Shown here: positions 1 through 64,000 of the stretch, one piece after another
Position numbering within the stretch: the first letter of the stretch is position 1
Layout of the letters: every line of letters starts with the position of its first letter
Assembly (NCBI RefSeq): GCF_016908145.1
Contig: NZ_JAFBDI010000009.1
Coordinates: forward strand, 1 to 64,000
Direction: 5' to 3'
DNA: 64,000 bases
Source of the DNA: Marinitoga litoralis
GTDB taxonomy: Bacteria > Thermotogota > Thermotogae > Petrotogales > Petrotogaceae
Notes under the pieces: generated by a model
The model's database searches: none
What the model saw: only the letters and a program-made list of their open reading frames with translations
What the model was told of the DNA's origin: nothing
Made by a program: the position numbers and the translations under genes

Positions 1-94
1 CCCCCATAGCATGCCAAAATTCCACTTTAATTTTTTCACCAAATGAAAAAGCAATAACTAATAATAATAATGAAACTAAAAGTACTTTCTTCAC
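1..94 (-). CDS. ABC transporter solute-binding protein, N-terminal fragment
   Basis: Only the first 31 codons lie in the window; the gene runs off the left edge. The start is a GTG at 94-92, preceded by a strong AGGAGGTG ribosome site (101-108). The translation is a classic signal peptide (KK followed by a leucine/valine-rich core ending near Ala-Phe-Ser), then KVEFWHAMG. This last segment is the typical first beta strand of family 1 extracellular solute-binding proteins of the UgpB/sugar type (VEFWHAMGG). By family it would bind a sugar or glycerol-phosphate outside the inner membrane. The ligand cannot be told from this fragment, and the transporter partners are outside the window. Confidence 0.72.
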   Translation of the reverse strand, partial: MKKVLLVSLLLLVIAFSFGEKIKVEFWHAMG

Positions 95-129
95 CCTTAA
101 CACCTCCTGAAAGATTTGTTTAACATATT

Positions 130-159
130 ATTATACTATGATACATTGTAAAAATGCAA
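130..159 (-). promoter_or_regulatory. Probable sigma-A promoter of the solute-binding protein gene
   Basis: On the minus strand TTGCAT (159-154) and TATAAT (135-130) are separated by 18 bases, about 35 bases upstream of the GTG start. This is inferred from consensus only. Confidence 0.5.
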
Positions 160-160
160 A

Positions 161-724
161 TTAAATATTATTAATTAAATTTACTAAATCATCTTTAATT
201 CTGTCTAAACTCTTATTGTTGTTGATTTTAAAATCATATATGAATTTTAAATCTTTTTGAGAATTAATTATATTTTTTGCTTTTTCATACGATAGTCCTC
301 TATATTCCACAAGACGTTTTAGACGTAAATCTTCAGGAGAATCAATAAGTATAATATAATCACAAATTTCATTTAGTCCTATTTTTTCTATTAACGCTCC
401 ATCAATAAAAATAATTTCTTCATCTAATTTATTTATTTCATTAATTACATAATCTTTTATTCTAGGATGCAATATGGAATTTAATAACTCTAATTTTTCC
501 TTTGAATTAAATACTATTTTTGCTAAAGCATTTCTATCAATTTGATTGTTTTTTAGTATATCTTCACCAAAAGATTTAACTAATTCATTAATTATATTTC
601 TATCTTTTAATAAATGATGTCCAACCTCATCTAAATCTATAACATAATAGCCAAGATTTTTTAAAATCTTGGCTATTGTACTTTTACCACTACCAGTATA
701 ACCTGTTATACCGATAATTTTCAT
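161..724 (-). CDS. coaE: Dephospho-CoA kinase
   Basis: This is a 187-residue protein, close to the usual CoaE length of about 200. It catalyses the last step of coenzyme A synthesis, phosphorylating the ribose 3'-hydroxyl of dephospho-CoA with ATP. The P-loop GYTGSGKS is at residues 8-15, and the adjacent DLDEVGHHLL segment matches the CoaE DAD-x-hydrophobic substrate region. The C-terminal half has the usual LRLKRLVEYRG lid-like helix. The start ATG overlaps the pgi stop codon by 4 bases (ATGA), so the two are probably translationally coupled at the end of an apt-pgi-coaE operon. No good Shine-Dalgarno sequence of its own is seen, which fits coupling. Confidence 0.92.
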   Translation of the reverse strand: MKIIGITGYTGSGKSTIAKILKNLGYYVIDLDEVGHHLLKDRNIINELVKSFGEDILKNNQIDRNALAKIVFNSKEKLELLNSILHPRIKDYVINEINKLDEEIIFIDGALIEKIGLNEICDYIILIDSPEDLRLKRLVEYRGLSYEKAKNIINSQKDLKFIYDFKINNNKSLDRIKDDLVNLINNI

Positions 725-2088
725 ATTATAAATTTTTCCTTTGTTTCGTTTTTGTTTTTTACTTCATTTGCAAATTCTTCATAACCTTCTCTTCCCATTA
801 GAGCATAAGTTACCTTTTTACCTAATTCTACTCCAGGTTGATCATATGCATCTATTTCTAGTAATTTTCCCATAACTGCTGTTTGGAATTCATAGGCAAA
901 AAAGAATTGACCTACATTAAAGGCATTGATTTCTGGAAAAATTACTTTCATATTTGGTTTTCCATGTTCAGTTAAAGCATATTCAGTACCAAATAATTCT
1001 GTGTTTAATAATTCAGATAAGGTTTTACCACCTAAATATGCTAATGCAGAATAATTTTCATGTAATTTAGGTATTTTGATATCTCTTTCAAATTTTTCTA
1101 GTTTTAAAAATGTAACTATTTTATCATCTGGACCTTCGTTATATAATTGAACTTGTGAATGTTGATCAGTAGCTCCTAAAGCTTTAACAGGTGTTTGACC
1201 AACATTTACTTCTTCACCATGTATATTATATTTTTTACCTAAACTTTCAGCCCATAATTGTCTATACCAATCTGCTAATAAGAACAATTTATTAGAATAT
1301 GGCATCATTACAGATATATTATACCCTTTATTATAATATAAAAAATGTAATAATGCGTTTAAAGCAGATGGATTTTCAAATATATTATTATTTGAAACCT
1401 TTTCTAGCATAGCTTTAGCTCCGTTTAATAAGTCAATAATATCTATACCACCTGCTAAAGCAGATAATAATCCCACAGGTGTTAAAACGCTAAACCTTCC
1501 ACCAACTTCTGGTGGAATATCTAAAGTTTCAATTCCTTCGTTTTTAGCTATTTCTCTTAAAATACCTTTTTCAGGATCAGTAGTAAAAATAATATGTTTT
1601 TTAGGGTCTAAACCATAACTATCTACAATACCTCTAGCAATTAAATAATTTGACATTGCTTCGGCTGTAGTTCCTGATTTTGAAATAACATTAAATAATG
1701 TAGTATGAGGATCAATTTGATCTAAAACAGAAGCTACAAAATCAGGGTCAACATTGTCTACTATAAAAATTTTAGGAGTTTTTCTATTATTTGCATAATT
1801 ATAATTTAAAGGATTTAAGGTTGTTTGTAAAGCAATGTTACCTAAAGCTGAACCTCCAATACCTAGTACTACAAAACTATCAAATGATTGTATCCATTCT
1901 TGTAAATCAAGAATTTTATCAATATACTTTGTATCTTCAAGAAGTTTGATAAAACCAGGTTTTTCTTTGAAAATTTCATTTATAATATTAGCAATCTTAT
2001 CTTTGTATTGATTAATTTCATCATATTTTATCCCTTTTTCGATATTAGGGTAGAACATATTTGTAAAATCAAATTTAATACCTTTCAT
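721..2088 (-). CDS. pgi: Glucose-6-phosphate isomerase
   Basis: This 455-residue cytoplasmic enzyme interconverts glucose-6-phosphate and fructose-6-phosphate in glycolysis. Visible SIS-domain signatures are GIGGSALG near residue 77, the phosphate-binding SKSGTTAEA loop near residue 137, GGRFSVLTPVGLL, and the TDQHSQVQLYNEGP region that carries the catalytic His/Glu area in the short bacterial (Bacillus-type) PGI. Length fits that short subfamily. A GGGAGGAG ribosome site precedes the ATG. It sits between apt (27 bases upstream) and coaE (overlapping by 4 bases) on the same strand. Confidence 0.95.
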   Translation of the reverse strand: MKGIKFDFTNMFYPNIEKGIKYDEINQYKDKIANIINEIFKEKPGFIKLLEDTKYIDKILDLQEWIQSFDSFVVLGIGGSALGNIALQTTLNPLNYNYANNRKTPKIFIVDNVDPDFVASVLDQIDPHTTLFNVISKSGTTAEAMSNYLIARGIVDSYGLDPKKHIIFTTDPEKGILREIAKNEGIETLDIPPEVGGRFSVLTPVGLLSALAGGIDIIDLLNGAKAMLEKVSNNNIFENPSALNALLHFLYYNKGYNISVMMPYSNKLFLLADWYRQLWAESLGKKYNIHGEEVNVGQTPVKALGATDQHSQVQLYNEGPDDKIVTFLKLEKFERDIKIPKLHENYSALAYLGGKTLSELLNTELFGTEYALTEHGKPNMKVIFPEINAFNVGQFFFAYEFQTAVMGKLLEIDAYDQPGVELGKKVTYALMGREGYEEFANEVKNKNETKEKFII

Positions 2089-2115
2089 TTTACTCCTCCC
2101 TCTCCAAATTAAAAA

Positions 2116-2628
2116 TTAATATGTTAATATGCTTTCAATTTTAACGTTATCAAAATTATCTCTAGGATTTAAAAAACTTAATTCAATTAAACACAATATT
2201 CCTGAAACTTCTGCATCTAATTTTTTTACCAAAGTTTCAATAGCTTTTATTGTTCCACCAGTTGCTAAAACATCATCTACTATTAAAACTTTTTCACCTT
2301 TATTTAATGCGTCTTTATGCATTTGTATTTTTGCTTCTCCATATTCTAATGAATAAGATACTTCTATTACATCAAAAGGTAATTTACCAGGTTTTCTTAC
2401 AGGAACAAGTTTTTTCCCTAATTTATAAGCTAAAGCAGACCCAAATAAAAATCCTCTTGCTTCAGGTACTAAAATTGCATCAAATTCTATATCTTTTACA
2501 CGTTCTGCCATAGTATCTATTAATTCCCTAAATGCATTAGGATTAGCTAATAAAGGGGTAATATCTTTAAATATAATACCGGGTTTAGGAAAATCAGGTA
2601 TATCTCTAATATAATCTTCAAAATTCAT
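2116..2628 (-). CDS. apt: Adenine phosphoribosyltransferase
   Basis: This 170-residue enzyme salvages adenine with PRPP to make AMP. It has the type I phosphoribosyltransferase PRPP loop VLIVDDVLATGGT near residues 113-125, the APT N-terminal signature IPDFPKPGIIFKDITPLL, and the RGFLFG loop. Length is standard. The ribosome site GGGAGG lies 7 bases before the ATG. It is the first gene of the leftward apt-pgi-coaE group. No consensus promoter is obvious in the short AT-rich gap upstream. Confidence 0.95.
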   Translation of the reverse strand: MNFEDYIRDIPDFPKPGIIFKDITPLLANPNAFRELIDTMAERVKDIEFDAILVPEARGFLFGSALAYKLGKKLVPVRKPGKLPFDVIEVSYSLEYGEAKIQMHKDALNKGEKVLIVDDVLATGGTIKAIETLVKKLDAEVSGILCLIELSFLNPRDNFDNVKIESILTY

Positions 2629-2702
2629 TATAATTCCTCCCTCAAATTTTTTGACAAATGTATTTTACCATATTTTTTTTAAAAAACAACACTAAAAAAA
2701 TT

Positions 2703-2728
2703 AAAAAGTCCCGTTAATGGGACTTTTT
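2703..2728 (-). terminator. Intrinsic terminator overlapping the end of the small ORF
   Basis: A perfect 10-bp stem (AAAAAGTCCC / GGGACTTTTT) with a 6-base loop; A/T tracts on both sides make it potentially bidirectional. The stop codon of the gene at 2714-2917 lies inside the loop, so the last codons and the terminator share sequence. Confidence 0.85.
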
Positions 2729-2917
2729 AATTTTATAGGAATAACTTAAAAACAAATAAATTTTTCTCTCTAATTCGCTAATAGTAACCTTATTACCTTC
2801 TTTAAGTGTTTCAAAAGCAGCTTTTAAAACTAAGAGTCTTGGATATTTATTTAAACTTATTTTAATTGGATCTGAATTGTTAATTTTATTTTCACTTTCT
2901 ACATCTAATGTTTTCAT
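2714..2917 (-). CDS. Small hypothetical protein, possibly a divergent RNA polymerase omega subunit
   Basis: This is a 67-residue, Lys/Leu-rich soluble protein with no signal peptide. The ATG at 2917 is chosen because a GGGAGTG ribosome site (2926-2932) lies just upstream; an earlier in-frame start at 2953 would overlap the tRNA promoter. I do not recognise it with confidence. The stretch KYPRLLVLKAAFETLKEG followed by KVTISELERKI loosely resembles the omega subunit pattern (KY-x-LV-x-xAAKRA ... PVTIALKEL-x-xGKI), and omega is small and often poorly conserved. That assignment is a guess. Its stop codon lies in a terminator loop, so it is the last gene of its transcript. Confidence 0.6.
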   Translation of the reverse strand: MKTLDVESENKINNSDPIKISLNKYPRLLVLKAAFETLKEGNKVTISELERKIYLFLSYSYKIKKSH

Positions 2918-2946
2918 ATTTTTTTCACTCCCTTCAAAAAAAATAC

Positions 2947-2975
2947 TTGACAAAATGAAAAAATGATGTTATAAT
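2947..2975 (+). promoter_or_regulatory. Consensus sigma-A promoter of tRNA-Met
   Basis: TTGACA (2947-2952) and TATAAT (2970-2975) are both perfect and separated by 17 bases, ending 12 bases before the tRNA 5' end. Confidence 0.9.
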
Positions 2976-2987
2976 CTAATCGCTTTA

Positions 2988-3064
2988 GGGCTCGTAGCTC
3001 AGTTGGTGAGAGCTTCCGGCTCATAACCGGGAGGTCGGTGGTTCGAATCCACCCGAGCCCACCA
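2988..3064 (+). tRNA. tRNA-Met (anticodon CAT), elongator type or lysidine tRNA-Ile
   Basis: A complete cloverleaf with encoded CCA: acceptor GGGCTCG/CGAGCCC, D arm GCTC/GAGC, anticodon loop CTCATAA (CAT), T arm GGTGG-TTCGAAT-CCACC, then A-CCA. The first acceptor pair is G-C, not the C-A mismatch of initiator tRNA, and the anticodon stem lacks three consecutive G-C pairs. It is therefore not fMet. A CAT anticodon can also be the precursor of tRNA-Ile2 read after TilS modification; sequence alone does not settle this. Confidence 0.93.
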
Positions 3065-3065
3065 T

Positions 3066-3093
3066 AACGAGGCGATAGCCTCGTTTTTTTTTT
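3066..3093 (+). terminator. Intrinsic terminator of tRNA-Met
   Basis: AACGAGGC / GCCTCGTT stem with a GATA loop, followed by a run of T residues to 3093, directly after the tRNA 3' end. Confidence 0.92.
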
Positions 3094-3108
3094 ACTAACA
3101 CTATTTAA

Positions 3109-3137
3109 ATTGTAATATATTTCGTCTTTTTTGTCAA
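3109..3137 (-). promoter_or_regulatory. Candidate leftward promoter facing the tRNA-Met gene
   Basis: On the minus strand TTGACA (3137-3132) and TACAAT (3114-3109) are separated by exactly 17 bases. A transcript from it would be antisense to tRNA-Met and would then reach the small gene at 2917. The tRNA terminator has no T run in this direction. This is inferred from consensus only. Confidence 0.5.
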
Positions 3138-3321
3138 GTTTTTTTGTTTAAAATGTTAATTTTTTAATTCTTGGAATGCTCGATAATATTGAATTTTGTA
3201 ACGTAACAAAAAAATAACCAATTTAAAATCTAAATTTAACCTTTTTTATTTCATTTTGATGAATATAAAATATAATATAATTAATTAAACGTTTGATATA
3301 TTAATAAAAGAGGTGTTTTAT

Positions 3322-5133
3322 ATGAATAAAATGTTAATTTTGTTATTTGCTTTTATTTTTTCAATTTCAACATTTAGTGTAAAAATAGTTAACATTAATA
3401 ATGAAATTATTGATTGTGAATTTATTTCTATGTCGCGTACCCAAAATGAAGTTCAGATTTTTTATAAAATTAATAATAAAGTATCAAGAATTTCTATTAA
3501 TGATATTAAATTAATTGAATTTTCGCCAGAAGAAAAAGATAATATGTATTTTTCTTTGAAAAATGGTTATTCATTTAAAGCAGAATTTGAAAGGATTGAT
3601 GGAGATTATATTATTTTAAAAAATAAAGAAACATTATTTAGGATTAATAAAAATGATTTAAATATAATTACGTTAAAGAACAGAGTAATATCTGAAGTTA
3701 TCAATACTGAATTTGGCAAATTTCATATAAATCCGCTTGAAATTGTATCAGATATTTATTGGAAAGTAAAAACAAAATATGGAATTTTATTAATTTCTTC
3801 TCAAAAAATATTATCAAGTTTTATGCCAGATATAACAAGTGAAAATAAAAATTTAGTATATTTAAATAATGGAGATTATTTCTTTTATAATAGTGTATTA
3901 ATAGAAGATTCAAAATTTAAATTTGAAGTTTTAAATTATATTATAGAAACAGGAAAAGAAGATATATTATTTTTAAAGGATAAAAGTTATTTACCGAATA
4001 AAAATAGATTTACAAAAAAATTCAAATTAAACATAAATAATAATGAATATTTTGTAGATGATTTTGAAATTTACGGTAATAAAATAATATTTGATGATGT
4101 TGAAATCACTAATCCAGATATAAATTTTATATCAAAATCTATTGTTAATATTTATATATTAAATGATATTTTTTTCGGTGGAGTTACATCAAAAGACAAT
4201 AATTTATATGTATCTGGTTATTCAAAAAAACTATATAGTATAGATATGACAAGAGGTATAAATAAAGTATATAATATAAGCTCATATTCTCATGATTTTC
4301 CAGTGTTATATGATAATAAAATATTTTTGTCTGGATATAGGAAAAGTTTAATTGAAGTAAATTTAACAAATGATAAAATTTATGAAAAAGAAATGAAAGA
4401 CACTTTTTCAAGTATTTCTATTATAAATGAAAATTATAAGGTTATTCATTTATATTCAAAATATTTACACTTTTTAGATAAAAATAATAATATAGTAAAA
4501 TCTTTTGAAATTAAAACATCTAAGGTTAGTCCATTAATTGATTACGATGGGAATATAATAACTTTAGATATATCAGGTAATTTATATAAATTTGATAATA
4601 ACTTAAATTTATTATTTAAACTTAGCTTAAATGATAAAACAGAAAGTTTTTCAATTGATAAAAATAATAATATATATATTTCAGGACCAGATAAAAAATT
4701 CACTGTTTTAAATAAGAACGGAGATATTTTATATCAATATGAATTACCTGATATTCCATATTCCTACCCTTTAATTGATGAAAAAAATAATGAAGTATAT
4801 ATTTCTTTGTTTGATGGTTATTTATATAGTTTGAAAAATGGTGAAATTAATAAATTATTAAAAGTTGGATTAGTTCCTGGAGCTGGAGTTTTGACAGAAA
4901 ATTATATTATATTAAATAATTTAAAATATGAAATTATTCTAATTGATAAGAAATCTAAAAATATAGTTGAAAAGTGTCATCTTGGTTATTCAAATAAATT
5001 ATCAATTGAAAATGGTTTTTTATATGCAGCATCATCAAAAGGAGTTATTTCAATAATTGATATTAATGACAAAGAAACTTATCAATATAAATTTAATTCT
5101 CAACATACTGGAAATCCTAATATAGAAAAATAA
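3322..5133 (+). CDS. Secreted beta-propeller (PQQ/WD-like repeat) protein of unknown function
   Basis: This is a 603-residue protein. The ATG at 3322 is used because the AGAGGTG ribosome site lies 8 bases before it; the upstream in-frame GTG is part of that site. Residues 1-20 form a signal peptide (MNKMLILLFAFIF...). The first half has repeated small beta motifs (FKAEFERIDGDYIILKNKE; FKFEVLNYII). The second half, from about residue 275, shows repeats of the form NNLYVSG...KLYSID, GNLYKFDNNLNL, NNEVYISLFDGYLYSLKNG and GFLYAASSKGVISIID, typical of a beta-propeller of the PQQ-like or quinoprotein-ADH-like group. No cofactor or catalytic residue can be assigned. It stands alone between a tRNA and a convergent ABC operon. 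Confidence 0.8.
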   Translation: MNKMLILLFAFIFSISTFSVKIVNINNEIIDCEFISMSRTQNEVQIFYKINNKVSRISINDIKLIEFSPEEKDNMYFSLKNGYSFKAEFERIDGDYIILKNKETLFRINKNDLNIITLKNRVISEVINTEFGKFHINPLEIVSDIYWKVKTKYGILLISSQKILSSFMPDITSENKNLVYLNNGDYFFYNSVLIEDSKFKFEVLNYIIETGKEDILFLKDKSYLPNKNRFTKKFKLNINNNEYFVDDFEIYGNKIIFDDVEITNPDINFISKSIVNIYILNDIFFGGVTSKDNNLYVSGYSKKLYSIDMTRGINKVYNISSYSHDFPVLYDNKIFLSGYRKSLIEVNLTNDKIYEKEMKDTFSSISIINENYKVIHLYSKYLHFLDKNNNIVKSFEIKTSKVSPLIDYDGNIITLDISGNLYKFDNNLNLLFKLSLNDKTESFSIDKNNNIYISGPDKKFTVLNKNGDILYQYELPDIPYSYPLIDEKNNEVYISLFDGYLYSLKNGEINKLLKVGLVPGAGVLTENYIILNNLKYEIILIDKKSKNIVEKCHLGYSNKLSIENGFLYAASSKGVISIIDINDKETYQYKFNSQHTGNPNIEK

Positions 5134-5160
5134 TTAAAGCCCGTTTGGGCTTTAATTATT
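5129..5160. terminator. Bidirectional terminator between convergent genes
   Basis: AATAATTAAAGCCC and its complement surround a GTTT loop (14-bp stem), with A/T-rich arms on both sides. It can stop the propeller gene from the left and the ABC exporter operon from the right. Confidence 0.85.
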
Positions 5161-7074
5161 TTCATATTGTAATTTATATAAATCATAATAAATGCCTCTT
5201 TTTTGCATCAAATCATTATGAGTCCCTTCCTCAACAACTCTTCCTTTGTGAACAACTAAAATCCTATTTGCTTTTTTTATAGTAGACAATCTATGTGCAA
5301 TAGAAATGATAGTAACTTTACCAATTAAATTTTCCATAGCTTTTTGTATTAAATATTCAGTTTCGACATCAATATTTGCCGTCGCTTCATCTAAGATAAT
5401 GATTTTGGATTTAAATATTACAGCTCTCGCTAAAGCTATTAATTGTCTTTCTCCTGCTGATAAAGTACTACCCCTTTCTAATATCTTTGTGTTATATTTA
5501 TCTGGGAATTTTTCAATCATTTCATGAGCATGTACTTGTTTAGCAGCCTTTATAACTTCTTCCTCTGATATAGATTGATCAAATATTCTAATGTTATCTA
5601 AAATAGTGCCTGTAAATAAAAATACATCTTGAGGGACAACTGCAATTTGCCGTCTTAACAAATGCAAATCATATTCATATATATTTTTATTATCTATTAA
5701 TATTTCACCTTGATTAATCCTATACAATCCATTAATTAATTTTATAATTGTAGTTTTTCCTGATCCAGTTTCACCAACTATCGCAATATTATCTTTTCCT
5801 TTTATTTTAAAAGATACGTTTTTTAATATATTATTACCTTCTTCGTATGCAAATGAAACATTTTTAAATTCTATGCTTCCATCTTTTATTTCATGATGAA
5901 TACCTTTTCCAAAATCTTCTTTTTCTAATTTTTTTAATCTAAATATTTTTTCAGCAGAAGCAAATGCATTTTGTAAAATATCATATTTTTCTGCAATATC
6001 AAACAAAGGTCTAAAGAACATATCAATATATGATGTAAAAGCTATTAATATACCAAATGAAACAATATTTTGATTAAAAAGTTTAGCTCCAAACCAAAAT
6101 AGTATAGATAATGTTATATAATATAATACATTCATAAAAGGTCTAAATAAACCATTTAATATAATTTGTTGCATTCTAGATTTGTATAGTTTATGACTTA
6201 GATCGTAAAATTCTTTCCTTTTTCTATCTTCCTGGTTAAATGCTTTGGTTACATTTGCTCCAGCAATATTTTCAGCTAAAAATGAATTAGTTGCAGAAAT
6301 TCTTGTTCTTGTTTTTGAATATATCTTTTTGTCGATTTTTCCAAAAATCCAAGAAGATAAAATAATTATTGGAAACATCGATACAACATAGTATGATAAT
6401 TGAACATTAATTTTAAACATAACAAAAATAACACCTATTATTATAGCAATGTCTTTGGTTAAACTTGTTAAAACATCAGTAAAAAATTGAGATAAATTTT
6501 GTGTATCATTAACAGTTCTAGTTGTTATTTTTCCTGTTGGATTTTTTGTAAAAAAGTCCAAAGGTATTTCTAATATATGAGAATATAATTCATCTCTTAT
6601 ATCATATATTACTTTTTGTCCTAATAAATTAGAAAAAATTACTTGTCCATAATTAAATAAAAATTGCATTAAAAATAATGAAATAATTATTATAGAATAT
6701 TTTGAGATATCATTTAAAGCATTATTTTTTATATTATTTACAAAATCATTTGTAACGGGTACTTTTTCATTATTTTTGATCATATAATATATTCCATCAA
6801 TATTTTTTAATGTATATTCACCATTAGGAGAAGATATAAATTCATTATTTGTATAATTGAATTTATATGCAGAATTTATAACATTATCAATTGCATACCT
6901 CATAACAGAAGGAATTGCTAAATCTACAACTGTTGATGAAAACAGAAAAATAAATGAAAGAATTAATATAATATAATATTTCTTAATATACTTCCATAAA
7001 ATAGAAAATATAATAAAATTAGAAATACTTCTTTGATTTTCTTCTTTTAATATGTCGGTATGTGCAGTTCTCAT
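5152..7074 (-). CDS. Heterodimeric ABC exporter, consensus-site subunit (TM288-like)
   Basis: This is a 640-residue half-transporter: six membrane helices in about residues 20-370, then the ATPase domain. Visible motifs are Walker A GETGSGKTT, signature LSAGERQ (about 538, deviating from LSGGQ), Walker B ILDEAT with the catalytic Glu (about 563), and the His switch in IAHRL (about 594). It has an intact Walker B but a deviant signature. With the partner gene's canonical signature and Asp-substituted Walker B, this gives one active and one degenerate ATP site, as known for TM287/288. Compared with TM288 it has about 40 extra residues in the first extracytoplasmic loop (roughly residues 65-125). 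It starts one base after the partner's stop. The substrate is unknown; drugs, lipids or peptides are possible for the family. Confidence 0.9.
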   Translation of the reverse strand: MRTAHTDILKEENQRSISNFIIFSILWKYIKKYYIILILSFIFLFSSTVVDLAIPSVMRYAIDNVINSAYKFNYTNNEFISSPNGEYTLKNIDGIYYMIKNNEKVPVTNDFVNNIKNNALNDISKYSIIIISLFLMQFLFNYGQVIFSNLLGQKVIYDIRDELYSHILEIPLDFFTKNPTGKITTRTVNDTQNLSQFFTDVLTSLTKDIAIIIGVIFVMFKINVQLSYYVVSMFPIIILSSWIFGKIDKKIYSKTRTRISATNSFLAENIAGANVTKAFNQEDRKRKEFYDLSHKLYKSRMQQIILNGLFRPFMNVLYYITLSILFWFGAKLFNQNIVSFGILIAFTSYIDMFFRPLFDIAEKYDILQNAFASAEKIFRLKKLEKEDFGKGIHHEIKDGSIEFKNVSFAYEEGNNILKNVSFKIKGKDNIAIVGETGSGKTTIIKLINGLYRINQGEILIDNKNIYEYDLHLLRRQIAVVPQDVFLFTGTILDNIRIFDQSISEEEVIKAAKQVHAHEMIEKFPDKYNTKILERGSTLSAGERQLIALARAVIFKSKIIILDEATANIDVETEYLIQKAMENLIGKVTIISIAHRLSTIKKANRILVVHKGRVVEEGTHNDLMQKRGIYYDLYKLQYENN

Positions 7075-7075
7075 A

Positions 7076-8803
7076 TTATTCCTCCTCCAACTTTTCTTCT
7101 ATTAATTGTTTCATATACATGCTATAATAAGCTCCTTCTAATGCAAGTAAATCTTCATGAGAACCGTGTTCAATTATTTCTCCATTGTCAAATACATAAA
7201 TTTTATCAGCATTTCTTACTGCTTTTAATCTATGTGAAATAACAATCATTGTTTTGTTAATTACATTATTTCTTAAGTTGTTAATAATAGCTTCTTCGGT
7301 TTCGGTATCAACTGCAGATAAACAATCATCAAGTATTATAAATGGAGCATTTTTTGCTAGAGCTCTAGCAATAGAAACTCTTTGTTTTTGACCACCAGAG
7401 AGAGTTACTCCTCTTTCACCTACTAAAGTTTTATATTTTTCTGGTAAATCCATAATATCTTCATGTACATTTGCAATTTTTGCATAGAAAGAAGCCTTTT
7501 CAACTTCTTCTGGATGTGCAAAACTAATGTTATCTTCTATAGCCATTGAAAATAAGAATGATTCTTGTGGAACATATGAAATATTATCTCTAATTATTTT
7601 TGAATGAATATCATTTATATCATATCCGTCTATGTATATAGTATCTTTTTCTACGGGATAGAATTTAAGTAATAATTTTGGTAAAGTTGATTTACCAGAC
7701 CCTATTTTTCCAACAAAGGCGATCATCTCACCTGGTTTTATTTCCATATTTATATTTTTTAAAGCATATTTTTCTGTATTTGGATATTTAAAATTTAAAT
7801 TGTTTATTTTGATATTTCCCTTAAACTTAAAATCATTACTTATATTTTCTGGTTCTGGGACATTAGATTTTGAATTTAATATCTCCATTAATCTTCCATA
7901 TGATGCTTTTCCTCTTTGTATAATATTTGTAACCCATCCAACTGCCATCATAGGCCATACTAACATTCCAATGTATGAATAGAACATTACTAGTTGTCCA
8001 AAGGTTATTTCTTCGTTAATAACCATTTTACCCCCAAAATAAATAGCTAAAACACTTGATAATGATGCAAAAAATTGTATTAAAGGAAACATTAATCCCC
8101 AAGTTTTTATTAATTTCATTTGAGCATCATAATACTTTTTAGATCTCTCATTAAATCTTTTTTTCATTGTATTTTCTAAAGAAAAAACCTTTACTACATG
8201 TATTCCTGCATAACTTTCTTCAGTATGATCAGATAAATCAGATATAGTTTTTTGTAAATTTTTAAATAAATTTCTAATTAATCTTCCAAAAAAAAGTGTT
8301 ATTAATCCTATAATTGGTAGTGGAATTAAAGAATATAATGTTAATTTTGGATTTACAAAATTAATCATAGCTATTATAGTAATAGTAGACATAAAAACAG
8401 TATCTACTATCATTACAATAGCTGGTCCAATAGCCATTCTAACAGCATTTAAATCCTCAGTAAATCTAGTCATTAAGTCTCCTGTTCTCCACTTATCAAA
8501 AAAATCATATGATTGATCGAGAATATGAGAGAAAATATTATTAGCAACTTTAAACTCAAATAATCTTGAAGTGCCAAAAATAAAAAAACGCCAAATAAAT
8601 CTACCTATCATAATAGAAAATGCTAAAAATAAAATCGAAAAAATATAAGACTTAATAACATCAAAGTCTTTAAAAACTTTTAAATAGTCTATAATAGAAC
8701 CAATTCTTTTAGGTATAAATATTTGCAAATAGTCAATTATTAAAAGAAATAAAACTCCAATTAAATATCTCCACCAATTTTTTTTAACAAATTCTTTTAT
8801 GAT
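7076..8803 (-). CDS. Heterodimeric ABC exporter, degenerate-site subunit (TM287-like), probable non-ATG start
   Basis: This half-transporter of about 575 residues has six membrane helices, then an ATPase domain with Walker A GKIGSGKSTL, canonical signature LSGGQKQR, Walker B IILDDCLSAVD (Asp where the catalytic Glu should be) and VISHRL. The reading frame is open up to an ATG at 8848, but that ATG has no ribosome site. A strong GGGGGTG (8815-8809) is followed in frame by ATT-ATC-ATA (8806, 8803, 8800). A start there puts the N-terminus about 10 residues before the first helix (KKNWWRYLIG), as in TM287. I chose the ATC at 8803 by spacing (7 bases). It is co-transcribed with, and translationally linked to, the downstream half-transporter. 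Confidence 0.86.
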   Translation of the reverse strand: MIKEFVKKNWWRYLIGVLFLLIIDYLQIFIPKRIGSIIDYLKVFKDFDVIKSYIFSILFLAFSIMIGRFIWRFFIFGTSRLFEFKVANNIFSHILDQSYDFFDKWRTGDLMTRFTEDLNAVRMAIGPAIVMIVDTVFMSTITIIAMINFVNPKLTLYSLIPLPIIGLITLFFGRLIRNLFKNLQKTISDLSDHTEESYAGIHVVKVFSLENTMKKRFNERSKKYYDAQMKLIKTWGLMFPLIQFFASLSSVLAIYFGGKMVINEEITFGQLVMFYSYIGMLVWPMMAVGWVTNIIQRGKASYGRLMEILNSKSNVPEPENISNDFKFKGNIKINNLNFKYPNTEKYALKNINMEIKPGEMIAFVGKIGSGKSTLPKLLLKFYPVEKDTIYIDGYDINDIHSKIIRDNISYVPQESFLFSMAIEDNISFAHPEEVEKASFYAKIANVHEDIMDLPEKYKTLVGERGVTLSGGQKQRVSIARALAKNAPFIILDDCLSAVDTETEEAIINNLRNNVINKTMIVISHRLKAVRNADKIYVFDNGEIIEHGSHEDLLALEGAYYSMYMKQLIEEKLEEE

Positions 8804-8912
8804 AATAACACCCCCATTTTTTGTTTGTCTTACTAACAATTCTAACATTTTTAAGGAAAAAAATCAATATATAAAGAAATATTAAATGAATCAATAATAA
8901 GGAGGCATAATA

Positions 8913-9650
8913 ATGTTAGAAGTAATAGATAATAGAATTTTAGTATTTTGGTTTGAGAATTTTGCTAGTAATATAACAGCAATAGAATTAAATGAGGAAG
9001 TAGTTTTAATAGATTCATCTCTTTACCCAGAAAAACTAAAAAAAATTATTGAATTGGTTCAAATAAGGACCAAAAAACCAGTAGAAAAAATATTTTTAAC
9101 TCATCATCATCCAGATCACTCTTTTGGAGCAATTTTTCATGGTGAATTGGAAATAGTTTTATCTGAAAAAACTTTAATGAAATTATTTGAATATGATAAA
9201 GATATTTTAAATAAAATATCTAAAGAATCAGAATATGATTTTTCTGATTTACAAAGAAAACTATCTAAATGTAAATTTAATGTATTTAGAAAAGATAATA
9301 TGAGTACATCATCAAAAATGATAATTAGTGGAATAAATCTTGGAGGGCATACTGAAGATTCGACTATATATAAAGTTTATCCTGAAAATATATTAATTTC
9401 AGGTGATATTATAGTTTCTGGGGTTCATTCCGAAATTAGCGAAGCAAATATTGATAATTGGATAAAAATATTAGAAGAACTTAAAACTCAAAATATAAAA
9501 AAAATAATTCCAGGTCATGGTAAACCTGGAAATAAGGAGTTAATAAAAAAACAATTAGATTATTTATATCTTTTTAAAGAAAAAGGAAATGAAGAATTGG
9601 TTAAAATTTATAAAAACTATAAATATCCAGAGTTGTTATTGAATTTCTAA
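8913..9650 (+). CDS. Metallo-beta-lactamase-fold hydrolase
   Basis: This is a 245-residue cytoplasmic protein with no signal peptide. It carries the MBL metal motif THHHPDH at residues 63-69 (HxHxDH), a GGHTEDST segment supplying the next His, a GDIIVSG Asp strand, and the C-terminal PGHGKPG His. All five usual metal-binding positions appear present, so it should be an active hydrolase, but the subfamily (glyoxalase II-like, lactonase-like, others) is not clear. Ribosome site AAGGAGG lies 9 bases before the ATG. It diverges from the ABC exporter. Its last 15 bases overlap the end of the convergent gene at 9636-10259, and its likely terminator lies inside that gene. Confidence 0.85.
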   Translation: MLEVIDNRILVFWFENFASNITAIELNEEVVLIDSSLYPEKLKKIIELVQIRTKKPVEKIFLTHHHPDHSFGAIFHGELEIVLSEKTLMKLFEYDKDILNKISKESEYDFSDLQRKLSKCKFNVFRKDNMSTSSKMIISGINLGGHTEDSTIYKVYPENILISGDIIVSGVHSEISEANIDNWIKILEELKTQNIKKIIPGHGKPGNKELIKKQLDYLYLFKEKGNEELVKIYKNYKYPELLLNF

Positions 9651-10259
9651 CAATCGTTTTTTTATAAAATCGGTATTATAAGGGGTTATGCATATATTAG
9701 CAATAACCCTTTTTTTATTATTACTATTAAGAAATTCAATTTTTTCTAAATATAAAATATTTTCAATCTTTTTGAAATACATATACATTTGAGTATAATC
9801 AATTCCTAAAAATTTTAAAGCATTTTTTGATTTGGGATAAAAGTAAAAATATACTATATTATTTTCTTCAAATTTTTTTATAAAAAATTTATCTTGTGAA
9901 TATGTTACAGATAAAATACTTATGAAATCTTTGAAGATTTTTAGATTATTATTAATGTTATTATAAGAATCAACCTCATTTTTCAAATACGTATAGAATT
10001 TATCATTATGAAGGTCATAGAAATAGTTTATATTTGATAAAATAGTAGGTTCATTTATTTTAAAATAAAAATATTTCATATTGTCAATATATAAATCAAA
10101 AGAAATTGAGGTAGGAGTTGAATCTACCTCAAATATAATTTCTGATTTTATTAAAAATTGGGATAATTTTGAGTATTGTGAAAATAAATTTATTATATTA
10201 TCATTTGAATATGAAATAACAAATAATAATAGAAATATAATTGTAAGTATTTTCTTCAT
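9636..10259 (-). CDS. Secreted hypothetical protein, LolA-like fold suspected
   Basis: This is a 207-residue protein with a clear signal peptide (MKKILTIIFLLLFVISYS). The mature part alternates beta strands with aromatic residues (IIFEVDSTPTSISFDLYID, KYFYFKINEP, YFYDLHNDKFYTYL) and a late IENILYLEKIEF strand. This looks like the LolA/LppX lipoprotein-carrier or outer-membrane lipoprotein-sorting fold; that is inference from pattern only. No lipobox Cys is present. It begins in the fliY stop codon (4-base ATGA overlap), so it is the last gene of the flagellar operon. Its 3' end overlaps the convergent hydrolase gene by 15 bases. Confidence 0.7.
   Translation of the reverse strand: MKKILTIIFLLLFVISYSNDNIINLFSQYSKLSQFLIKSEIIFEVDSTPTSISFDLYIDNMKYFYFKINEPTILSNINYFYDLHNDKFYTYLKNEVDSYNNINNNLKIFKDFISILSVTYSQDKFFIKKFEENNIVYFYFYPKSKNALKFLGIDYTQMYMYFKKIENILYLEKIEFLNSNNKKRVIANICITPYNTDFIKKRLLEIQ
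9682..9716 (+). terminator. Plus-strand terminator embedded in the coding region of the opposite gene
   Basis: GGGTTAT ... ATAACCC stem (with a GC/GC extension and a bulge) followed by seven T residues, 32 bases after the stop of the plus-strand hydrolase gene. It lies entirely inside codons of the leftward secreted-protein gene. Confidence 0.7.
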
Positions 10260-11485
10260 TTTAATGCCCTTAACCTCTCTTCTAAAGATACAATTTCAGT
10301 TATTCTAACACCAAAGTTTTCATCGATAACAACAACTTCTCCTCTTGCTATTAATCTTCCATTTACATATATATCAACTGGTTCACCAGCTAATTTATCT
10401 AATTGAATCATTGATCCTTGGTGGAAATTCAATATGTCTCTTAATGAATATTTTCTTCTTCCAAGTTCAACTGAAACATTTAAAGGAACATCAAAAAGTA
10501 GTTGTAATTTTTCTAAATCAATATTTTCAACTGGTTCTACTATTTGACCACTTATATTACCAAATGCTTTCGGCTGAACATTAACTTGTTGTTCTTTAGG
10601 AATATAACCTATAGGTTGTTGATACATAGGTTGTTGTATAGGTTGTTGATACATAGGTTGTTGTATAGGTTGTTGATACATAGGTTGTTGTATAGGTTGT
10701 TGATACATAGGCTGTTGCATAGGTTGTTGATACATAGGTTGCTGCATAGGTTGCTGAGGATTTTGTTGATTGTTTTCTATGTTAACATTTTGAGCAGCTA
10801 ATACTTTATCTTTAATATTATTTGCAATATCAATAGGAACGAATTGCCACATTTCTCCATCTTTTAATCCTTGTATTTTCAACTTAAATTTTATACCAAT
10901 TATAGTTTCAGGAGCTTCTTTTAAAGATGGAGGAAATGATACATTTGGATCGCTAAAATCTAAAACTTCAACTTGTGGAGGTGTAATATCAACTTTAGCA
11001 TTTAAAAATTCCGATAAAGATGTGGCAGCAGCTCCCATCATTTGATTGATAGCTTCGGCCATAGCGCTTATTGAGATTTCATCAAAGGCTTCTGGAACAT
11101 TTTCTCCAGTTCCTCCCATCATAAGGTCTGCTATTATAGAAGATATATTTACAGGGAATAAAAAGAAATTTGTTCCGCTTAACCCGTCCTTATAATTTAT
11201 AGATATAATTAAATATTTCCCATCAAATTGATTTTTAATTTCAGATTTTAAAAAAGTTAATGATTCAGGACTGGATATATCTACTTTCCTTTTTAGTAAA
11301 GTAGATAAAGTAGTTGCTCCAGCACCCATAGCAATATTTCCGACTTCCCCAACTAAATCCAAAATAATAGGATCAACATTTTTTGTACTTTTTTGAGAAA
11401 TAGCTGAAGAACTATCATTATTTTCTTGGTTTAATCCTTGAAGCAAAGCATCAAGCTCTTCTTGAGATAAAAATTCATCAGACAT
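10256..11485 (-). CDS. fliY: Flagellar motor switch protein FliY (CheC-type phosphatase plus FliN domain)
   Basis: This is a 409-residue C-ring protein. The N-terminus MSDEFLSQEELDALLQG is the FliM-like CheY-P binding peptide. Two CheC-type active-site helices follow: EVGNIAMGAGATTLS (about residue 47) and EAINQMMGAAATSLS (about 147), each with the Glu-x-x-Asn pair, so it should dephosphorylate CheY-P. A Gln/Pro/Met/Tyr linker at about residues 236-290, made of nine-residue repeats, connects to a C-terminal FliN/SpoA domain (DVPLNVSVELGRRKYSLRDIL). Ribosome site GGAGGTG. It follows fliM by 15 bases. Confidence 0.95.
   Translation of the reverse strand: MSDEFLSQEELDALLQGLNQENNDSSSAISQKSTKNVDPIILDLVGEVGNIAMGAGATTLSTLLKRKVDISSPESLTFLKSEIKNQFDGKYLIISINYKDGLSGTNFFLFPVNISSIIADLMMGGTGENVPEAFDEISISAMAEAINQMMGAAATSLSEFLNAKVDITPPQVEVLDFSDPNVSFPPSLKEAPETIIGIKFKLKIQGLKDGEMWQFVPIDIANNIKDKVLAAQNVNIENNQQNPQQPMQQPMYQQPMQQPMYQQPIQQPMYQQPIQQPMYQQPIQQPMYQQPIGYIPKEQQVNVQPKAFGNISGQIVEPVENIDLEKLQLLFDVPLNVSVELGRRKYSLRDILNFHQGSMIQLDKLAGEPVDIYVNGRLIARGEVVVIDENFGVRITEIVSLEERLRALK
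10621..10755 (-). repeat. Five tandem 27-bp repeats inside fliY
   Basis: Units start at 10621, 10648, 10675, 10702 and 10729. The first three are identical and the last two differ by a few substitutions. Each codes for nine residues of the pattern QQP(I/M)QQPMY, forming the FliY linker. Length change by slippage would stay in frame. Confidence 0.95.
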
Positions 11486-11500
11486 TGTTACACCTCCACA

Positions 11501-12529
11501 TTATTCAAGACTAGATAAGTACTTTTCTACAATTACTTTTTCTAGTAATTCAGGATCTTCTTTTTCGATTTTTACTGCAAAATGTCCTTTATATGTTCCT
11601 GGCGTTCCCTTAAATACAGGTGTATCTTGAACAGTTATATTAATAGGTTCATCGTTAAATGAATTTAATCTAATAACATCACCTACATCTATATTTAAAA
11701 AATCACCTAATTGTATAGTCGTTTCTCCTAAAACAGCTTTAACATCAGCTTTTGTCATTAAAACAGTATTTTTAAGTTTTTCTATTTGTTTTGGGGATGT
11801 TTTTCTGTCAGGAGACCAAAGTCTTGTTGTCAATTTTTCGTTTATAGGTTCTAATAATGAAGAAGGCCAACAAACATTAATAAAACCTTGTATATCTTTA
11901 AAATTTATTGATAATGTAATTAAAACAGTCATTTCATTAGGAGCTGCGATTTGAACAAATTGGGGATTAAATTCTGTTTTTTCTAAAATTGTATCAAATG
12001 GTACTATTGTAGCCCATGCTTTACTCAAAGCTTTTATTAAAGAAAGAGCTTCCTTTCTTAATATTGAAATTTCTAATTCAGTAGGTGTTCTTAATGTTTC
12101 TAATGGGATTCCAGGCCCACCTAATAATTTATCTACTAAAACATACCCAATATCTAAACCCATTTGAAAAACGGCACTTCCAGGTAAAATATCAGTAGAA
12201 AATATAGAAATAAATGTAGGACTGGTTAATGATTGCTGGAATTCACTAAAAGTTATTTGGTCAACACTAGCAAAAGTTACATTTACATATGAACGTGCCC
12301 TAGAAGAAAGATAGGTTGACACATCTCTTGCATAATTTTCATGTATAAGTTGTAAAGTTCTTAATTGTTCTTTAGAAAATTTCATAGGCCTTCGGAAATT
12401 ATATTCCCGAACATTAGCCATTATATCTTCTTCTTCGTCTACATTAGCAACAGACAATGTTCCAGATTCCATTGCATGTAATAACGCATCAATTTCCTCT
12501 TGCGATAATGTTTCATTTTCTGGAGGCAT
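11501..12529 (-). CDS. fliM: Flagellar motor switch protein FliM
   Basis: This is a 342-residue C-ring protein that binds CheY-P and sets rotation direction. The N-terminal LSQEEIDALLHAM is the CheY-P binding peptide. The middle domain has the FliM signature NVREYNFRRPMKFSKEQLRTL, then the CheC-like fold with LPGSAVFQMGLDIGYVLVDKLLGGPG. The C-terminal SpoA domain (VLGETTIQLGDFLNIDVGDVIRL) packs with FliN/FliY. Length is normal. Ribosome site AAGGGTGG precedes the ATG. It lies between fliL and fliY. Confidence 0.97.
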   Translation of the reverse strand: MPPENETLSQEEIDALLHAMESGTLSVANVDEEEDIMANVREYNFRRPMKFSKEQLRTLQLIHENYARDVSTYLSSRARSYVNVTFASVDQITFSEFQQSLTSPTFISIFSTDILPGSAVFQMGLDIGYVLVDKLLGGPGIPLETLRTPTELEISILRKEALSLIKALSKAWATIVPFDTILEKTEFNPQFVQIAAPNEMTVLITLSINFKDIQGFINVCWPSSLLEPINEKLTTRLWSPDRKTSPKQIEKLKNTVLMTKADVKAVLGETTIQLGDFLNIDVGDVIRLNSFNDEPINITVQDTPVFKGTPGTYKGHFAVKIEKEDPELLEKVIVEKYLSSLE

Positions 12530-12544
12530 TAAATCACCACCCTT

Positions 12545-13090
12545 TTAATAAGCAGAAGTAATAACAACTATATCAATTATAACTTGTATGACTCCAAACT
12601 TCTCTTTTTCGCCTAAAAAACCAGTAATTTCATTTACTGCGTTTTTTATCTGATTTTTTAAAATTTCTCTACCTTCGACAGTTGTTAAATCTTCTCTGGT
12701 TTTTGTAATAAAGATTAAGCCTATAGCTTCTAATATTTCAACACTATATTGTGCAACAGCTGCTCTACAATCATCACTTCCAACTTTTAATTGTAATGCA
12801 TTAACAATAGCAATTTCATTTCCACCTTTAAGCATAAATTGTCTCTGCTGACCTTGTCTAATAACTTCTGCTAAACCTATTTGAACTCTTTGGGAGACTC
12901 CTTGAGCTTGTTGTTGAGCTTCTTGCTGAGCTTGTTGAACAATATTTTTACCAAGCATATTAATTAAAAAGAAAGCTCCGCCTACTGATAATGCAACAGA
13001 TACAACCACAGCAATTAATAATAATAAAATTATGTTAGGTCCTTTTTTTTCTTCTTGTATTTCTTCAGCTTTTATATCTTCATCAGCCAT
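12545..13090 (-). CDS. fliL: Flagellar basal-body protein FliL
   Basis: This is a 181-residue inner-membrane protein: a short charged N-terminus, one membrane helix (about residues 19-45, IILLLLIAVVVSVALSVGGAFF), then a Gln-rich linker (QQAQQEAQQQAQ) and a periplasmic stomatin-like domain. The C-terminal TREDLTTVEGREILKNQIKNAVNE is the conserved FliL helix. FliL surrounds the stator and supports torque. The gene lies between motB and fliM, as in many flagellar operons. Confidence 0.93.
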   Translation of the reverse strand: MADEDIKAEEIQEEKKGPNIILLLLIAVVVSVALSVGGAFFLINMLGKNIVQQAQQEAQQQAQGVSQRVQIGLAEVIRQGQQRQFMLKGGNEIAIVNALQLKVGSDDCRAAVAQYSVEILEAIGLIFITKTREDLTTVEGREILKNQIKNAVNEITGFLGEKEKFGVIQVIIDIVVITSAY

Positions 13091-13102
13091 CGTTTCACCC
13101 CA

Positions 13103-13984
13103 CTATCTTAGACGCTGTCTTAAAATTAACAGATCTATTCTTCTATATTTTTGTCTTAATTCCTCTAAAGAATTATTATATTCTATATCTAATTCTTTTT
13201 CTTTTTGCTGTAGTTCTGAGATATTTATTTTACCATTTTCAAAATCTTTTTTTAATAATTCTTTTTTTGATTCATTAATGGATTTAAGTTTTTCAATATC
13301 TTTTTTAATAGAAATATCACCAACAGCAATAGGATAAAATCTCTCAGCATTGTAGTAATAATCGGGATTAAATTTTCCTTCTTTAACTTCAGCTAATCTT
13401 TCTAAAGTTCTTTTTTGTTTCATTTCCTCAGCATAGAATTTTGCAACACTTGCAGCCCGAGCAGCCCCAAGGTGCCAATTAGATGGATAAATAGATGTAT
13501 TAGAAGGTAATCTGTCATCTGTAAAGCCATAAATCTCTATAGTATTATTTGAATGTTCTAGTAATATTATACCTAATTTATATAACAATTCTTTTGCATC
13601 ACTAGTTAAACGTGCGCTACCAGGTTCAAAAAAAGCCATATCTTGCATTTTTATTATTGTTCCCTTATCATTTTCTTCAATAGATATTCTCCCCTGATAT
13701 TTTGGATTGTCCTGAAGCCTAAAAAGTTCAACCCTTATACCTGGATTAGACGTTATTAAACTCTCCTCTGATAAACTTCTTCCGCCTGTCAAGACACTAG
13801 GTGGTGTTCCACTAAAAGGACTTCTAAAACTTACAGCCGCTTGTTGGAATTTACCTGGTGATATTGATGACATTGAGAACAACATAACGAAAAAAGTCAT
13901 CAATAATGAGTTTAAGTCACTAAATGTTGCCAACCATCCAGCTGGTGGTGGTGGCCCTTCATCTTTTTTACATTTATCAGCCAT
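13103..13984 (-). CDS. motB: Flagellar motor stator protein MotB with a C-terminal insertion
   Basis: This is a 293-residue stator subunit. The N-terminal membrane helix carries the ion-binding Asp (Asp23 in ATFSDLNSLLMTFFVMLFS). A plug/linker region follows, then an OmpA-like peptidoglycan-binding domain (FEPGSARLTSDAKELL at about 119; EIYGFTDDRLP; NWHLGAARAASVAKFY). Unusually, after FYPIAVGD (about 216-223), where the domain normally runs straight into the N-R-R-V-E strand, there are about 55 highly charged residues predicted as a helical hairpin. Only then comes RRIDLLI. The gene is followed by fliL and preceded by motA 5 bases away. Confidence 0.93.
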   Translation of the reverse strand: MADKCKKDEGPPPPAGWLATFSDLNSLLMTFFVMLFSMSSISPGKFQQAAVSFRSPFSGTPPSVLTGGRSLSEESLITSNPGIRVELFRLQDNPKYQGRISIEENDKGTIIKMQDMAFFEPGSARLTSDAKELLYKLGIILLEHSNNTIEIYGFTDDRLPSNTSIYPSNWHLGAARAASVAKFYAEEMKQKRTLERLAEVKEGKFNPDYYYNAERFYPIAVGDISIKKDIEKLKSINESKKELLKKDFENGKINISELQQKEKELDIEYNNSLEELRQKYRRIDLLILRQRLR

Positions 13985-13989
13985 TCAAA

Positions 13990-14760
13990 TCACCCTTCTT
14001 TTTCTGATTCATATTTTTGTTTATCAGCTGGGGATAAAAATGCTTTTAGTTTTTCTTCCATAAGCCTAGGGTTTTCACCTGAGACAATAGATAGTATTCC
14101 TTCTGTAATCATTCTTAAAAGATTTACTTGTAAAGCGGTTCTTCTATTTATTTTTTCTGCCATTGGAAGAGTAAAAATGTTTGCAACTAAAGCACCATAT
14201 AAGGTTGTTATAAGAGCAATAGCCATTTTAGGACCAATTGTTGTAGGGTCATTTAAAGTACCTAACATCAAAACTAATCCTATTAATGTACCTATCATTC
14301 CATATGCTGGAGCTAATGTTCCCCAAGTATTTAAAACTCCTGCCCATTTTCCTTGTTCCGCTTCAAATAATTCCATCTTTATTTCAAGTATTTTTCTTAT
14401 TTCTTCTGGATCAGTACCGTCTACAGCAGCACGAAGACCATCTTTCATAAATTCATTATCTAATCCTTCTAAATCAGCTTCTAAGGAAATAAGCCCTTCT
14501 CTTCTTGCTTTTTCAGCAAAAGAATATAAAGTTTTTAATACTTCTACAGAATCTATTGGAGGTTCTTTTATTCCCATCATAATACCTTGAAAAAATTTAA
14601 AAGAAATATCTTTTGGGGCTGCAATAAACATACCTCCTAGAGATCCGACAACTGTAATAAAAAAAGAAGGAATGTCTATTAAAGAACCTATACTTGAACC
14701 CGCGCCCAAAATAATGGCAGCAACTGCTAAACCTAATCCAGCTAAACTTGATATATCCAT
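13990..14760 (-). CDS. motA: Flagellar motor stator protein MotA
   Basis: This is a 256-residue membrane protein with four transmembrane segments. The two N-terminal helices span residues 1-50. A large cytoplasmic loop carries the conserved charged residues that touch FliG (LYSFAEKARREGLISLE; DGLRAAVDGTD). The last two helices are WGTLAPAYGMIGTLIGLVLML and GPKMAIALITTLYGALVAN. It forms the ion channel with MotB. Its ATG directly abuts the flbD stop (TAGATG), so the two are coupled. Whether H+ or Na+ is used is not decided here. Confidence 0.96.
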   Translation of the reverse strand: MDISSLAGLGLAVAAIILGAGSSIGSLIDIPSFFITVVGSLGGMFIAAPKDISFKFFQGIMMGIKEPPIDSVEVLKTLYSFAEKARREGLISLEADLEGLDNEFMKDGLRAAVDGTDPEEIRKILEIKMELFEAEQGKWAGVLNTWGTLAPAYGMIGTLIGLVLMLGTLNDPTTIGPKMAIALITTLYGALVANIFTLPMAEKINRRTALQVNLLRMITEGILSIVSGENPRLMEEKLKAFLSPADKQKYESEKEG

Positions 14761-14964
14761 CTAATCACCTCTTTTAAATCCAAGAGAAAATATTTTACTT
14801 CTAAATTCAATTATTTCATTTATTATCTCCTCAACTGTTTCTTTTACAATATATATATGACCATTATTTAAAATTATTGTAGTATCAGGCCTTGCTTCTA
14901 TTTTTTCAATCATATCAGGATTTATATAGAATTCATTATTCCCTAAATTAGTTACTTTAATCAT
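14761..14964 (-). CDS. flbD: Flagellar protein FlbD/SwrD
   Basis: This is a 67-residue small protein of the FlbD family (SwrD in Bacillus, where it raises stator torque). The family pattern is evident: IKVTNLGNNEFYINPDMIEKIE, then PDTTIILNNGHIYIVKETVEEI. It lies between flgE and motA, the standard place. A GGAGGTG ribosome site precedes the ATG. Confidence 0.93.
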   Translation of the reverse strand: MIKVTNLGNNEFYINPDMIEKIEARPDTTIILNNGHIYIVKETVEEIINEIIEFRSKIFSLGFKRGD

Positions 14965-14981
14965 CTAGCACCTCCAATTAG

Positions 14982-15014
14982 ATAATTAGATAGGCACAGG
15001 GCCTATCTAATTAT
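14982..15014 (-). other. Perfect 14-bp hairpin between flgE and flbD
   Basis: ATAATTAGATAGGC pairs with GCCTATCTAATTAT around a 5-base loop, starting within the flgE stop codon. There is no T run after it on the minus strand, so it is not a standard terminator. It may protect the flgE 3' end or partly reduce read-through to flbD-motAB. Confidence 0.75.
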
Positions 15015-17659
15015 TATCTCTTAAGGTTAACAAGTTCTGTTAAAATTTGATCTGATGTTGTAATAACTCTAGATACAGCTTGGAAACCTCTTTGAGCAGT
15101 GATCATTTTTGTAAATTCTTCAGATAAGTCAACATTAGACATTTCTAATGCGCCAGATACTAATGTTCCAGCACCTTCTTCGCCAAATGATCCTATTTTT
15201 GCTAATCCACTATTTTCACTTTGTGTAAATAATGAATTACCCATATCTATTAAGCCACTAGGATTTGTAAATTTTGCTACTGCAACTTGAGCTATTAAAT
15301 CAGATTTTCCATTAGAGAATATACCTAATATTTCTCCTAAATCATTAATAGTAAAGTTTTGCAATACTCCTTTAGCATTACCATCTTGATCAGCTATATT
15401 AACGGATGTTGATGCGGCAAATTGAGTTAAATCATACATGTTCATATTTACTTTAACAGGTCCAGCAGCTGCTATAGAAGCTGGAGCAACCTTTGGATTT
15501 GGAGATTCACCAGTTTTTGCTGGATCAAACCAAAAGCCTATAGCACCATTATTATTGTCAGAGGTATCATAATCAACATAACCTACAGAATCTAATCTCC
15601 ATCTAGAAGTCAAATATTGCCCTTTTCCATCAAAAGCGATAACTCCTTCAGCAGGATCAGTTGTAGTAGTGCCATCTTCTGTTATTTTATATAATGGTTG
15701 TCCATCTATTGTTTCTGCTTTCCAATACCATGTATTATCTGAAATTTTAGAAAATTTAATATTTATATCAAAATCGTTACCTAAAGAATCATATATTTTA
15801 GTAGATACTACAACATTAGGATTTTCATATTCAGCTATCTTATAATTTTGGGAATTTTCAGTATCAATTAATCTTAATTCACCGGAAACTGGAGTCTGTA
15901 TAATTTTCTTTGCTGCAATATATCTAACTGTACCTGCTTCACTAGATTCTCCTGTAGTGTTTGTTGTAGTAGAAACAAAAGTATCTGTTGCATTTGCTTC
16001 TATTACAGATAACCCTGATATTGTATATTTCCCATCATTAGATTTCCAACCGCTAGACATCTTTGAGTTAAAATCTTCAACTGTATCTGCTGAAGTATTA
16101 TCATCGTTAGCATTTGTAAAAACAACATTTCTTAATGCTCCATTCTCTTCTACTTTTAAAGTTATTGTAATATTTCCTGTTGCATCTACACTAAATGATA
16201 TATCTCTTGGATCATAAAAAACTTCATTATTTTGGCTATCTTTTAAAGATACACCTCCTAAGAATTTTACATTTCTTTGATTAGTTCCGTCAGTTAAAAG
16301 TAATCTATCATCTTCATCCTGATATTTTGGGATCAATTCTCCTTTTGTATCAGTCATATATATTCCATCTAATCCCCATTCATTATTTGTATCAGAAGAT
16401 GATTGATAAAGTTCAATTGATAAAGCATTTGTTTGACCAACTGGTAATAATGCAACAGATTCTGATATTCCCGAATCTAAAATTAGATTTTTTAAAATAA
16501 TTTCATTACCTGCACCATCATCTAAAGTAACTCCTTTAGCAAATTGCCTATTTAAGTCATAAAAAGTTCCGTCTGTTGTTATCGTTCCTGTATAGGTAGT
16601 TCCTGCACTATCAGAAACTTCTACTATTACTTGATTTGGATTTGTAGCATCTCTATATAATAATATATCAGGTCTATCTGATGTATCTATAACTCCACTA
16701 CTATCATCATCGTCTTGAGATAATAATGATATTGGATTTCCATTTGTATCAGAAACAGAAACATCACCGTATGCTCTTAAAGGCCAATCAATTCCATTTT
16801 TCCCTAAATCAATTCTTGAACTTGATGGAAAAGAAGAATTGAAATTATTTGTGGGATTGGCCCTTACAACATGTCCTGGGTAATTTGACCATCTTAATAC
16901 GTTTCCTACCTCATCTAATTCCACTTCTCCATAATTGCTTCCACCTAATAATTCATAATTTTTATTTGGATCAACAGTTTCTGCATGCCATCTGTATACA
17001 ATTCTATCTTTATATTGTTCTGACATTAATCTCTCAAAAGTAAATTTTACAGGTACAACATCACCAGAGGAAGATTTTATTGTTAAAGTGGTTTCTTTAA
17101 TTCCAACATCTGAATTTAAGTTGTCAGCTAAGTTTAAAAAAGTAGTTTCTCTTGCTTCCATAACTAAATTTGGAGATATGGTTATATCATTTATAGGTTC
17201 ATTTGAATCAATATATCTTTTACCCGTATCTGTTATTTTTGCATTCCATCCTTGTAATTTCATACCACTAGAAGGATTTACAAAATGACCTTCTGAGTCT
17301 AATGTGAAATTACCAGCTCTAGAGAAATATTTAGAAAGGCCATCTGATAAAATAAAAAAACCTTCACCTTTAATTGCCATATCAGTTTTATTTCCAGTAT
17401 TTTGCAAAGAGCCTTGTGTCATTATTTTATCAATAGATGCTAGTTTAGAACCCAAACCAACTTGAATAGGATTCATACCTCCAAATTGATTATCAGCACC
17501 TCTAGATTCTTTTATTGTTTGAGATAAAGTATTTTGGAATGTAACTCGTGAAGTTTTATAACCTACTGTATTAACATTAGAAATATTATTTCCTATAACA
17601 TCTAATTCTGTTTGAAAATTCTTTAATCCACTTTGACCACTAAACATAGCTCTTAACAT
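15014..17659 (-). CDS. flgE: Flagellar hook protein FlgE, long form
   Basis: This 881-residue protein builds the hook outside the cell. N- and C-terminal D0 regions are typical: MLRAMFSGQSGLKNFQTELDVIGNNISNVNTVGYK is reduced here to its key parts SGQSGLKNFQ and NNISNVNTVGYK; the C-terminus has SNVDLSEEFTKMITAQRGFQ. FlgE is often about 400-450 residues; the extra length is in the surface domains (roughly residues 180-620), rich in Asp/Asn/Thr. This may reflect a thicker or more decorated hook. Strong ribosome site GGGAGGAG. It sits between flgD and flbD. Confidence 0.95.
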   Translation of the reverse strand: MLRAMFSGQSGLKNFQTELDVIGNNISNVNTVGYKTSRVTFQNTLSQTIKESRGADNQFGGMNPIQVGLGSKLASIDKIMTQGSLQNTGNKTDMAIKGEGFFILSDGLSKYFSRAGNFTLDSEGHFVNPSSGMKLQGWNAKITDTGKRYIDSNEPINDITISPNLVMEARETTFLNLADNLNSDVGIKETTLTIKSSSGDVVPVKFTFERLMSEQYKDRIVYRWHAETVDPNKNYELLGGSNYGEVELDEVGNVLRWSNYPGHVVRANPTNNFNSSFPSSSRIDLGKNGIDWPLRAYGDVSVSDTNGNPISLLSQDDDDSSGVIDTSDRPDILLYRDATNPNQVIVEVSDSAGTTYTGTITTDGTFYDLNRQFAKGVTLDDGAGNEIILKNLILDSGISESVALLPVGQTNALSIELYQSSSDTNNEWGLDGIYMTDTKGELIPKYQDEDDRLLLTDGTNQRNVKFLGGVSLKDSQNNEVFYDPRDISFSVDATGNITITLKVEENGALRNVVFTNANDDNTSADTVEDFNSKMSSGWKSNDGKYTISGLSVIEANATDTFVSTTTNTTGESSEAGTVRYIAAKKIIQTPVSGELRLIDTENSQNYKIAEYENPNVVVSTKIYDSLGNDFDINIKFSKISDNTWYWKAETIDGQPLYKITEDGTTTTDPAEGVIAFDGKGQYLTSRWRLDSVGYVDYDTSDNNNGAIGFWFDPAKTGESPNPKVAPASIAAAGPVKVNMNMYDLTQFAASTSVNIADQDGNAKGVLQNFTINDLGEILGIFSNGKSDLIAQVAVAKFTNPSGLIDMGNSLFTQSENSGLAKIGSFGEEGAGTLVSGALEMSNVDLSEEFTKMITAQRGFQAVSRVITTSDQILTELVNLKR

Positions 17660-17683
17660 AAAAATCTCCTCCCGTTTATTATT

Positions 17684-18343
17684 TTATATTTCAGATATTT
17701 CTATTATTTTATCTGTACTATATTTTTGCCCGTTTACCAATACAAAGAATTTGTCATTTTCAAACTGAACTGCATCAACTTTTCCGCCATCCAAACCTCC
17801 GATTTTTACTTTTTCTCCATCTTTATATGTATATATTTCATATTTATATTCTCCATCTATAGCTTTTATTCCATCATTGCCTATACCGTCCCAGTTAAAA
17901 GTTTTCATACCTTCATCTTGTATTCCTAAATCTTTAGTTAAAACCAAATTATCGTTATTGTCGTATATATCAACATATACTTTTGTAGGTTCTTCAAGGT
18001 TGTATATAATTGCATCAGAAAATCCTCCAGTCAAATTAATTTTGTTGTTTTCAACCACAACGGTTTTTCCAATAAGAGAAGAAGCTTGTATTTTAAACAA
18101 ATTCATTTGTGATGAAACCATATTTTGAAAAGATTTGCTCATATTCATAATTTGTTCAGTAGAAGATAATTGAGACATTTGTGAAATAAAATCTTTATCA
18201 TTCATAGCATTTGTAGGATCTTGATATTTTAATTGAGTCATTAAAATTTTTAAAAAAGCTTCTTTATCAAGTTCTTTCTTTGGTTCTGTATTAATTTTAT
18301 TTGTTGAAGATGTAAAATTAGTTGTATTTATGCCATTAATCAT
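17684..18343 (-). CDS. flgD: Flagellar hook assembly (cap) protein FlgD
   Basis: This is a 219-residue hook-cap protein. The N-terminal signature LDKEAFLKILMTQLKYQDPTN is reduced here to FLKILMTQLKYQDP, followed by FISQMSQLSSTEQIMNMSKS. The C-terminal part has the FlgD Ig/tudor-like strands (VYVDIYDNNDNLVLTKDLG; FNWDGIGNDG). The ATG at 18343 is preferred because AGAGGTG precedes it; a GTG three codons earlier is part of that site. It overlaps the 3' end of fliK by 8 bases. Confidence 0.94.
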   Translation of the reverse strand: MINGINTTNFTSSTNKINTEPKKELDKEAFLKILMTQLKYQDPTNAMNDKDFISQMSQLSSTEQIMNMSKSFQNMVSSQMNLFKIQASSLIGKTVVVENNKINLTGGFSDAIIYNLEEPTKVYVDIYDNNDNLVLTKDLGIQDEGMKTFNWDGIGNDGIKAIDGEYKYEIYTYKDGEKVKIGGLDGGKVDAVQFENDKFFVLVNGQKYSTDKIIEISEI

Positions 18344-19832
18344 ATTTTTCACCTCTTAAGATTTCCCAAAAATCATTTCTTTTATTTTTTCTTTTTTTAT
18401 CATCATTATCTTTGGTATTTTCATTTGTGTTGGAATTATTATTTTCATTATTCTCTTTATTATCCTCATTATATTCATCATTATTATAAAACTCGCTTTT
18501 TATTGTAAAATCAACTTTTTCATATTTCTCTTTAAAGTTATTTATTAATGTTTCAATCCTGTTTTCTAGTTCATTTTTGTTTTCAATATTTTCAATATTA
18601 AATTCAATTTTTAAATTTTTTTGGGATTTAATAATAGTTACTTCTAAATTTCCTAAATCTGGTGGTGTTACTTTAAAAACTGTTCTTTCAAAATATTTAG
18701 GTAAATTATTTATTTTTTCTACAGTATTATTAATATTTGAAATTAAGTTTTGTATAGATATTGTTTTTATATTGTTATTTTGGCTATTTATTTGAACGTT
18801 ATTTATTGAAGGATGTAAAAAATTAATTTTATTAAAATAGTTCTCTATAGTGTTATTTCTATTTAAATTAAGTATTTTGCTATGAGTGGATTCTTTTTTA
18901 TTTTCGATTTTATATATTATTGAATCTATATGTTTAAAAATATTATTAATATCAATATTTTTGGATTTGTTTTCAATTATTACTTGTATGTTTTTATTAT
19001 AGTTTTTTTTAATATTTTTGTACTCTGTTTTATTTTTCGATGTACTTCCTAATAAATCCTTTAATTTATTATTTTTATTTTTAGAGATTTTTATCTCAAT
19101 AGAATTATTAGAGTATAAAACCTTTTCTTTTTCAGGATTATTAATAAAACTCTTTATTTTAAATTCAAAAATAGATTTTAAATTTAATTTATCTATATCA
19201 AAGGAATCAACATTATATTTATGGTTGAAGGCATTTAATTTAATAAAATTATCAAATTTCTTAGGTATAAATGCTATATTATTATTTAAACTTATTTTTA
19301 AAATATCTTTATAGTTAAAATCATTAATAAAATCTTTTGAAATTATCAGTTTATTATTTTTAGTATTTGAGAAATTATATTTTTCTTTAAATGAATCAAA
19401 TGCATCGGGTAATTTATTCCTAATATTATGATTAATATTATTATTAGAATTAAAATTCTTAACGATATTAACTAATTCACTAGGAAGAGAATCTTTATTA
19501 TCATTGATAAAATTAACTAACTCTTTGATATTAGAGTTAATGTTATATTTTTTATTTATCTTTAAAGATTTTCCAATAACATTTTTTTTCAAAATAATAT
19601 TTTTTTGTGAAAAATGGAAACTAACACTTTTTATTTTTATTTGGAATTTTTTAATTATTTTTGTATTTCCAATTTTGTATGATGTTTTTGTATTTTTGAT
19701 TGTATCACTATACTCATTAATATATTCACTAAAAACATTATTTTTAGTGAATATATTATTTTGTATTTTTTGATTATTATTTTCAAAATTATTTTGTATT
19801 TTTAAATTTCTTATGAGAATGTTAGATACCAT
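18336..19832 (-). CDS. fliK: Flagellar hook-length control protein FliK
   Basis: This is a 498-residue protein, extremely rich in Asn, Lys and Ile for its first 370 residues, probably an extended secreted ruler. The C-terminal FliK domain is visible: TVFKVTPPDLGNLEVTII at about residue 390, then IEFNIENIENKNELENRIETL. The last 40 residues are an Asn/Glu/Lys low-complexity tail. The order fliK-flgD-flgE supports the call. FliK sets hook length and switches export specificity. Ribosome site AGGAGG is 5 bases before the ATG. Confidence 0.88.
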   Translation of the reverse strand: MVSNILIRNLKIQNNFENNNQKIQNNIFTKNNVFSEYINEYSDTIKNTKTSYKIGNTKIIKKFQIKIKSVSFHFSQKNIILKKNVIGKSLKINKKYNINSNIKELVNFINDNKDSLPSELVNIVKNFNSNNNINHNIRNKLPDAFDSFKEKYNFSNTKNNKLIISKDFINDFNYKDILKISLNNNIAFIPKKFDNFIKLNAFNHKYNVDSFDIDKLNLKSIFEFKIKSFINNPEKEKVLYSNNSIEIKISKNKNNKLKDLLGSTSKNKTEYKNIKKNYNKNIQVIIENKSKNIDINNIFKHIDSIIYKIENKKESTHSKILNLNRNNTIENYFNKINFLHPSINNVQINSQNNNIKTISIQNLISNINNTVEKINNLPKYFERTVFKVTPPDLGNLEVTIIKSQKNLKIEFNIENIENKNELENRIETLINNFKEKYEKVDFTIKSEFYNNDEYNEDNKENNENNNSNTNENTKDNDDKKRKNKRNDFWEILRGEKYD

Positions 19833-19845
19833 TTTTACCTCCTAA

Positions 19846-20508
19846 TTATTTTATCACCTCCCCAATTTTAGAAATAACATTTGCAGCTTTTGTTGGGTTT
19901 ATTTGTGCTAAGGATTGTATTATTTCTGCAGCAGTATCTGAGGGTAGCTTTAATAAAGCATTAACTATTAAGTCAATGCTTACTTCATCCCTCGATAAAG
20001 CTACAGCGATTTGTGCTGGGGTTGAGGAGGCGAACCATTGTGATAATTTTTCTATTCTAGAATTATAATCTTCAAAAATTCTTTTTTCATCTTCAAATAG
20101 TTTTTTCTCTTTTTCAAATTTCTCTTTTTCTATTGCTAAATTAGAGGCTTCTATAGATATTTGAGAAGATAATTTTTTTAACTCTTCTAATTGAGAATTT
20201 ATTTCTTGAGTCTTTTTATCAATTTCTAATAATCTTTCCTTTATTAATTGTTCTTGGATAAAGTACGAATTTCCTATATCTAGGTATTCATATTTAACTC
20301 TATCTTTCAAAACAGGAACTTTTTGTAGCATATAAGCTACAAAGCTTTTCCAATCGTTTTGAATGCTTAAGTTAAGAGTCTTTAATCTATTAAATTCAAA
20401 ATTTAAATAAACTAAAATTATAATAATTATAGTAATAAATATAGACCAAAAAAATAAAGTTAATATTCTTTTAATTCTTCCAGGTTTTTGGTTTTCGTCA
20501 TTAGCCAT
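19846..20508 (-). CDS. MotE-like flagellar chaperone (MgtE N-terminal-type domain)
   Basis: This is a 220-residue protein: one membrane helix (about 13-37), a long coiled coil (about 85-160), then a helical repeat domain, ASSTPAQIAVALSRDEVSIDLIVNALLKLPSDTAAEIIQSL, seen here as PAQIAVALSRDE and LPSDTAAEIIQSL. This is the MgtE N-domain-like fold of MotE/YlxF, which acts as a periplasmic chaperone for the flagellar motor in epsilon-proteobacteria and is found before fliK in Gram-positive operons. It is the first gene after the bamA terminator, so it probably begins the flagellar transcript. Ribosome site GGGAGGG. Confidence 0.8.
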   Translation of the reverse strand: MANDENQKPGRIKRILTLFFWSIFITIIIIILVYLNFEFNRLKTLNLSIQNDWKSFVAYMLQKVPVLKDRVKYEYLDIGNSYFIQEQLIKERLLEIDKKTQEINSQLEELKKLSSQISIEASNLAIEKEKFEKEKKLFEDEKRIFEDYNSRIEKLSQWFASSTPAQIAVALSRDEVSIDLIVNALLKLPSDTAAEIIQSLAQINPTKAANVISKIGEVIK

Positions 20509-20576
20509 AATATCCCTCCCACCATTTGCTAATTAATAGTATATCAAAAAATTTTAAAAAAATTAAGCCTTTTAAT

Positions 20577-20604
20577 AAAAAAAGGGGCATAAGCCCCTTT
20601 TTTA
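20577..20604 (-). terminator. Terminator after bamA
   Basis: AAAAAAGGGGC / GCCCCTTTTTT stem with an ATAA loop and T tracts on both sides, immediately after the bamA stop codon. It separates the long metG-to-bamA string from the flagellar genes. Confidence 0.92.
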
Positions 20605-22875
20605 TTAAAACATAGGTCCAAATCCAAACGCCCATTTAAATTTATTATCTTTATCAAAAACTCCCTCAAATCTAATAGGACCAATCATAGGTATTGTAAT
20701 TTTTAGTCCAAATCCGTATGACCATAAATAATCATTGAATAAATTATCGTTATTAGAATTACCAATATCTAAAAATGCATAAATATCAACCGGAACATTT
20801 TCTTTATTGACTTGATATTGAATTTCAGTGTTATTTAGTATCATATAATTTCCTTTTAAGGCAGAAAATTCATACCCTCTTAAAGTATACATACCACCAA
20901 GATAAAAATCATATAAATTGAAAGGATCGTTAGTATATCCTGTTTTAAACCTATTTGCAAAAGTAAACTTATAATATGTTTTAAATATCTTATTTTCTAA
21001 AAATCCTCCATAATAGTATTCATTATTTTTTAAAGCATTAAAACCTCCAAATAATTGAATGCTATTATATAATCCGTTATATGGTCTAAAAGGGTAATCT
21101 AATCTTGAATAGGTATATCCCAATCCGGAACTTATTTGCTTTTTTATTTCATACGAAGAAGGATTATATTGAGTTTCGGAATAACTAAAGTTAAAATTTA
21201 CATTATTAAAATCATCTATATTATAATTTGGACTTATAGAAAAAGATATCTTATTAGAAACAGTAGCTTCATTACTAATATTTTCTTGTGGAATACCAAT
21301 ATTTTTATCATATAATCCATAATTTAAATTTGTTCCAATAGAAAATTTAGAACCAAATATATTTTTTATATTGTATCCGCCATTAAAAATATAGGTATTT
21401 GATAAAGGATTTAAGTTAGTAGAAATATTAAATGATTGTCCATATCCAAAAGGATTTGCCCATTGAAGTTCTAATTGTCCTAAAAATCCCATATACCAAT
21501 GGGCATCTTCAGGTATTGTATAAGTAATTCCGCCTATAAATTTTCCAGGTTTATTCTTTTCTTCAATATCTATTTTAAAATCAATTTTATCTCCGTTTTG
21601 ATTATATGGATAAACATTAACTTTTTCGAAAAACCCTGTACCAGATAGCGCATAATATGTATCTTGTATATTTTTAGCAGTTATAACATCTCCGTTTTTA
21701 AGTTTAATAGATGGTTTAATTAAATAATCTTTTGTTTTTTGTTCAGGAGAAATTGTTATTGATATATCCCCAACCTTATATTCAGTAATATTATAAGATA
21801 ATATATCATTTTCATATGAAACATTTATATCAACAAAAGGATAACCTAAATTTGAATAATAATCTTTTAATTCTTTTATGCTATTTAATAATTGTAAATT
21901 TGTTATAGTCGAATTTTTTGTGATATTTAGTTGTTTTAATTTACCAAAAATTTCAAAGTTTTCAATACTTTCATTTCCGTTAATAATAACATCATTTATT
22001 TTAGAAGGAGAGTCTATAATTTTTCTCAAATTTCCATTTAAAACTATAACAAGATCTCCGCCAGGAGTATTTTCAATATTAATTGGTTTAATAGAAATTT
22101 GTGTTTCATTTGAAAAATAAGGAAGTTGTTGTAATGTTTGAAAAATCTTTTGTAAATCTTCTACTTTAGGATATGTATCTTTAACATCTGATCTAAATAA
22201 AAAGAATTTATTTTCCCAATCACTTCTAAAATTGAAACCAAAAAGTTTTTTTAATTCATCTTTATTTAAATTAGCAATTTCTCCATTTAATTCAATATCC
22301 CATAAATCATACTCTTTTATAATATATATTAAAGTGTTTTCATTTGACATGTTTTTCTTATCAATAGAAGTGCTTTCTAGAGTAATAGAATCTGAACCTA
22401 ATTTTATATTACTTAAAACTTCAATATACATATATCCATTTTCCTCATAATACTTTTTAATTTCATCTAATCCTTTTTTATATTCATTTATATTAAGAGG
22501 AATATTTTTTTCTGTATAAACCTTAGTTGCTATATTGGTTAAATCTAACAGATTATCACCTAATACTTTAAACTTAACTTCTTTTACAATAGGATTAGTT
22601 TTAAAAATAAATTTTAATTCGCTGTTTTCTTCAGAATAATCATATGATATTGACGAAAAATACGGATAAGCGTTTTGTAAAGCATTAATTGCTAATTTTA
22701 AATCTATTTCACCAACAATAGAATTTTCAGTTATATCGTACTTAGATAAAACATCTTTTAACTCATTTTCAATAAAAGAGATATTACCCTCAAAAACAAT
22801 ATTTTTTACATTCATTAGAGCAAATACGTTGATAAATATTGTAATAATAAATAAAACTAAAAATAGTCTTTTCAT
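20605..22875 (-). CDS. Outer-membrane beta-barrel assembly protein BamA/Omp85 family
   Basis: This is a 756-residue protein with a signal peptide (MKRLFLVLFIITIFINVFA). POTRA-like repeats fill about residues 20-410, including NVKNIVFEGNISF, KEVKFKVLGDNLLDL, INDVIINGNESIENFEIFGKL and GDISITISPEQ. A C-terminal 16-stranded-type barrel follows, with FLGQLELQWANPFGYGQ and the conserved YTLRGYEFSALKGN (RGY/F lid-lock motif). It ends in FGFGPMF, with a terminal Phe beta-signal. It folds proteins into the outer membrane, here the toga. Its 5' end overlaps the HATPase gene by 4 bases. Confidence 0.92.
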   Translation of the reverse strand: MKRLFLVLFIITIFINVFALMNVKNIVFEGNISFIENELKDVLSKYDITENSIVGEIDLKLAINALQNAYPYFSSISYDYSEENSELKFIFKTNPIVKEVKFKVLGDNLLDLTNIATKVYTEKNIPLNINEYKKGLDEIKKYYEENGYMYIEVLSNIKLGSDSITLESTSIDKKNMSNENTLIYIIKEYDLWDIELNGEIANLNKDELKKLFGFNFRSDWENKFFLFRSDVKDTYPKVEDLQKIFQTLQQLPYFSNETQISIKPINIENTPGGDLVIVLNGNLRKIIDSPSKINDVIINGNESIENFEIFGKLKQLNITKNSTITNLQLLNSIKELKDYYSNLGYPFVDINVSYENDILSYNITEYKVGDISITISPEQKTKDYLIKPSIKLKNGDVITAKNIQDTYYALSGTGFFEKVNVYPYNQNGDKIDFKIDIEEKNKPGKFIGGITYTIPEDAHWYMGFLGQLELQWANPFGYGQSFNISTNLNPLSNTYIFNGGYNIKNIFGSKFSIGTNLNYGLYDKNIGIPQENISNEATVSNKISFSISPNYNIDDFNNVNFNFSYSETQYNPSSYEIKKQISSGLGYTYSRLDYPFRPYNGLYNSIQLFGGFNALKNNEYYYGGFLENKIFKTYYKFTFANRFKTGYTNDPFNLYDFYLGGMYTLRGYEFSALKGNYMILNNTEIQYQVNKENVPVDIYAFLDIGNSNNDNLFNDYLWSYGFGLKITIPMIGPIRFEGVFDKDNKFKWAFGFGPMF

Positions 22876-23423
22876 TTATCTTCCTCCTTGATTTCTTTTT
22901 CTAAATTTAATATATAATTTTTTATTATTTTTAAATCAGATGGTTTTGTTAAGTCAAAATTTTCTTTTAGAAATTTGGAATCAATGTTATAACCATTTTT
23001 ATTATAAAATCTAGTAATTTTCCAATGGAAATTATTACTCATATTAAGAACATGTAGTATCATAGTAGTTATATCTCCAACAGGTTGACAATCAATATTT
23101 GATAAAATGAAGTTTGCATTTATATTAGTTCCTTTATTTTTTTTTGAATAAATATTAAAAGTACCACCAGTTTTTTCAACAGAAAACTTTAGAAATGATA
23201 GACCCACACCAAATTTTTTCTTTCTATTTCGTTTAGTTGTATAAAAAGGATCTAAAGCTTTTTTTATTTCTAAATCATCCATTCCTCTACCATTATCTGA
23301 AATAGTAAATTTAAAATTATTCTTTGTTTCAATTATAACTAAATATCCAGTATTACCACCAGAATTAATAGCATTTTCGCATATGTCTAAAATATGATCA
23401 CAAATAGTTCTCAATGTTGCCAA
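22872..23423 (-). CDS. Histidine-kinase-like ATPase (HATPase_c) protein
   Basis: This is a 183-residue protein made almost only of a GHKL ATPase domain: N box DICENAINSG (about 13-22), G1 box SDNGRGMDD (about 42), the DPFYTTK segment and G2 box KFGVGLSFLKF. There is no histidine phosphotransfer domain or receiver, so it is more like an anti-sigma or stand-alone sensor ATPase. A TTG start lies inside the last codons of the PHP gene (13-base overlap). It belongs to the DRTGG/CBS/PHP module. Confidence 0.82.
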   Translation of the reverse strand: MATLRTICDHILDICENAINSGGNTGYLVIIETKNNFKFTISDNGRGMDDLEIKKALDPFYTTKRNRKKKFGVGLSFLKFSVEKTGGTFNIYSKKNKGTNINANFILSNIDCQPVGDITTMILHVLNMSNNFHWKITRFYNKNGYNIDSKFLKENFDLTKPSDLKIIKNYILNLEKEIKEEDK

Positions 23424-24130
23424 ATTGGTATCACCTTACTTTCAATAATAGCAGATCTAAAGCTTTCAAAAGAACGATCCTTTGCGATTATTTTACAGGA
23501 AGGAATTAATTGTTCAGGGAAATGAGCATCAGTATTAAAAATAAAAGTTTTAAAACCAATTTTTTTAGCTCTTTGAATTTCTTCATCACTTTTTACTTCA
23601 ACTGCATCTATTATAACATTTTCGGGTGGAAAAACTAAATTAGTAATTAGCCCATTAAATCTAAAAATATGAGCGGGAATAAATAAAGAATCATATTGTT
23701 TAGACAATAAGTAAATATCATTAATAGTTAAGTCACATGCACTTCCTAAATAAGGCTTTTCTAAAATCGAATTAAAAGTCCCATCTTCATTGCATATAAT
23801 TTGATAACCTAATTTTTCTGGGTCATAATTTTTAATTATTAAGTGTTTTTCGATTATTTTTCCAAAATCAATAGCATCAACTAAATTTTTAAAATAAACT
23901 AATATATGTACTTCTTCTTTAGAAGTTACTTCAATTCCAGGAATTACTTTTATATCTATTTTATTTAATATTTTTGAAAATAATTCTATATGTCTAGCTG
24001 TATTATGATCAGTTATTGAAATCCAGTTAACACCATTTAAATATTCTAAAAAGACATCTGGAGTCATTGTAATGTCAGCACATGGGGATAAAATGGTATG
24101 AATGTGAAAATTACCATAAAATGTTGCCAT
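23411..24130 (-). CDS. PHP-domain metal-dependent phosphoesterase
   Basis: This is a 239-residue protein with all PHP motifs: HIHTILSPCADI (motif I, HxH), SITDHNTARH (motif II), IPGIEVTSKEEVHILVY (motif III) and FNTDAHFPE (motif IV). PHP proteins hydrolyse phosphoesters using three metals; the substrate here is unknown. The ATG at 24130 is chosen, one base after the DRTGG gene's stop. Placed between a DRTGG gene and a HATPase gene, it matches the accessory module known beside NAD(P)H-linked [FeFe]-hydrogenases in Firmicutes and Thermotogota. Confidence 0.85.
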   Translation of the reverse strand: MATFYGNFHIHTILSPCADITMTPDVFLEYLNGVNWISITDHNTARHIELFSKILNKIDIKVIPGIEVTSKEEVHILVYFKNLVDAIDFGKIIEKHLIIKNYDPEKLGYQIICNEDGTFNSILEKPYLGSACDLTINDIYLLSKQYDSLFIPAHIFRFNGLITNLVFPPENVIIDAVEVKSDEEIQRAKKIGFKTFIFNTDAHFPEQLIPSCKIIAKDRSFESFRSAIIESKVIPIWQH

Positions 24131-24131
24131 A

Positions 24132-24467
24132 TTATTCACCAAATAAAATATTATATATTAATCCAACAGTTTTAAAAATATCGTATTTACTTTTTAATAA
24201 GTTTATATTATTTTCTTTTGCTTTTTCTATAGTTTCGTTTTCAAATTCAAAGTCTTTTGGTATTACTATTGTGTTAGCTTCTACAATAGAGGCTACGGCA
24301 ATTATATTTGGATGAGTTTGATGTGTAATCCATATAGAAGAAGTAGGAGAATTCCTCATTATTTCACTTAGCAAATCGCCAACGTACCCGTTTTTTATTT
24401 CTGTTTCATTGTTATAAATATATATATCTTCAATAAAATCTAATTTTAATAAATCTTCTAAAATCAT
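24132..24467 (-). CDS. DRTGG-type domain protein (second copy)
   Basis: This is a 111-residue single-domain protein. The pattern GYVGDLLSEIMRNSPTSSIW, HPNIIAVASIVEANTIVIP and a final YDIFKTVGLIYNIL is that of stand-alone DRTGG-like domains, related to the N-terminal part of HPr kinase and to phosphotransacetylase regulatory domains. Its ligand is unknown; nucleotide or metabolite sensing is inferred for the family. It is flanked by the CBS-HATPase gene (1-base gap) and the PHP gene. Confidence 0.75.
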   Translation of the reverse strand: MILEDLLKLDFIEDIYIYNNETEIKNGYVGDLLSEIMRNSPTSSIWITHQTHPNIIAVASIVEANTIVIPKDFEFENETIEKAKENNINLLKSKYDIFKTVGLIYNILFGE

Positions 24468-24468
24468 A

Positions 24469-25404
24469 TTAAGCCCCCTTATAAAACATCATTTCTATAG
24501 TAACTCCTTTACCAACTTCAGAAATTATAGTCATTTTATCAGAAAATCTTTTCATGTTAGGCAATCCCATTCCTGCACCAAATCCTTGTGATCGAACATC
24601 TTCAGAAGCAGTAGAGAAACCTTCTTGCATAGCCATTTCAACATTTTCAATTCCTTTTCCATAATCTTTTATTAATAATCTTATACTATCTTCAAAATCC
24701 CAACAGTAAATTTCACCATATGATTCTGAATGTATAACTACATTTGCTTCAGCTTCATAAGTAGCTATTGAGACCTTTCTAATTAGAGAGTCATTTATAT
24801 TTTTGCTTTTCAAGAATGCTTTTAATTTAGTTGCACCTATTCCAATTTTTTGTATATCATAATAATTTATATCAAACTTAAAAGAAACTTTATCATTATC
24901 TAATATTTCACCTGTTAGTTTTGAAGTGAACTCTTGATTTAAAACTTTTTTTCTACGATCATCATGAATATATATAGTTCCTAATTTTTCAAATAACCAA
25001 GATATTACATCATATTTTGTAATAATCCCTACGACTTTATTTTCTTCATTAATTATTGGATATCTTCCATATTTATATTTTTGAGAGTAGTCCATAAATT
25101 TTGAAAGAGTATCATTTTCATTTAAAGAAATAACTTTTTTAGACATCCATTGATATACATTATCATTTAAACTTCCTTTTTCTAAAACATTAATTATGTC
25201 TTCAATACTAATAATTCCAACTAATTTTAATCCTTTTTTTACTACAGGTAATCCTGATATTTTTTTTATTTTCATTATATCTTTTACTTGTTTTATAGAA
25301 ATTTCGGGAGTAACAACAATAGCTGGAGAAGTCATAATTTCTCCTATTTTTGTATTAGAAAAAAAATCTAATAATTTTTCTAATAATTTATTATCACCTT
25401 TCAT
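24469..25404 (-). CDS. CBS-pair protein fused to an anti-sigma-type ATPase
   Basis: This is a 311-residue cytoplasmic protein. Two CBS repeats occupy about residues 15-140 (IGEIMTSPAIVVTPE; GLPVVKKGLKLVGIISIEDI; RYPIINEENKVVGIITKYDV). A RsbW-like GHKL ATPase follows: IATYEAEANVVIHS as N box, IKDYGKGIENVE as G1 and GFGAGMGLPNMKRFSD as G2. CBS pairs bind adenosine nucleotides, so energy state could control the kinase domain; this is inference. It overlaps the upstream DRTGG gene by 11 bases. Confidence 0.85.
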   Translation of the reverse strand: MKGDNKLLEKLLDFFSNTKIGEIMTSPAIVVTPEISIKQVKDIMKIKKISGLPVVKKGLKLVGIISIEDIINVLEKGSLNDNVYQWMSKKVISLNENDTLSKFMDYSQKYKYGRYPIINEENKVVGIITKYDVISWLFEKLGTIYIHDDRRKKVLNQEFTSKLTGEILDNDKVSFKFDINYYDIQKIGIGATKLKAFLKSKNINDSLIRKVSIATYEAEANVVIHSESYGEIYCWDFEDSIRLLIKDYGKGIENVEMAMQEGFSTASEDVRSQGFGAGMGLPNMKRFSDKMTIISEVGKGVTIEMMFYKGA

Positions 25405-25762
25405 TTATATCAGTCTCCATAGCGTCTTTTAAACCAAGATTATATAATTTTGCACATGTATAATACATAGAATATTCAGTTGATAAGATAGGAATTTCAC
25501 AATCATTTATATTTTCTAAAAACTTTTTTGGAATAGTTTTTCCTCTTACAAATACAATAGCTCCTGCTTCAATAACAGAAGCAGTTGTTAATGTTTGGGG
25601 AGTTGTTAAACCAGTAATCAAAAGCATTTTAGGTGTTGAAAAAGCTAAAAAATCACTCATTAAATCAGAAGCTCCAGCGTATTCTATCTCTATATTTTCT
25701 ATATTTTCTGGATTATTAATGATTGTAGCATTTAATTCTTTTATAATTCTAGATAACTTCAT
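25394..25762 (-). CDS. DRTGG-type domain protein (first copy)
   Basis: This is a 122-residue single-domain protein with the features [36 protein letters not shown] and [20 protein letters not shown], matching stand-alone DRTGG domains. It resembles the copy at 24132-24467 in layout but is clearly diverged from it. It starts the five-gene sensory module. It overlaps the 3' end of thyX by 14 bases. No catalytic residues are evident. Confidence 0.75.
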
Positions 25763-26441
25763 TTAATAAATCCCCTTTATATTCAAATTTAATAAATGCT
25801 TCGTAAGTCCAAGGCAATTTTTCTTTAAAGATTTTAGCCAATGAAATAGCGTATTGTTGAATTTCCCATTGTGCGTGTGAATCTGCTCTAAGATTTAAGA
25901 AATTCATTAAAGATCTTGCATTTACTGTCCAATAAAATTGTGTATATTGCCCAACAGGTAATATCATTCTTGCCATTTCTCTTGCTACGCCCATTTCTAA
26001 GAGTTTATTGTATGTTTCAAATAAATAATCGTAGGTATATTTTATAATACCAATAGACTTATTTTCCATATGTTTATCTTCAGTCGGTATAGAACCTTGT
26101 TTGTTTTCTGTATCTTGTACTCTTATATGATCTGGTATATAAAATTCCTCTGCAAATTTAGTTGTATATCTTCTTGAAATTTCGTTATAACTACCAATTC
26201 TATGCCTCATCCATTGACGAGCTATAAATATAGGAGTCTTTATATGAAATGTAAATACCTGATGTTCAAATGGACTATGATGTTTGTGTTCCATTAAGTA
26301 ACTAATAAGTTTTTTATCTCTTTCGTCTGTTGATAATTCTTTTCCATAAGAGACTCTTGCAGCTCTTACAGCAGTTTTATCGTTTCCTAATAAATCAACT
26401 AATCTAATAAATCCTTTATCTAGTATATTAATTTCTATCAT
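25749..26441 (-). CDS. thyX: FAD-dependent thymidylate synthase ThyX
   Basis: This is a 230-residue enzyme that methylates dUMP to dTMP with methylene-THF and FAD/NADPH. The ThyX signature [11 protein letters not shown] (RHRx7S) is at residues 79-89, and [28 protein letters not shown] and [11 protein letters not shown] are also typical. The ATG at 26441 is preferred because AAGG is 8 bases upstream; earlier GTG/ATG codons sit inside the ribosome site. It overlaps the end of the TPR gene by 14 bases. Confidence 0.96.
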
Positions 26442-27618
26442 TTTCATCACCTTCTTTAAACATTAATTCTTTTTCTTTCTGTTTTTTTCTTTTTTCAAAA
26501 TAAATGATTATAAATATTGATATTGCAACAAAAAATAATATAGGTAAAATATAATTGAACATAACATCAATCTTTATTTCATTTCTTAACTTTTTTAAAG
26601 CATTTAAAGCCTCTTCTGATAAATTTGGATCTAAAGTAACAGCTTTGTTTAAAGCTATTCTAGCTAAAGATTTATATTTATTATAATCAACATTTAACAT
26701 AGCTAAAGCCCATTTTGATAATACTCTAGAGTTATCAGAATCATACTCTAAAGCTTTTTTATAGTAATTCATTTTTTGGGTATATGTATCTGAATAATCT
26801 CCCAAAAGTTCATACACTAAAAATAATATTTTATAGTTTTTTGTGTTTGGTAATATTTTTTTATTAACTATATTATATGCAAAATCTTTATCATTTTTTT
26901 CAAAAAAATGTTTAGCAATAAATAATAATATTTTTTCATCACCTTCTGGTTCTTTTATATATGTTTTAGATATTTTTTCAAATATTTCATCATCTTCAAA
27001 ATTCTTTTTTAAAGAGGTAGATATAGTAATATACGTTTCAATTATCTTTTTATTATCAGGAAAATTTAGAACACCTTCTTTTATTATCATATATGCATCA
27101 TTTTTATTACCATATAAATTAGAATTAAACATAAAATTTGATTTATAATATATTAAAAAAGGAGATTTTAATAATACCCTTTCTAGTTTGTTTATATTAT
27201 TTATAACCTTTGCTCCTAAATTAGGATCACCTGTAATTTTCCATTGATTGTATTCGAATTCTATTAAAAGTAGATCAGTTATTAATAAATCAGGATATGT
27301 ATTTTTAAATTCATTTAATCTATTAATTGGTGAAAGAGTTGTTTGCGGATTAATTGAAGATAAAATATCAAATAATTTTTTTTCTTTAAATGTTAAATTA
27401 TTATCATATTCTACCCTTAATTCATTAGCAGCTTTTAAATAACTACTATAACCACTTTCTAAATATTTTTTAAAGTATCCAAAAATCTTAATATTTATAT
27501 CATTTGAATTAATCATTTTATCAACATCAAAGTAAGTAGCATAAAATTCCCCAATATCGACTGAAAAAATTTGTAAAAAAACAAATATTAAATATATTAA
27601 TATAAGTATTCTTTTCAT
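26428..27618 (-). CDS. TPR-like membrane-anchored envelope protein
   Basis: This is a 396-residue protein with a signal peptide ([19 protein letters not shown]) and a C-terminal membrane helix ([19 protein letters not shown], about 350-370) followed by a basic cytoplasmic tail. The large middle part is alpha-helical. TPR-like helices are clearest at about residues 265-345: [23 protein letters not shown] and [20 protein letters not shown] are seen in shortened form as [10 protein letters not shown] and [10 protein letters not shown]. It would sit outside the inner membrane and act as a scaffold. The function is unknown. Confidence 0.75.
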
Positions 27619-27626
27619 AATGCCTC

Positions 27627-29012
27627 CTATTTGCTAGTTGTATATGCATATAATTTTATTTTATCTTCAACGTTCATTATTTGAACACTACTAATAGGTT
27701 TATCAGATGTAAATGTTTTATTTTGTAAATTAATCTGCACACCAGGGTATAACATTTTCCTAGCAATAATTATCCCCTCTTTTTTTGATTCATTTATTAA
27801 TTTTTTTAACTTAATCAATTTATTTTTAGAATTTTCAATTTCATTTTTAAGAATTTTTGCTCTATTTAGAATTTTCTTTAAATAAGTAATTTTATCGTTT
27901 TTTAAATTATTTTGTTTTAATTTATCTGTTAATGTTTTTATTTGAGGTGAAATTACCTTTAATTCTTCTGTGTATTTCTTTGTTAATTCCAATAGATTCG
28001 TATAATCATTATATAAATTTGGATCTATACCTACATCAATTTCGGTTAAGACGCCTAAAGGACTACCTATATAATATGATTCAACCTTTTTTAAAACATG
28101 AATTTTCCCTCCAACTATTTTACTGTTATATCCATCTAAGATCAATTCTTCAGCATAAATTATATTACAATTAATTAAGGATTTATCAATTAATATTTTT
28201 TCTTTAGCTTCTAAAGTTGCATTTTCAGCAAATTTTGCAATTATATTACGAGCTTTAATACTGCCTTTATTACTGCCTTTTATGCCATTTACTTTTAGAT
28301 CTTTTTTTGATATAACTGTAGCAGCTTCTATTTCTCCATAAATTTCAATATCATCATCAGCTTCTACAGTAAATCCTGGTTTAACAGAACCTCTAACAAT
28401 TACTTTACCAGGGAATTTAATATTTCCAGTGTTAAAATCCACATCACCATTTATTTCATATATAGGTTCTATTGAAATATATAATGTTCCGTCTATATCT
28501 TTTCTTATTATTAATTCTCCTGAAGAAGTAGCAATTATATAACCTTCTTCATTCTTTTCGACATTTTTTTCTAAAACAACTTTTGCAGGATTACCTAATA
28601 ATCCAGGTATTTGCCTTCCTAAAACGTCTTTACCTGGATCACCAGGTTTAGGTGGGTGTATAAATCCAATTGTTTCATTTAATTCAACAGTAATAATATT
28701 TTTAGCAAACTCTCTAAAATCAATTTTTTCCATGTTATCAATATCTTTTTTTTCAATATCTAAGTTTTTATATATTTCAACAAAACCAGGTTCCCCTTTC
28801 GAAGGAGGTATAGCTTCAGCAATTAATATTGACTCATTATATATAGGATTTAAAGATAGGGATTTTAAAACTTCATATTTAATACCAGTATTTACGCCTG
28901 CAGAATGCAAAGCTTTATACATTTCATTTTCTGTTGGAATTCTTCCATCATATAATAAAGTTATATAAGCTTTCATGAAATCTTCTGAAGTTTTAACCTT
29001 TATTATAGACAT
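27627..29012 (-). CDS. FapA-type polymer-forming (DUF342) protein
   Basis: This is a 461-residue protein. The N-terminal part has GFVEIYKNLDIEKKD and IGFIHPPKPGDPGKDVLG, the usual FapA segment. A right-handed parallel beta-helix follows (about 180-310: GDVDFNTGNIKFPGKVIVRG, DDIEIYGEIEAATVISKKDL seen as short repeats). A coiled coil spans about 325-420, with a last small beta domain. FapA (flagellar assembly protein A) relatives are linked to polymer assembly and to flagellar or regulatory functions; the exact role here is open. Ribosome site GGGGGAC. It follows an RsbW-like kinase gene by 2 bases. Confidence 0.82.
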   Translation of the reverse strand: MSIIKVKTSEDFMKAYITLLYDGRIPTENEMYKALHSAGVNTGIKYEVLKSLSLNPIYNESILIAEAIPPSKGEPGFVEIYKNLDIEKKDIDNMEKIDFREFAKNIITVELNETIGFIHPPKPGDPGKDVLGRQIPGLLGNPAKVVLEKNVEKNEEGYIIATSSGELIIRKDIDGTLYISIEPIYEINGDVDFNTGNIKFPGKVIVRGSVKPGFTVEADDDIEIYGEIEAATVISKKDLKVNGIKGSNKGSIKARNIIAKFAENATLEAKEKILIDKSLINCNIIYAEELILDGYNSKIVGGKIHVLKKVESYYIGSPLGVLTEIDVGIDPNLYNDYTNLLELTKKYTEELKVISPQIKTLTDKLKQNNLKNDKITYLKKILNRAKILKNEIENSKNKLIKLKKLINESKKEGIIIARKMLYPGVQINLQNKTFTSDKPISSVQIMNVEDKIKLYAYTTSK

Positions 29013-29014
29013 TA

Positions 29015-29425
29015 TTAGTCCCCCAATTTCTTTGTTAATATTAGCAAATTCCCATCCTCATTTATATCTTTCCACATAATATTATCAAAAACCTGCGAAA
29101 TAATGTGCACACCTAAACCATGATCTTTTATATCCTCTAAATCTCTAGATTTTACTTTTGAAATATCAATTTTTTCTCCAAAATCTCTAATGTATATATT
29201 AAAATCTGAATTTATTAATTCAAATTTAATTATTATACTTTTTAATTCATCGAATTTATATGTATGTTCAATTACGTTAGCAACTGCTTCATTTAAGGCT
29301 AGCTCCATAAAAAATATTTGTTCATCATTATTATAATCATTTAATTTAAGAAAATATTTCATAGTCTCACGCAAAATTTTTATATATTTTGTCTTACTTA
29401 ATATTTCTAATTCAATATAGTCCAT
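29015..29425 (-). CDS. RsbW/SpoIIAB-like anti-sigma factor kinase
   Basis: This is a 136-residue stand-alone GHKL ATPase: N box MELALNEAVANVIEHTY (about 40-56), G1 IRDFGEKID, then the D-H-G-L-G-V-H G2 box. This matches the RsbW family, which binds and inhibits a sigma factor or phosphorylates an anti-anti-sigma factor. No STAS-domain partner or alternative sigma factor is visible in the window. It starts a tight pair with the FapA-like gene. Confidence 0.85.
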   Translation of the reverse strand: MDYIELEILSKTKYIKILRETMKYFLKLNDYNNDEQIFFMELALNEAVANVIEHTYKFDELKSIIIKFELINSDFNIYIRDFGEKIDISKVKSRDLEDIKDHGLGVHIISQVFDNIMWKDINEDGNLLILTKKLGD

Positions 29426-29434
29426 AATATCCCC

Positions 29435-30232
29435 CTAAACAATAATAATTTTAGCTTTCCAATTTCCAATTTTATTTCTTCCATTTTTTATATTAAAGTC
29501 TTTAGCAATATCTTTTCTAATTAAAATAATTTTAGGTTTTAAGTCTTTTAGAATGTCAATACCGTATTTATATAAATATTTTGGATATAAATCTTCAGGA
29601 ATTCTTAATAAATCTTTATTTAATAGATGTTCGAAATTGAAGTTTAATTTTTCAAATAATCTTTTTTTTCTTTTTTCAAAAGATTTGATTCTTAGATCTT
29701 CAGCTTCTTTTAAGGAAAATTCACATCCGCAATATACTTGCCTATATATATTATGAGCTTTTCCAAACTTTGCTCCTTCTGAAATAGCATTATTAGATCT
29801 AAAATTTTCATAATAAAATTTTACACCGTATTCATTACTTAATTCATCTGCTATTTTTTTTATATCATCATGACTTTTTCTTGGACTAGATAATAATGTT
29901 GTTGAAAAGTGAGTATAACCCAATTCTTTAGCTTTAATTACAGCCTTTTTCATTCTAAAATACATACATGCATAACATCTTTTTTTCAAATCTTTTATAT
30001 CATTATTTCTAATATTCTCTAAGAAATCATTATGATTATACTCCGTTTTAATTTCTTCAAAATTCCACATATCTTTTAGTTTCAAAAATGCATCATACCT
30101 TTTTGGGTATTCATCTAAGGGAAAAATGTTTGGATTATAGAAAAAAGCGGTGTATTCAATATTTTTTTCTCTTAATTTATTATGAGCTAAAATTAAGTCA
30201 GGAGCACAACAAACATGTAAAAAAATTTTCAA
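29435..30232 (-). CDS. queH: Epoxyqueuosine reductase QueH
   Basis: This is a 265-residue enzyme for the last step of queuosine synthesis, reducing epoxyqueuosine in tRNA. The DUF208 signature is complete: FLHVCCAPD at the N-terminus, RCYACMYFRMKKA near residue 83, the TTLLSSPRKSHD loop and the VYCGCEFSL Cys pair near residue 170. These Cys residues hold a [4Fe-4S] cluster and a second metal. A TTG start overlaps the preceding stop by 4 bases (TTGA), with AAAGGAG upstream. Confidence 0.93.
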   Translation of the reverse strand: MKIFLHVCCAPDLILAHNKLREKNIEYTAFFYNPNIFPLDEYPKRYDAFLKLKDMWNFEEIKTEYNHNDFLENIRNNDIKDLKKRCYACMYFRMKKAVIKAKELGYTHFSTTLLSSPRKSHDDIKKIADELSNEYGVKFYYENFRSNNAISEGAKFGKAHNIYRQVYCGCEFSLKEAEDLRIKSFEKRKKRLFEKLNFNFEHLLNKDLLRIPEDLYPKYLYKYGIDILKDLKPKIILIRKDIAKDFNIKNGRNKIGNWKAKIIIV

Positions 30233-30729
30233 AACTCTACAACTCCTTTTATTTGATTAATCTGATAATTAGTTAAAATGTTTTTAAGATCATCCAGACT
30301 ATTAATATTTTTAATATTTCTATAATTTATAATTTTTTGAGCAGTTTTTTCACCTATACTAGGTAATTTTATTAATTCTTCAAAACTAGCATTGTTTATG
30401 TTTATTTTTTTATTTTCTTTAATAATATAAACAGTTTCTGATATATAAAAGTAGGATTTAATTTTTTCAAAAGTTTTTTCACCAATACCTGAAACTTTTT
30501 TTAAGTCTTCAACGGAAGAAAATCCATAAGTGTCATAATATTCTTTAATTTTTTCTGCTTTTTTGTACCCAATACCTGGAATTTTTAATAATTCATCTAA
30601 TGTAAAATTTGATAAGTCAATCTTTTTATACACATCACTTTCAACCTCTGGTTGAGAATTAGAGAAAATATAAAAATTTAGGGAAAACACTAATATTATA
30701 ATAAATATAAATATTATTTTATTCTTCAT
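30229..30729 (-). CDS. ComEA-like helix-hairpin-helix protein
   Basis: This is a 166-residue protein with one N-terminal membrane/signal segment (KIIFIFIIILVFSLNFYIF) and two (HhH)2-type domains: FTLDELLKIPGIGYKKAEKI and VSGIGEKTFEKI in the first, INNASFEELIKLPSIGEKTA in the second. ComEA proteins bind DNA outside the inner membrane during natural transformation. The second HhH block and absence of a ComEC neighbour leave the role open. The ATG at 30729 is used, 10 bases inside the end of the SPOR-like gene. Confidence 0.82.
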   Translation of the reverse strand: MKNKIIFIFIIILVFSLNFYIFSNSQPEVESDVYKKIDLSNFTLDELLKIPGIGYKKAEKIKEYYDTYGFSSVEDLKKVSGIGEKTFEKIKSYFYISETVYIIKENKKININNASFEELIKLPSIGEKTAQKIINYRNIKNINSLDDLKNILTNYQINQIKGVVEF

Positions 30730-31471
30730 GATTACCAATTAAATTAAAGCTTTTTAAAAATCTATCTTTCACACTTAATCCGGTAAGTTGTAAAATATTA
30801 TCTTCATCTATAGCATTTTCCATATATGTTTTTGCATCATTTATATTTGTAAATAATCCAGAACATATAGCAAAATAATTTTTTCCACTATTTTGGAATC
30901 TCCCGTTATATACAAAAACAGGTATTCCCGCGTTTCTTAGTGTAAGTGTAGTAAAAAAAGCATCTTCTTCTGTTAGATATAATCGTAACTGTACAGTGTA
31001 AACTTTTTGTGTATCAAAATTTAAATTTTCAGAATAAAAGGTGTATAAATCTGTCGAAATAGGAGTTAAAAAATAATTTATATTATTTTCTATAGAGTTA
31101 ACGCTATTAAAAAAAGCATCATTTTTATTTAATACAGTTAATCCGCCTAAATCATTGTTTTTAAAACTACTTTTGGCGTTTTTAATTAAGTAATATATAT
31201 CAACATTCTTTTTTTCAATAATACCTTTTGGTTTAATATTAAGAAATTTATTTATTTCTTCTATATTTAGTTCAATTTTTTTATCGTCTAAATTATTAGA
31301 ATAATTATTATCTATATAATTTGTTTTTAACTCGTTTATTTTTATTTCTAGATTTCTAATCTTATACTTTAAATATAACGTATAGGAGGTTAGTAAAGCT
31401 AAAATCATAGGAACAATAATTAAAAATATAGTAATAAATATTAATCCCCAATCTTTTCTTTTTCTTATCAC
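30719..31471 (-). CDS. Membrane-anchored SPOR-like domain protein
   Basis: This is a 250-residue protein: one membrane helix (about 8-32), a short coiled coil (about 33-50), a linker, and a C-terminal domain KVYTVQLRLYLTEEDAFFTT ... LRNAGIPVFVYN ... YFAICSGLFTNINDAKTYME. The pattern matches the SPOR fold, which binds denuded peptidoglycan at division sites. The assignment rests on pattern only. A GTG start with AGAGGTGG upstream overlaps the previous stop by 4 bases. It is followed by the ComEA-like gene. Confidence 0.7.
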   Translation of the reverse strand: MIRKRKDWGLIFITIFLIIVPMILALLTSYTLYLKYKIRNLEIKINELKTNYIDNNYSNNLDDKKIELNIEEINKFLNIKPKGIIEKKNVDIYYLIKNAKSSFKNNDLGGLTVLNKNDAFFNSVNSIENNINYFLTPISTDLYTFYSENLNFDTQKVYTVQLRLYLTEEDAFFTTLTLRNAGIPVFVYNGRFQNSGKNYFAICSGLFTNINDAKTYMENAIDEDNILQLTGLSVKDRFLKSFNLIGNHEE

Positions 31472-32454
31472 AAAAATCCACCTCTAAAGTAATCTTTAAC
31501 TTCTTTAATAACAGCTAATAATTCATCTTTAGGTATTTTATATTTAATTAATTTTCCCGATGAAGTATATAATATAATATCTTTATCTTTAGAATCTAAT
31601 TCAATACCTTCTATTAATTTATATGAAATATCGAAATTATACGTAATTTCTTTTTCTATTTTTTCGAATAATTCAAAACTTAAAAAACCGTAGTACCACG
31701 AAATATACAATTCTATCAAGAAACTAATTCCAAAAACATTTAAATAATTTTTATTAAACCCAGATTTTTTATTATAAAATAATGTAATAATTGATTCACC
31801 AGGAAAAACAGAACTTTCATTTTTCAAATAATAAATCCACTGCTTGATTGAATAATACAAATAATCTTCTAAGTCTAATGTTGTAAAATTAAATTTTGAA
31901 TAATTTAATGACAATTCAGCAATTTTCGAATTCATAATCTTTCCTAATATATAAGGGATAATAAACATGTTCTTAAAACTTGTTTTTGGAATTGATTCAA
32001 ATAATATTGTATCAACAAATATATTTTTCGGATAACCTTTAATCATTAATAAGTCTTTTTTCCAATTGAAGTTTAAAAAATATTTACCCTTTAAAGGTAA
32101 CATAACAGCAGAATTTAAGTTTGATGGAAAAAAAGAATAATCATTAATATTTATATTTTCTAAAGTATATCCTAGTAACTCTAAGGTACTATATCCACCA
32201 AATACTAATGCTGAATTTACATTATTTTCTGATAATCTAATTAGTAAATTCAAATACTTATCCAAATTTTTAAGATTTTCATTGCCTATTACAGATATTG
32301 CATTTGTTAAATTCAGCTCATTAATAATCTTTATTTTTTTGTCATATATAATGTAATTATTATATCTTTTATTATTTATATGTTTATTGTAATAATTATT
32401 ACCAATAGTAATTTCAACATTATATCCATTTGATTCAAATAAAATGTTTTTCAA
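31468..32454 (-). CDS. 3-dehydroquinate synthase (AroB)-fold protein lacking catalytic residues
   Basis: This is a 328-residue protein. The order of motifs follows AroB: SALVFGGYSTLELLGYT where AroB has GGGVVGDLAGF, FFPSNLNSAVMLPLKGKYFLN where AroB has [20 protein letters not shown] (shown in parts: PSNLNSAV, KGKYFLN), PKNIFVDTILFESIP like P-V-D-L-TLP, then IPYILGKI where AroB has AEVIKYGI, and YLNVFGISFLIELY where AroB has LNLGHTFGHAIE. The NAD loop, the metal Glu and both metal His are changed, so activity is unlikely. A TTG start at 32454 is favoured (AGAGGTG plus 6 bases). It lies 29 bases after the HDAC-like gene. Confidence 0.6.
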   Translation of the reverse strand: MKNILFESNGYNVEITIGNNYYNKHINNKRYNNYIIYDKKIKIINELNLTNAISVIGNENLKNLDKYLNLLIRLSENNVNSALVFGGYSTLELLGYTLENININDYSFFPSNLNSAVMLPLKGKYFLNFNWKKDLLMIKGYPKNIFVDTILFESIPKTSFKNMFIIPYILGKIMNSKIAELSLNYSKFNFTTLDLEDYLYYSIKQWIYYLKNESSVFPGESIITLFYNKKSGFNKNYLNVFGISFLIELYISWYYGFLSFELFEKIEKEITYNFDISYKLIEGIELDSKDKDIILYTSSGKLIKYKIPKDELLAVIKEVKDYFRGGFL

Positions 32455-32483
32455 AAAATCCACCTCTAAAAAATATCAAAGTT

Positions 32484-33452
32484 CTAAATTAATAATCCAT
32501 CAAATAATTTACTAATGACAGATTCTGTAACATGAGATGAAAATCCGCCTTCTTGTATAAATAATTTAGGAATATTTAGATAAGAAAGCATTCCTCCCAT
32601 TTCTTTATAATCTTCATTTTTTAAATTAAATGTGGTAGTTGTATCTTTTTCATGTGTATTTGATCCAAAAGGAATAATTAAGAAATCTGGGTCAAAATCT
32701 TCTATTTCTAATAATGCTTTTTCTAAAACTCTTAAATAAGTTCTTCCATTAATATTGTCTTTTAAAGGGAAATTTATATTATATCCTCTTCCTTCATTTT
32801 CCCCAATTTCCCATTCATATCCAGATATAAAAGGATAATGTTCAGAAGGATTACCATGAATACTTATAGTCAATACAGTGTTATCTTCATAGAATATTTC
32901 TTGAGTACCATTTCCTGCATAAAAATCCAAATCAAGTATTGCAATATAAATATCTCCATTTTTTTGTAAATATCGAGTAGCTAAAGCTGCATTATTAAAG
33001 TATGAACCTCCTCCACAGGAAGAAATTCCAGCATGATGACCTAAAGGTCTTGAACAAGAATATACCAATTCTTCTCCTTCTAATAATAAAGAAGCACCTG
33101 TTAATGCACATTTTGCGCTTATCCATGCCATTTCAAAAGTGTTTTTATTAATAGGAGTTTTCGCGTCTATCGCCATGTCATGACCAAATACGTTAGGGAA
33201 ATATTCTTGATTATCGTCTAAATAATATTGCTTCTCCTTTAGCCAATTTACATAATCTAAAGAATGAACAAAATACAAGTATGACCTGGGAAAATCTTTT
33301 GATCCAACGATAACATCCCCATATTTTAACTGCATAATTTCTTTAATGACTTCAATTCTGCCAGGTTTGTCCTTGTTTTCAATTAAATCAAATCCATCAA
33401 ATTCATGTTTTGGTGAATAAAAAACATGTCTAGGATCATAAATAAGTTTCAT
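32484..33452 (-). CDS. HDAC/acetylpolyamine-amidohydrolase-fold protein with altered zinc site
   Basis: This is a 322-residue protein, clearly of the arginase/deacetylase superfamily and closest in pattern to acetylpolyamine amidohydrolases. The His pair in RPLGHHAG (139-140), the FNNAA loop and LDFYAGNGTQEIFY (175-188) are recognisable. However, the zinc His of D-x-H-H-G is Tyr178, the second zinc Asp (G-x-D-T/A) is Asn265, and the catalytic Tyr of E-G-G-Y is Phe304. Only Asp176 of the zinc ligands remains. It may be a non-hydrolytic binding protein. Good ribosome site GGAGG. It follows rpiB by 2 bases. Confidence 0.87.
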   Translation of the reverse strand: MKLIYDPRHVFYSPKHEFDGFDLIENKDKPGRIEVIKEIMQLKYGDVIVGSKDFPRSYLYFVHSLDYVNWLKEKQYYLDDNQEYFPNVFGHDMAIDAKTPINKNTFEMAWISAKCALTGASLLLEGEELVYSCSRPLGHHAGISSCGGGSYFNNAALATRYLQKNGDIYIAILDLDFYAGNGTQEIFYEDNTVLTISIHGNPSEHYPFISGYEWEIGENEGRGYNINFPLKDNINGRTYLRVLEKALLEIEDFDPDFLIIPFGSNTHEKDTTTTFNLKNEDYKEMGGMLSYLNIPKLFIQEGGFSSHVTESVISKLFDGLLI

Positions 33453-33454
33453 AA

Positions 33455-33892
33455 TTATTCCTCCATTTCGGAAATTAATCTTAGCCTATTTTCATGTCTT
33501 CCCCCTTCAAAAGATGTATTTAAAAATGTATCAACAGTCCACTCAGCAAGTTCAAATCCCATAGTTCTTCCACCAAGTACTAAAATGTTAGCATTATTAT
33601 GTTGTCTAGCTAATTCAGCCATTTTAGGATAATAAGCTAAAGTAGCTCTGATTCCTTTAACTTTATTTGCTGCAATAGACATTCCTAAACCGGTCCCACA
33701 CATTAATATCCCAAAATCTACCTCTTTATTAGCTACTTTATCAGCAACTTTTTTAGCATATATTGGATAATCAACCCTTTCACTAGAATATGGACCTTCA
33801 TCTATAACTTCAATTCCTTTTTCTTCTAAATATTTTTTAATATGTTCTTTCATTACAAAAGCAGCATGATCAGAACCAATAGCTATTTTCAT
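33455..33892 (-). CDS. rpiB: Ribose-5-phosphate isomerase B
   Basis: This is a 145-residue enzyme that interconverts ribose-5-phosphate and ribulose-5-phosphate. The RpiB/LacAB signature is intact: IAIGSDHAAFVMKE, DEGPYSSERVDYP, the catalytic Cys in FGILMCGTGLGMSIAANK and HNNANILVLGGRTMG. The ATG at 33892 is used, with GAGGTGG just upstream. It overlaps the LexA-like gene end by 23 bases. The same neighbour pair is, as I recall, present in Thermotoga. Confidence 0.95.
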   Translation of the reverse strand: MKIAIGSDHAAFVMKEHIKKYLEEKGIEVIDEGPYSSERVDYPIYAKKVADKVANKEVDFGILMCGTGLGMSIAANKVKGIRATLAYYPKMAELARQHNNANILVLGGRTMGFELAEWTVDTFLNTSFEGGRHENRLRLISEMEE

Positions 33893-34331
33893 CAACAACC
33901 ACCTCTTTTAATTTTAATGTTCCGATTATAGAATTTTTTCTCAATAATATAATTGCATCTTTTTCATAATCTAAATAGTCATTTTTTATTAGCAGCACTA
34001 AAATTTCAGCTGAACTTTTTATATTAATATTAGAAATACACTTTAAATATTTAATATTTTCGTATAACACTATATTCCCATCTATTAATTCGCCATTTAA
34101 CTCAATAACACCATATTTTTTTGAATTAATTATTTTTATACCTCTAGAATTCCCAGAAATTTCTATAACTCCTTTTTTTTCTAAAGCCTTAAGATGAGAA
34201 TGTACTGTAGAAACACTTTTTAATCCAAAATAATTCATTATTTCCCTCATAGAAGGAGGATACCCTTTTACTTGAATATAAAATTCTATATAATCTAAAA
34301 TTTTCTTTTGTTTATTAGTAATTCTTTTCAT
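33870..34331 (-). CDS. LexA-like repressor with degenerate, probably non-cleaving C-terminal domain
   Basis: This is a 153-residue protein. Residues 1-68 are a typical LexA winged helix: ITNKQKKILDYIE, GYPPSMREIMNYFGLKS, TVHSHLKALEKKGVIE. The C-terminal domain is short. The cleavage site region IPLLG-x-I-A-A-G becomes IELNGELIDG (Asp84-Gly85), and the G-D-S-M nucleophile motif becomes KNDYL (Tyr119). So neither the Ala-Gly bond nor the Ser is present, and RecA-stimulated self-cleavage is not expected. The ATG at 34331 has GAGGG upstream. It occupies the lexA place in the metG-gyrA-archease-lexA-rpiB order. Confidence 0.8.
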   Translation of the reverse strand: MKRITNKQKKILDYIEFYIQVKGYPPSMREIMNYFGLKSVSTVHSHLKALEKKGVIEISGNSRGIKIINSKKYGVIELNGELIDGNIVLYENIKYLKCISNINIKSSAEILVLLIKNDYLDYEKDAIILLRKNSIIGTLKLKEVVVDENSYWF

Positions 34332-34338
34332 AATACCC

Positions 34339-34716
34339 TCATATATCAAAAATAACATTTATTATATAATTATCATCATTTGAAATAACTTTAGGATATG
34401 AAATAGCTTTTATTTCAGTTTCTGGATTTAGTTTTAATATTTTTGAAAAAAATATTTTTAATTCATCATCGTTTTTTTCGATTTTCGAAGGAAAATAACC
34501 TTCATAAATTTTATTTAAAGAGTAATTACCAATATCAAATAAAATATCATCAAATTCCTTATTTGAAATAGAATATGAAAAATGGTTCTCAATTCCTCCT
34601 ACTAAAGGTAAAAAAACTTTATTTAAAGCGTCAAACAAATCCTCTAAAAGGTCAATAATATTTTCACCATTTAATTCGAACATAATATCAGCAGGATGAT
34701 TTAATTCTTTACTCAT
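34339..34716 (-). CDS. Archease family protein
   Basis: This is a 125-residue protein. The N-terminus [20 protein letters not shown] matches the archease start D-H-T-A-D-I-x-F-x-x-x-G, with Asn replacing the first Asp. The C-terminus [24 protein letters not shown] keeps I-K-A-x-x-Y and the final Asp metal ligand (shown in part: [13 protein letters not shown]). Archease activates the RNA ligase RtcB; no rtcB is in the window. The third of three consecutive ATG codons (34716) is best placed for the GGTGGT site; it overlaps the gyrA end by 8 bases. Confidence 0.85.
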
Positions 34717-37141
34717 CATCATCAACCACCACAGCAGCATCAGCAACTGTATCTTCATTGTCTAATCTTAAAGCTCTTACACCAATAGCATATCTACTTA
34801 AAGTAGAGATTGTTTTTACTTCTTCTCTAATAGCTTTACCTAATTTTGAAAAAACAATAATATGACTATCATCATCAACAGTTAAAGCTTTTACAATGTC
34901 ACCTATTCTAGAAGTTTCTTTTACACATTTTAGTCCTACTCCACCTCTATTTTGAAGTCTAAAATCATCAAAATTTACTCTTTTTGCAAAACCATGTTCT
35001 GTTATCAATAATAAACTCTTATCTTTTACAACAAGGACACCATTAACAACATTATCGTTTTCTCTTAATTTTATAGATCTAACTCCAGCAGCAGATCTAC
35101 CCATTGGCCTTACATCAGCTACTTTAAATCTCAAACTCATACCTTTTTTACTTATAACTAATACTTCATCGGAATTATTTACTATTAATGCATCAACAAC
35201 CATGTCATCTTCTTTGATTGTTATAGCTTTTAATCCATTTTTTCTAATATTAGAAAATTCATTTAAAGCTGTTCTTTTAACAATTCCATTTTTTGTAAAT
35301 AACATAATATATTTATTTTCAATATCTTTTTCATTTTCAATAGGGATAATGGTTTTAATTTTTTCATCATTATCTAAATATAAATAAGATGAAATATGTT
35401 TTCCTTTTGTTTCTTTTGAACTCTTTTCAATGTTATATGCATATAATTCAAATGCTTTACCCTTAGAGGTTATAAATAATAATTTTGAAAGGCTATTAGT
35501 TTGTAATACTTGAATAATAAAATCGTTATCTGATTTTTTAATAGCTTTAGAACCTTTCCCACCTCTATTTTGAACCTTGTACTCTGTACTTTTCATCGCT
35601 TTAATATAACCCCATTGTGTTAATACAATAACCAAATCTTCTTCTTCGATATTATCAGCATCTTCTACTTTTGAACCTTGATTAGTAATTTTTGTTTTTC
35701 TTTCATCTCCAAATTTTTCTTTTACTTCTTTAAGCTCTTCTTTGATAACTTCTAACATTTTAGATTTGTTATTTAAAATTTCCATTGCATCTTTAATTTT
35801 TTGAGTTAATTCGGCATATTCTTTTTCTAATTTTTGCCCTTCTAATTTTGATAAGCTAATCAATCTCATATCAACAATTGCATTTGCTTGTTCTTTAGTT
35901 ACATTAATTATTTCCATTAAACTATTTACGGCTTCTTCTCTTCCTTCAGATTGTCTAATAATTTCAATAACTGATTCTATACCTTCAGAAGCTTTCATTA
36001 ATCCTTCTACAATATGAGATCTTTTTCTCGCTTTATCCAATTCAAATTGAGTACGTCTTGTTACAACATCAATTCTATGGTCTATAAATGCCTCTAATAT
36101 TTGTTTTAAATTCATTACTTTAGGTTTTCTTTTATCTATTACAGTCATTTGAACCGCAAAAGATGTTTGCAATGAAGTATGTTTTAATAATTGATTTATT
36201 ATTCTTTGAGGATTAACATTTTTCTTTAATTCTATTACAACACGAATACCTTCTTTATCAGATTCGTCTCTAATATTCTTAATACCTACATCTTTTTTAT
36301 TTTCCTTTTGCTTTGTAACATAATTTGCTATTTGGGTAATTAAATCAGCTTTTGAGACTCCGTACGGGATTTCATTAATTACGATACTAATTCCATTTTT
36401 ATTTTCTTCTAATTCATATTTTGATCTAATATGAAAAGAACCTCTTCCAGTTTCATAAATTTCTTTTAATTTATTCCCATCAACTATTATTCCTCCAGTT
36501 GGGAAATCTGGACCTTTAATATAATTCATCAAATCATTAATGTTAGAATCTGGATTATCAATTAAATGAGTGATTCCATCAACTAACTCATTTAAATTAT
36601 GAGATGGAATATTTGTTGCCATACCAACGGCAATTCCATTAACACCATTCATTAAAAGATTTGGCAATCTAGTAGGCAAAACTGATGGTTCTTTTAAAGA
36701 ACCATCAAAATTATCCAACATATCCACAGTATTTTTATCTATATCCATTAGCATATATTCTGCTAATTCATGCATTTTTGCTTCGGTATATCTCATTGCA
36801 GCAGGTGGATCTCTATCAACAGAACCAAAATTACCTTGACCAATAACTAAAGGGTATCTTAAACTAAAAGGTTGAGCCATTCTAACTAAAGCATCATATA
36901 TTGCAGCATCACCATGAGGGTGATACTTACCCATTACTTCTCCAACAATACGGGCACATTTTTTATATGCTGCAGTATGTTTTAAACTTAGTTCATCCAT
37001 TGAATATAAAATTCTTCTTTGAACAGGTTTAAGGCCATCCCGAACATCTGGTATAGCCCTACTGGTAATAACACTTAAAGAATATAAAAGATAAGATTCT
37101 TTCAATTCTTCTTCAAAAGATTTATTTAAAATATCGCTCAT
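34709..37141 (-). CDS. gyrA: DNA gyrase subunit A
   Basis: This is an 810-residue subunit that breaks and rejoins DNA. The breakage domain has [37 protein letters not shown] and the active Tyr in [12 protein letters not shown]. The C-terminal pinwheel contains the gyrase box [11 protein letters not shown], which marks GyrA rather than ParC. The quinolone region position equal to E. coli Ser83 is Ala (GDAAIYD), a residue linked to low quinolone sensitivity. It lies 13 bases after metG. Confidence 0.97.
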
Positions 37142-37154
37142 ATTAACCCCCTAC

Positions 37155-39098
37155 TTAAGAAATTTTTGCTCCTGGTTCAATATCACCATCTGTGGTTAAA
37201 AGAACTAGTTTATTATTTATTTTTGCAGCTAATAACATTCCATTTGATTCTATTCCCATTAGTTTAGCAGGTTTTAAATTAGCAACAACAATTATTTTTT
37301 TACCTACTAAATTTTCTGGTTCATAATAGTTTGCAATACCAGCAACTATTTGTCTTTGACCTAATTCTCCTAAATCTAATTGCAATTTTACTAATTTTTT
37401 AGATTTTTTTACTTTCTCAGCTTCTAATATCTTAGCAACTCTTAAATCTACATTTTTAAAGTAGTTTATATCAATTAAAACATTTTCTATATTTTCATCT
37501 TTTTTTATTTCATCCATTTTATTATCCTCCTTATTTTTCATAATTATAACTTTTTTCCATGTTTTTACATCAATTCTTTTGAAAATAGGTTCTCCAATAA
37601 TAACCTTTTTACCACTTTCTAATAGTCCAATTTTAATATTTTCATTGTTTATATAATTTTCCGTATCTATAGATAATTTCTTTAATATTTCTATAGCAGT
37701 ATCTGGCATAATAGGAGATATTAATAATGCAATAATTCTTATAGAATCCATTAAATTATACATAACTGTTGCTAATCTTGGTTTCTTTTCTTCATCTTTC
37801 CCTAACAACCAAGGTTCTGTTAAATCAATATATTTATTTGTAAATCTTACTAGTTCCCATAAGCTTTCCAAAGCATGAGTAAATTGATATTTATCTACAT
37901 AGTTTTCATATGATTTAATAGTATTCTCTATTAATTCAAATAATTGAGTATCCACGTCTTCTTTTTGATCCGGAGCAGGAATAATACCATCAAAATATTT
38001 ATTTACCATTGATAATGTTCTATGTACTAGGTTACTTAAATCATTAACTAAGTCAGAATTATATCTTGTGATTAAATTATCTTCAGAAAAGTCTCCGTCT
38101 TTCCCAAAAACAATATCTCTCATTAAATAATATCTTATAACATCATTGCCATATGCATCCACTAATACTCTTGGATCGATAGCATTTCCTAAAGATTTTG
38201 ATATTTTTTCACCATTCACAGTTAACCAACCATGAGCAAAAACTTTTTTAGGTAATGGAAGTCCTACGGACATTAACATTGCAGGCCAAATCAATGAATG
38301 GAATCTGTTGATTTCTTTTCCGATTAAATGAACATCAGCAGGCCAATATTTATTAAATAATTCTGGATTATCAGGATAACCTAATGCACTAACGTAATTA
38401 ATTAAAGCATCAACCCAAACATATATAACGTGTTTTGGATCGTTAGGCATAGGAACGCCCCAATCAAAAGTTGTTCTAGTAATGCTCAAATCTTTTAAAC
38501 CACTCTCTAAAATTTTCAACATTTCATTTTTTCTAAATTCTGGTTCTAAGAAATCAGGATTTTCTTCAAAAAATTTTTTTAAAGGTTCATTATATTTAGA
38601 AAGTTTAAAGAAATAATTTTCTTCTTCAACCCAATTAACCTCTCTTGAACAGGAAGGACATACTTTTTTTCCATCTTTTTCTTCAATTTCATCATTTGTC
38701 CAATAAGTTTCACAAGGAACACAATACCATCCTTCATATTTACCTTTATATATATCACCATTTTCAAGCATTTTTTGTACAAAGAATTGAACGGTTTTCA
38801 TATGTTGTTCATCAGTTGTTCTAACAAAATAATCATTAGTTATTTTTAATTCTTTCCATAATGATTTAAATTTTCCGGATAATTCATCACATAACTCTTG
38901 AGGGTGGATACCTTTTTCTTTTGCGGCTTGTAGGATTTTTTGTCCGTGTTCATCTGTACCTGTTAAATAAAAGACATCATATCCTCTCATTCTTTTATAT
39001 CTAGCTATAATATCTCCAACTATTGTTGTATAACTTGAACCAATATGAGGTTCTGCGTTTACATAATATATTGGAGTAGTAATATAAAATTTTTTCAT
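37155..39098 (-). CDS. metG: Methionyl-tRNA synthetase
   Basis: This is a 647-residue class I synthetase. The HIGH motif is AEPHIGSSYT (residues 11-20). Zinc knuckle cysteines are in CVPCETYW and CPSCSREVNW. The KMSKS loop is GEKISKSLGN. The anticodon-binding helical domain follows, and after a Lys/Glu-rich linker comes a C-terminal EMAP/Trbp111-type tRNA-binding domain (INYFKNVDLRVAKILEAEKV; NLKPAKLMGIESNGM). This is the long form that dimerises. It is the first gene of the long leftward string and is divergent from proS. Confidence 0.97.
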   Translation of the reverse strand: MKKFYITTPIYYVNAEPHIGSSYTTIVGDIIARYKRMRGYDVFYLTGTDEHGQKILQAAKEKGIHPQELCDELSGKFKSLWKELKITNDYFVRTTDEQHMKTVQFFVQKMLENGDIYKGKYEGWYCVPCETYWTNDEIEEKDGKKVCPSCSREVNWVEEENYFFKLSKYNEPLKKFFEENPDFLEPEFRKNEMLKILESGLKDLSITRTTFDWGVPMPNDPKHVIYVWVDALINYVSALGYPDNPELFNKYWPADVHLIGKEINRFHSLIWPAMLMSVGLPLPKKVFAHGWLTVNGEKISKSLGNAIDPRVLVDAYGNDVIRYYLMRDIVFGKDGDFSEDNLITRYNSDLVNDLSNLVHRTLSMVNKYFDGIIPAPDQKEDVDTQLFELIENTIKSYENYVDKYQFTHALESLWELVRFTNKYIDLTEPWLLGKDEEKKPRLATVMYNLMDSIRIIALLISPIMPDTAIEILKKLSIDTENYINNENIKIGLLESGKKVIIGEPIFKRIDVKTWKKVIIMKNKEDNKMDEIKKDENIENVLIDINYFKNVDLRVAKILEAEKVKKSKKLVKLQLDLGELGQRQIVAGIANYYEPENLVGKKIIVVANLKPAKLMGIESNGMLLAAKINNKLVLLTTDGDIEPGAKIS

Positions 39099-39138
39099 TT
39101 TTCATTCCTCCAATCCATATATTTTATTATTCAGATAT

Positions 39139-39144
39139 ATTATA
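39139..39144 (-). promoter_or_regulatory. Extended -10 element upstream of metG
   Basis: On the minus strand TGGTATAAT fits an extended -10 (TGnTATAAT), 41 bases upstream of the metG ATG. No good -35 hexamer is seen at the matching distance. It could drive the whole metG-to-bamA string. Confidence 0.45.
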
Positions 39145-39218
39145 CCATATTATAAATTGAGTATAATTAAGAAGATTTTAAAATTATATACTCTTCATAT
39201 TTTTTTTACCATTAAAAG

Positions 39219-39247
39219 TTGTTTTATTTAAAGTGATATGATAAAAT
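39219..39247 (+). promoter_or_regulatory. Probable proS promoter
   Basis: TTGTTT (39219-39224) and TAAAAT (39242-39247) separated by 17 bases, 37 bases before the proS start. Confidence 0.45.
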
Positions 39248-39283
39248 AAAGAAAAATAAAATTTATATATGGGAGGAATAAAG

Positions 39284-41029
39284 ATGCGAATGTCAAAATA
39301 TTATGCACCAACAATAAAAGAAGTTCCAAATGATGCTGAGATTAAAAGTCATGAATTATTAATTAGAGGTGGGTTTATTAGAAAAACAGCTTCAGGAGTA
39401 TATACATATTTGCCATTAGGAACAAAGGTTTTAAAGAAAATAGAAAATATAGTCAGAGAAGAAATGGAAAATATTGGTTCTCAAGAAATATTAATGCCTA
39501 TTATTCAACCAGCAGAAATTTGGCAAGAAAGTGGTAGATGGGATGACTATGGACCAGAAATGATGAAATTAAAGGATAGACATAATAGAGATTTTACATT
39601 AGGCCCTACTCATGAAGAAATGATAACTACAATAGTAAAGAATGAATTAAGATCATATAAACAATTACCTATGTCATTGTTTCAAATTGCAAATAAATAT
39701 AGAGATGAAATAAGACCAAGATTTGGTGTTTTAAGAGCTAGAGAATTTATTATGAAAGATGCATATTCTTTCCATGATTCAGAAGAATCTTTGGATGAAA
39801 CATATAATGATTTTTATAAAGCATATGAAAAAATATTAGAAAGATTAGGTGTAGATTATTTGGTTGTAGAAGCAGATACTGGTGCAATTGGCGGAAGTAA
39901 TTCTCATGAATTTCAAGTTAAAGCAGAATATGGTGAAAGTACAATATATTATTGTGATTGCGGTTATGCTGCAACAGATGAGAAAGCTGAATCTAATATA
40001 AAATTTGAAATATCTACAGAAAATGAAAAAAACTTAGAAAAAGTGGATACTCCTGATGTAAAAACTATTGAAGATGTTGCGAAATTTTTAAATGTAGATA
40101 AAAGTAAAATTGTTAAATCACTTTTATTCAAAGGAAGAAATGGTTGGATTTTAGCTTTAATAAGAGGTGATTATGAATTAAATATATCAAAATTAAGAGC
40201 TGTATTAAATGATCAAACATTGACGTTAGGTGAACCTGATGAAATAAAAGAAAACTTTGGAGTTGAAATAGGATTTATAGGTCCCGTAGGTATTAAAGAT
40301 GTAAAAGTAATTGCAGATGAAAGTGTAAAAGAGATGAAGAACTTTGTAGTTGGTGGAATGGAAAAGGATAAACATTATATAAATGTTAATATAAATAGAG
40401 ATTTTAAGATCGAAAAATATGCTGATATTAGAATGGTTCAAAAAGGAGAACCATGTCCAAAATGCGGATCGCCATTAAAAGAAATAAAAGGTATTGAAGT
40501 AGGACAAGTTTTTAAATTAGGAACAAAATATTCTGAAAAATTAAATGCATATTATACAGCAGAAGATGGCAAACAAAAACCATTTATAATGGGGTGTTAT
40601 GGTTGGGGAGTTTCCAGAACTTTAGGTGCCATTGTTGAACAACTTCATGATGATTATGGTATGATATGGCCAAGAAGTATTGCTCCATTTGAAATTGTTA
40701 TTATTCCCGTGTCCATGAAGAAAAATGAATTAGTTGAAAAAGCAGATGAAATATATGAATTATTAAAAGAAAAATATGATGTATTATATGATGACAGAGA
40801 TGCATCACCAGGATTTAAATTTAAGGATGCAGATTTAATAGGTATTCCACTAAAAATTGTTTTAGGTAAAAAAATGAGTGATGGTAAGGTTGAGGTTAAA
40901 TTAAGATATGAGAAAAATGCTGAAGAGGTTGATATCACTACATCTTATGATGAGTTATTAAATATTATTGAGAAAAAATTAAACGAATATAATCCAAAAA
41001 TTTACCTTAAAACTATTGACAAAGAATAA
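39284..41029 (+). CDS. proS: Prolyl-tRNA synthetase
   Basis: This is a 581-residue class II bacterial-type ProRS. Motif 1 spans the [18 protein letters not shown] region, motif 2 is [19 protein letters not shown] (in part [10 protein letters not shown]) and motif 3 is [17 protein letters not shown]. An INS (YbaK-like) editing domain is inserted at about residues 225-385 ([19 protein letters not shown]). Two Cys pairs, YCDCGYAA and CPKCGSPL, flank this insert. The ATG at 39284 is used because GGGAGGAA lies just before it and overlaps an earlier in-frame ATG. Confidence 0.96.
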
Positions 41030-41044
41030 TCTTCATGTTATAAT
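41016..41044 (+). promoter_or_regulatory. Consensus sigma-A promoter of the tRNA-Ser/tRNA-Arg unit
   Basis: TTGACA (41016-41021) and TATAAT (41039-41044) are perfect and separated by 17 bases. The -35 box overlaps the last codons of proS, so the tRNA promoter is embedded in coding sequence. Confidence 0.9.
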
Positions 41045-41055
41045 AGTTCTGCGTC

Positions 41056-41145
41056 GGAGAGGTGGCCGAGTGGCCGAAGGCGCTTGCCTGCTAAGCAAGT
41101 GAGGGTTATTTCCCTCCGTGGGTTCAAATCCCACCCTCTCCGCCA
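41056..41145 (+). tRNA. tRNA-Ser (anticodon GCT)
   Basis: A 90-base class II tRNA with acceptor GGAGAGG/CCTCTCC, discriminator G and encoded CCA. The anticodon stem CTTGC/GCAAG encloses CTGCTAA (GCT, reads AGC/AGU). The long variable arm (GAGGG-TTATT-TCCCTC) is typical of Ser. The promoter ends 12 bases upstream. Confidence 0.96.
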
Positions 41146-41169
41146 TTTTTTTTACCTATTTTTATTTTT

Positions 41170-41246
41170 GTGCCCGTAGCTCAATTGGATAGAGCATTGG
41201 ACTGCGGATCCAAAGGTTGCTGGTTCAACTCCAGTCGGGCACGCCA
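41170..41246 (+). tRNA. tRNA-Arg (anticodon GCG)
   Basis: A 77-base tRNA: acceptor GTGCCCG/CGGGCAC, discriminator G and encoded CCA. The anticodon stem TTGGA/TCCAA encloses CTGCGGA, giving GCG, which reads CGC and CGU. Most bacteria use ACG (inosine) for these codons. It lies 24 bases after tRNA-Ser and ends in a shared terminator. Confidence 0.94.
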
Positions 41247-41282
41247 AAAACAAAAAGGGGCATTTCGCCCCTTTTTGTTTTT
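41246..41282. terminator. Bidirectional terminator after tRNA-Arg
   Basis: AAAAACAAAAAGGGGC and GCCCCTTTTTGTTTTT form a perfect 16-bp stem around an ATTTC loop. It directly abuts the stop codon of the convergent gene at 41281 and can serve both strands. Confidence 0.92.
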
Positions 41283-42705
41283 ACCAAATATATTTATCTT
41301 TTAATATTTGTTTTGTTTTTTCTACTAAATCTAAGTATTTATTTCTTATATCTTTATTTAATAAATTAGGATTAATCTTTAAAATTTTATTTTCAAAATT
41401 ATCCATTATTTCCTTTTCTGAAATTATTTTTTTGCTGAATAATCCTAAAAAGTTGTTTATTTCATAATTAGCTAATATATTATATTCTTCAATTTTTTTA
41501 GATTCCAAATCATTAAGAGATTTTAATTCGGATTCAATTTTTTTGTAATAGACATTGTTTTTAGGTGTTTTTGAAAAAATATAATTTATATACTTTATAT
41601 CTTTCATAATGTTTTCGTTATAAGTAGTACTTTCTAAATATTTCTTTTCTTCAATAATGGTATTTAAAATTTTATCATAAACTTTTTTGGTTATTTCTTC
41701 GAACATAGGAATAATTTCTTCGTCATTTTTGAAAGTAGAAAATCTTATATATAAATCATTATAAAAATTAACCATTTCAATTAATTTAAAATCATCTGTT
41801 TTGAAATATTCATCTAGTTTATTAATTGAATATATAAAATCTTTTTTGTTTATCAAATATTCTATCTTACTATAATACTCTTCCTGGATTTTTTTATATG
41901 AATTTTCAATAGAAGATCTATAATTTTCTAAATCTTTTTTTAAAGAATTTTCTAAATTAGAAATTTTATCTGAAATGTCATTAACTTTTACATCATTATC
42001 ATCATTATTTTTATTCATATTAGAAGATAATTTCTTATCAATTAAAACGAATTTGAAATCAATATCTTCAAATTTTTTGACGATTTCTTTATTCAATGAA
42101 TTTATTGAGTTATCAATATGTTGAATAATATCACTTGAATTGTTATTATCATTAATTTTTGTATTTTTTAAAGCTGATACATTGGTATTAATGTTATTAA
42201 TTTCATTTTTTATTGAATCTAATTTTAAATATAACTCATCAATTTTTGTTGTTAATTTTTCATTGTCCTTTAAATTGCTCATAGATGAAGTTATTTCTGT
42301 TTTTAAATTATTTAATGTATTTTCAAGGTTTTTTATATCATTAATATCTATGTTCGATAATAATTTATTATTATCTTCTAATTTAACAATTATATCAGGT
42401 ATTCGTCTTGTGTTTGAATTAATAATATCTAATATTTGAAAATTATTATTTAGCTTTTCAACATTGTTATTCAAACCTTCAAATTCAGATAACTTTGATT
42501 TAATCTCTTCTTTATAATTATTTATATCATATTTTATATTAAGGTTGTCATATATTAAGTATCCAATTCCCATTATTATTAAAAAATTTAATATAATAAG
42601 AAATTGAAATGACTTATTATTTGTTTTTTGAATATGTTTTTTATTATCGGTTGATTTCTTTGGAATATTAATATTATTCTCTTTTTTAAATTCATTATTA
42701 TTCAC
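41281..42705 (-). CDS. Coiled-coil membrane protein of unknown function
   Basis: This is a 474-residue protein with a charged 30-residue N-terminus, one membrane helix (SFQFLIILNFLIIMGIGYLI in part, about residues 32-51) and then a very long coiled coil to about residue 300 (repeats such as EGLNNNVEKLNNN, IKNLENTLNNLKTEI, DISDKISNLENSLKKDLENY). A helical tail completes it. Asn, Lys and Ile dominate. A GTG start has GGGGTAG upstream. It is divergent from the chemoreceptor gene; its TATAAT (42742-42737) sits 17 bases from the shared -35 region. No known family is recognised; the segment outside the membrane could be a tether. Confidence 0.75.
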   Translation of the reverse strand: MNNNEFKKENNINIPKKSTDNKKHIQKTNNKSFQFLIILNFLIIMGIGYLIYDNLNIKYDINNYKEEIKSKLSEFEGLNNNVEKLNNNFQILDIINSNTRRIPDIIVKLEDNNKLLSNIDINDIKNLENTLNNLKTEITSSMSNLKDNEKLTTKIDELYLKLDSIKNEINNINTNVSALKNTKINDNNNSSDIIQHIDNSINSLNKEIVKKFEDIDFKFVLIDKKLSSNMNKNNDDNDVKVNDISDKISNLENSLKKDLENYRSSIENSYKKIQEEYYSKIEYLINKKDFIYSINKLDEYFKTDDFKLIEMVNFYNDLYIRFSTFKNDEEIIPMFEEITKKVYDKILNTIIEEKKYLESTTYNENIMKDIKYINYIFSKTPKNNVYYKKIESELKSLNDLESKKIEEYNILANYEINNFLGLFSKKIISEKEIMDNFENKILKINPNLLNKDIRNKYLDLVEKTKQILKDKYIW

Positions 42706-42759
42706 GTTATCTACCCCTTTCCTATCATCTAAAAATATTATATCATAAAAAATTAATTA

Positions 42760-42788
42760 TTGTAATTTTGATAATTTTTGTGTATAAT
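42760..42788 (+). promoter_or_regulatory. Probable promoter of the chemoreceptor gene
   Basis: TTGTAA (42760-42765) and TATAAT (42783-42788) are separated by 17 bases. On the opposite strand the same -35 hexamer (as TTACAA) is 17 bases from a TATAAT at 42742-42737, so the divergent pair may share this region. Confidence 0.5.
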
Positions 42789-42835
42789 TTAATAAAAATA
42801 TATTTTATGAAGTCAAACCAAAATGGAGGTATAAC

Positions 42836-45142
42836 ATGAAAAACGAAATCAAATTTATTAATTCTATGGGATTTAAATTTGGGATTATAACAATATTAAT
42901 ATCTATTATACCTTTACTTATAGTTACAGGATTTATATATTATTCAATTGAAGAACAACAGAAAACTATAAAAAATAATATAAATAATCAAATAGACGTT
43001 ATTCAAAAAAAATATAAGGAGCAATTTAATGAATATAATAAACTTCTTGAGAGTCAAATAAAAGAATATAATTTGAATATTTCTGATCAAATTATTAAAT
43101 TAAATGAAGATGTCAATAAAAAATTTTATGCTTATTTTATAGAAAATTATGACAAGACAATATCCACATTATTTACAATATTTGAAAATAAAATTAAAGA
43201 AAAAAGAATGAATTTAGAATCATTTTTAAATGCCATTAGCAGAGATAATTCATTGAAAGAAAAGGCAGCAAGTGGTTCCGTATCTATTGTTGAAAGATAT
43301 AGTATATTGCAACCGTATTCTGATTTAAAAGTTTTTGATGGAATACAACTTTGGTTAGTTAATCCTAAAGTTTTTACTAAAAAAAATTCATTTGAATTAA
43401 ATATAAAAAATGAAACATATCAAATTCAAAAAAAAGCAGAAAGTTATAGCCCGGGTAAAGACGAACTAAAGGATATAGAAATTTTGGAAAATATAAAAAT
43501 GAATTCTATACAAATAATATCTAAAAATTTATCTTATGGTATTAGTAATATATTATATTTAAATGATAAACCTTTAATTTTAGTTATAACACCTATTTAT
43601 GATCCAATTATAACTCAAAAAGTAGTAGGTATTTTGGTAGGTATAAAAGAATTTGGATATGAAGATATTGTTGAAATAGGAAATTTAATTGATTCATATA
43701 TTGTTGTATATTCATCTAATGGAAAAGCTTTATTTGGTAATATACCAATAGATGATTTAGAATTTAATATGAAAAATATAAATAAATTTTTAACCGAAGA
43801 AATTTTAAATAAGGAAGTAAGAAGCTTTTATACTACTTCACAGAATTTTCCTTTTATGTATATTCAAATTTCAAAACCTTTATTAAAAACTCATACTGAT
43901 TTAGAATTAAATTTAAAGAGTCATTTTGAATTGCCAGAATTCAAAACAGAAGAAATTAGTGTTGATATAAATATAGATATGAGAAAAATATTAAACATAA
44001 TATTTATTTTAATAATAATAATTTTTGTTATTGCTATTATTATTTCTATAAATTTAGGAAGAAAATTCTCAAAAGATTTAGGAATAGTAGCAAATAACCT
44101 AAAAAATATTTCTCAAGGTAATTTGATGGATATTGTAAAAATTAGAAGGAATAAAAATGATGAAATAGGAATTATGACAAATAAAATTCACAGTACTATA
44201 GATTTTTTAATATCAATGTTTCAGGATTTAAATGAAAATATAAACAGATTAAATATGGCTTCAGAAGAAATTGATAATTCATCTGAAAAATTAGAAAAAA
44301 CTAAAGAGGTTATAGAAAATTTTGTATATATTATAAGAAATTTAATTAATGATTTAGATAAATTTTTATATTTCTTAGATGAAAATGTGGAAACTTTATT
44401 TGGAAATAGTAACAATATACTTAATGAATCAGCTACTATAGAAAAAACAATTGATAAATTAACAGAATTTAACTCTGTTACAAAAAAAGTAACTTATGAA
44501 ACTAAAGAAGTTACGAGCTTAATAAATGATTTAATAATGAACTTATCAAACAGTTTTAAAGAATTTAATAATAAAGTTAGCCAAATTTTCGATTTTGTTG
44601 AAAAAATAACAGATATATCAAAACAAACAAATCTATTGGCTTTAAATGCGGCTATAGAAGCTGCTCGTGCAGGTGAAGCTGGTAAGGGATTTGCTGTTGT
44701 TGCAGATGAAATAAGAAGTTTATCTGTTGAAACAAATAATATTGCAGAAGATATTTCAAATCAAATAAAACTTATAGGTAAAGATATGAATAAATTATTA
44801 TATGAGGTTCAATCTTCTGAAGAAAATGTAAATAATTTAGATAAGATAATGAATAAGTTTGAAAAAGATATGTCAGAAATAAATATTTTGACAGATGAAT
44901 TAGATAAAGTTTTTAATATTTTAAAAAATACTATTGAAGAACAAGATAATATGTTGAAAACTCTGAATAATAATAAAAACAATATAAAGAATTTCTTAGA
45001 TAATTCAAAAAAAGAAGTATTAGAATTTTCGGATATTATAGATAAAGAAACTGAAATAATAAATACTCTTATTGAACAGTCAGAAAAATTAAATGAGAGT
45101 TCAGAAAAATTAAAGTCTATAATTTCCTTTTTTAAAATTTAA
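42836..45142 (+). CDS. Methyl-accepting chemotaxis protein
   Basis: This is a 768-residue transmembrane chemoreceptor. Membrane helices are at about 13-33 and 384-404 ([18 protein letters not shown]). The external part starts with a coiled coil (about 35-125) and continues as a probable dCACHE-like sensor. A HAMP-like region follows ([16 protein letters not shown]), then a cytoplasmic helical bundle with the conserved hairpin tip [20 protein letters not shown] (about 600) continuing [14 protein letters not shown]. It signals to CheA/CheW; none of the che genes is in the window. The ligand is unknown. Ribosome site TGGAGG. Confidence 0.93.
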
Positions 45143-45212
45143 TAAAAAAATTTTATGTAAAAAATAATTTAACGTGTTGATTTTTCATATATTATTTTTG
45201 GGGGTGTTTAAA

Positions 45213-46538
45213 GTGGAGAGGGAAGAGATTTTAAGGGTGATAGAAACAGAGAAAATTAAGTTTATTAGATTGCAAATTACTGATATTAATGGATTATTAA
45301 AAAATGTTGAGATTCCATGGGATGAATTAAGAAATTCATTTGAAAATGGAACAATGTTTGATGGTTCTTCAATTGAAGGATTTGTTAGGATTGAAGAGTC
45401 TGATATGTATTTAATACCAGATCCATCTACCTTTTTAATTTATCCATGGACTGATAAAGGTTATAAATCAGCTAGGATAATTTGTGATGTTTATAATGCA
45501 GATGGAACACCTTTTGAAGGAGATCCTAGGTATAGATTGAAATTGGTTTTAAATAAACTAAAAGAAAAAGGATTTTCAGCATACGTAGGACCAGAACCAG
45601 AATTTTTTCTACTACCAAAAGATGAAAAAACTCATAAACCGATATTGGAATTTTTAGATCATGGCGGATACTTCGATTTATTACCTATTGATCATTGTGA
45701 AGAAACTAGAAAAGATATAGTTTTAGCTTTAGAGGATATGGGAATAAACGTAGAAGCTTCACATCATGAAGTAGCTCGATCACAGCATGAAATAGATTTT
45801 ACATATGATGAGGCATTAAAAACTGCAGATAATATACAAACTTTTAAATTAGTAGTAAAAACCATAGCATTATTAAGAGGATTGCATGCTACTTTTATGC
45901 CAAAACCTTTTTTTGGAGAAAATGGTTCAGGGATGCATACTCATTTAAGTTTATTTAATAATGGTGGCAATGCATTTTACGATGAAAATAAAGAATATGG
46001 ATTAAGTGATGACTTAAAATATTTTGTAGGAGGTGTGTTGAAACATATTAAGGCAATTACTGCAATTGCAAATCCTACAATTAATAGTTATAAAAGACTT
46101 GTACCAGGTTATGAAGCCCCAGTAAATATAGCATGGTCACCAAGTAATAGAAGTGCGTTAATAAGGGTACCTGCTTCAAGAGGAAAAGGCACTAGAATAG
46201 AAGTTAGAAGCCCTGATCCAACATCAAATCCATATTTATTATTAGCTGCACTTTTTGCTGCTGGTTTAGAAGGTATAGAAAATAAAATAGAGCCACCAGA
46301 ACCTGTTTCAGCAAACATATACCATATGACTCCTGAAGAGAGAGATAAAGTAGGAATCGAACAATTACCATCTAATTTAAAAGAAGCAATAGAAGAATTG
46401 AAAAAAGATGAATTGATGAAAGAGGTATTAGGAGAACATATATTTAATAAATATATAGAATTAAAAGAAAGAGAATGGAAAGAATTTTCTATTAATGTAA
46501 CTGATTGGGAAATTAATAAATATTTATGGATTATGTAA
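45213..46538 (+). CDS. glnA: Glutamine synthetase type I
   Basis: This is a 441-residue GSI enzyme making glutamine from glutamate, ATP and ammonia. Signatures are [54 protein letters not shown] and [19 protein letters not shown] (in part). The size and lack of the C-terminal adenylylation region suggest the GSI-alpha group, controlled by feedback rather than adenylylation. The GTG at 45213 is used because GGGGGTG lies 8 bases upstream; an in-frame ATG at 45174 has no such site. Confidence 0.95.
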
Positions 46539-46549
46539 CATTTATCTAT

Positions 46550-46555
46550 TATAAT
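46550..46555 (+). promoter_or_regulatory. Possible -10 box of the SRP RNA gene
   Basis: TATAAT at 46550-46555 lies about 28 bases upstream of the paired 5' end of the SRP RNA. No good -35 element is seen at 16-18 bases, so this is weak. Confidence 0.35.
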
Positions 46556-46582
46556 TATACATGGTTCTAGGGACCTACTTAA

Positions 46583-46679
46583 GGCTGGGTCCCGCGCAAC
46601 GGGAACCCGCGAACCTGGTCAGGCCCGGAAGGGAGCAGCCATAAGCGGTACTTCCTGTGTGCCGCGGGGGTGCCCGGCC
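46583..46679 (+). ncRNA. ffs: Signal recognition particle RNA (small bacterial 4.5S type)
   Basis: The Ffh-binding core GGTCAGGCCCGGAAGGGAGC continues AGCC, the universal SRP motif. The outer helix pairs GGCTGGG (46583-46589) with CCCGGCC (46673-46679), and CCGCG-type internal helices are present. The GC-rich block contrasts strongly with the AT-rich surroundings, as expected for a structured RNA in a thermophile. The true 5' end may lie some bases upstream. The RNA binds Ffh and guides membrane-protein targeting. Confidence 0.95.
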
Positions 46680-46703
46680 ATCTTTAATTTTAGGGGGAAA
46701 AAT

Positions 46704-47360
46704 ATGAAAAAAACATTTATGTTTATATTTATATTTTTTAGCATTTTTATTTATTCCATGAATTTAGGAATATATTCTAATGGCATTTTTTTAGAAATTC
46801 CTAATAATAATATTAATTTAAAAATAGGATACCCTACTTTTGGAATTTCATATAATTCTGATAATGAATATATTTCATATAATGTTATATCTGATTTTAA
46901 CCTTAATAATCCACAATTAAATAATTATTTATCAGCAAATATAGGAATTAATATTGGAAAAATTGAATTTTATTCTGGTATTTGGAATTTATTTGATACA
47001 ATAAATACTACTGATGCTACAACAGTAAATATTGGAAATATGGGATTTTTAGCAGGCATTACCACAAATATAGATAATCTAAGGTTTGATTTTGCATTAA
47101 ATTTAAAAATAATGAATTGGATGAAAAATTCTGAAGGAATTGTTACTAATTTACCTTCATTTCAAGGATCTTTTGATGATGCAGCGTTTTTTATAATTGG
47201 AATAAATTATCTTATACCTTTAAAAAACAATGAAATTAATATTTTTATAAACTTTGGAGCTAATTATATTAGTTTTCCTAACGGAATGACGTTATATCAG
47301 TTTAAAGATAATTATAATTTTGGAATATTATTATCTTTAAATGATTTATTTAATAATTGA
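46704..47360 (+). CDS. Exported protein, probable small outer-membrane beta-barrel
   Basis: This is a 218-residue protein with a signal peptide (MKKTFMFIFIFFSIFIYSM). The mature part consists of alternating strands with Asn/Gly turns (LGIYSNGIFLEIPNNN, LKIGYPTFGISYNSDNEY, LSANIGINIGKIEFYSGIW, FLAGITTNIDNLRFDFALNL), typical of a small beta-barrel. The ATG at 46704 is used, with AGGGGG upstream. It begins 24 bases after the SRP RNA. No family is recognised; location in the toga is inference. Confidence 0.72.
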   Translation: MKKTFMFIFIFFSIFIYSMNLGIYSNGIFLEIPNNNINLKIGYPTFGISYNSDNEYISYNVISDFNLNNPQLNNYLSANIGINIGKIEFYSGIWNLFDTINTTDATTVNIGNMGFLAGITTNIDNLRFDFALNLKIMNWMKNSEGIVTNLPSFQGSFDDAAFFIIGINYLIPLKNNEINIFINFGANYISFPNGMTLYQFKDNYNFGILLSLNDLFNN

Positions 47361-47383
47361 ATTGATTATATAGGAGGAATGAA

Positions 47384-48109
47384 ATGAGAGAAAAGAATGA
47401 AAGAATTTTTGGTCCTGAAGATTTGAAAGATTTATCACCTGAACAAGTTATTGAGTTATACGAATCTCAAAATAATGAAGAAAAAAAAGAAATCAAAAAA
47501 AAGAGCATAAATAAATTTCAACATTATTATATTGAAAATCCAGAAACAGAATTAACTGTGAGAACTTTAACTTTAACATTAAAAAACGGTCATACATATT
47601 TATTTAAAGCTCCATCAGGTGTATATGGAAAAAAAGAAATTGATAAAGCAACTATGGTATTATTGGAAAATGTTGAAATTGAAGGCAAAAAAATTCTTGA
47701 TATAGGTTGTGGATATGGGATTATAGGTATTACATTAAAAAAAGAATATCCAGATATAGAAATATATATGAGTGATATTAATAAAAGAGCAGTAGAATTT
47801 TCTAAAATAAATGCTAAAGATAATAATATTTTTGCTGATATAAGACAAGGTTATTTATTTGAGCCTTGGGAAAATGAAGAGTTTGACCAAATTATTTCAA
47901 ATCCACCTATAGTTGCAGGTAAAAAAGTTTGGATGAAATTAATTGAGGATGCATTTGTGCATTTAAAAAACGGGGGTACTTTGCAATTAGTAGCTTTTCA
48001 TAATAAAGGTGGTAGTCGAATAAAGGATTATATGAAAAAAGTTTTTGGAAATGTCAATGAAATTGTTAAAAAAGGTGGAATTAGATTATATAAGTCGGTG
48101 AAGGTATAA
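47384..48109 (+). CDS. RsmC-like N2-guanine/N6-adenine methyltransferase
   Basis: This is a 241-residue SAM-dependent methyltransferase. An N-terminal charged helix of about 50 residues precedes the fold. Motif I is LDIGCGYGIIGI (about 105), then YMSDINKRAVEFSKINA, and the catalytic NPPI motif is in IISNPPIVAGKK (about 172). This pattern is typical of RsmC/RlmG-type rRNA guanine-N2 methylases; the exact target is unknown. Its stop shares one base with the ecfA1 start, so it is coupled with the transporter genes. Confidence 0.85.
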   Translation: MREKNERIFGPEDLKDLSPEQVIELYESQNNEEKKEIKKKSINKFQHYYIENPETELTVRTLTLTLKNGHTYLFKAPSGVYGKKEIDKATMVLLENVEIEGKKILDIGCGYGIIGITLKKEYPDIEIYMSDINKRAVEFSKINAKDNNIFADIRQGYLFEPWENEEFDQIISNPPIVAGKKVWMKLIEDAFVHLKNGGTLQLVAFHNKGGSRIKDYMKKVFGNVNEIVKKGGIRLYKSVKV

Positions 48110-48888
48110 TGTTAAAAGGTGAAAATATATATTTTAAGTTTAAAGAAAAATTAATTTTTGAAAAATTCAATATAGAATTAGATAGTAATATTCCAGTGGG
48201 ATTAGTTGGATCTAATGGAAGTGGTAAATCTACTTTACTAAGAATATTATCTGGTATATTACAACCTTTAAAAGGAGAGATATATTTAAACGATAATAAA
48301 ATTGATTATAACAATAATGAATCATTATTATATTTAAAAAAACATGTAGGATATATTTTTCAAAATCCTGAAAATCAAATTGTTGGTGTTACTGTAGAAG
48401 AGGATATTGCATTTGGATTAGAGAATTTAGGATTAGATAAAAGTGAAATGAAAAAAAGAATATTATGGGCTATGGAAGTAACTGATTTAATAGGTTTAGA
48501 AAAAAAAGACCCTAATACATTATCTGGTGGTCAGAAGCAAAGATTAGCTATTGCTTCTATAATAGCGATGCAACCTGATTTTATTCTGATGGATGAACCT
48601 ACAACAATGTTAGACCCTGAAGGAAGAGATGAAATATATAAAGTAATAAGAAATTTGATAAATATAGGGAAAACTATTATAATTGCCTCTCATCATGCTA
48701 AAGATTTAGAAAATGTAAAAAAAATAATAGCTTTGGACAATGGAAAGTTAGTTTTTTATGATGAAAGAGATAAATTTTATAAATGGTCAGAAAATAAAAA
48801 ATTTAATGTTGAAGTTCCTTTTGAGAACATAGTAAAAAAATATACAGGTAAAAATTTAAAGGATTTGGAGAGAAATATATGTCAATAG
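48109..48888 (+). CDS. ecfA1: ECF transporter ATPase EcfA1
   Basis: This is a 259-residue ABC ATPase of energy-coupling-factor transporters. Walker A GSNGSGKSTLL (about 36), Q-loop FQNPENQIVG (the N-P-E-N-Q form is typical of EcfA), signature LSGGQKQRLAIAS, Walker B ILMDEPTTMLDP and the ASHHAKD switch His are all intact. With EcfA2 it powers vitamin or metal uptake through EcfT and S components. Neither EcfT nor an S component is adjacent. The gene overlaps the next by 10 bases. Confidence 0.93.
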   Translation: MLKGENIYFKFKEKLIFEKFNIELDSNIPVGLVGSNGSGKSTLLRILSGILQPLKGEIYLNDNKIDYNNNESLLYLKKHVGYIFQNPENQIVGVTVEEDIAFGLENLGLDKSEMKKRILWAMEVTDLIGLEKKDPNTLSGGQKQRLAIASIIAMQPDFILMDEPTTMLDPEGRDEIYKVIRNLINIGKTIIIASHHAKDLENVKKIIALDNGKLVFYDERDKFYKWSENKKFNVEVPFENIVKKYTGKNLKDLERNICQ

Positions 48889-49679
48889 AAATTAAAAATG
48901 TATCTTATATATATGCTGAGAATACACCATTTGAATCAATAGCTCTTCAAAATATTAATTGGGAAATATCTGAAGGAAGTTTTTGGGTTATATTAGGAAA
49001 AACTGGTTCAGGTAAAACCACTTTAATACAAACTCTAAATGGATTATTAATTCCTAAAGAAGGAAAAGTAATAGTAGATAACATAGTTATAAAAGATAGA
49101 AAAGAAGATATAAAAAAAATTAGAGAAAAAATAGGAATAGTGTTTCAATATCCTGAGAATCAGTTTTTTTTGCCTACAGTTTTTGAAGAAATTATGTATG
49201 CACCTAAAAATTTTAATAAAAATATTTCTAAAAATGAGTTAATAAAAATATTAAGATTAGTTGGGTTAGATGAAAGCTTTTTAAATAGGAATCCTTTTTC
49301 ATTATCTGGTGGTGAAATGAGAAAAGTTGCAATTGCATCTGTTTTATCATATGATCCTAAATATATTATTTTTGATGAACCAACTGTTGGACTTGATTAC
49401 GAAGGAAGGAAAAAAATATGGGATATAATAGAAAATCTTAAGAAAACTGGAAAGACTATTATAATTGTAACACATTGGATAGATGAATTGATAAAATTTA
49501 AACCTAATGTCTTACATATACATAATAATGAAATTAGTTATATTGGTTCGTTTGATGATTTTATTCTTTTGGGAGAAGATGAGTTGAAGAAAAAAAATAT
49601 TACTTTTTCAGAAAAAATTAAATTATATTATTGTTCATTAAAAAATAATATAAAGTTAGAGAAATTATTTCAATATTGA
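48879..49679 (+). CDS. ecfA2: ECF transporter ATPase EcfA2
   Basis: This is a 266-residue ABC ATPase with Walker A GKTGSGKTTLI (about 40), Q-loop FQYPENQFF, signature LSGGEMRKVAIA, Walker B IIFDEPTVGLDY and VTHWIDEL switch His. It is the usual partner of EcfA1 and forms a heterodimer. A GGAGAG ribosome site lies within the end of ecfA1. The unit ends just before the tRNA-Gln promoter; no terminator is obvious. Confidence 0.93.
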   Translation: MSIEIKNVSYIYAENTPFESIALQNINWEISEGSFWVILGKTGSGKTTLIQTLNGLLIPKEGKVIVDNIVIKDRKEDIKKIREKIGIVFQYPENQFFLPTVFEEIMYAPKNFNKNISKNELIKILRLVGLDESFLNRNPFSLSGGEMRKVAIASVLSYDPKYIIFDEPTVGLDYEGRKKIWDIIENLKKTGKTIIIVTHWIDELIKFKPNVLHIHNNEISYIGSFDDFILLGEDELKKKNITFSEKIKLYYCSLKNNIKLEKLFQY

Positions 49680-49691
49680 AAAGAAAGACTA

Positions 49692-49720
49692 TTGACTAAA
49701 TCAAAAAATAGTGTTATAAT
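49692..49720 (+). promoter_or_regulatory. Sigma-A promoter of the tRNA-Gln/Trp/Lys cluster
   Basis: TTGACT (49692-49697) and TATAAT (49715-49720) separated by 17 bases, ending 11 bases before tRNA-Gln. This transcript could also run into the infC leader. Confidence 0.88.
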
Positions 49721-49731
49721 ACTACTTGTCT

Positions 49732-49805
49732 TGGGAGGTCGTCTAATGGCAGGACAGCGGACTCTGGATCCGCTTATGGAGGTTCGAATCCTCCCCTCCC
49801 AGCCA
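49732..49805 (+). tRNA. tRNA-Gln (anticodon CTG)
   Basis: A 74-base tRNA with acceptor TGGGAGG/CCTCCCA, discriminator G and encoded CCA. The anticodon stem GCGGA/TCCGC encloses CTCTGGA (CTG). It reads CAG; a TTG isoacceptor for CAA must be elsewhere. Confidence 0.95.
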
Positions 49806-49826
49806 AGAAAAAGGTAAATTAGGTAC

Positions 49827-49902
49827 ACGCCTGTAGCTCAATTGGTAGAGCGGCGGTCTCCAAAATCGCAGGCTGGGGGTTCAAGTCCCTCCGGGCGTGC
49901 CA
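49827..49902 (+). tRNA. tRNA-Trp (anticodon CCA)
   Basis: A 76-base tRNA with acceptor ACGCCTG/CGGGCGT (one T-G pair), discriminator G and encoded CCA. The anticodon loop is CTCCAAA (CCA). It lies 21 bases after tRNA-Gln. Confidence 0.95.
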
Positions 49903-49915
49903 TTTTTTTGGTTAT

Positions 49916-49991
49916 GGGCCATTAGCTCAGTTGGTAGAGCGGCTGACTCTTAATCAGTAGGCCGTGGGTTCGAGTCCCGCATGGCCCACCA
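49916..49991 (+). tRNA. tRNA-Lys (anticodon CTT)
   Basis: A 76-base tRNA with acceptor GGGCCAT/ATGGCCC, discriminator A and encoded CCA. The anticodon stem GCTGA/TCAGT encloses CTCTTAA (CTT, reads AAG). It is the last tRNA of the cluster. Confidence 0.95.
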
Positions 49992-50017
49992 TGATTGTTT
50001 TTAAGTTATTGTGTAAA

Positions 50018-50115
50018 GTGGAAGCCACCCAGTAGCTTCCCACCTCGGGTAAAAATGCCGTCAGGGGTAAGGATTTTGAGGGAAATACATGGGTGGAGTT
50101 TACTCCACCCATTTT
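50018..50115 (+). promoter_or_regulatory. Structured leader of infC-rpmI-rplT with alternative pairings (candidate attenuator)
   Basis: A first hairpin pairs GTGGAAGC (50018-50025) with GCTTCCCAC (50035-50043); its loop region holds CCACCCA (50025-50031). A second hairpin, ATGGGTGGAGT/ACTCCACCCAT (50089-50112), is followed by TTTT and looks like an intrinsic terminator. Its left arm TGGGTGG (50090-50096) can pair either with the loop CCACCCA or with its own right arm CCACCCA (50105-50111). A switch between the two is plausible. L20 autoregulation of this operon is known in Bacillus and E. coli; this leader is not recognised as any named riboswitch class. Confidence 0.65.
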
Positions 50116-50156
50116 ATATTATTTTGGATTATAAAATATGAATAGGAGGGATAAGT

Positions 50157-50681
50157 ATTAAAAAATCTAAAGATTCGACACCAAGAAACGAGGATATTAG
50201 AGCAAAAGAGGTAAGAGTAGTTTCATCTTCTGGAGAACAATTAGGAATTATGGAAACGAAAAAAGCATTGAGTTTGGCTCAAGAAGAAGGACTCGATTTA
50301 GTTTTAGTATCTCCAAATTCAAATCCACCAGTAGCCAAAATTATGGATTTTGGAAAATATAAATATGAAAAGGAAAAGAGAGAGAAGGAAGCTAAGAAAA
50401 AACAAAAGAAACAAGTTTTAAAAGAAATGAAATTTAGATTAAGAATTGACGATCATGATTTTAATACTAAAGTAAAAAGAATAAGATCGTTTTTAGAGGA
50501 TGGTAATAAAGTAAGAGTTGTAGTAATGTTTTTAGGTAGAGATATAATGTTCACTGACAAGGGTAAGGAAATATTAGAAAGAGTAATAAATGATGTTGAA
50601 GATATAGCGGAAGTAACAAGAGCTCCTAAAATGGCTGGAAGAGATATGGATATGATATTATCTCCAAAAACAAAAAAATAA
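50157..50681 (+). CDS. infC: Translation initiation factor IF-3, ATT start
   Basis: This is a 174-residue factor binding the 30S subunit and checking the start codon. The frame begins at ATT (50157), 6 bases after AGGAGGG. It encodes KKSKDSTPRNEDIRAKEVRV, the normal IF-3 N-terminus. Starting at the first ATG (50250) would remove 31 conserved residues. The family motifs SSGEQLGIM, LVLVSPNSNPPVAKIMDFGK and KEMKFRLRIDDHDF are present. A rare ATT start is the known autoregulatory feature of infC. It is followed by rpmI and rplT. Confidence 0.96.
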   Translation: MKKSKDSTPRNEDIRAKEVRVVSSSGEQLGIMETKKALSLAQEEGLDLVLVSPNSNPPVAKIMDFGKYKYEKEKREKEAKKKQKKQVLKEMKFRLRIDDHDFNTKVKRIRSFLEDGNKVRVVVMFLGRDIMFTDKGKEILERVINDVEDIAEVTRAPKMAGRDMDMILSPKTKK

Positions 50682-50697
50682 TAAAGGAGGAAAAATT

Positions 50698-50886
50698 ATG
50701 AAAAGGCATTCAGCTTCAGCAAAAAGATTTAAAGTTACAGGTTCAGGTAAAATAAGAATGAGAAGATCAAATGTTGGACATAATACAAGAATAAGAGGAA
50801 AAAGAAGAATGAAAAGATTACATGAATACAAAGATGTACCAAAAGGATTAAATGAAAAAGTAGAAAGATTATTAGGATTGAAATAA
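50698..50886 (+). CDS. rpmI: 50S ribosomal protein L35
   Basis: This is a 62-residue, strongly basic protein with the L35 pattern KRHSASAKRFKVTGSGKIRM and HNTRIRGKRRMKRL. Ribosome site AAAGGAGG. It is in the standard infC-rpmI-rplT order, 16 bases after infC. Confidence 0.97.
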   Translation: MKRHSASAKRFKVTGSGKIRMRRSNVGHNTRIRGKRRMKRLHEYKDVPKGLNEKVERLLGLK

Positions 50887-50921
50887 TAATAATAAAAAAT
50901 AGCCGAAAGGAGAGAATATAA

Positions 50922-51278
50922 ATGAGAGTAAAAAGAGCAGTTACAGCAAGAAAAAAAAGAAAGAAATATTTAAAAGCTGCTAAAGGTTATAGAGGTGCTC
51001 TTAGCAGAAGATATGTTTTAGCTAAACAACAATTCTTTAGATCAGGTAAATATGCTTATGCAGGTAGAAAACAAAAGAAAAGAGATTTCAGAAGATTATG
51101 GATTACAAGAATCAATGCTGCAGCTAGAAATGAAGGATTAAAATATAATGAATTAGTACACGGTTTAAAATTAGCAGGAGTAAACATTAACAGAAAGATG
51201 TTATCAGAATTAGCTGTTAATGATTATGAAGCATTTAAAGAATACGTAAATATCGCTAAAGAAGCATTATCTAAATAA
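50922..51278 (+). CDS. rplT: 50S ribosomal protein L20
   Basis: This is a 118-residue basic protein with L20 motifs: RVKRAVTARKKRKKYLKAAK, GYRGALSRRYVLAKQQF, RKQKKRDFRRLWITRINAAA and YNELVHGLKLAGVNINRKML. It binds 23S rRNA and, in Bacillus and E. coli, represses its own operon through a leader RNA. A terminator follows directly. Confidence 0.98.
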   Translation: MRVKRAVTARKKRKKYLKAAKGYRGALSRRYVLAKQQFFRSGKYAYAGRKQKKRDFRRLWITRINAAARNEGLKYNELVHGLKLAGVNINRKMLSELAVNDYEAFKEYVNIAKEALSK

Positions 51279-51306
51279 AAAGAGGCACCATAAGGTGTCT
51301 CTTTTT
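51277..51306. terminator. Bidirectional terminator after rplT
   Basis: AAAAAGAGGCACC pairs with GGTGTCTCTTTTT (one G-T) around an ATAA loop. It also serves the convergent gene that ends at 51308. Confidence 0.9.
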
Positions 51307-51307
51307 A

Positions 51308-52123
51308 TTATTTGAAAACATTTAATAGATATTTATAAGATTCATTTATTTTGTCAAATATATCTTTTTTTATTGATAATATATCTATATTTTTTATATT
51401 GGAAACATCAGTTTTTAAAACCATTAAAACAGGCTTTTTTATGTTCATATCAGGTATTTTATATGAATCAGATAAGAAAGAATATTTATTAATTATATAG
51501 CTTTTGGCTAATTTTCCTAATTCAATAGCTAAACTTGTATTATTTATTTCTTTAGGAATATCAAAAACAATATGGACCTGATTTAGATTATAATAAAAAA
51601 ATGTATCAGGTAAATGCCAACTATTATAAGAGTTTAAAATAAAATCTAATAATTCTGAATCTATATCTTTATATAGTGATAAATATTTTTTACCTTTTAA
51701 TTTCTCAGATAATAGAAATTTTTTTATTAATATTTCATTCCCTGAAATATAATAACTTGGTATAATAAAAGGTGATTGAAATATAGATAAAGTATTTTTA
51801 ATTGATATTCTTTTATTGTACTTTAAAGCTAAGTTATAATATATATTGTTTAGTTTTTCTATATCATTATTTTCTTCTAAAGATAGAGGATATAATGAAC
51901 TCATGTATTTGGAGGGTTTTTCAGGAATTAAACTAATGAAACCTCTCCCGTCGATGTCAAAAAAAACATTTAAACTAGGGAATTTATTATTGATATCATA
52001 AATTGAAATACCTACTAAGTGATCATATTCATCAGCTAATAAATCTTTTTTTTCTATGAAGTGTTTAAGAGATATTTCTCTTAAAACATTAAGAGAATCT
52101 AAGTCTATTTTTAAGACAAACAA
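51308..52123 (-). CDS. Hypothetical protein, no recognised family
   Basis: This is a 271-residue protein with mixed alpha/beta composition, no signal peptide and no membrane helix. A TTG start at 52123 is preferred (AGAGGTG plus 6 bases); a GTG three codons earlier is part of the ribosome site. Visible features are VLKIDLDSLNVL, an HLVGISIYDINNKFPSLNVF strand-rich block, DIDGRGFISLIPEKPS and VHIVFDIPKEINN. I see no catalytic motif. It lies 5 bases after the ATT-start gene upstream, so the two probably form one leftward operon. Confidence 0.7.
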   Translation of the reverse strand: MFVLKIDLDSLNVLREISLKHFIEKKDLLADEYDHLVGISIYDINNKFPSLNVFFDIDGRGFISLIPEKPSKYMSSLYPLSLEENNDIEKLNNIYYNLALKYNKRISIKNTLSIFQSPFIIPSYYISGNEILIKKFLLSEKLKGKKYLSLYKDIDSELLDFILNSYNSWHLPDTFFYYNLNQVHIVFDIPKEINNTSLAIELGKLAKSYIINKYSFLSDSYKIPDMNIKKPVLMVLKTDVSNIKNIDILSIKKDIFDKINESYKYLLNVFK

Positions 52124-52128
52124 AAAAT

Positions 52129-52566
52129 TCACCTCTCAATAAATATAGTGTTTATTAAATTTAAAAAATCTGTGTATAAAATATCTTTTCCATTAGCTGT
52201 ATATTTAATAGGTTGAATTACTTTTGTTTTAAAAGTTTTTTTTGCGTCGAAAATTATTTTAAAATGTGAATATTCTCCAAAATAATATGCAAATCCTTCA
52301 AATATTACATTAATATTATTTAATTTTCTTTCGACATACCATTTTGAATTTTCGAAAAACGAATTAAAATACGGACCTATTTTTTTATCTGGAAATCCAA
52401 AAAAAGAACTATTTTTTACAATGCTAATATACTCATCATCAGTTAAATTTATATCCCATAAATCTTTAAATACAGTATTGTATAAGAAGACAGCAGTTAC
52501 TATAAAAGTAAATACAGATGATATAATTATTATTAATATATATTTAATAGGTATTTTTTCTTTAAT
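52129..52566 (-). CDS. Membrane-anchored small protein, probable ATT start
   Basis: This is a 145-residue open frame with no in-frame ATG, GTG or TTG near its 5' end. AAGGTGGTG (52580-52572) is followed by two in-frame ATT codons (52569 and 52566). The product is KEKIPIKYILIIIISSVFTF (membrane helix), then an external domain with FGFPDKKIGPYFNSFFENSKW, seen in parts as PDKKIGPYFNSFF and NSKW, then VIFEGFAYYFGEYSHFKIIF. This resembles the small domain tIGxAFxxFFxxPxW...VxFxG found in many membrane-anchored bacterial proteins. Alternatively a base lost or a slip in the A6 run near the 5' end would link the frame to an ATG at 52583-52581. It fills an otherwise empty 540-base gap. Confidence 0.68.
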   Translation of the reverse strand: MKEKIPIKYILIIIISSVFTFIVTAVFLYNTVFKDLWDINLTDDEYISIVKNSSFFGFPDKKIGPYFNSFFENSKWYVERKLNNINVIFEGFAYYFGEYSHFKIIFDAKKTFKTKVIQPIKYTANGKDILYTDFLNLINTIFIER

Positions 52567-52614
52567 AATATCACCACCTTCATTAAATTTTTCTATAATT
52601 TAGCAAAAAATCCC

Positions 52615-52643
52615 TTGAATTATTAACATCATTAAAGTATAAT
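52615..52643 (+). promoter_or_regulatory. Probable valS operon promoter
   Basis: TTGAAT (52615-52620) and TATAAT (52638-52643) separated by 17 bases, 33 bases before the valS ATG. Confidence 0.7.
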
Positions 52644-52675
52644 AGTATTAAATATAAGTTCAGGAGGTAATATAA

Positions 52676-55294
52676 ATGGATATTGGAAAAAGATATACTC
52701 CTAATGAAATTGAAACAAAATGGTATAAAACATGGCTTGATAATCATTTATTTGAAGCTAAGGGGGAAGGTAATGGCAAATTTTCAATGGTTATACCTCC
52801 ACCTAATATAACTGGAAAAATACATATGGGACACGCATTAAATATATCTTTGCAAGATATAGTTACTAGATTTAATAGAATGCAAGGTAAGGATACTCTA
52901 TGGTTACCGGGTGAAGACCATGCAGGAATTGCGACTCAACATGTTGTTGAAAAGTTCTTATTGAAAAGCGAAGGAAAGAGAAAAGAAGAGTATGGAAGAG
53001 AAGAATTTTTAGAAAGAGTTTGGAAATGGGCAAATGAATATAGAGAACATATAAAAAAGCAAATAATGGCTATAGGTGCTTCAGTTGACTGGTCTAGAGA
53101 AAGGTTTACTCTTGATGAAGGTTTAAATAAAGCTGTAAGAAAAGTTTTTGTTGAATTATATAATGAAGGATTAATATACAAAGGTAAGTATATAGTTAAT
53201 TGGTGCCCTAGTTGTGGAACTGTTCTATCAGATGAAGAAGTTGAACATAAAGATGAACACGGAGCATTTTATCATATAAAATATCCTATAAAAGGTGAAG
53301 ATGATTATATAATTATTGCTACAACAAGACCTGAAACTATGTTAGGAGATACAGCAATAGCTGTTCATCCATCAGATGAGAGATATAAGGATTATGTAGG
53401 AAAAGTAGCTATTTTACCGCTAGTAGGAAGAGAAATTCCTATAATTGCTGATAAATATGTTGACCCTTCATTTGGTACAGGCGCATTAAAAGTTACACCT
53501 GCTCATGATCCAAATGACTATTTAATGGGTCAAAGACATAATCTAGAAACTGTGCAAATAATGGATGAATTTGCTAATATAAATGAAAATGGTGGTAAAT
53601 ATGCAGGTTTAAATAGAAAAGAAGCTAGAAAAGCAGTAGTTGAAGATTTAGAAAAAGAAGGTTATTTAATTAAAATAGAAGAAATGGTACATTCTGTAGG
53701 ACATTGTTATAGATGTGATACAGTAGTTGAACCATTTTTATTAGATCAATGGTTTGTAAAAATGAAACCATTAGCTGAGAAAGCTATTGAAGCAGTTGAA
53801 AAATCTGATGTAAAATTTTATCCTGATAGATGGAAAAAAGTTTATTTAAATTGGATGAATGAAATAAGAGATTGGTGTATATCAAGACAATTATGGTGGG
53901 GACATAGAATACCAGTTTGGTATTGTGATGACTGTGGTCACACAAATGTTTCTGAAGAAGATATTCATGAATGTAAAAAATGTGGTTCTAAAAATATTAG
54001 ACAAGATGAAGATGTTTTAGATACATGGTTTAGTTCAGCATTGTGGCCATTTTCTACTTTAGGCTGGCCTGAAGAAACAGAAGATTTGAAAAAATATTAT
54101 CCAACAGATTTATTAGTTACAGGTTTTGATATTATTTTCTTCTGGGTAGCAAGAATGATTGTTATGGGCGAAAAGTTTATGGATGATAAGCCATTTTCTG
54201 ATGTATATATTCATCAATTAGTTAGAGATAAACAAGGAAGAAAAATGTCAAAATCATTAGGTAATGGTATAGATCCGTTAGAAATTATTGAAAAATTTGG
54301 TGCTGATCCTATGAGGTTTACTCTCTCAATATTAGCAGCGCAAGGAAGAGATATTAAATTAGATCCAAAAGCTTTTGAGTCCTACTCAAAATTTGCAAAC
54401 AAGATTTGGAATGCAACAAGATTTGTATTATTAAATATGGATGACTTTGAAAAAATAGAATTGACACCAGATATGCTTGAATTAGAAGATAAATGGATGC
54501 TATCAAGATTGAATAATACTATTAAAGTAGTAACTGAATCCTTGAAAAAATATGAATTTAATATAGCGGCAAGAGAATTATATGATTTCTTCTGGAATGA
54601 ATATTGTGATTGGTATATTGAAGCAGTAAAGAATAGATTAAAATCTGAAAATAAAAAAATTGCTCAAAATGTTTTAGTTAGAGTTTTAGATTCTTCATTA
54701 AGATTATTGCATCCATTCATGCCATTTTTAACAGAAGAATTATGGCAAAATATACCTAAAATAACTGATGAAAAGTATTTAATTACAGCAAAATGGCCTG
54801 AATATATAGAAGAACATAAATTTGACAAAGAAGAATATGAGTTTGAAAAGATAAAAGAATTTATTAGAGGTATAAGAAATGTAAAAGCAGAAATTAATTT
54901 ACCTCAAATTACAAAAGTAGAAGTATCATATAAAGCATTAGATAATTATGAATGGATTATAAAAAATGAAGAATTAATAAAAGAATTAGCTTTTGTAACT
55001 AAACTCGAAAAAGTAGATGAAAAACCTGAAAGATCAGCAACATCATATGTTGATGATAACATTGAAGCTTATGTTAAATTGGGAGAATTGATAGATATTG
55101 AATCCGAAAAAGAAAGACTAAATAAAAAGAAAGAAAAATTAGAAAAAGAATTTATGAAATATGATAAAAAATTAAATAATAAGAAATTTTTAGAAAATGC
55201 ACCAGAAGATGTTATTGAAGAGGTTAAAGAAAATCACTCTTTAGTGAAAAGTCAAATAGACAAATTGGTAAAATTATTAGAGGAGTTAGAATAA
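52676..55294 (+). CDS. valS: Valyl-tRNA synthetase
   Basis: This is an 872-residue class I synthetase. The HIGH motif is IPPPNITGKIHMGHALN, the editing domain has ATTRPETMLGDTAIAVHP, the KMSKS loop is GRKMSKSLGNGIDP, and the Val-specific WCISRQLWWGHRIPVWYC is present. Zinc-type Cys pairs are CPSCGTVL and CDDCGHTN/CKKCGS. The C-terminal coiled coil (LIDIESEKERLNKKKEKLEK in part) is typical of ValRS. Ribosome site AGGAGG. It starts the valS-folC-ruvA-glmU-prs-rplY-pth group. Confidence 0.98.
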   Translation: MDIGKRYTPNEIETKWYKTWLDNHLFEAKGEGNGKFSMVIPPPNITGKIHMGHALNISLQDIVTRFNRMQGKDTLWLPGEDHAGIATQHVVEKFLLKSEGKRKEEYGREEFLERVWKWANEYREHIKKQIMAIGASVDWSRERFTLDEGLNKAVRKVFVELYNEGLIYKGKYIVNWCPSCGTVLSDEEVEHKDEHGAFYHIKYPIKGEDDYIIIATTRPETMLGDTAIAVHPSDERYKDYVGKVAILPLVGREIPIIADKYVDPSFGTGALKVTPAHDPNDYLMGQRHNLETVQIMDEFANINENGGKYAGLNRKEARKAVVEDLEKEGYLIKIEEMVHSVGHCYRCDTVVEPFLLDQWFVKMKPLAEKAIEAVEKSDVKFYPDRWKKVYLNWMNEIRDWCISRQLWWGHRIPVWYCDDCGHTNVSEEDIHECKKCGSKNIRQDEDVLDTWFSSALWPFSTLGWPEETEDLKKYYPTDLLVTGFDIIFFWVARMIVMGEKFMDDKPFSDVYIHQLVRDKQGRKMSKSLGNGIDPLEIIEKFGADPMRFTLSILAAQGRDIKLDPKAFESYSKFANKIWNATRFVLLNMDDFEKIELTPDMLELEDKWMLSRLNNTIKVVTESLKKYEFNIAARELYDFFWNEYCDWYIEAVKNRLKSENKKIAQNVLVRVLDSSLRLLHPFMPFLTEELWQNIPKITDEKYLITAKWPEYIEEHKFDKEEYEFEKIKEFIRGIRNVKAEINLPQITKVEVSYKALDNYEWIIKNEELIKELAFVTKLEKVDEKPERSATSYVDDNIEAYVKLGELIDIESEKERLNKKKEKLEKEFMKYDKKLNNKKFLENAPEDVIEEVKENHSLVKSQIDKLVKLLEELE

Positions 55295-55295
55295 A

Positions 55296-56609
55296 ATGAT
55301 TTCAAATTTGAAAGAAGCTGTTGATTATATATATGATAGACGTGGTGGTACGAGAATAAAATATGGATTAGAAAGAATAAATAAATTATGTGAGTTATTG
55401 GGGAATCCTCAAAGGGATTTCCCAGTTATTCATGTAACAGGTACGAATGGTAAAGGAAGTACTTCAAAAGCTATACATGATATTTTAAAAGGTCATGGAT
55501 ATAATGTGGGATTATTTATATCTCCACATTTAACTAATATAACTGAAAGAATAAAAATCAATTCAAATCCTATAAAAGAACAAGAATTTGTTGAAACTTT
55601 AAATGAAATGATAATGCCTATAGAAAAGATGGATACAAAAGAAGATATGTCACCATCATTTTTTGAAATAATGACAGCGTTAGCTTTAAAATACTTTTCT
55701 AGTAAAAAAGTAGATGTAGTTGTATTAGAAGTGGGACTTGGTGGGAGATTAGATGCTACTAATGTAGTGCATTCAGATGTTTCAGTAATAACAACAGTTC
55801 AGTATGATCATATGAATTTATTAGGAAACACTTTAGAAGAAATAGCATTTGAAAAATCTGGTATTATTAAAAAAGGTAATAATGTCGTTTTAGGGAATAT
55901 TTCTGAATCTGCAAAAAAAGTTATATATGGAAGAGCAAATGAAGTAGGAATAAATAAATTATTTGAATTTGGCAAAGATTATAATTATAGTAATGCTATT
56001 TTTTCATTAAATTGGAATTCAATAGATTATAATAGTGTATTTAATAAGATAGAAAATATAGTATATAAAGCGAATGGAACATATCAACCACATAATGTAT
56101 CAACTGCAATAATGGCTGTTGAAGCTTTTTTTGATAAAAAAGGAGTAAATTTAGATATCGAAAAAACAAAGAATTCACTTAAAAGATATATTTGGGAAGG
56201 TAGATTTGAATTAATAGAATATAATAATAAGAAATTTATTTTAGAAGGGGCTCATAATATATCTGGAGCATTAGCTTTAAAAAATTCAATAAAAACTTAT
56301 ATAAAAAAATTTAGTAAGGCTGCATTGATAGGGATTTTAGATGATAAAGATGTTGAAGGAATGATAAAAATATTATCGGATGATTTTGATTGTATAGTAG
56401 TAACTCAGGTTCCGAATAAACGCTCTGAAAATCCTGAAAAAGTCTATAATTTATTTAAAAAATATTCGAAAAATGTTGTTTTTGAAAAAGATCCAATTGA
56501 AGCTTTTAAAAAACTTTATTCAACACCTTATGAATATTATTTTATAACAGGTTCATTGTATTTGGTAGGGAAAATCAGGGGTTATATATTTAATCTGGAG
56601 GAAATTTAA
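55296..56609 (+). CDS. folC: Dihydrofolate/folylpolyglutamate synthase
   Basis: This is a 437-residue Mur-ligase-like enzyme that adds glutamate to folates. The P-loop is VTGTNGKGSTSKAI (about 48-61), the omega-like segment is SPHLTNITERIKIN, and the VVLEVGLGGRLDATNV motif and the central VITTVQYDHMNLLG are present. LEGAHN marks the C-terminal domain. One base separates it from valS; the last A of its stop TAA is also the first base of the ruvA ATG, so translation is coupled to ruvA. Confidence 0.95.
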   Translation: MISNLKEAVDYIYDRRGGTRIKYGLERINKLCELLGNPQRDFPVIHVTGTNGKGSTSKAIHDILKGHGYNVGLFISPHLTNITERIKINSNPIKEQEFVETLNEMIMPIEKMDTKEDMSPSFFEIMTALALKYFSSKKVDVVVLEVGLGGRLDATNVVHSDVSVITTVQYDHMNLLGNTLEEIAFEKSGIIKKGNNVVLGNISESAKKVIYGRANEVGINKLFEFGKDYNYSNAIFSLNWNSIDYNSVFNKIENIVYKANGTYQPHNVSTAIMAVEAFFDKKGVNLDIEKTKNSLKRYIWEGRFELIEYNNKKFILEGAHNISGALALKNSIKTYIKKFSKAALIGILDDKDVEGMIKILSDDFDCIVVTQVPNKRSENPEKVYNLFKKYSKNVVFEKDPIEAFKKLYSTPYEYYFITGSLYLVGKIRGYIFNLEEI

Positions 56610-57166
56610 TGATAAGAAAGATAAAAGGTTTAATTAATAAGTTGGATTCAGATGAAATAATCATACAAAGCGGGAATTTTTTCTTTGAAAGCATTCCAAC
56701 ATTTAGAATTCTTAATAATTGTAAAGAAAATGAAGAATACATATTTCATACTGTTCTTGAAACAAATGAATGGAATATCTCTTTATATATTTTTTATGAT
56801 GAATTTGAAAGAGAAATGTTTTTAAATTTAAAAAAAGTATCTAAATTAGGTGCAAAAAGTGCATTAAAAATTTTACAAAGTGCTGATGCTGAAAGTATAG
56901 CATCAATGATTTCGGCAAATGATTTAAACGGTTTATCAAAATTACCTGGTGTTGGCAAAAAAACTGCAGAAAGAATTGCAAATGAATTAAAAGATAAATT
57001 TGATGTATTTATAACTAATGATAATAGTACAAAACTAAATGATGCTTTAAATGCTTTAGAAGCATTAGGATTTGAAAGAAACAAGGTATTTAAGGTATTA
57101 AAAGAAATGGATATTGAAAATTTATCTTTAGAAAATATAATTACACAAGCTTTGAAGAAATTGTGA
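56609..57166 (+). CDS. ruvA: Holliday junction helicase subunit RuvA
   Basis: This is a 185-residue protein binding four-way DNA junctions with RuvB. An OB-like N-terminal domain is followed by helix-hairpin-helix motifs: LKKVSKLGAKSALKIL and LSKLPGVGKKTAERIANELK (in part GVGKKTAERI). The C-terminal RuvB-binding three-helix domain is KLNDALNALEALGFERNKV. It is slightly short compared with about 200 residues. ruvB is not adjacent. Ribosome site GGAGG. Confidence 0.92.
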   Translation: MIRKIKGLINKLDSDEIIIQSGNFFFESIPTFRILNNCKENEEYIFHTVLETNEWNISLYIFYDEFEREMFLNLKKVSKLGAKSALKILQSADAESIASMISANDLNGLSKLPGVGKKTAERIANELKDKFDVFITNDNSTKLNDALNALEALGFERNKVFKVLKEMDIENLSLENIITQALKKL

Positions 57167-57225
57167 TAATATCTTAATTTTAATTAATGAAAATAATGTT
57201 AAAATATATAAGTCGGGGGTGTGTT

Positions 57226-58575
57226 ATGAGAGTTTTAATTTTAGCAGCTGGACTAGGAACTAGAATGAAATCTAAGTACCCAAAAGTAATGCATAAAATT
57301 ATGGGGAAAGAACTGGTAAATTGGGTTATTGATACTGCAAAAAAATTAAATCCATCAAAAATAGCTGTTGTTTTAGGTCATAAAAGTGATTTAGTAGAAA
57401 AAATATTACCTGATGATATTGAAATATATTATCAAAAAGAACAATTAGGGACAGGTCATGCTGTTATGTCAGCAAAAGAATTTATTACTAATGAGGATGT
57501 TTTGATACTATACGGAGATACTCCATTAATAACTGTAGATACATTAAAGAATTTAATAAATAAGCATAAAGAAACTAAGGCAAATGCTACAATTTTGACA
57601 GCAATTTTGGATAATCCTACTGGTTATGGTAGAATAATTAAAGATTCTCAAGGAAAAGTATTATCAATTGTTGAAGAATTAGAAGCGACAGAAGAGCAAA
57701 AAAAGATAAAAGAAATTAATGCAGGATTTGTTATATATAAGGGAGATAAACTTCTTGAAGGTTTATCAAAAATAAATGCAAATAATAATAAAGGTGAATA
57801 TTACTTAACTGATGTGCCAATTTATATTGATAATGTTGAAACTTATGTTTTAAATGATTTTTCTGAAGTTTTAGGGATTAATAATAGAGTGCAATTAGCA
57901 GAAGCTGAAAAGATAATGAGAAAAAGAACTTTAAATAAATTAATGTTAAATGGAGTTACTATAATTGATCCAGATACAACCTATATATCTCCTGATGTAG
58001 AAATAGGTCAAGATACTATAATTCATCCTATGACATTTATTTTTGGAAATACTATAATAGGTGAAGAATGTGAAATTGGGCCAATGACTAGAATAAATAA
58101 TTGTAAAATCGGTAATTTTGTAAAAATAATTAGATCTGAATGTGAAGAAGCAGTAATAGATAATAATGTATCAGTTGGGCCATACTCAAGATTAAGAACC
58201 GGAACTCATTTAAAGGAAAATGTGAAAATAGGAAATTTTGTAGAAACTAAAAAAACTGTTGTTAATAAAAATTCTAAAGCTCAACATTTAACTTATTTAG
58301 GTGATGCAACTATTGGAGAAAATGTAAACATAGGTGCAGGTACTATTACATGTAATTATGATGGTAAAAATAAGCATAAAACTATTATTGGAGATAGAGT
58401 TTTTGTTGGTAGTAATACAGCATTAGTTGCTCCTGTAAATATTGATGACGATGCATTAATAGGTGCAGGATCGACAATTACAGAAGATATACCCAAAGGT
58501 TCTTTAGCTCTAGGTAGAGCTAAACAAGTGACAAAAGAGAATTGGGTATATAAAAAGAGGGAGAAAGGAGAGTAA
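57226..58575 (+). CDS. glmU: Bifunctional UDP-GlcNAc pyrophosphorylase / GlcN-1-P acetyltransferase
   Basis: This is a 449-residue enzyme making UDP-GlcNAc for peptidoglycan. The N-terminal nucleotidyltransferase has LILAAGLGTRMKS, the Q-LGTGHA segment and LYGDTPLI. The C-terminal left-handed beta-helix acetyltransferase has GPYSRLRTGTHL, KIGNFVETKKTVV, HLTYLGDATIGENVNIGAGT and the catalytic His in Q-H-L-T-Y-L-G-D. The ATG at 57226 is chosen because GGGGGTG lies just upstream; an earlier in-frame ATG (57187) lacks one. Confidence 0.96.
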   Translation: MRVLILAAGLGTRMKSKYPKVMHKIMGKELVNWVIDTAKKLNPSKIAVVLGHKSDLVEKILPDDIEIYYQKEQLGTGHAVMSAKEFITNEDVLILYGDTPLITVDTLKNLINKHKETKANATILTAILDNPTGYGRIIKDSQGKVLSIVEELEATEEQKKIKEINAGFVIYKGDKLLEGLSKINANNNKGEYYLTDVPIYIDNVETYVLNDFSEVLGINNRVQLAEAEKIMRKRTLNKLMLNGVTIIDPDTTYISPDVEIGQDTIIHPMTFIFGNTIIGEECEIGPMTRINNCKIGNFVKIIRSECEEAVIDNNVSVGPYSRLRTGTHLKENVKIGNFVETKKTVVNKNSKAQHLTYLGDATIGENVNIGAGTITCNYDGKNKHKTIIGDRVFVGSNTALVAPVNIDDDALIGAGSTITEDIPKGSLALGRAKQVTKENWVYKKREKGE

Positions 58576-58579
58576 AAAA

Positions 58580-59536
58580 ATGCCTTTTTCAATGGCCCAT
58601 GAAATTAAAATATTTTCTGGAAGTTCTAATCAAACATTAGCAGAAAAAATAGTTCAATATCTTGGTGTGAGATTAAGTGAAGTTGAATTAGAAAGATTTG
58701 CTGATGGAGAAGTAAATTTAAGAATAGGTGAAACTGTTAGAGGACTGGATACATTTATTATCCAATCCACTTCAAATCCTGTAAATGATAATTTAATGGA
58801 ATTGCTAATAATGATTGATGCATTGAAAAGAGCTTCTGCTAAAACAATTGCAGTTGTAATTCCATATTTTGGATATGCTAGACAGGATAGAAAAGCAAAA
58901 GGAAGGGATCCAATATCAGCAAAATTAGTTGCTAATTTATTAACAGTTGCTGGAGCGACAAGGGTTGTTACAATTGACTTGCATGCTGAACAAATTCAAG
59001 GTTTTTTTGATATTCCTGTAGATAATTTGATGGGATTCCCTGTATTCGTAAATTATTTTAAAAATGAATGTACCGAATTTGATCCTCAAGATTCTGTTGT
59101 TGTTTCTCCTGATGTAGGTGGAGTTAAAAGAGCTAGAAAATTAGCAGAAAAATTAGATTTGCCTTTAGCTATTTTAGATAAAAGAAGACCAAAAGATAAT
59201 GTTGCAGAAATTGTTAATATTATTGGAGATATTGAAGGTAAAACTGCTATAATATTTGATGATATAATTGATACAGGTGGTTCTTTGGTTGGAGCTGCTG
59301 AAATGTTAAAACGAAAAGGTGCAAAAAAAATAATTGCTTGTGCAACTCATGGAGTTCTTTCCAAAAATGCAAAGGAAAAGTTACAAAATTCAGTTATTGA
59401 AAAAATATATGTTACAGATACAATATATCATAATGATTTGCCAGATAAATTTACTGTGTTATCTGTGGCATCATTACTCGGTGAAACAATTGCAAGAATA
59501 AAAAACAATTTATCAGTAAGTATATTATTTAAGTAA
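58580..59536 (+). CDS. prs: Ribose-phosphate pyrophosphokinase
   Basis: This is a 318-residue PRPP synthase. Signatures are IKIFSGSSNQTLAEKI, the flexible ATP loop PYFGYARQDRKAKGRDPIS (in part), VVSPDVGGVKRARKLA and the PRPP loop IIFDDIIDTGGSLVGAA. It supplies PRPP for nucleotides and for Apt. It is 4 bases after glmU, with AAAGGAGAG upstream. Confidence 0.97.
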   Translation: MPFSMAHEIKIFSGSSNQTLAEKIVQYLGVRLSEVELERFADGEVNLRIGETVRGLDTFIIQSTSNPVNDNLMELLIMIDALKRASAKTIAVVIPYFGYARQDRKAKGRDPISAKLVANLLTVAGATRVVTIDLHAEQIQGFFDIPVDNLMGFPVFVNYFKNECTEFDPQDSVVVSPDVGGVKRARKLAEKLDLPLAILDKRRPKDNVAEIVNIIGDIEGKTAIIFDDIIDTGGSLVGAAEMLKRKGAKKIIACATHGVLSKNAKEKLQNSVIEKIYVTDTIYHNDLPDKFTVLSVASLLGETIARIKNNLSVSILFK

Positions 59537-59578
59537 AAGATTAGTAAAAAATAATTTATTTATATAGGAGGGATACAA

Positions 59579-60196
59579 ATGGCAAAAGCATACCAACTAA
59601 AAGCTATTGAAAGAAAGGAAAATGAAAAAGCAAATCATATTAAACACGAAGGATTTATCCCAGCAGTTGTATACGGACCTGGGTTAGAAGGTGGAAATTT
59701 ACATTTAAAAATTTCTGCTGTTGATACAATTTTAATGCTTGATAAAATTGAAGAAACTACTCCAATTCAATTACTTGTTAAAAAAGAAAATGGAGAAGAA
59801 TATAAAGTAACTACATTTTTAAAAACAGTTCAAAGACATAAAGTTTCAGACAAACCTATACATGCAGATTTTTATGTTCCAGCAGCAGGTCATAAAATGC
59901 ATATGAACATTCCTATGGAATTTGTAGGGGAAGCTAAAGGTTTATCAAAAGGTGGAATTTTAGAAGTTCATCACCATGAATTACCTGTTGAAATATTACC
60001 AAAAGATGTAGTAGAAAAATTTGTTGTAGATATTTCTGGTTTAGATATCAATGACCATATTACAGTAAGTGATTTAAATATTTCTGAAGAGATTGATGTA
60101 TTATTAGATCCAGAAGAAATTGTTGTTGCAATAACAGCACCTAATGTTTCAGTAGAAACTGAAGAAGAAGAAACAGAAGAGGGAGAAGAAGCTTAA
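59579..60196 (+). CDS. rplY: 50S ribosomal protein L25/Ctc
   Basis: This is a 205-residue, two-domain CTC-type L25. The N-terminal 5S-rRNA-binding domain has GFIPAVVYGPGLEGGNLHL and the QRHKVSDKPIHADFY segment; the TL5 C-terminal domain has IPMEFVGEAKGLSKGGILEV and HHHELPVEILPKDVVEKF (in part). A short Glu-rich tail ends the protein. Ribosome site GGAGGG. It lies just before pth, the usual order. Confidence 0.96.
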   Translation: MAKAYQLKAIERKENEKANHIKHEGFIPAVVYGPGLEGGNLHLKISAVDTILMLDKIEETTPIQLLVKKENGEEYKVTTFLKTVQRHKVSDKPIHADFYVPAAGHKMHMNIPMEFVGEAKGLSKGGILEVHHHELPVEILPKDVVEKFVVDISGLDINDHITVSDLNISEEIDVLLDPEEIVVAITAPNVSVETEEEETEEGEEA

Positions 60197-60199
60197 TAT

Positions 60200-60775
60200 A
60201 TGAAATTAATATTAGGTTTAGGAAATCCAGGCCCACGTTATGTTTTTACAAAACATAACGTGGGGTTTTTGGTTGTTGATAGATATTATGAAGTAAATAA
60301 AAGTAATTTAAAAAAAATAAGTAAAAAAATTTTCGAAGGTTATTATAATGATGATATTATGCTTATAAAGCCTTTGACTTATATGAATTTAAGTGGCAAG
60401 ATCTTTTATGAACTAAAAAATAAATATGTAAAACCAGAAGATGTAATTGTAATATATGATGATGTAACCTTGGATATTGGAAAAATAAGAATAAGGCCAA
60501 ACGGATCTGCTGGTGGTCATAATGGTATGAAATCAATTATTTCTGTACTTCAGAGTACAGATTTTCCAAGGATTAGAGTTGGAATAGGTCCAAAACCTGA
60601 ATATATGGATTTAGCAGATTACGTTTTAAGTGAGTTTTCTGATGAGGAGTATTATAAAATAAATAAGGTTATTGATAATATTATTCCTGCAATAGATATG
60701 ATTATTGAAGGAAAAATTTCAGATGCTATGAATAAGTTTAATAATAAAAACTTAATTGGAGATGAAAAAATATGA
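60200..60775 (+). CDS. pth: Peptidyl-tRNA hydrolase
   Basis: This is a 191-residue enzyme freeing stalled peptidyl-tRNAs. Motifs are LGLGNPGPRYVFTKHNVGF with the catalytic His in KHNVGF (about residue 20), KPLTYMNLSGK, VIYDDVTLDIGKIRIRPNGS (in part) and SAGGHNGMKSII. It starts 3 bases after rplY without a strong ribosome site of its own, suggesting coupling. A perfect inverted repeat plus T run lies within codons 11-24. Confidence 0.96.
   Translation: MKLILGLGNPGPRYVFTKHNVGFLVVDRYYEVNKSNLKKISKKIFEGYYNDDIMLIKPLTYMNLSGKIFYELKNKYVKPEDVIVIYDDVTLDIGKIRIRPNGSAGGHNGMKSIISVLQSTDFPRIRVGIGPKPEYMDLADYVLSEFSDEEYYKINKVIDNIIPAIDMIIEGKISDAMNKFNNKNLIGDEKI
60232..60270 (+). promoter_or_regulatory. Terminator-like hairpin inside the pth coding region
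   Basis: CCCACGTTATGTTTT (60232-60246) and its exact complement AAAACATAACGTGGG (60250-60264) form a 15-bp stem with a 3-base TAC loop, followed by G and TTTTT (60266-60270). It has the form of an intrinsic terminator but lies 32 bases after the pth start codon, so it could attenuate transcription after rplY. Confidence 0.8.
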
Positions 60776-61203
60776 AGTGTCAGCTTTGTGGTAAAAATGA
60801 AGCTGAATATATTCAAAGATTTGATAATGATGGGATAGAAACAAATATAGCATATTGTCATAAATGTATTAAAGAAATAACAAATCATCATACTGTATAT
60901 ATTAATGAAAAGTTATTGAATTTATATTCAACCAAGATATTTTATAGAAATAATTTTCCAATAAAAGATGAAAATATTGAATTAAAAAGTATTAGAAGTC
61001 GAGTTTTTATTGAATTGCCTGTGCAAGTAAAAAGGTTTTTATTTATAGAAGATGAAAATTCAAAATTAAGAGATGCGCAAACAATTATTAGAAGAGGATT
61101 AAATTTTTGGGAAAAAGAGTATGAAAAGGCTAAAAAAGAATTTAATGAAGAAAAAATGAAAGTTATTGAGGATATAATAAAAAGAATAAAAAAACTTATG
61201 TAA
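60772..61203 (+). CDS. Zinc-finger protein with UvrB/UvrC-like C-terminus (McsA-like)
   Basis: This is a 143-residue protein. The N-terminus has two Cys pairs, CQLCG (3-7) and CHKC (30-33), forming a likely zinc site. The C-terminal FWEKEYEKAKKEFNEEKMKVIEDIIKRIKKL (in part) is a helical pair like the UVR domain. The layout resembles McsA, which activates McsB arginine kinase with CtsR/ClpC, but no mcsB, ctsR or clpC is adjacent. It overlaps pth by 4 bases (ATGA). A terminator follows. Confidence 0.75.
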   Translation: MKCQLCGKNEAEYIQRFDNDGIETNIAYCHKCIKEITNHHTVYINEKLLNLYSTKIFYRNNFPIKDENIELKSIRSRVFIELPVQVKRFLFIEDENSKLRDAQTIIRRGLNFWEKEYEKAKKEFNEEKMKVIEDIIKRIKKLM

Positions 61204-61230
61204 CCGGCAATTTTTTGCCGGAATTTTTTT
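61204..61230 (+). terminator. Terminator at the end of the valS-to-zinc-finger group
   Basis: CCGGCAA / TTGCCGG stem with a TTTT loop followed by AA and seven T residues, beginning at the stop codon of the zinc-finger gene. Confidence 0.92.
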
Positions 61231-61283
61231 ATTTAATTTATGTTATAATAGTACTATAAATGTAAAATGAGGGGAGGATTTAG

Positions 61284-63263
61284 ATGCAGTTATTGAATTT
61301 AAGTGGTATTGTTTTTGGTTTAATAGGTATTATATTCACAGTTTTTTTGACTTTTAAAGTTTTAGAAAATTCTCCAGGAAATGAAAAAATGCAAAAAATT
61401 TCTGGAGCAATTCAAGAGGGGGCAAAAGCATTTTTATTATCTGAGTATAAAATATTATATATTATAGTTATTGTTATTTTTGTCTTATTAGGATTAGTTA
61501 ATGGATGGAATATGTCATTATCCTTTTTACTTGGAGCGACATTATCTGTAGCTTCAGGTTTTTTTGGTATGAGTATAGCAACTAAAGCAAATACTAGAAC
61601 TGCGCAAGGAGCAATTGAATCATTAAATAAAGGATTAAAAATAGCTTTTAATGGTGGAGCAGTAATGGGTATGACTGTTGCTTCTCTAGGTCTATTCGGA
61701 TTAGGATTAGTATATTACTTAACTAATGGAGATACAATTTCTATGAGTGGATATGCAATGGGAGCATCTTTGGTTGCACTTTTTGCTAGAGTTGGTGGAG
61801 GTATTTTTACAAAAGCAGCAGATGTAGGTGCGGATTTAGTAGGGAAAACCGAAGCTGGAATACCAGAAGATGACCCAAGAAACCCCGCTGTAATAGCTGA
61901 TAATGTAGGAGATAATGTTGGTGATGTAGCTGGTATGGGGGCTGATTTATATGAATCATTTGTCGGTTCTATTTTTTCAGCATCTGCTTTAGGATTAATA
62001 GTATTTAAGGAAAATGGAGCAGTTTTTCCATTTTTGGTAGTATCTATAGGTATTTTATCAGCTATTATAGGTATTATTATCTTCAACTTATATATAAAAA
62101 ATAAAGATAATATTGATCCATCTAAAGCTTTACATTTTGGGACTTATATAGCTAATGGATTAACATTATTAGGAGTATTATTCTTGTCATTAATATTTTT
62201 AAATACAATAAAAGCATTTGTCGTTATATTTTTAGGAATGGTTGTAGGAATGATTATTGGTAATATTACAGAATATTATACTGCAAAAAATCCTGTAAAA
62301 CAATTAGCTAATAGTGCTGTTAGTGGAGCAGCTCCATTATTAATTAATGGTATGGCAATTGGAATGGAATCTACTGCAATACCAGTAATATTAATATCTA
62401 TCGTAACAATTGTATCTTATTATTATCTTGGATTATTTGGTATTGCTTTAGCGGGTGTTGGTATGCTTTCAACATTAGGTATTACGTTAGCTATAGATGC
62501 ATATGGACCTATAGCAGATAATGCCGGTGGTATAGCACAAATGGCAGAATTAGATTCTTATGTTAGAGAGAGAACTGATCAATTAGATGCTGTAGGAAAT
62601 ACAACAGCTGCTATAGGAAAAGGATTTGCAATTGGTTCAGCTGCTTTAACAGCATTAGCACTTTTTGCATCATACACTCAAGTTGCTGGACTTTCTATTA
62701 TTGATTTATCAAAATCGAATGTATTTATTGGTGCTCTAATTGGTGGAATGTTGCCATTTTTATTTTCTGCAATGGCAATGAAAGCAGTAGGAGATGCTGC
62801 GGAAATTATGGTACAAGAAGTTAGAAGGCAATTTAGGGAAATAGTTGGGTTGATGGAAGGAAAGGCAGAACCAGATTATAAATCATGTGTTTCTATAGCA
62901 ACTAAAGGAGCATTAAAAAAGATGGTTGTTCCTTCATTATTAGCTGTTTTTATGCCAATATTAATGTATATAATTTTAGGAAAAGAATCAGTTGCTGGCA
63001 TGTTAGTCGGAACAACAGTTTCAGGGGTTATGTTAGCTATATTTATGGCTAATGCAGGAGGAGCATGGGATAATGCTAAAAAATATATTGAAGAAGGTAA
63101 CTTTGGCGGTAAAGGTACCTTTGCACATAAAGCATCTGTAATAGGAGATACTGTAGGAGATCCGTTTAAAGATACAGCGGGCCCTGCAATAAATATTTTA
63201 ATAAAATTAATGTCTATAATTTCTATTGTAGTAATTCCTATATTAATAAAAATATTTGAATAA
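61284..63263 (+). CDS. hppA: Membrane-bound ion-pumping pyrophosphatase, K+-dependent type
   Basis: This is a 659-residue membrane protein of about 15-16 helices that couples PPi hydrolysis to pumping H+ or Na+. The active-site segments are [40 protein letters not shown] and the C-terminal [20 protein letters not shown] (in part), plus [18 protein letters not shown]. The [10 protein letters not shown] motif has Ala where K+-independent enzymes carry Lys, so it should need K+. The pumped ion is undecided; the Thermotoga enzyme pumps Na+. Ribosome site GGGGAGG. The next gene is PFK-like, 38 bases away. Confidence 0.95.
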
Positions 63264-63301
63264 TATTAATAAATAATTAATATTGAGTGAGGGGGTTCAA
63301 T

Positions 63302-64000
63302 ATGAAAAGAATAGCGTTATTAAATGTTGGTGGAGATTGTCCTGGATTAAACAGTGCTATAAGGGCTCTAGTTAGAAAATCTGCGATAGAGGATATAGAG
63401 GTTTTAGGTGTATATGATGGGTTTAAAGGGTTTTTAGACGATAGGGTTTTTGTTATGACTAAAGAGCATGTATCAGGTATTTTAGAAAGAGGGGGGACAA
63501 TTTTAGGTTCTTCAAAATATGATCCAACAGAAAATCCTGAAGATATGAAGAAATTAAAAGAAAATTTTGAAAAATACCAAATTACTGCATTTGTAATAAT
63601 GAGTGGTCATACTGGTACAGGGATAGCATTAAAACTATCTGAAGAAGGAATGCCTTCAATTGTAATACCAGCAACTATTGATAATGATCTACCTTGGACA
63701 GATTTTAGTATAGGATTTTTTACTGCATTAGAAACAGTTACTAAAACTTTAGATTCCTTACACTCAACAGCTAGTGCTGGACATAGAGTTATTGTTGTTG
63801 AGGTTGGTGGTGATGAAGCAGGATGGCTAGCAACACTTGGCGGATTAACAGGTGGAGCAGATTATATTCTTGTACCTGAAGTTAAATTTGAACCTGATAA
63901 ATTGATAAATAACATAAAAAAAAGATATGATGAGGGTAAAAAATTCTCTATTGTAGTTGTACAAGAAAAATGTAATTTATCTGATAAATTAAAAGAAAGT
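63302..64000 (+). CDS. Phosphofructokinase-family protein with changed active-site motifs (3' truncated)
   Basis: The first 233 residues are in the window; the gene continues past the right edge. The fold is clearly PFK: GGDCPGLNSAIRALVR (10-25), GGTILGSSK (64-72), IPATIDNDLPWTDFSIGF (122-139) and GGADYILVPE. Numbering happens to match E. coli PfkA. Asp127 and Asp129 (TIDND) and Arg162 are kept. However, the GGDGS motif (Asp103) is SGHTG with His103, the M-G-R sugar-phosphate motif (169-171) is GGD, and Arg72 is Lys. It fits neither ATP-type (GGDGS) nor PPi-type (GGDDT). Ribosome site GAGGGGG precedes the ATG. Confidence 0.88.
   Translation, partial: MKRIALLNVGGDCPGLNSAIRALVRKSAIEDIEVLGVYDGFKGFLDDRVFVMTKEHVSGILERGGTILGSSKYDPTENPEDMKKLKENFEKYQITAFVIMSGHTGTGIALKLSEEGMPSIVIPATIDNDLPWTDFSIGFFTALETVTKTLDSLHSTASAGHRVIVVEVGGDEAGWLATLGGLTGGADYILVPEVKFEPDKLINNIKKRYDEGKKFSIVVVQEKCNLSDKLKES

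Follow-up and report, generated by a model that had tools for sequence, protein, structure and literature searches.

The 64,000-nucleotide stretch of Marinitoga litoralis DNA analysed here, called the window, carries on its minus strand a string of genes that includes metG, gyrA, a LexA-like gene and rpiB, and after them the gene for a 322-residue protein, P0001 (Table 1). A reading made from the letters of the DNA alone, the sequence-only reading, had described P0001 as an acetylpolyamine amidohydrolase (APAH)-like protein with altered catalytic residues. Its span for the open reading frame was exact, and the strand, which it did not give, is supplied here. By descent P0001 belongs to PF00850 (Hist_deacetyl), in the APAH branch. 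It matches the family profile over residues 29-317 (E 1.4e-57; 195.8 bits against a curated cut-off of 27.9), and its closest solved relatives are the acetylpolyamine amidohydrolases msAPAH (6phr), PsApaH (9gkz) and MrApaH (3q9b).

Table 1. Genes, codons and repeats at the P0001 locus, in window positions
Feature	Position	Strand	Remark
Second gene downstream of P0001	30719-31471	-	Order kept across family
331-aa protein, next gene downstream	31468..32463	-	Kept across family, as is its order
Exact 17-base repeat, two copies	31472-31488 and 32454-32470		Start regions of two consecutive downstream genes
P0001, APAH-fold protein, predicted to be zinc-less, 322 aa	32484..33452	-	ATG start
Codon 304, TTT, Phe for catalytic Tyr	32541..32543	-	Phe 7/7 Marinitoga; Tyr 41/41 canonical orthologs
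Codons 271-273, Thr-Thr-Thr for gatekeeper P-x-G	32634..32642	-	Thr273 in 7/7
Codon 265, AAT, Asn for second zinc-ligand Asp	32658..32660	-	Asn 7/7; Asp 41/41 canonical
Codon 178, TAT, Tyr for zinc-ligand His	32919..32921	-	Tyr 7/7 Marinitoga; His 41/41 canonical orthologs
Codons 174-176, Asp-Leu-Asp, charge-relay Asp and first zinc-ligand Asp	32925..32933	-	Kept 7/7
Codons 149-150, Gly-Ser for tunnel Tyr-Cys (MrApaH Tyr168)	33003..33008	-
Codons 139-140, His-His dyad, kept	33033..33038	-	Second His is Asn in 1/7 genomes
Codon 98, Lys at L2 rim position (MrApaH Glu117, PsApaH Gly117)	33159..33161	-
Position 87	33192-33194
Codon 17, Glu17 of L1 hairpin	33402..33404	-	Kept 7/7
rpiB, directly upstream	33455..33898	-	Adjoins APAH in every compared locus having APAH
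LexA-like gene of string	33870..34358	-	Marinitoga copies lack the cleavage site and catalytic residues
Archease-like gene	34339-34758	-
gyrA, string member	34709..37141	-
metG, string member	37155..39098	-

The likeness to APAHs had been claimed for the full length of the protein, including the motifs RPLGHHAG and GNGTQEIFY, and both motifs are indeed present. An AlphaFold2 model of P0001 made from an input alignment of 50 orthologs (pLDDT 94, pTM 0.93) superposes on msAPAH 6phr with a TM of 0.95 (E 2.5e-33), with the caveat that a model fed with canonical homologs will come out with the canonical fold. Profile score and predicted structure thus both point to a retained arginase/deacetylase fold. 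Glu17 and the residues conserved in the L2 region are present, and the geometry of the L1 and L2 loops is that of a predicted monomer.

The order metG-gyrA-(archease)-lexA-rpiB-APAH, or the fetched part of it, recurs in the compared loci of families f1, f2, f3, f8 and f10, and in f1 the string is extended by o331-o250-comEA-queH. The genes are consequently orthologous in their position and not just in their sequence, and the housekeeping setting that the sequence-only reading had seen in one genome holds across families. The neighbours show several features of their own. The LexA-like proteins of Marinitoga, about 150-170 residues long, keep the winged helix-turn-helix and have no Ala-Gly cleavage site, GxSM serine or catalytic lysine, all of which are found in the full-length LexA of sister genera; a further protein that contains an S24 peptidase domain is encoded elsewhere in the window genome (G000:C2:20392-20742). 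The archease-like gene has a weak Pfam score (36 bits). Neither of the two genes downstream of P0001 has a match in Pfam or NCBIfam, and the repeat shared by their start regions probably reflects a similar translation-start context. Scans for promoters, terminators and repeats around the APAH gene gave nothing usable, and PADLOC returned no match, leaving a reading as an anti-phage defence family unsupported.

Replaced and retained active-site residues

Zinc-dependent hydrolysis in this superfamily uses an Asp-His-Asp metal site and a tyrosine. Gap-free motif alignments to 6phr, 9gkz and 3q9b place Tyr178 (DLDFYAG) at the zinc histidine of P0001, Asn265 (GSNTH) at the second zinc aspartate and Phe304 (EGGF) at the catalytic tyrosine. 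These are the positions that had been named from the sequence. The metal site therefore reads Asp176/Tyr178/Asn265, and the XGGY motif ends in Phe304 in all seven Marinitoga genomes. Judged by its defining residues, P0001 fails as a classical zinc-dependent deacylase.

Other parts of the site are kept. The double histidine is His139-His140 in six genomes and His-Asn in the seventh (G005, Asn140), and the L2-region residues E83, Y84, D92 and D96 are invariant even in the degenerate orthologs of genera g5 and g6 described below. The surroundings of the substrate have changed further. The gatekeeper, which is P-x-G in most canonical orthologs and PIS or PEG in characterised enzymes, is T-T-T in the window copy, and the rim position 98, a glycine in canonical orthologs, is a lysine in six of the seven Marinitoga genomes. 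At position 87 the usual glutamate is possibly the counterpart of the polyamine-selective Glu106 of MrApaH, an uncertain equivalence obtained by counting rather than by alignment, and lysine takes its place in 6 of 41 canonical orthologs, including those of g2 and g8. Since Lys87 already occurs in these canonical sister genera, a shift in the preferred substrate may have preceded the loss of catalysis.

The replacements are a property of the genus. Tyr178, Asn265 and Phe304 are common to all seven Marinitoga genomes, the six other copies being 77-92% identical to that in the window, and the canonical His, Asp and Tyr are found in g2 and g8, both sister genera, as well as in the remainder of the class (41 of 41 canonical orthologs). 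Such agreement among seven genomes rules out a one-off mutation or a sequencing error, the possibility on which the sequence-only reading would have fallen. A search of contigs with the single sequence added matches only from M. lauensis and one distant MAG.

The extent of change can be gauged from 75 near-invariant sites, defined as those at which at least 95% of canonical orthologs agree. Six of them are altered in every Marinitoga genome (G98K/I, C150S/A, H178Y, D265N, G273T and Y304F), and two more, Y149 (to G or R) and H179 (the second His of HHG, to A), are altered in six of the seven. When each canonical ortholog is left out in turn, it departs from the others at 0-5 such sites, so the changes shared by the whole genus exceed ordinary drift. 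By homology, all six sites lie in or next to the active site. The probability that all six would fall within a 16-position set of active-site residues listed by homology is 4e-5, a value that is descriptive only because the list was drawn up after the changes were seen.

Selection, parallel losses and gene absence

The gene is maintained under strong purifying selection. Among six pairs of genomes in the genus, its dN/dS (NG86) is 0.026-0.087, compared with 0.026-0.055 for gyrA, 0.033-0.069 for metG and 0.04-0.15 for rpiB in the same pairs. Values are higher for the LexA-like gene (0.13-0.45) and for the archease-like gene (0.12-0.35), the latter being less constrained than the APAH gene. These ratios are approximate, because synonymous sites approach saturation once dS exceeds about 1; for the two least diverged pairs, at dS 0.56 and 0.94, the ratio is 0.026 and 0.047, respectively. 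Reading frames are intact in all seven genomes, and third-base constancy at codons 178, 265 and 304 was uninformative. Protein divergence relative to GyrA and MetG is 1.78 in Marinitoga, 1.17 in f2, 1.03 in g2-g8 and 1.84 in the canonical f8. Loss of catalytic residues is thus combined with purifying selection, as expected of a conserved pseudoenzyme. The closeness of dN/dS to that of gyrA and metG speaks against decay in Marinitoga, a point argued earlier from fold and gene context.

Among the Thermotogota orthologs compared, two further genera of the family have lost the zinc site and one clade has deleted the gene, points that are missing from the sequence-only reading. Genera g5 and g6, each represented by one genome (L012 and L011, respectively), carry D174N, D176N/G, H178N/F, H139I and E17K/I, and L012 additionally has D265N and Y304T. 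The L012 protein is still predicted to retain the fold (pLDDT 89, TM 0.93), again with canonical homologs in the input alignment. In genera g3, g4 and g7 (L151-L155) the string is kept and the APAH gene is absent, with roughly 40-60 bases between rpiB and o331. The family thus presents one clean gene absence and two degenerations.

A tree of GyrA and MetG rooted on other families places Marinitoga (g1) outside all other sampled family members (100/100), and g5 and g6 lie inside, grouped with the canonical g2 and g8. With Marinitoga basal and the outgroups canonical, the zinc site must have been lost twice independently or else regained, which is implausible. A single shared origin for the losses of Marinitoga and g5/g6 was rejected on the strength of this tree and of the differing substitutions; the APAH gene tree joins the two in a clade at only 57/19 support and decides neither way. 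That g5 and g6 lost the site on their own, yet keep an unbroken gene at its usual locus, fits a role that has no need for catalysis.

Candidate roles and comparison with known systems

The explanation we favour, with moderate confidence, is that P0001 is a zinc-free pseudo-amidohydrolase that descended vertically from the class-wide APAH adjoining rpiB and is kept, probably as a dimer, to bind a ligand or act as a scaffold without catalysis. The replacements at the metal site and of the catalytic tyrosine are fixed in Marinitoga, and what has been retained is the predicted arginase/deacetylase fold and L1 hairpin, Glu17, the conserved L2-loop residues and most of the dyad. Only one of the three zinc ligands is left and the oxyanion tyrosine is gone, so amide hydrolysis by the known route is not to be expected, and the earlier statement that the protein should not act as a zinc deacetylase gains support from residues replaced in all seven genomes. 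Loops L1 and L2 form the head-to-head dimer and the lid of APAHs (PMC11532494), and their retention suggests by analogy that P0001 is probably still a dimer. Rebuilding of the tunnel, rim and gatekeeper would have remodelled the acetylpolyamine pocket and makes non-catalytic binding or scaffolding the most likely use in the cell. Most likely, then, an old enzyme has turned into a working non-enzyme, and the non-catalytic role may already have stood beside catalysis in the ancestor. Three observations fit this explanation less well. A pure scaffold would not need the His dyad, Asp174 and Asp176, which are largely kept; divergence relative to GyrA and MetG is above that of canonical g2-g8 and f2, although not above that of canonical f8; and one clade (g3/g4/g7) does without the gene. 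A broader proposal, which we hold tentatively and with less assurance, is that rpiB-adjoining APAHs of Thermotogota have an unrecognised non-catalytic role that became their sole role at least twice independently, in Marinitoga and in g5/g6.

A special case of the favoured explanation is a reader of polyamines or acetylpolyamines, in which the dead site holds its ligand under the L1 lid and serves as a sensor or sink. Glu17, the His dyad and the acidic L2 residues are all in place for it, and spermidine synthase is encoded in 20 of 21 family genomes. However, the tunnel tyrosine is lost and the rim glycine has become lysine in six of seven genomes, the gatekeeper is replaced, and an acetyl oxygen would have no zinc to hold it. 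The binding of acetylated ligands or polyamines envisaged in the sequence-only reading is therefore possible but weakened, since most substrate-contacting pocket residues have changed and Glu87 was already replaced in sister genera. Glu17 is the main remaining feature in favour of a cationic ligand, and we consider such a reader unlikely. Somewhat less probable again is a different reaction, at a metal-independent or other-metal site built from His139-His140, Asp174, Asp176, Tyr178 and Asn265. Both aspartates are kept throughout the genus and the dyad in six of seven genomes, with Tyr178, Asn265 and Phe304 invariant, but Asn140 interrupts the dyad in G005 and g5/g6 have lost its first histidine as well. 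We know of no precedent for such chemistry in the superfamily.

Two further alternatives are much less probable than either of these. A residual zinc deacetylase, weakly active through a metal bound by Asp176 and other groups, could draw on that aspartate and the dyad. It is very improbable given the joint absence of two ligands and the oxyanion tyrosine in all seven genomes; loss of the tyrosine alone makes class IIa histone deacetylases (HDACs) inefficient (PMC12383505). Least probable of all is a gene that has lost catalysis and is drifting towards the absence seen in g3/g4/g7. The faster evolution in g5/g6 would suit such decay, but for Marinitoga it is largely refuted by the dN/dS range and the intact frames.

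In length, Glu17, conserved L2-region residues, His dyad and first zinc aspartate the Marinitoga protein agrees with bacterial APAHs, the cluster 4 classical deacylases (6phr, 3q9b, 9gkz), as it does in its predicted fold and L1 hairpin. It differs from them in two zinc ligands and in the catalytic tyrosine, tunnel tyrosine, rim residue and gatekeeper. In its working it would, by analogy, most resemble the class IIa HDACs and the pseudo-deacetylase domain of human HDAC10. Class IIa HDACs, in which the catalytic tyrosine is a histidine, have likewise lost this residue and been retained, and they have been termed pseudoenzymes and possible acetyl-lysine readers (PMC12383505). Unlike P0001, they keep their zinc site, of which it has lost two of three ligands, and they have a regulatory N-terminal region that it does not. 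The HDAC10 domain is catalytically dead and retained in evolution (PMC11532494), but it shares its polypeptide with an active domain, whereas the Marinitoga protein stands alone, and no active HDAC-family partner is encoded in the window genome.

Published work describes total conservation of the active site among classical deacylases of bacteria (PMC11532494); Marinitoga departs from this throughout the genus, in a protein that is under strong selection. No published account of a bacterial pseudo-APAH was found in the literature searched, most subscription journals lying outside that search. Annotation from PF00850 alone would wrongly credit these organisms with a deacetylase. With independent parallel losses in sister genera, and with natural controls in the canonical orthologs that occupy the same gene string, the family offers a clean system for learning how an HDAC-fold protein serves the cell without being an enzyme. 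It also allows one to ask if APAHs perform another task that is connected with the adjacent genes. If the broader proposal is true, these proteins would form a lineage of bacterial zinc-free HDAC-fold regulators or scaffolds.

Two explanations for the loss that look elsewhere in the genome were rejected. A link to loss of spermidine synthase fails because 20 of 21 family genomes have that gene; the sole genome without it is an assembly of 520 contigs. A hidden active paralog is disfavoured because no other PF00850 gene was found in the window genome, G004 or G006, and the distant HDAC present in four of the seven genus genomes has intact zinc ligands but phenylalanine for the catalytic tyrosine. 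In this second HDAC subfamily (L038-L041 and L166-L170, from four Marinitoga genomes and f11) all nine sequences read GGGGF instead of GGGGY, with the zinc ligands and His dyad kept.

Follow-up and report, generated by a model that had tools for sequence, protein, structure and literature searches.

A conserved RNA hairpin within the early codons of pth in Thermotogota: a candidate 3'-end signal of the upstream rplY message

The peptidyl-tRNA hydrolase gene (pth) of the Marinitoga stretch analysed here (64,000 nucleotides, the window) carries a perfect inverted repeat within its first codons, which raises the question of why a housekeeping gene should hold a structure resembling a transcription terminator so close to its start. 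The first-pass annotation had described a 15-bp stem with a 3-nt loop and a T5 tail, beginning 32 nt downstream of the pth ATG at 60200, and both the coordinates and the pairing were borne out (Table 1). The genome is Marinitoga-like (Thermotogota, Petrotogaceae), Marinitoga lauensis being its best match among named relatives. The operon runs in the order ruvA, glmU, prs, rplY (L25/TL5), pth and a small CxxC protein gene, followed by a terminator, and only 3 nt lie between the rplY stop and the pth start. The small CxxC protein was found to be without a Pfam match; its relatives adjoin pth in part of the Thermotogota, and T. maritima has one in the same place. The RNA of 60180-60300 folds with -33.7 kcal/mol (z -4.8), and none of 200 shuffles was as good. 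Within 54000-64000 the pth hairpin is the sole terminator-like site inside a gene, the other site being the operon-end terminator at 61204. A second copy of the half-site was not found anywhere in the window with one mismatch allowed, and an Rfam covariance-model search of 59400-61400 gave no credible match. In the literature searched, no description of a pth hairpin or of an rplY-pth operon was found for Thermotoga, and the main text of the T. maritima transcription-unit paper leaves peptidyl-tRNA hydrolase unmentioned (PMC3636130).

Table 1. Positions of the hairpins and neighbouring genes in the Marinitoga window
Feature	Position	Strand	Remarks
rplY (ribosomal protein L25/TL5, CTC)	59579..60196	+	Pfam PF01386, PF14693
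pth, peptidyl-tRNA hydrolase	60200..60775	+	Pfam PF01195, E 3e-60
15-bp perfect hairpin, loop TAC	60232..60264	+	inside pth codons 11-22
Hairpin arms CCCACGTTATGTTTT and AAAACATAACGTGGG	60232-60246; 60250-60264	+	15/15 Watson-Crick
Conserved left arm CCACGTTATG	60233..60242	+	pth codons P-R-Y-V
Conserved right arm CATAACGTGG	60254..60263	+	pth codons H-N-V-G
T5 tail of pth hairpin	60266..60270	+	one G between stem end and tail
Small protein, CxxC...CxxC motif	60772..61203	+	next operon gene; overlaps pth stop
Ordinary intrinsic terminator, operon end	61204..61229	+	
coaE	161-724	minus	start overlaps pgi stop
pgi	721-2088	minus	
coaE hairpin, 14-bp perfect	646-677	minus	47 nt into coaE

The pattern CGTTATG-N8..14-CATAACG was scanned in 103 Thermotogota genomes and 96 pth genes were scored for pairing. 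One copy per genome was found in 61 genomes, with a spacer of 11 everywhere except in G066; that copy (spacer 14) is a chance match, the pth of this genome lying on another contig. Every copy for which pth could be read was located inside pth, at the same codons. The 10-bp stem CC[A/G]CGTTATG-N11-CATAACGTGG is complete in 61 of the 96 scorable genes (610 of 610 pairs formed), a set that includes two genomes deviating from the scan pattern (G081 and G085), while the remaining scored genes form 2 to 9 of the 10 pairs. The arms of these 61 genomes differ solely by A or G at the third position of Pro and, rarely, by wobble or compensated changes, and every synonymous site able to break the stem is frozen. 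Other genera of the Petrotogaceae, at a Pth protein identity of 54-61%, carry identical hairpin nucleotides. Between families, codon identity reaches 1.00 at R13, Y14, H19 and V21 against an expected 0.27-0.57, and 0.93 at N20 against 0.49. By per-codon statistics the hairpin codons are among the strongest synonymous constraints of pth, with R13 and V21 ranking first. The probability that synonymous codon choice alone yields the stem is about 0.002 per genome, in agreement with the first-pass view that the repeat is not dictated by the protein. The comparison of these codons in relatives, which that annotation had suggested, has supported it, and the loss of the repeat in close relatives that would have spoken against it did not occur. 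Judged from these alignments, the hairpin is no accident and has been strongly selected for across Thermotogota.

The few changes seen in the arms indicate the molecule in which the pairing matters. The tolerated ones are wobble changes (A/G at Pro position 3 opposite U, C to T at Asn position 3 opposite G, and one further C to T opposite G), and the compensated ones replace a G-C by an A-T pair at the cost of Arg to His in L143, and an A-T by a G-C pair together with Val to Ala in G101, G102 and G025. Inner stem pairs switch between T-A and C-G from family to family. C.A mismatches would be equally synonymous and never occur in the 61 carriers. This sense-strand wobble, the compensated changes and the absence of C.A point to an RNA hairpin of the sense strand. 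Moreover, given the protein motif P-R-Y-[VA]...H-N-V-G, pairing alone dictates the codons CC[AG] CGT TAT and CAT AAC GTG (AAT by wobble), so a sequence-specific reader is not needed to account for the frozen letters.

Genomes without the conserved stem usually have another strong hairpin elsewhere in early pth. In six genomes of three genera (family f10; G086-088 and G097-099) it is a GC-rich structure, TGCTCCCC...GGGGAGCG, which lies about 100 nt inside pth, shows compensatory pairs and is followed by a U-rich tail. G028, G029 and G031 have a hairpin at a similar distance, and in G032, G033, G037, G056 and G100-102 it lies over the GLGNPGP codons. A synonymous shuffle gave p <= 0.03 in 18 of the 26 abutting genomes (no wide gap) that lack the full stem, and in none of the nine genomes with an intergenic terminator, counts taken from related genomes and hence not independent events. 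The test is imperfect, as p <= 0.03 was also reached over the first 200 nt in 12 of 60 Bacillota pth genes, which serve as a control for pth itself and not for the rplY context; almost none of the Bacillota has a detectable rplY upstream of pth. No clear early pth hairpin was seen in six abutting genomes (G021, G026, G027 and G034-036).

The gene rplY lies directly upstream of pth in nearly all Thermotogota genomes examined, and in the hairpin carriers the two genes abut or overlap wherever rplY is visible. The only clade with a real gap is Fervidobacterium-like, as assigned by genome content, with 66-162 nt from the rplY coding end to the pth start. There a strong intergenic terminator, for example AAAAGTCCCCC...GGGGGACTTTT, is present in nine of nine genomes, and a hairpin in the coding sequence in none of the nine pth genes. 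This clade nests among Thermosipho-like hairpin carriers (support 100/91), and the swap to an intergenic terminator counts as one event. As a separate observation, most of the Thermosipho-like genomes G078-G084 (L169, L171, L172, L230, L231, L240) have no in-frame ATG, GTG or TTG near the rplY stop, and their pth apparently starts at ATT, ATA or ATC, a rare type of start codon, a few bases 3' of GGAGG.

The hairpin is probably an RNA element that acts in cis at the rplY-pth junction, namely a 3'-end signal of rplY embedded in early pth. This is the simplest reading of a hairpin that stays just downstream of the rplY stop and gives way to an ordinary terminator where space allows; the embedding would follow from the abutting or overlapping of the two genes, which leaves no intergenic room. 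The intergenic regions of T. maritima are extremely short (PMC3636130), which would explain the placement within pth. We infer from the comparison of genomes that transcripts are ended or stabilised by the hairpin and that the expression ratio of the two genes is set in this way. The rplY message encodes a ribosomal protein and is presumably abundant. The hairpin would form behind RNA polymerase and part of the transcripts would end there, in a leaky form of intrinsic-type termination that would be strongest in Petrotogaceae with their U5-U6 run, and/or the hairpin may block 3'-to-5' decay, the outcome being much rplY mRNA and little pth mRNA. Ribosomes on pth would melt the hairpin, and the fraction of transcripts that continues may thus depend on pth translation.

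How far the element resembles a terminator differs between its parts. The stable, small-loop stem in RNA expected of a terminator is present and conserved, and this part of the first-pass description stands. The T-run does not stand as a conserved part and is a feature of the Petrotogaceae: T5-T6 follows the stem in all 20 carriers of that family and T3-T4 in other families, where the run is not conserved and T is at most slightly above synonymous resampling. A conserved intrinsic terminator with a U-run was rejected for this reason. The weak U-run outside Petrotogaceae makes simple intrinsic termination doubtful for some species, and would be compatible with leaky termination or with a barrier to decay.

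The first-pass annotation had instead proposed attenuation when translation is slow. In such a model slow or few ribosomes on pth would let the hairpin form, so that pth and the next gene are not transcribed and a feedback on translation quality results. A distance of 30-40 nt into the reading frame would suit such an attenuator, since an initiating ribosome leaves the hairpin free and an elongating one melts it, and the T5-T6 of Petrotogaceae is in keeping with it; however, the Fervidobacterium-like genomes put the hairpin in untranslated intergenic DNA, elsewhere it sits anywhere between the GLGNPG codons and a point about 100 nt or further into pth, and the U-run is not conserved. The rplY stop and the pth start are too close together for a leader ORF, and folding of 60180-60300 of the window showed no competing structure; translation of pth itself could take that role. 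We consider this explanation unlikely, the relocated hairpins and the rplY-adjacent terminators pointing to rplY, and the proposed link between the expression of pth and that of the zinc-finger gene is weakened by the many carriers in which the latter is not recognisable next to pth.

It is also improbable, to our judgement, that the hairpin tunes pth translation and leaves transcript ends unaffected, whether by pausing early ribosomes, by helping a weak start or by binding a protein (Pth or L25, for example). The apparent ATT/ATA starts of Thermosipho-like pth would agree with help at a weak start, but the hairpin is also present in pth genes with an ordinary ATG. In some families the stem has a length reminiscent of a tRNA minihelix, whereas the loop sequence and the inner pairs are free to vary, and the stem itself moves or leaves the gene, unlike a protein-binding site. 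Mimicry of a tRNA minihelix for autoregulation by Pth was rejected, the loop being variable and not T-loop-like.

That the repeat is a DNA site, either an operator or the chromosome-dimer resolution site (dif), is very unlikely. The palindrome CGTTATG-N11-CATAACG does occur once per genome, as expected of dif, and its arms are letter-frozen, but its changes obey RNA wobble rules and the hairpin shifts in place and sequence in other lineages. A dif/Xer site is ruled out by location: in 17 complete genomes the repeat lies at 0.07-0.42 of the chromosome from dnaA, never opposite dnaA and not at the replication terminus. The GC skew of T. maritima agrees with this, it being the only usable one among four genomes sampled, as the skew was noisy in the other three. 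Least credible, and already refuted, is a by-product of Pth conservation in which Y-[AV]...H-N yields TATG/CATA and the remainder is chance. Many pth genes do gain a 4-bp seed from TAT G and CAT A, but against this reading stand the low chance probability given above, the Bacillota pth genes read, in which no more than 9 of 15 Watson-Crick pairs form at this place, and the variation of Pro and Arg once the stem is gone.

The placement of a 3'-end signal of rplY within pth may have parallels at other junctions. In 2.0 Mb from six Thermotogota genomes, with the window excluded, the opening 130 nt of abutting genes held nine hairpins of at least 11 bp against 1.65 expected (about fivefold, p 1.5e-4), a provisional figure as the gene calls were mechanical. 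Within the window, the hairpin of coaE (Table 1) is kept in five Marinitoga relatives, mostly with compensatory changes, and is relocated in a sixth (L247); it is absent from other Petrotogaceae genera where readable. A 12-bp hairpin (with G-U) was also noted at 55397-55426, about 100 nt into a folC-like ORF (55296-56609) that immediately follows a valS-like one, another abutting pair, and an 11-bp perfect inverted repeat at 36683-36707 inside a gyrA-like ORF (34709-37141, minus strand). Whether Thermotogota repeatedly write the message-end hairpins of upstream genes into early downstream codons, constraining codons and residues (Pro-Arg in Pth) and moving over evolution, is in our estimate a nearly even question; rplY-pth would be the phylum-wide example of such a class of overlapping RNA signals, and pgi-coaE the second.

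Among known systems, intrinsic (Rho-independent) terminators share the G+C-containing stem followed by T-rich DNA, and in the Fervidobacterium-like clade an ordinary one lies between rplY and pth. The pth hairpin differs in lying inside a coding sequence, in being nearly letter-frozen and in its short T-run, unconserved outside Petrotogaceae. In the ribosomal-protein and RNA-polymerase operons of Methanococcus maripaludis, internal termination sets gene ratios (PMC10450193), which resembles the high upstream and low downstream expression proposed here behind a ribosomal-protein gene; those sites are archaeal and mapped by experiment, whereas the pth hairpin is bacterial, lies in the downstream ORF and is known by comparison alone. 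RNA 3' ends inside ORFs, from termination or processing, are reported in Escherichia coli (PMC7815308), and such ends within coding sequence are predicted for the pth hairpin; the portions of that report consulted describe no hairpin at an abutting junction that is conserved through a phylum and relocates. As in leader attenuators of the trp/his type, hairpin formation would compete with ribosomes, but here it lies inside the regulated gene itself, with neither a leader peptide nor an alternative structure found.

Our study describes a housekeeping gene with an embedded RNA signal that is held through most of a bacterial phylum, and in which the codons and two amino acids of Pth were apparently chosen for RNA pairing. 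It offers a concrete and testable account of the way in which an operon with overlapping genes could make much ribosomal protein and little of its neighbour. Conservation of codons and residues of Pth in Thermotogota should accordingly be read with caution, as it partly reflects selection on RNA and not on the protein.
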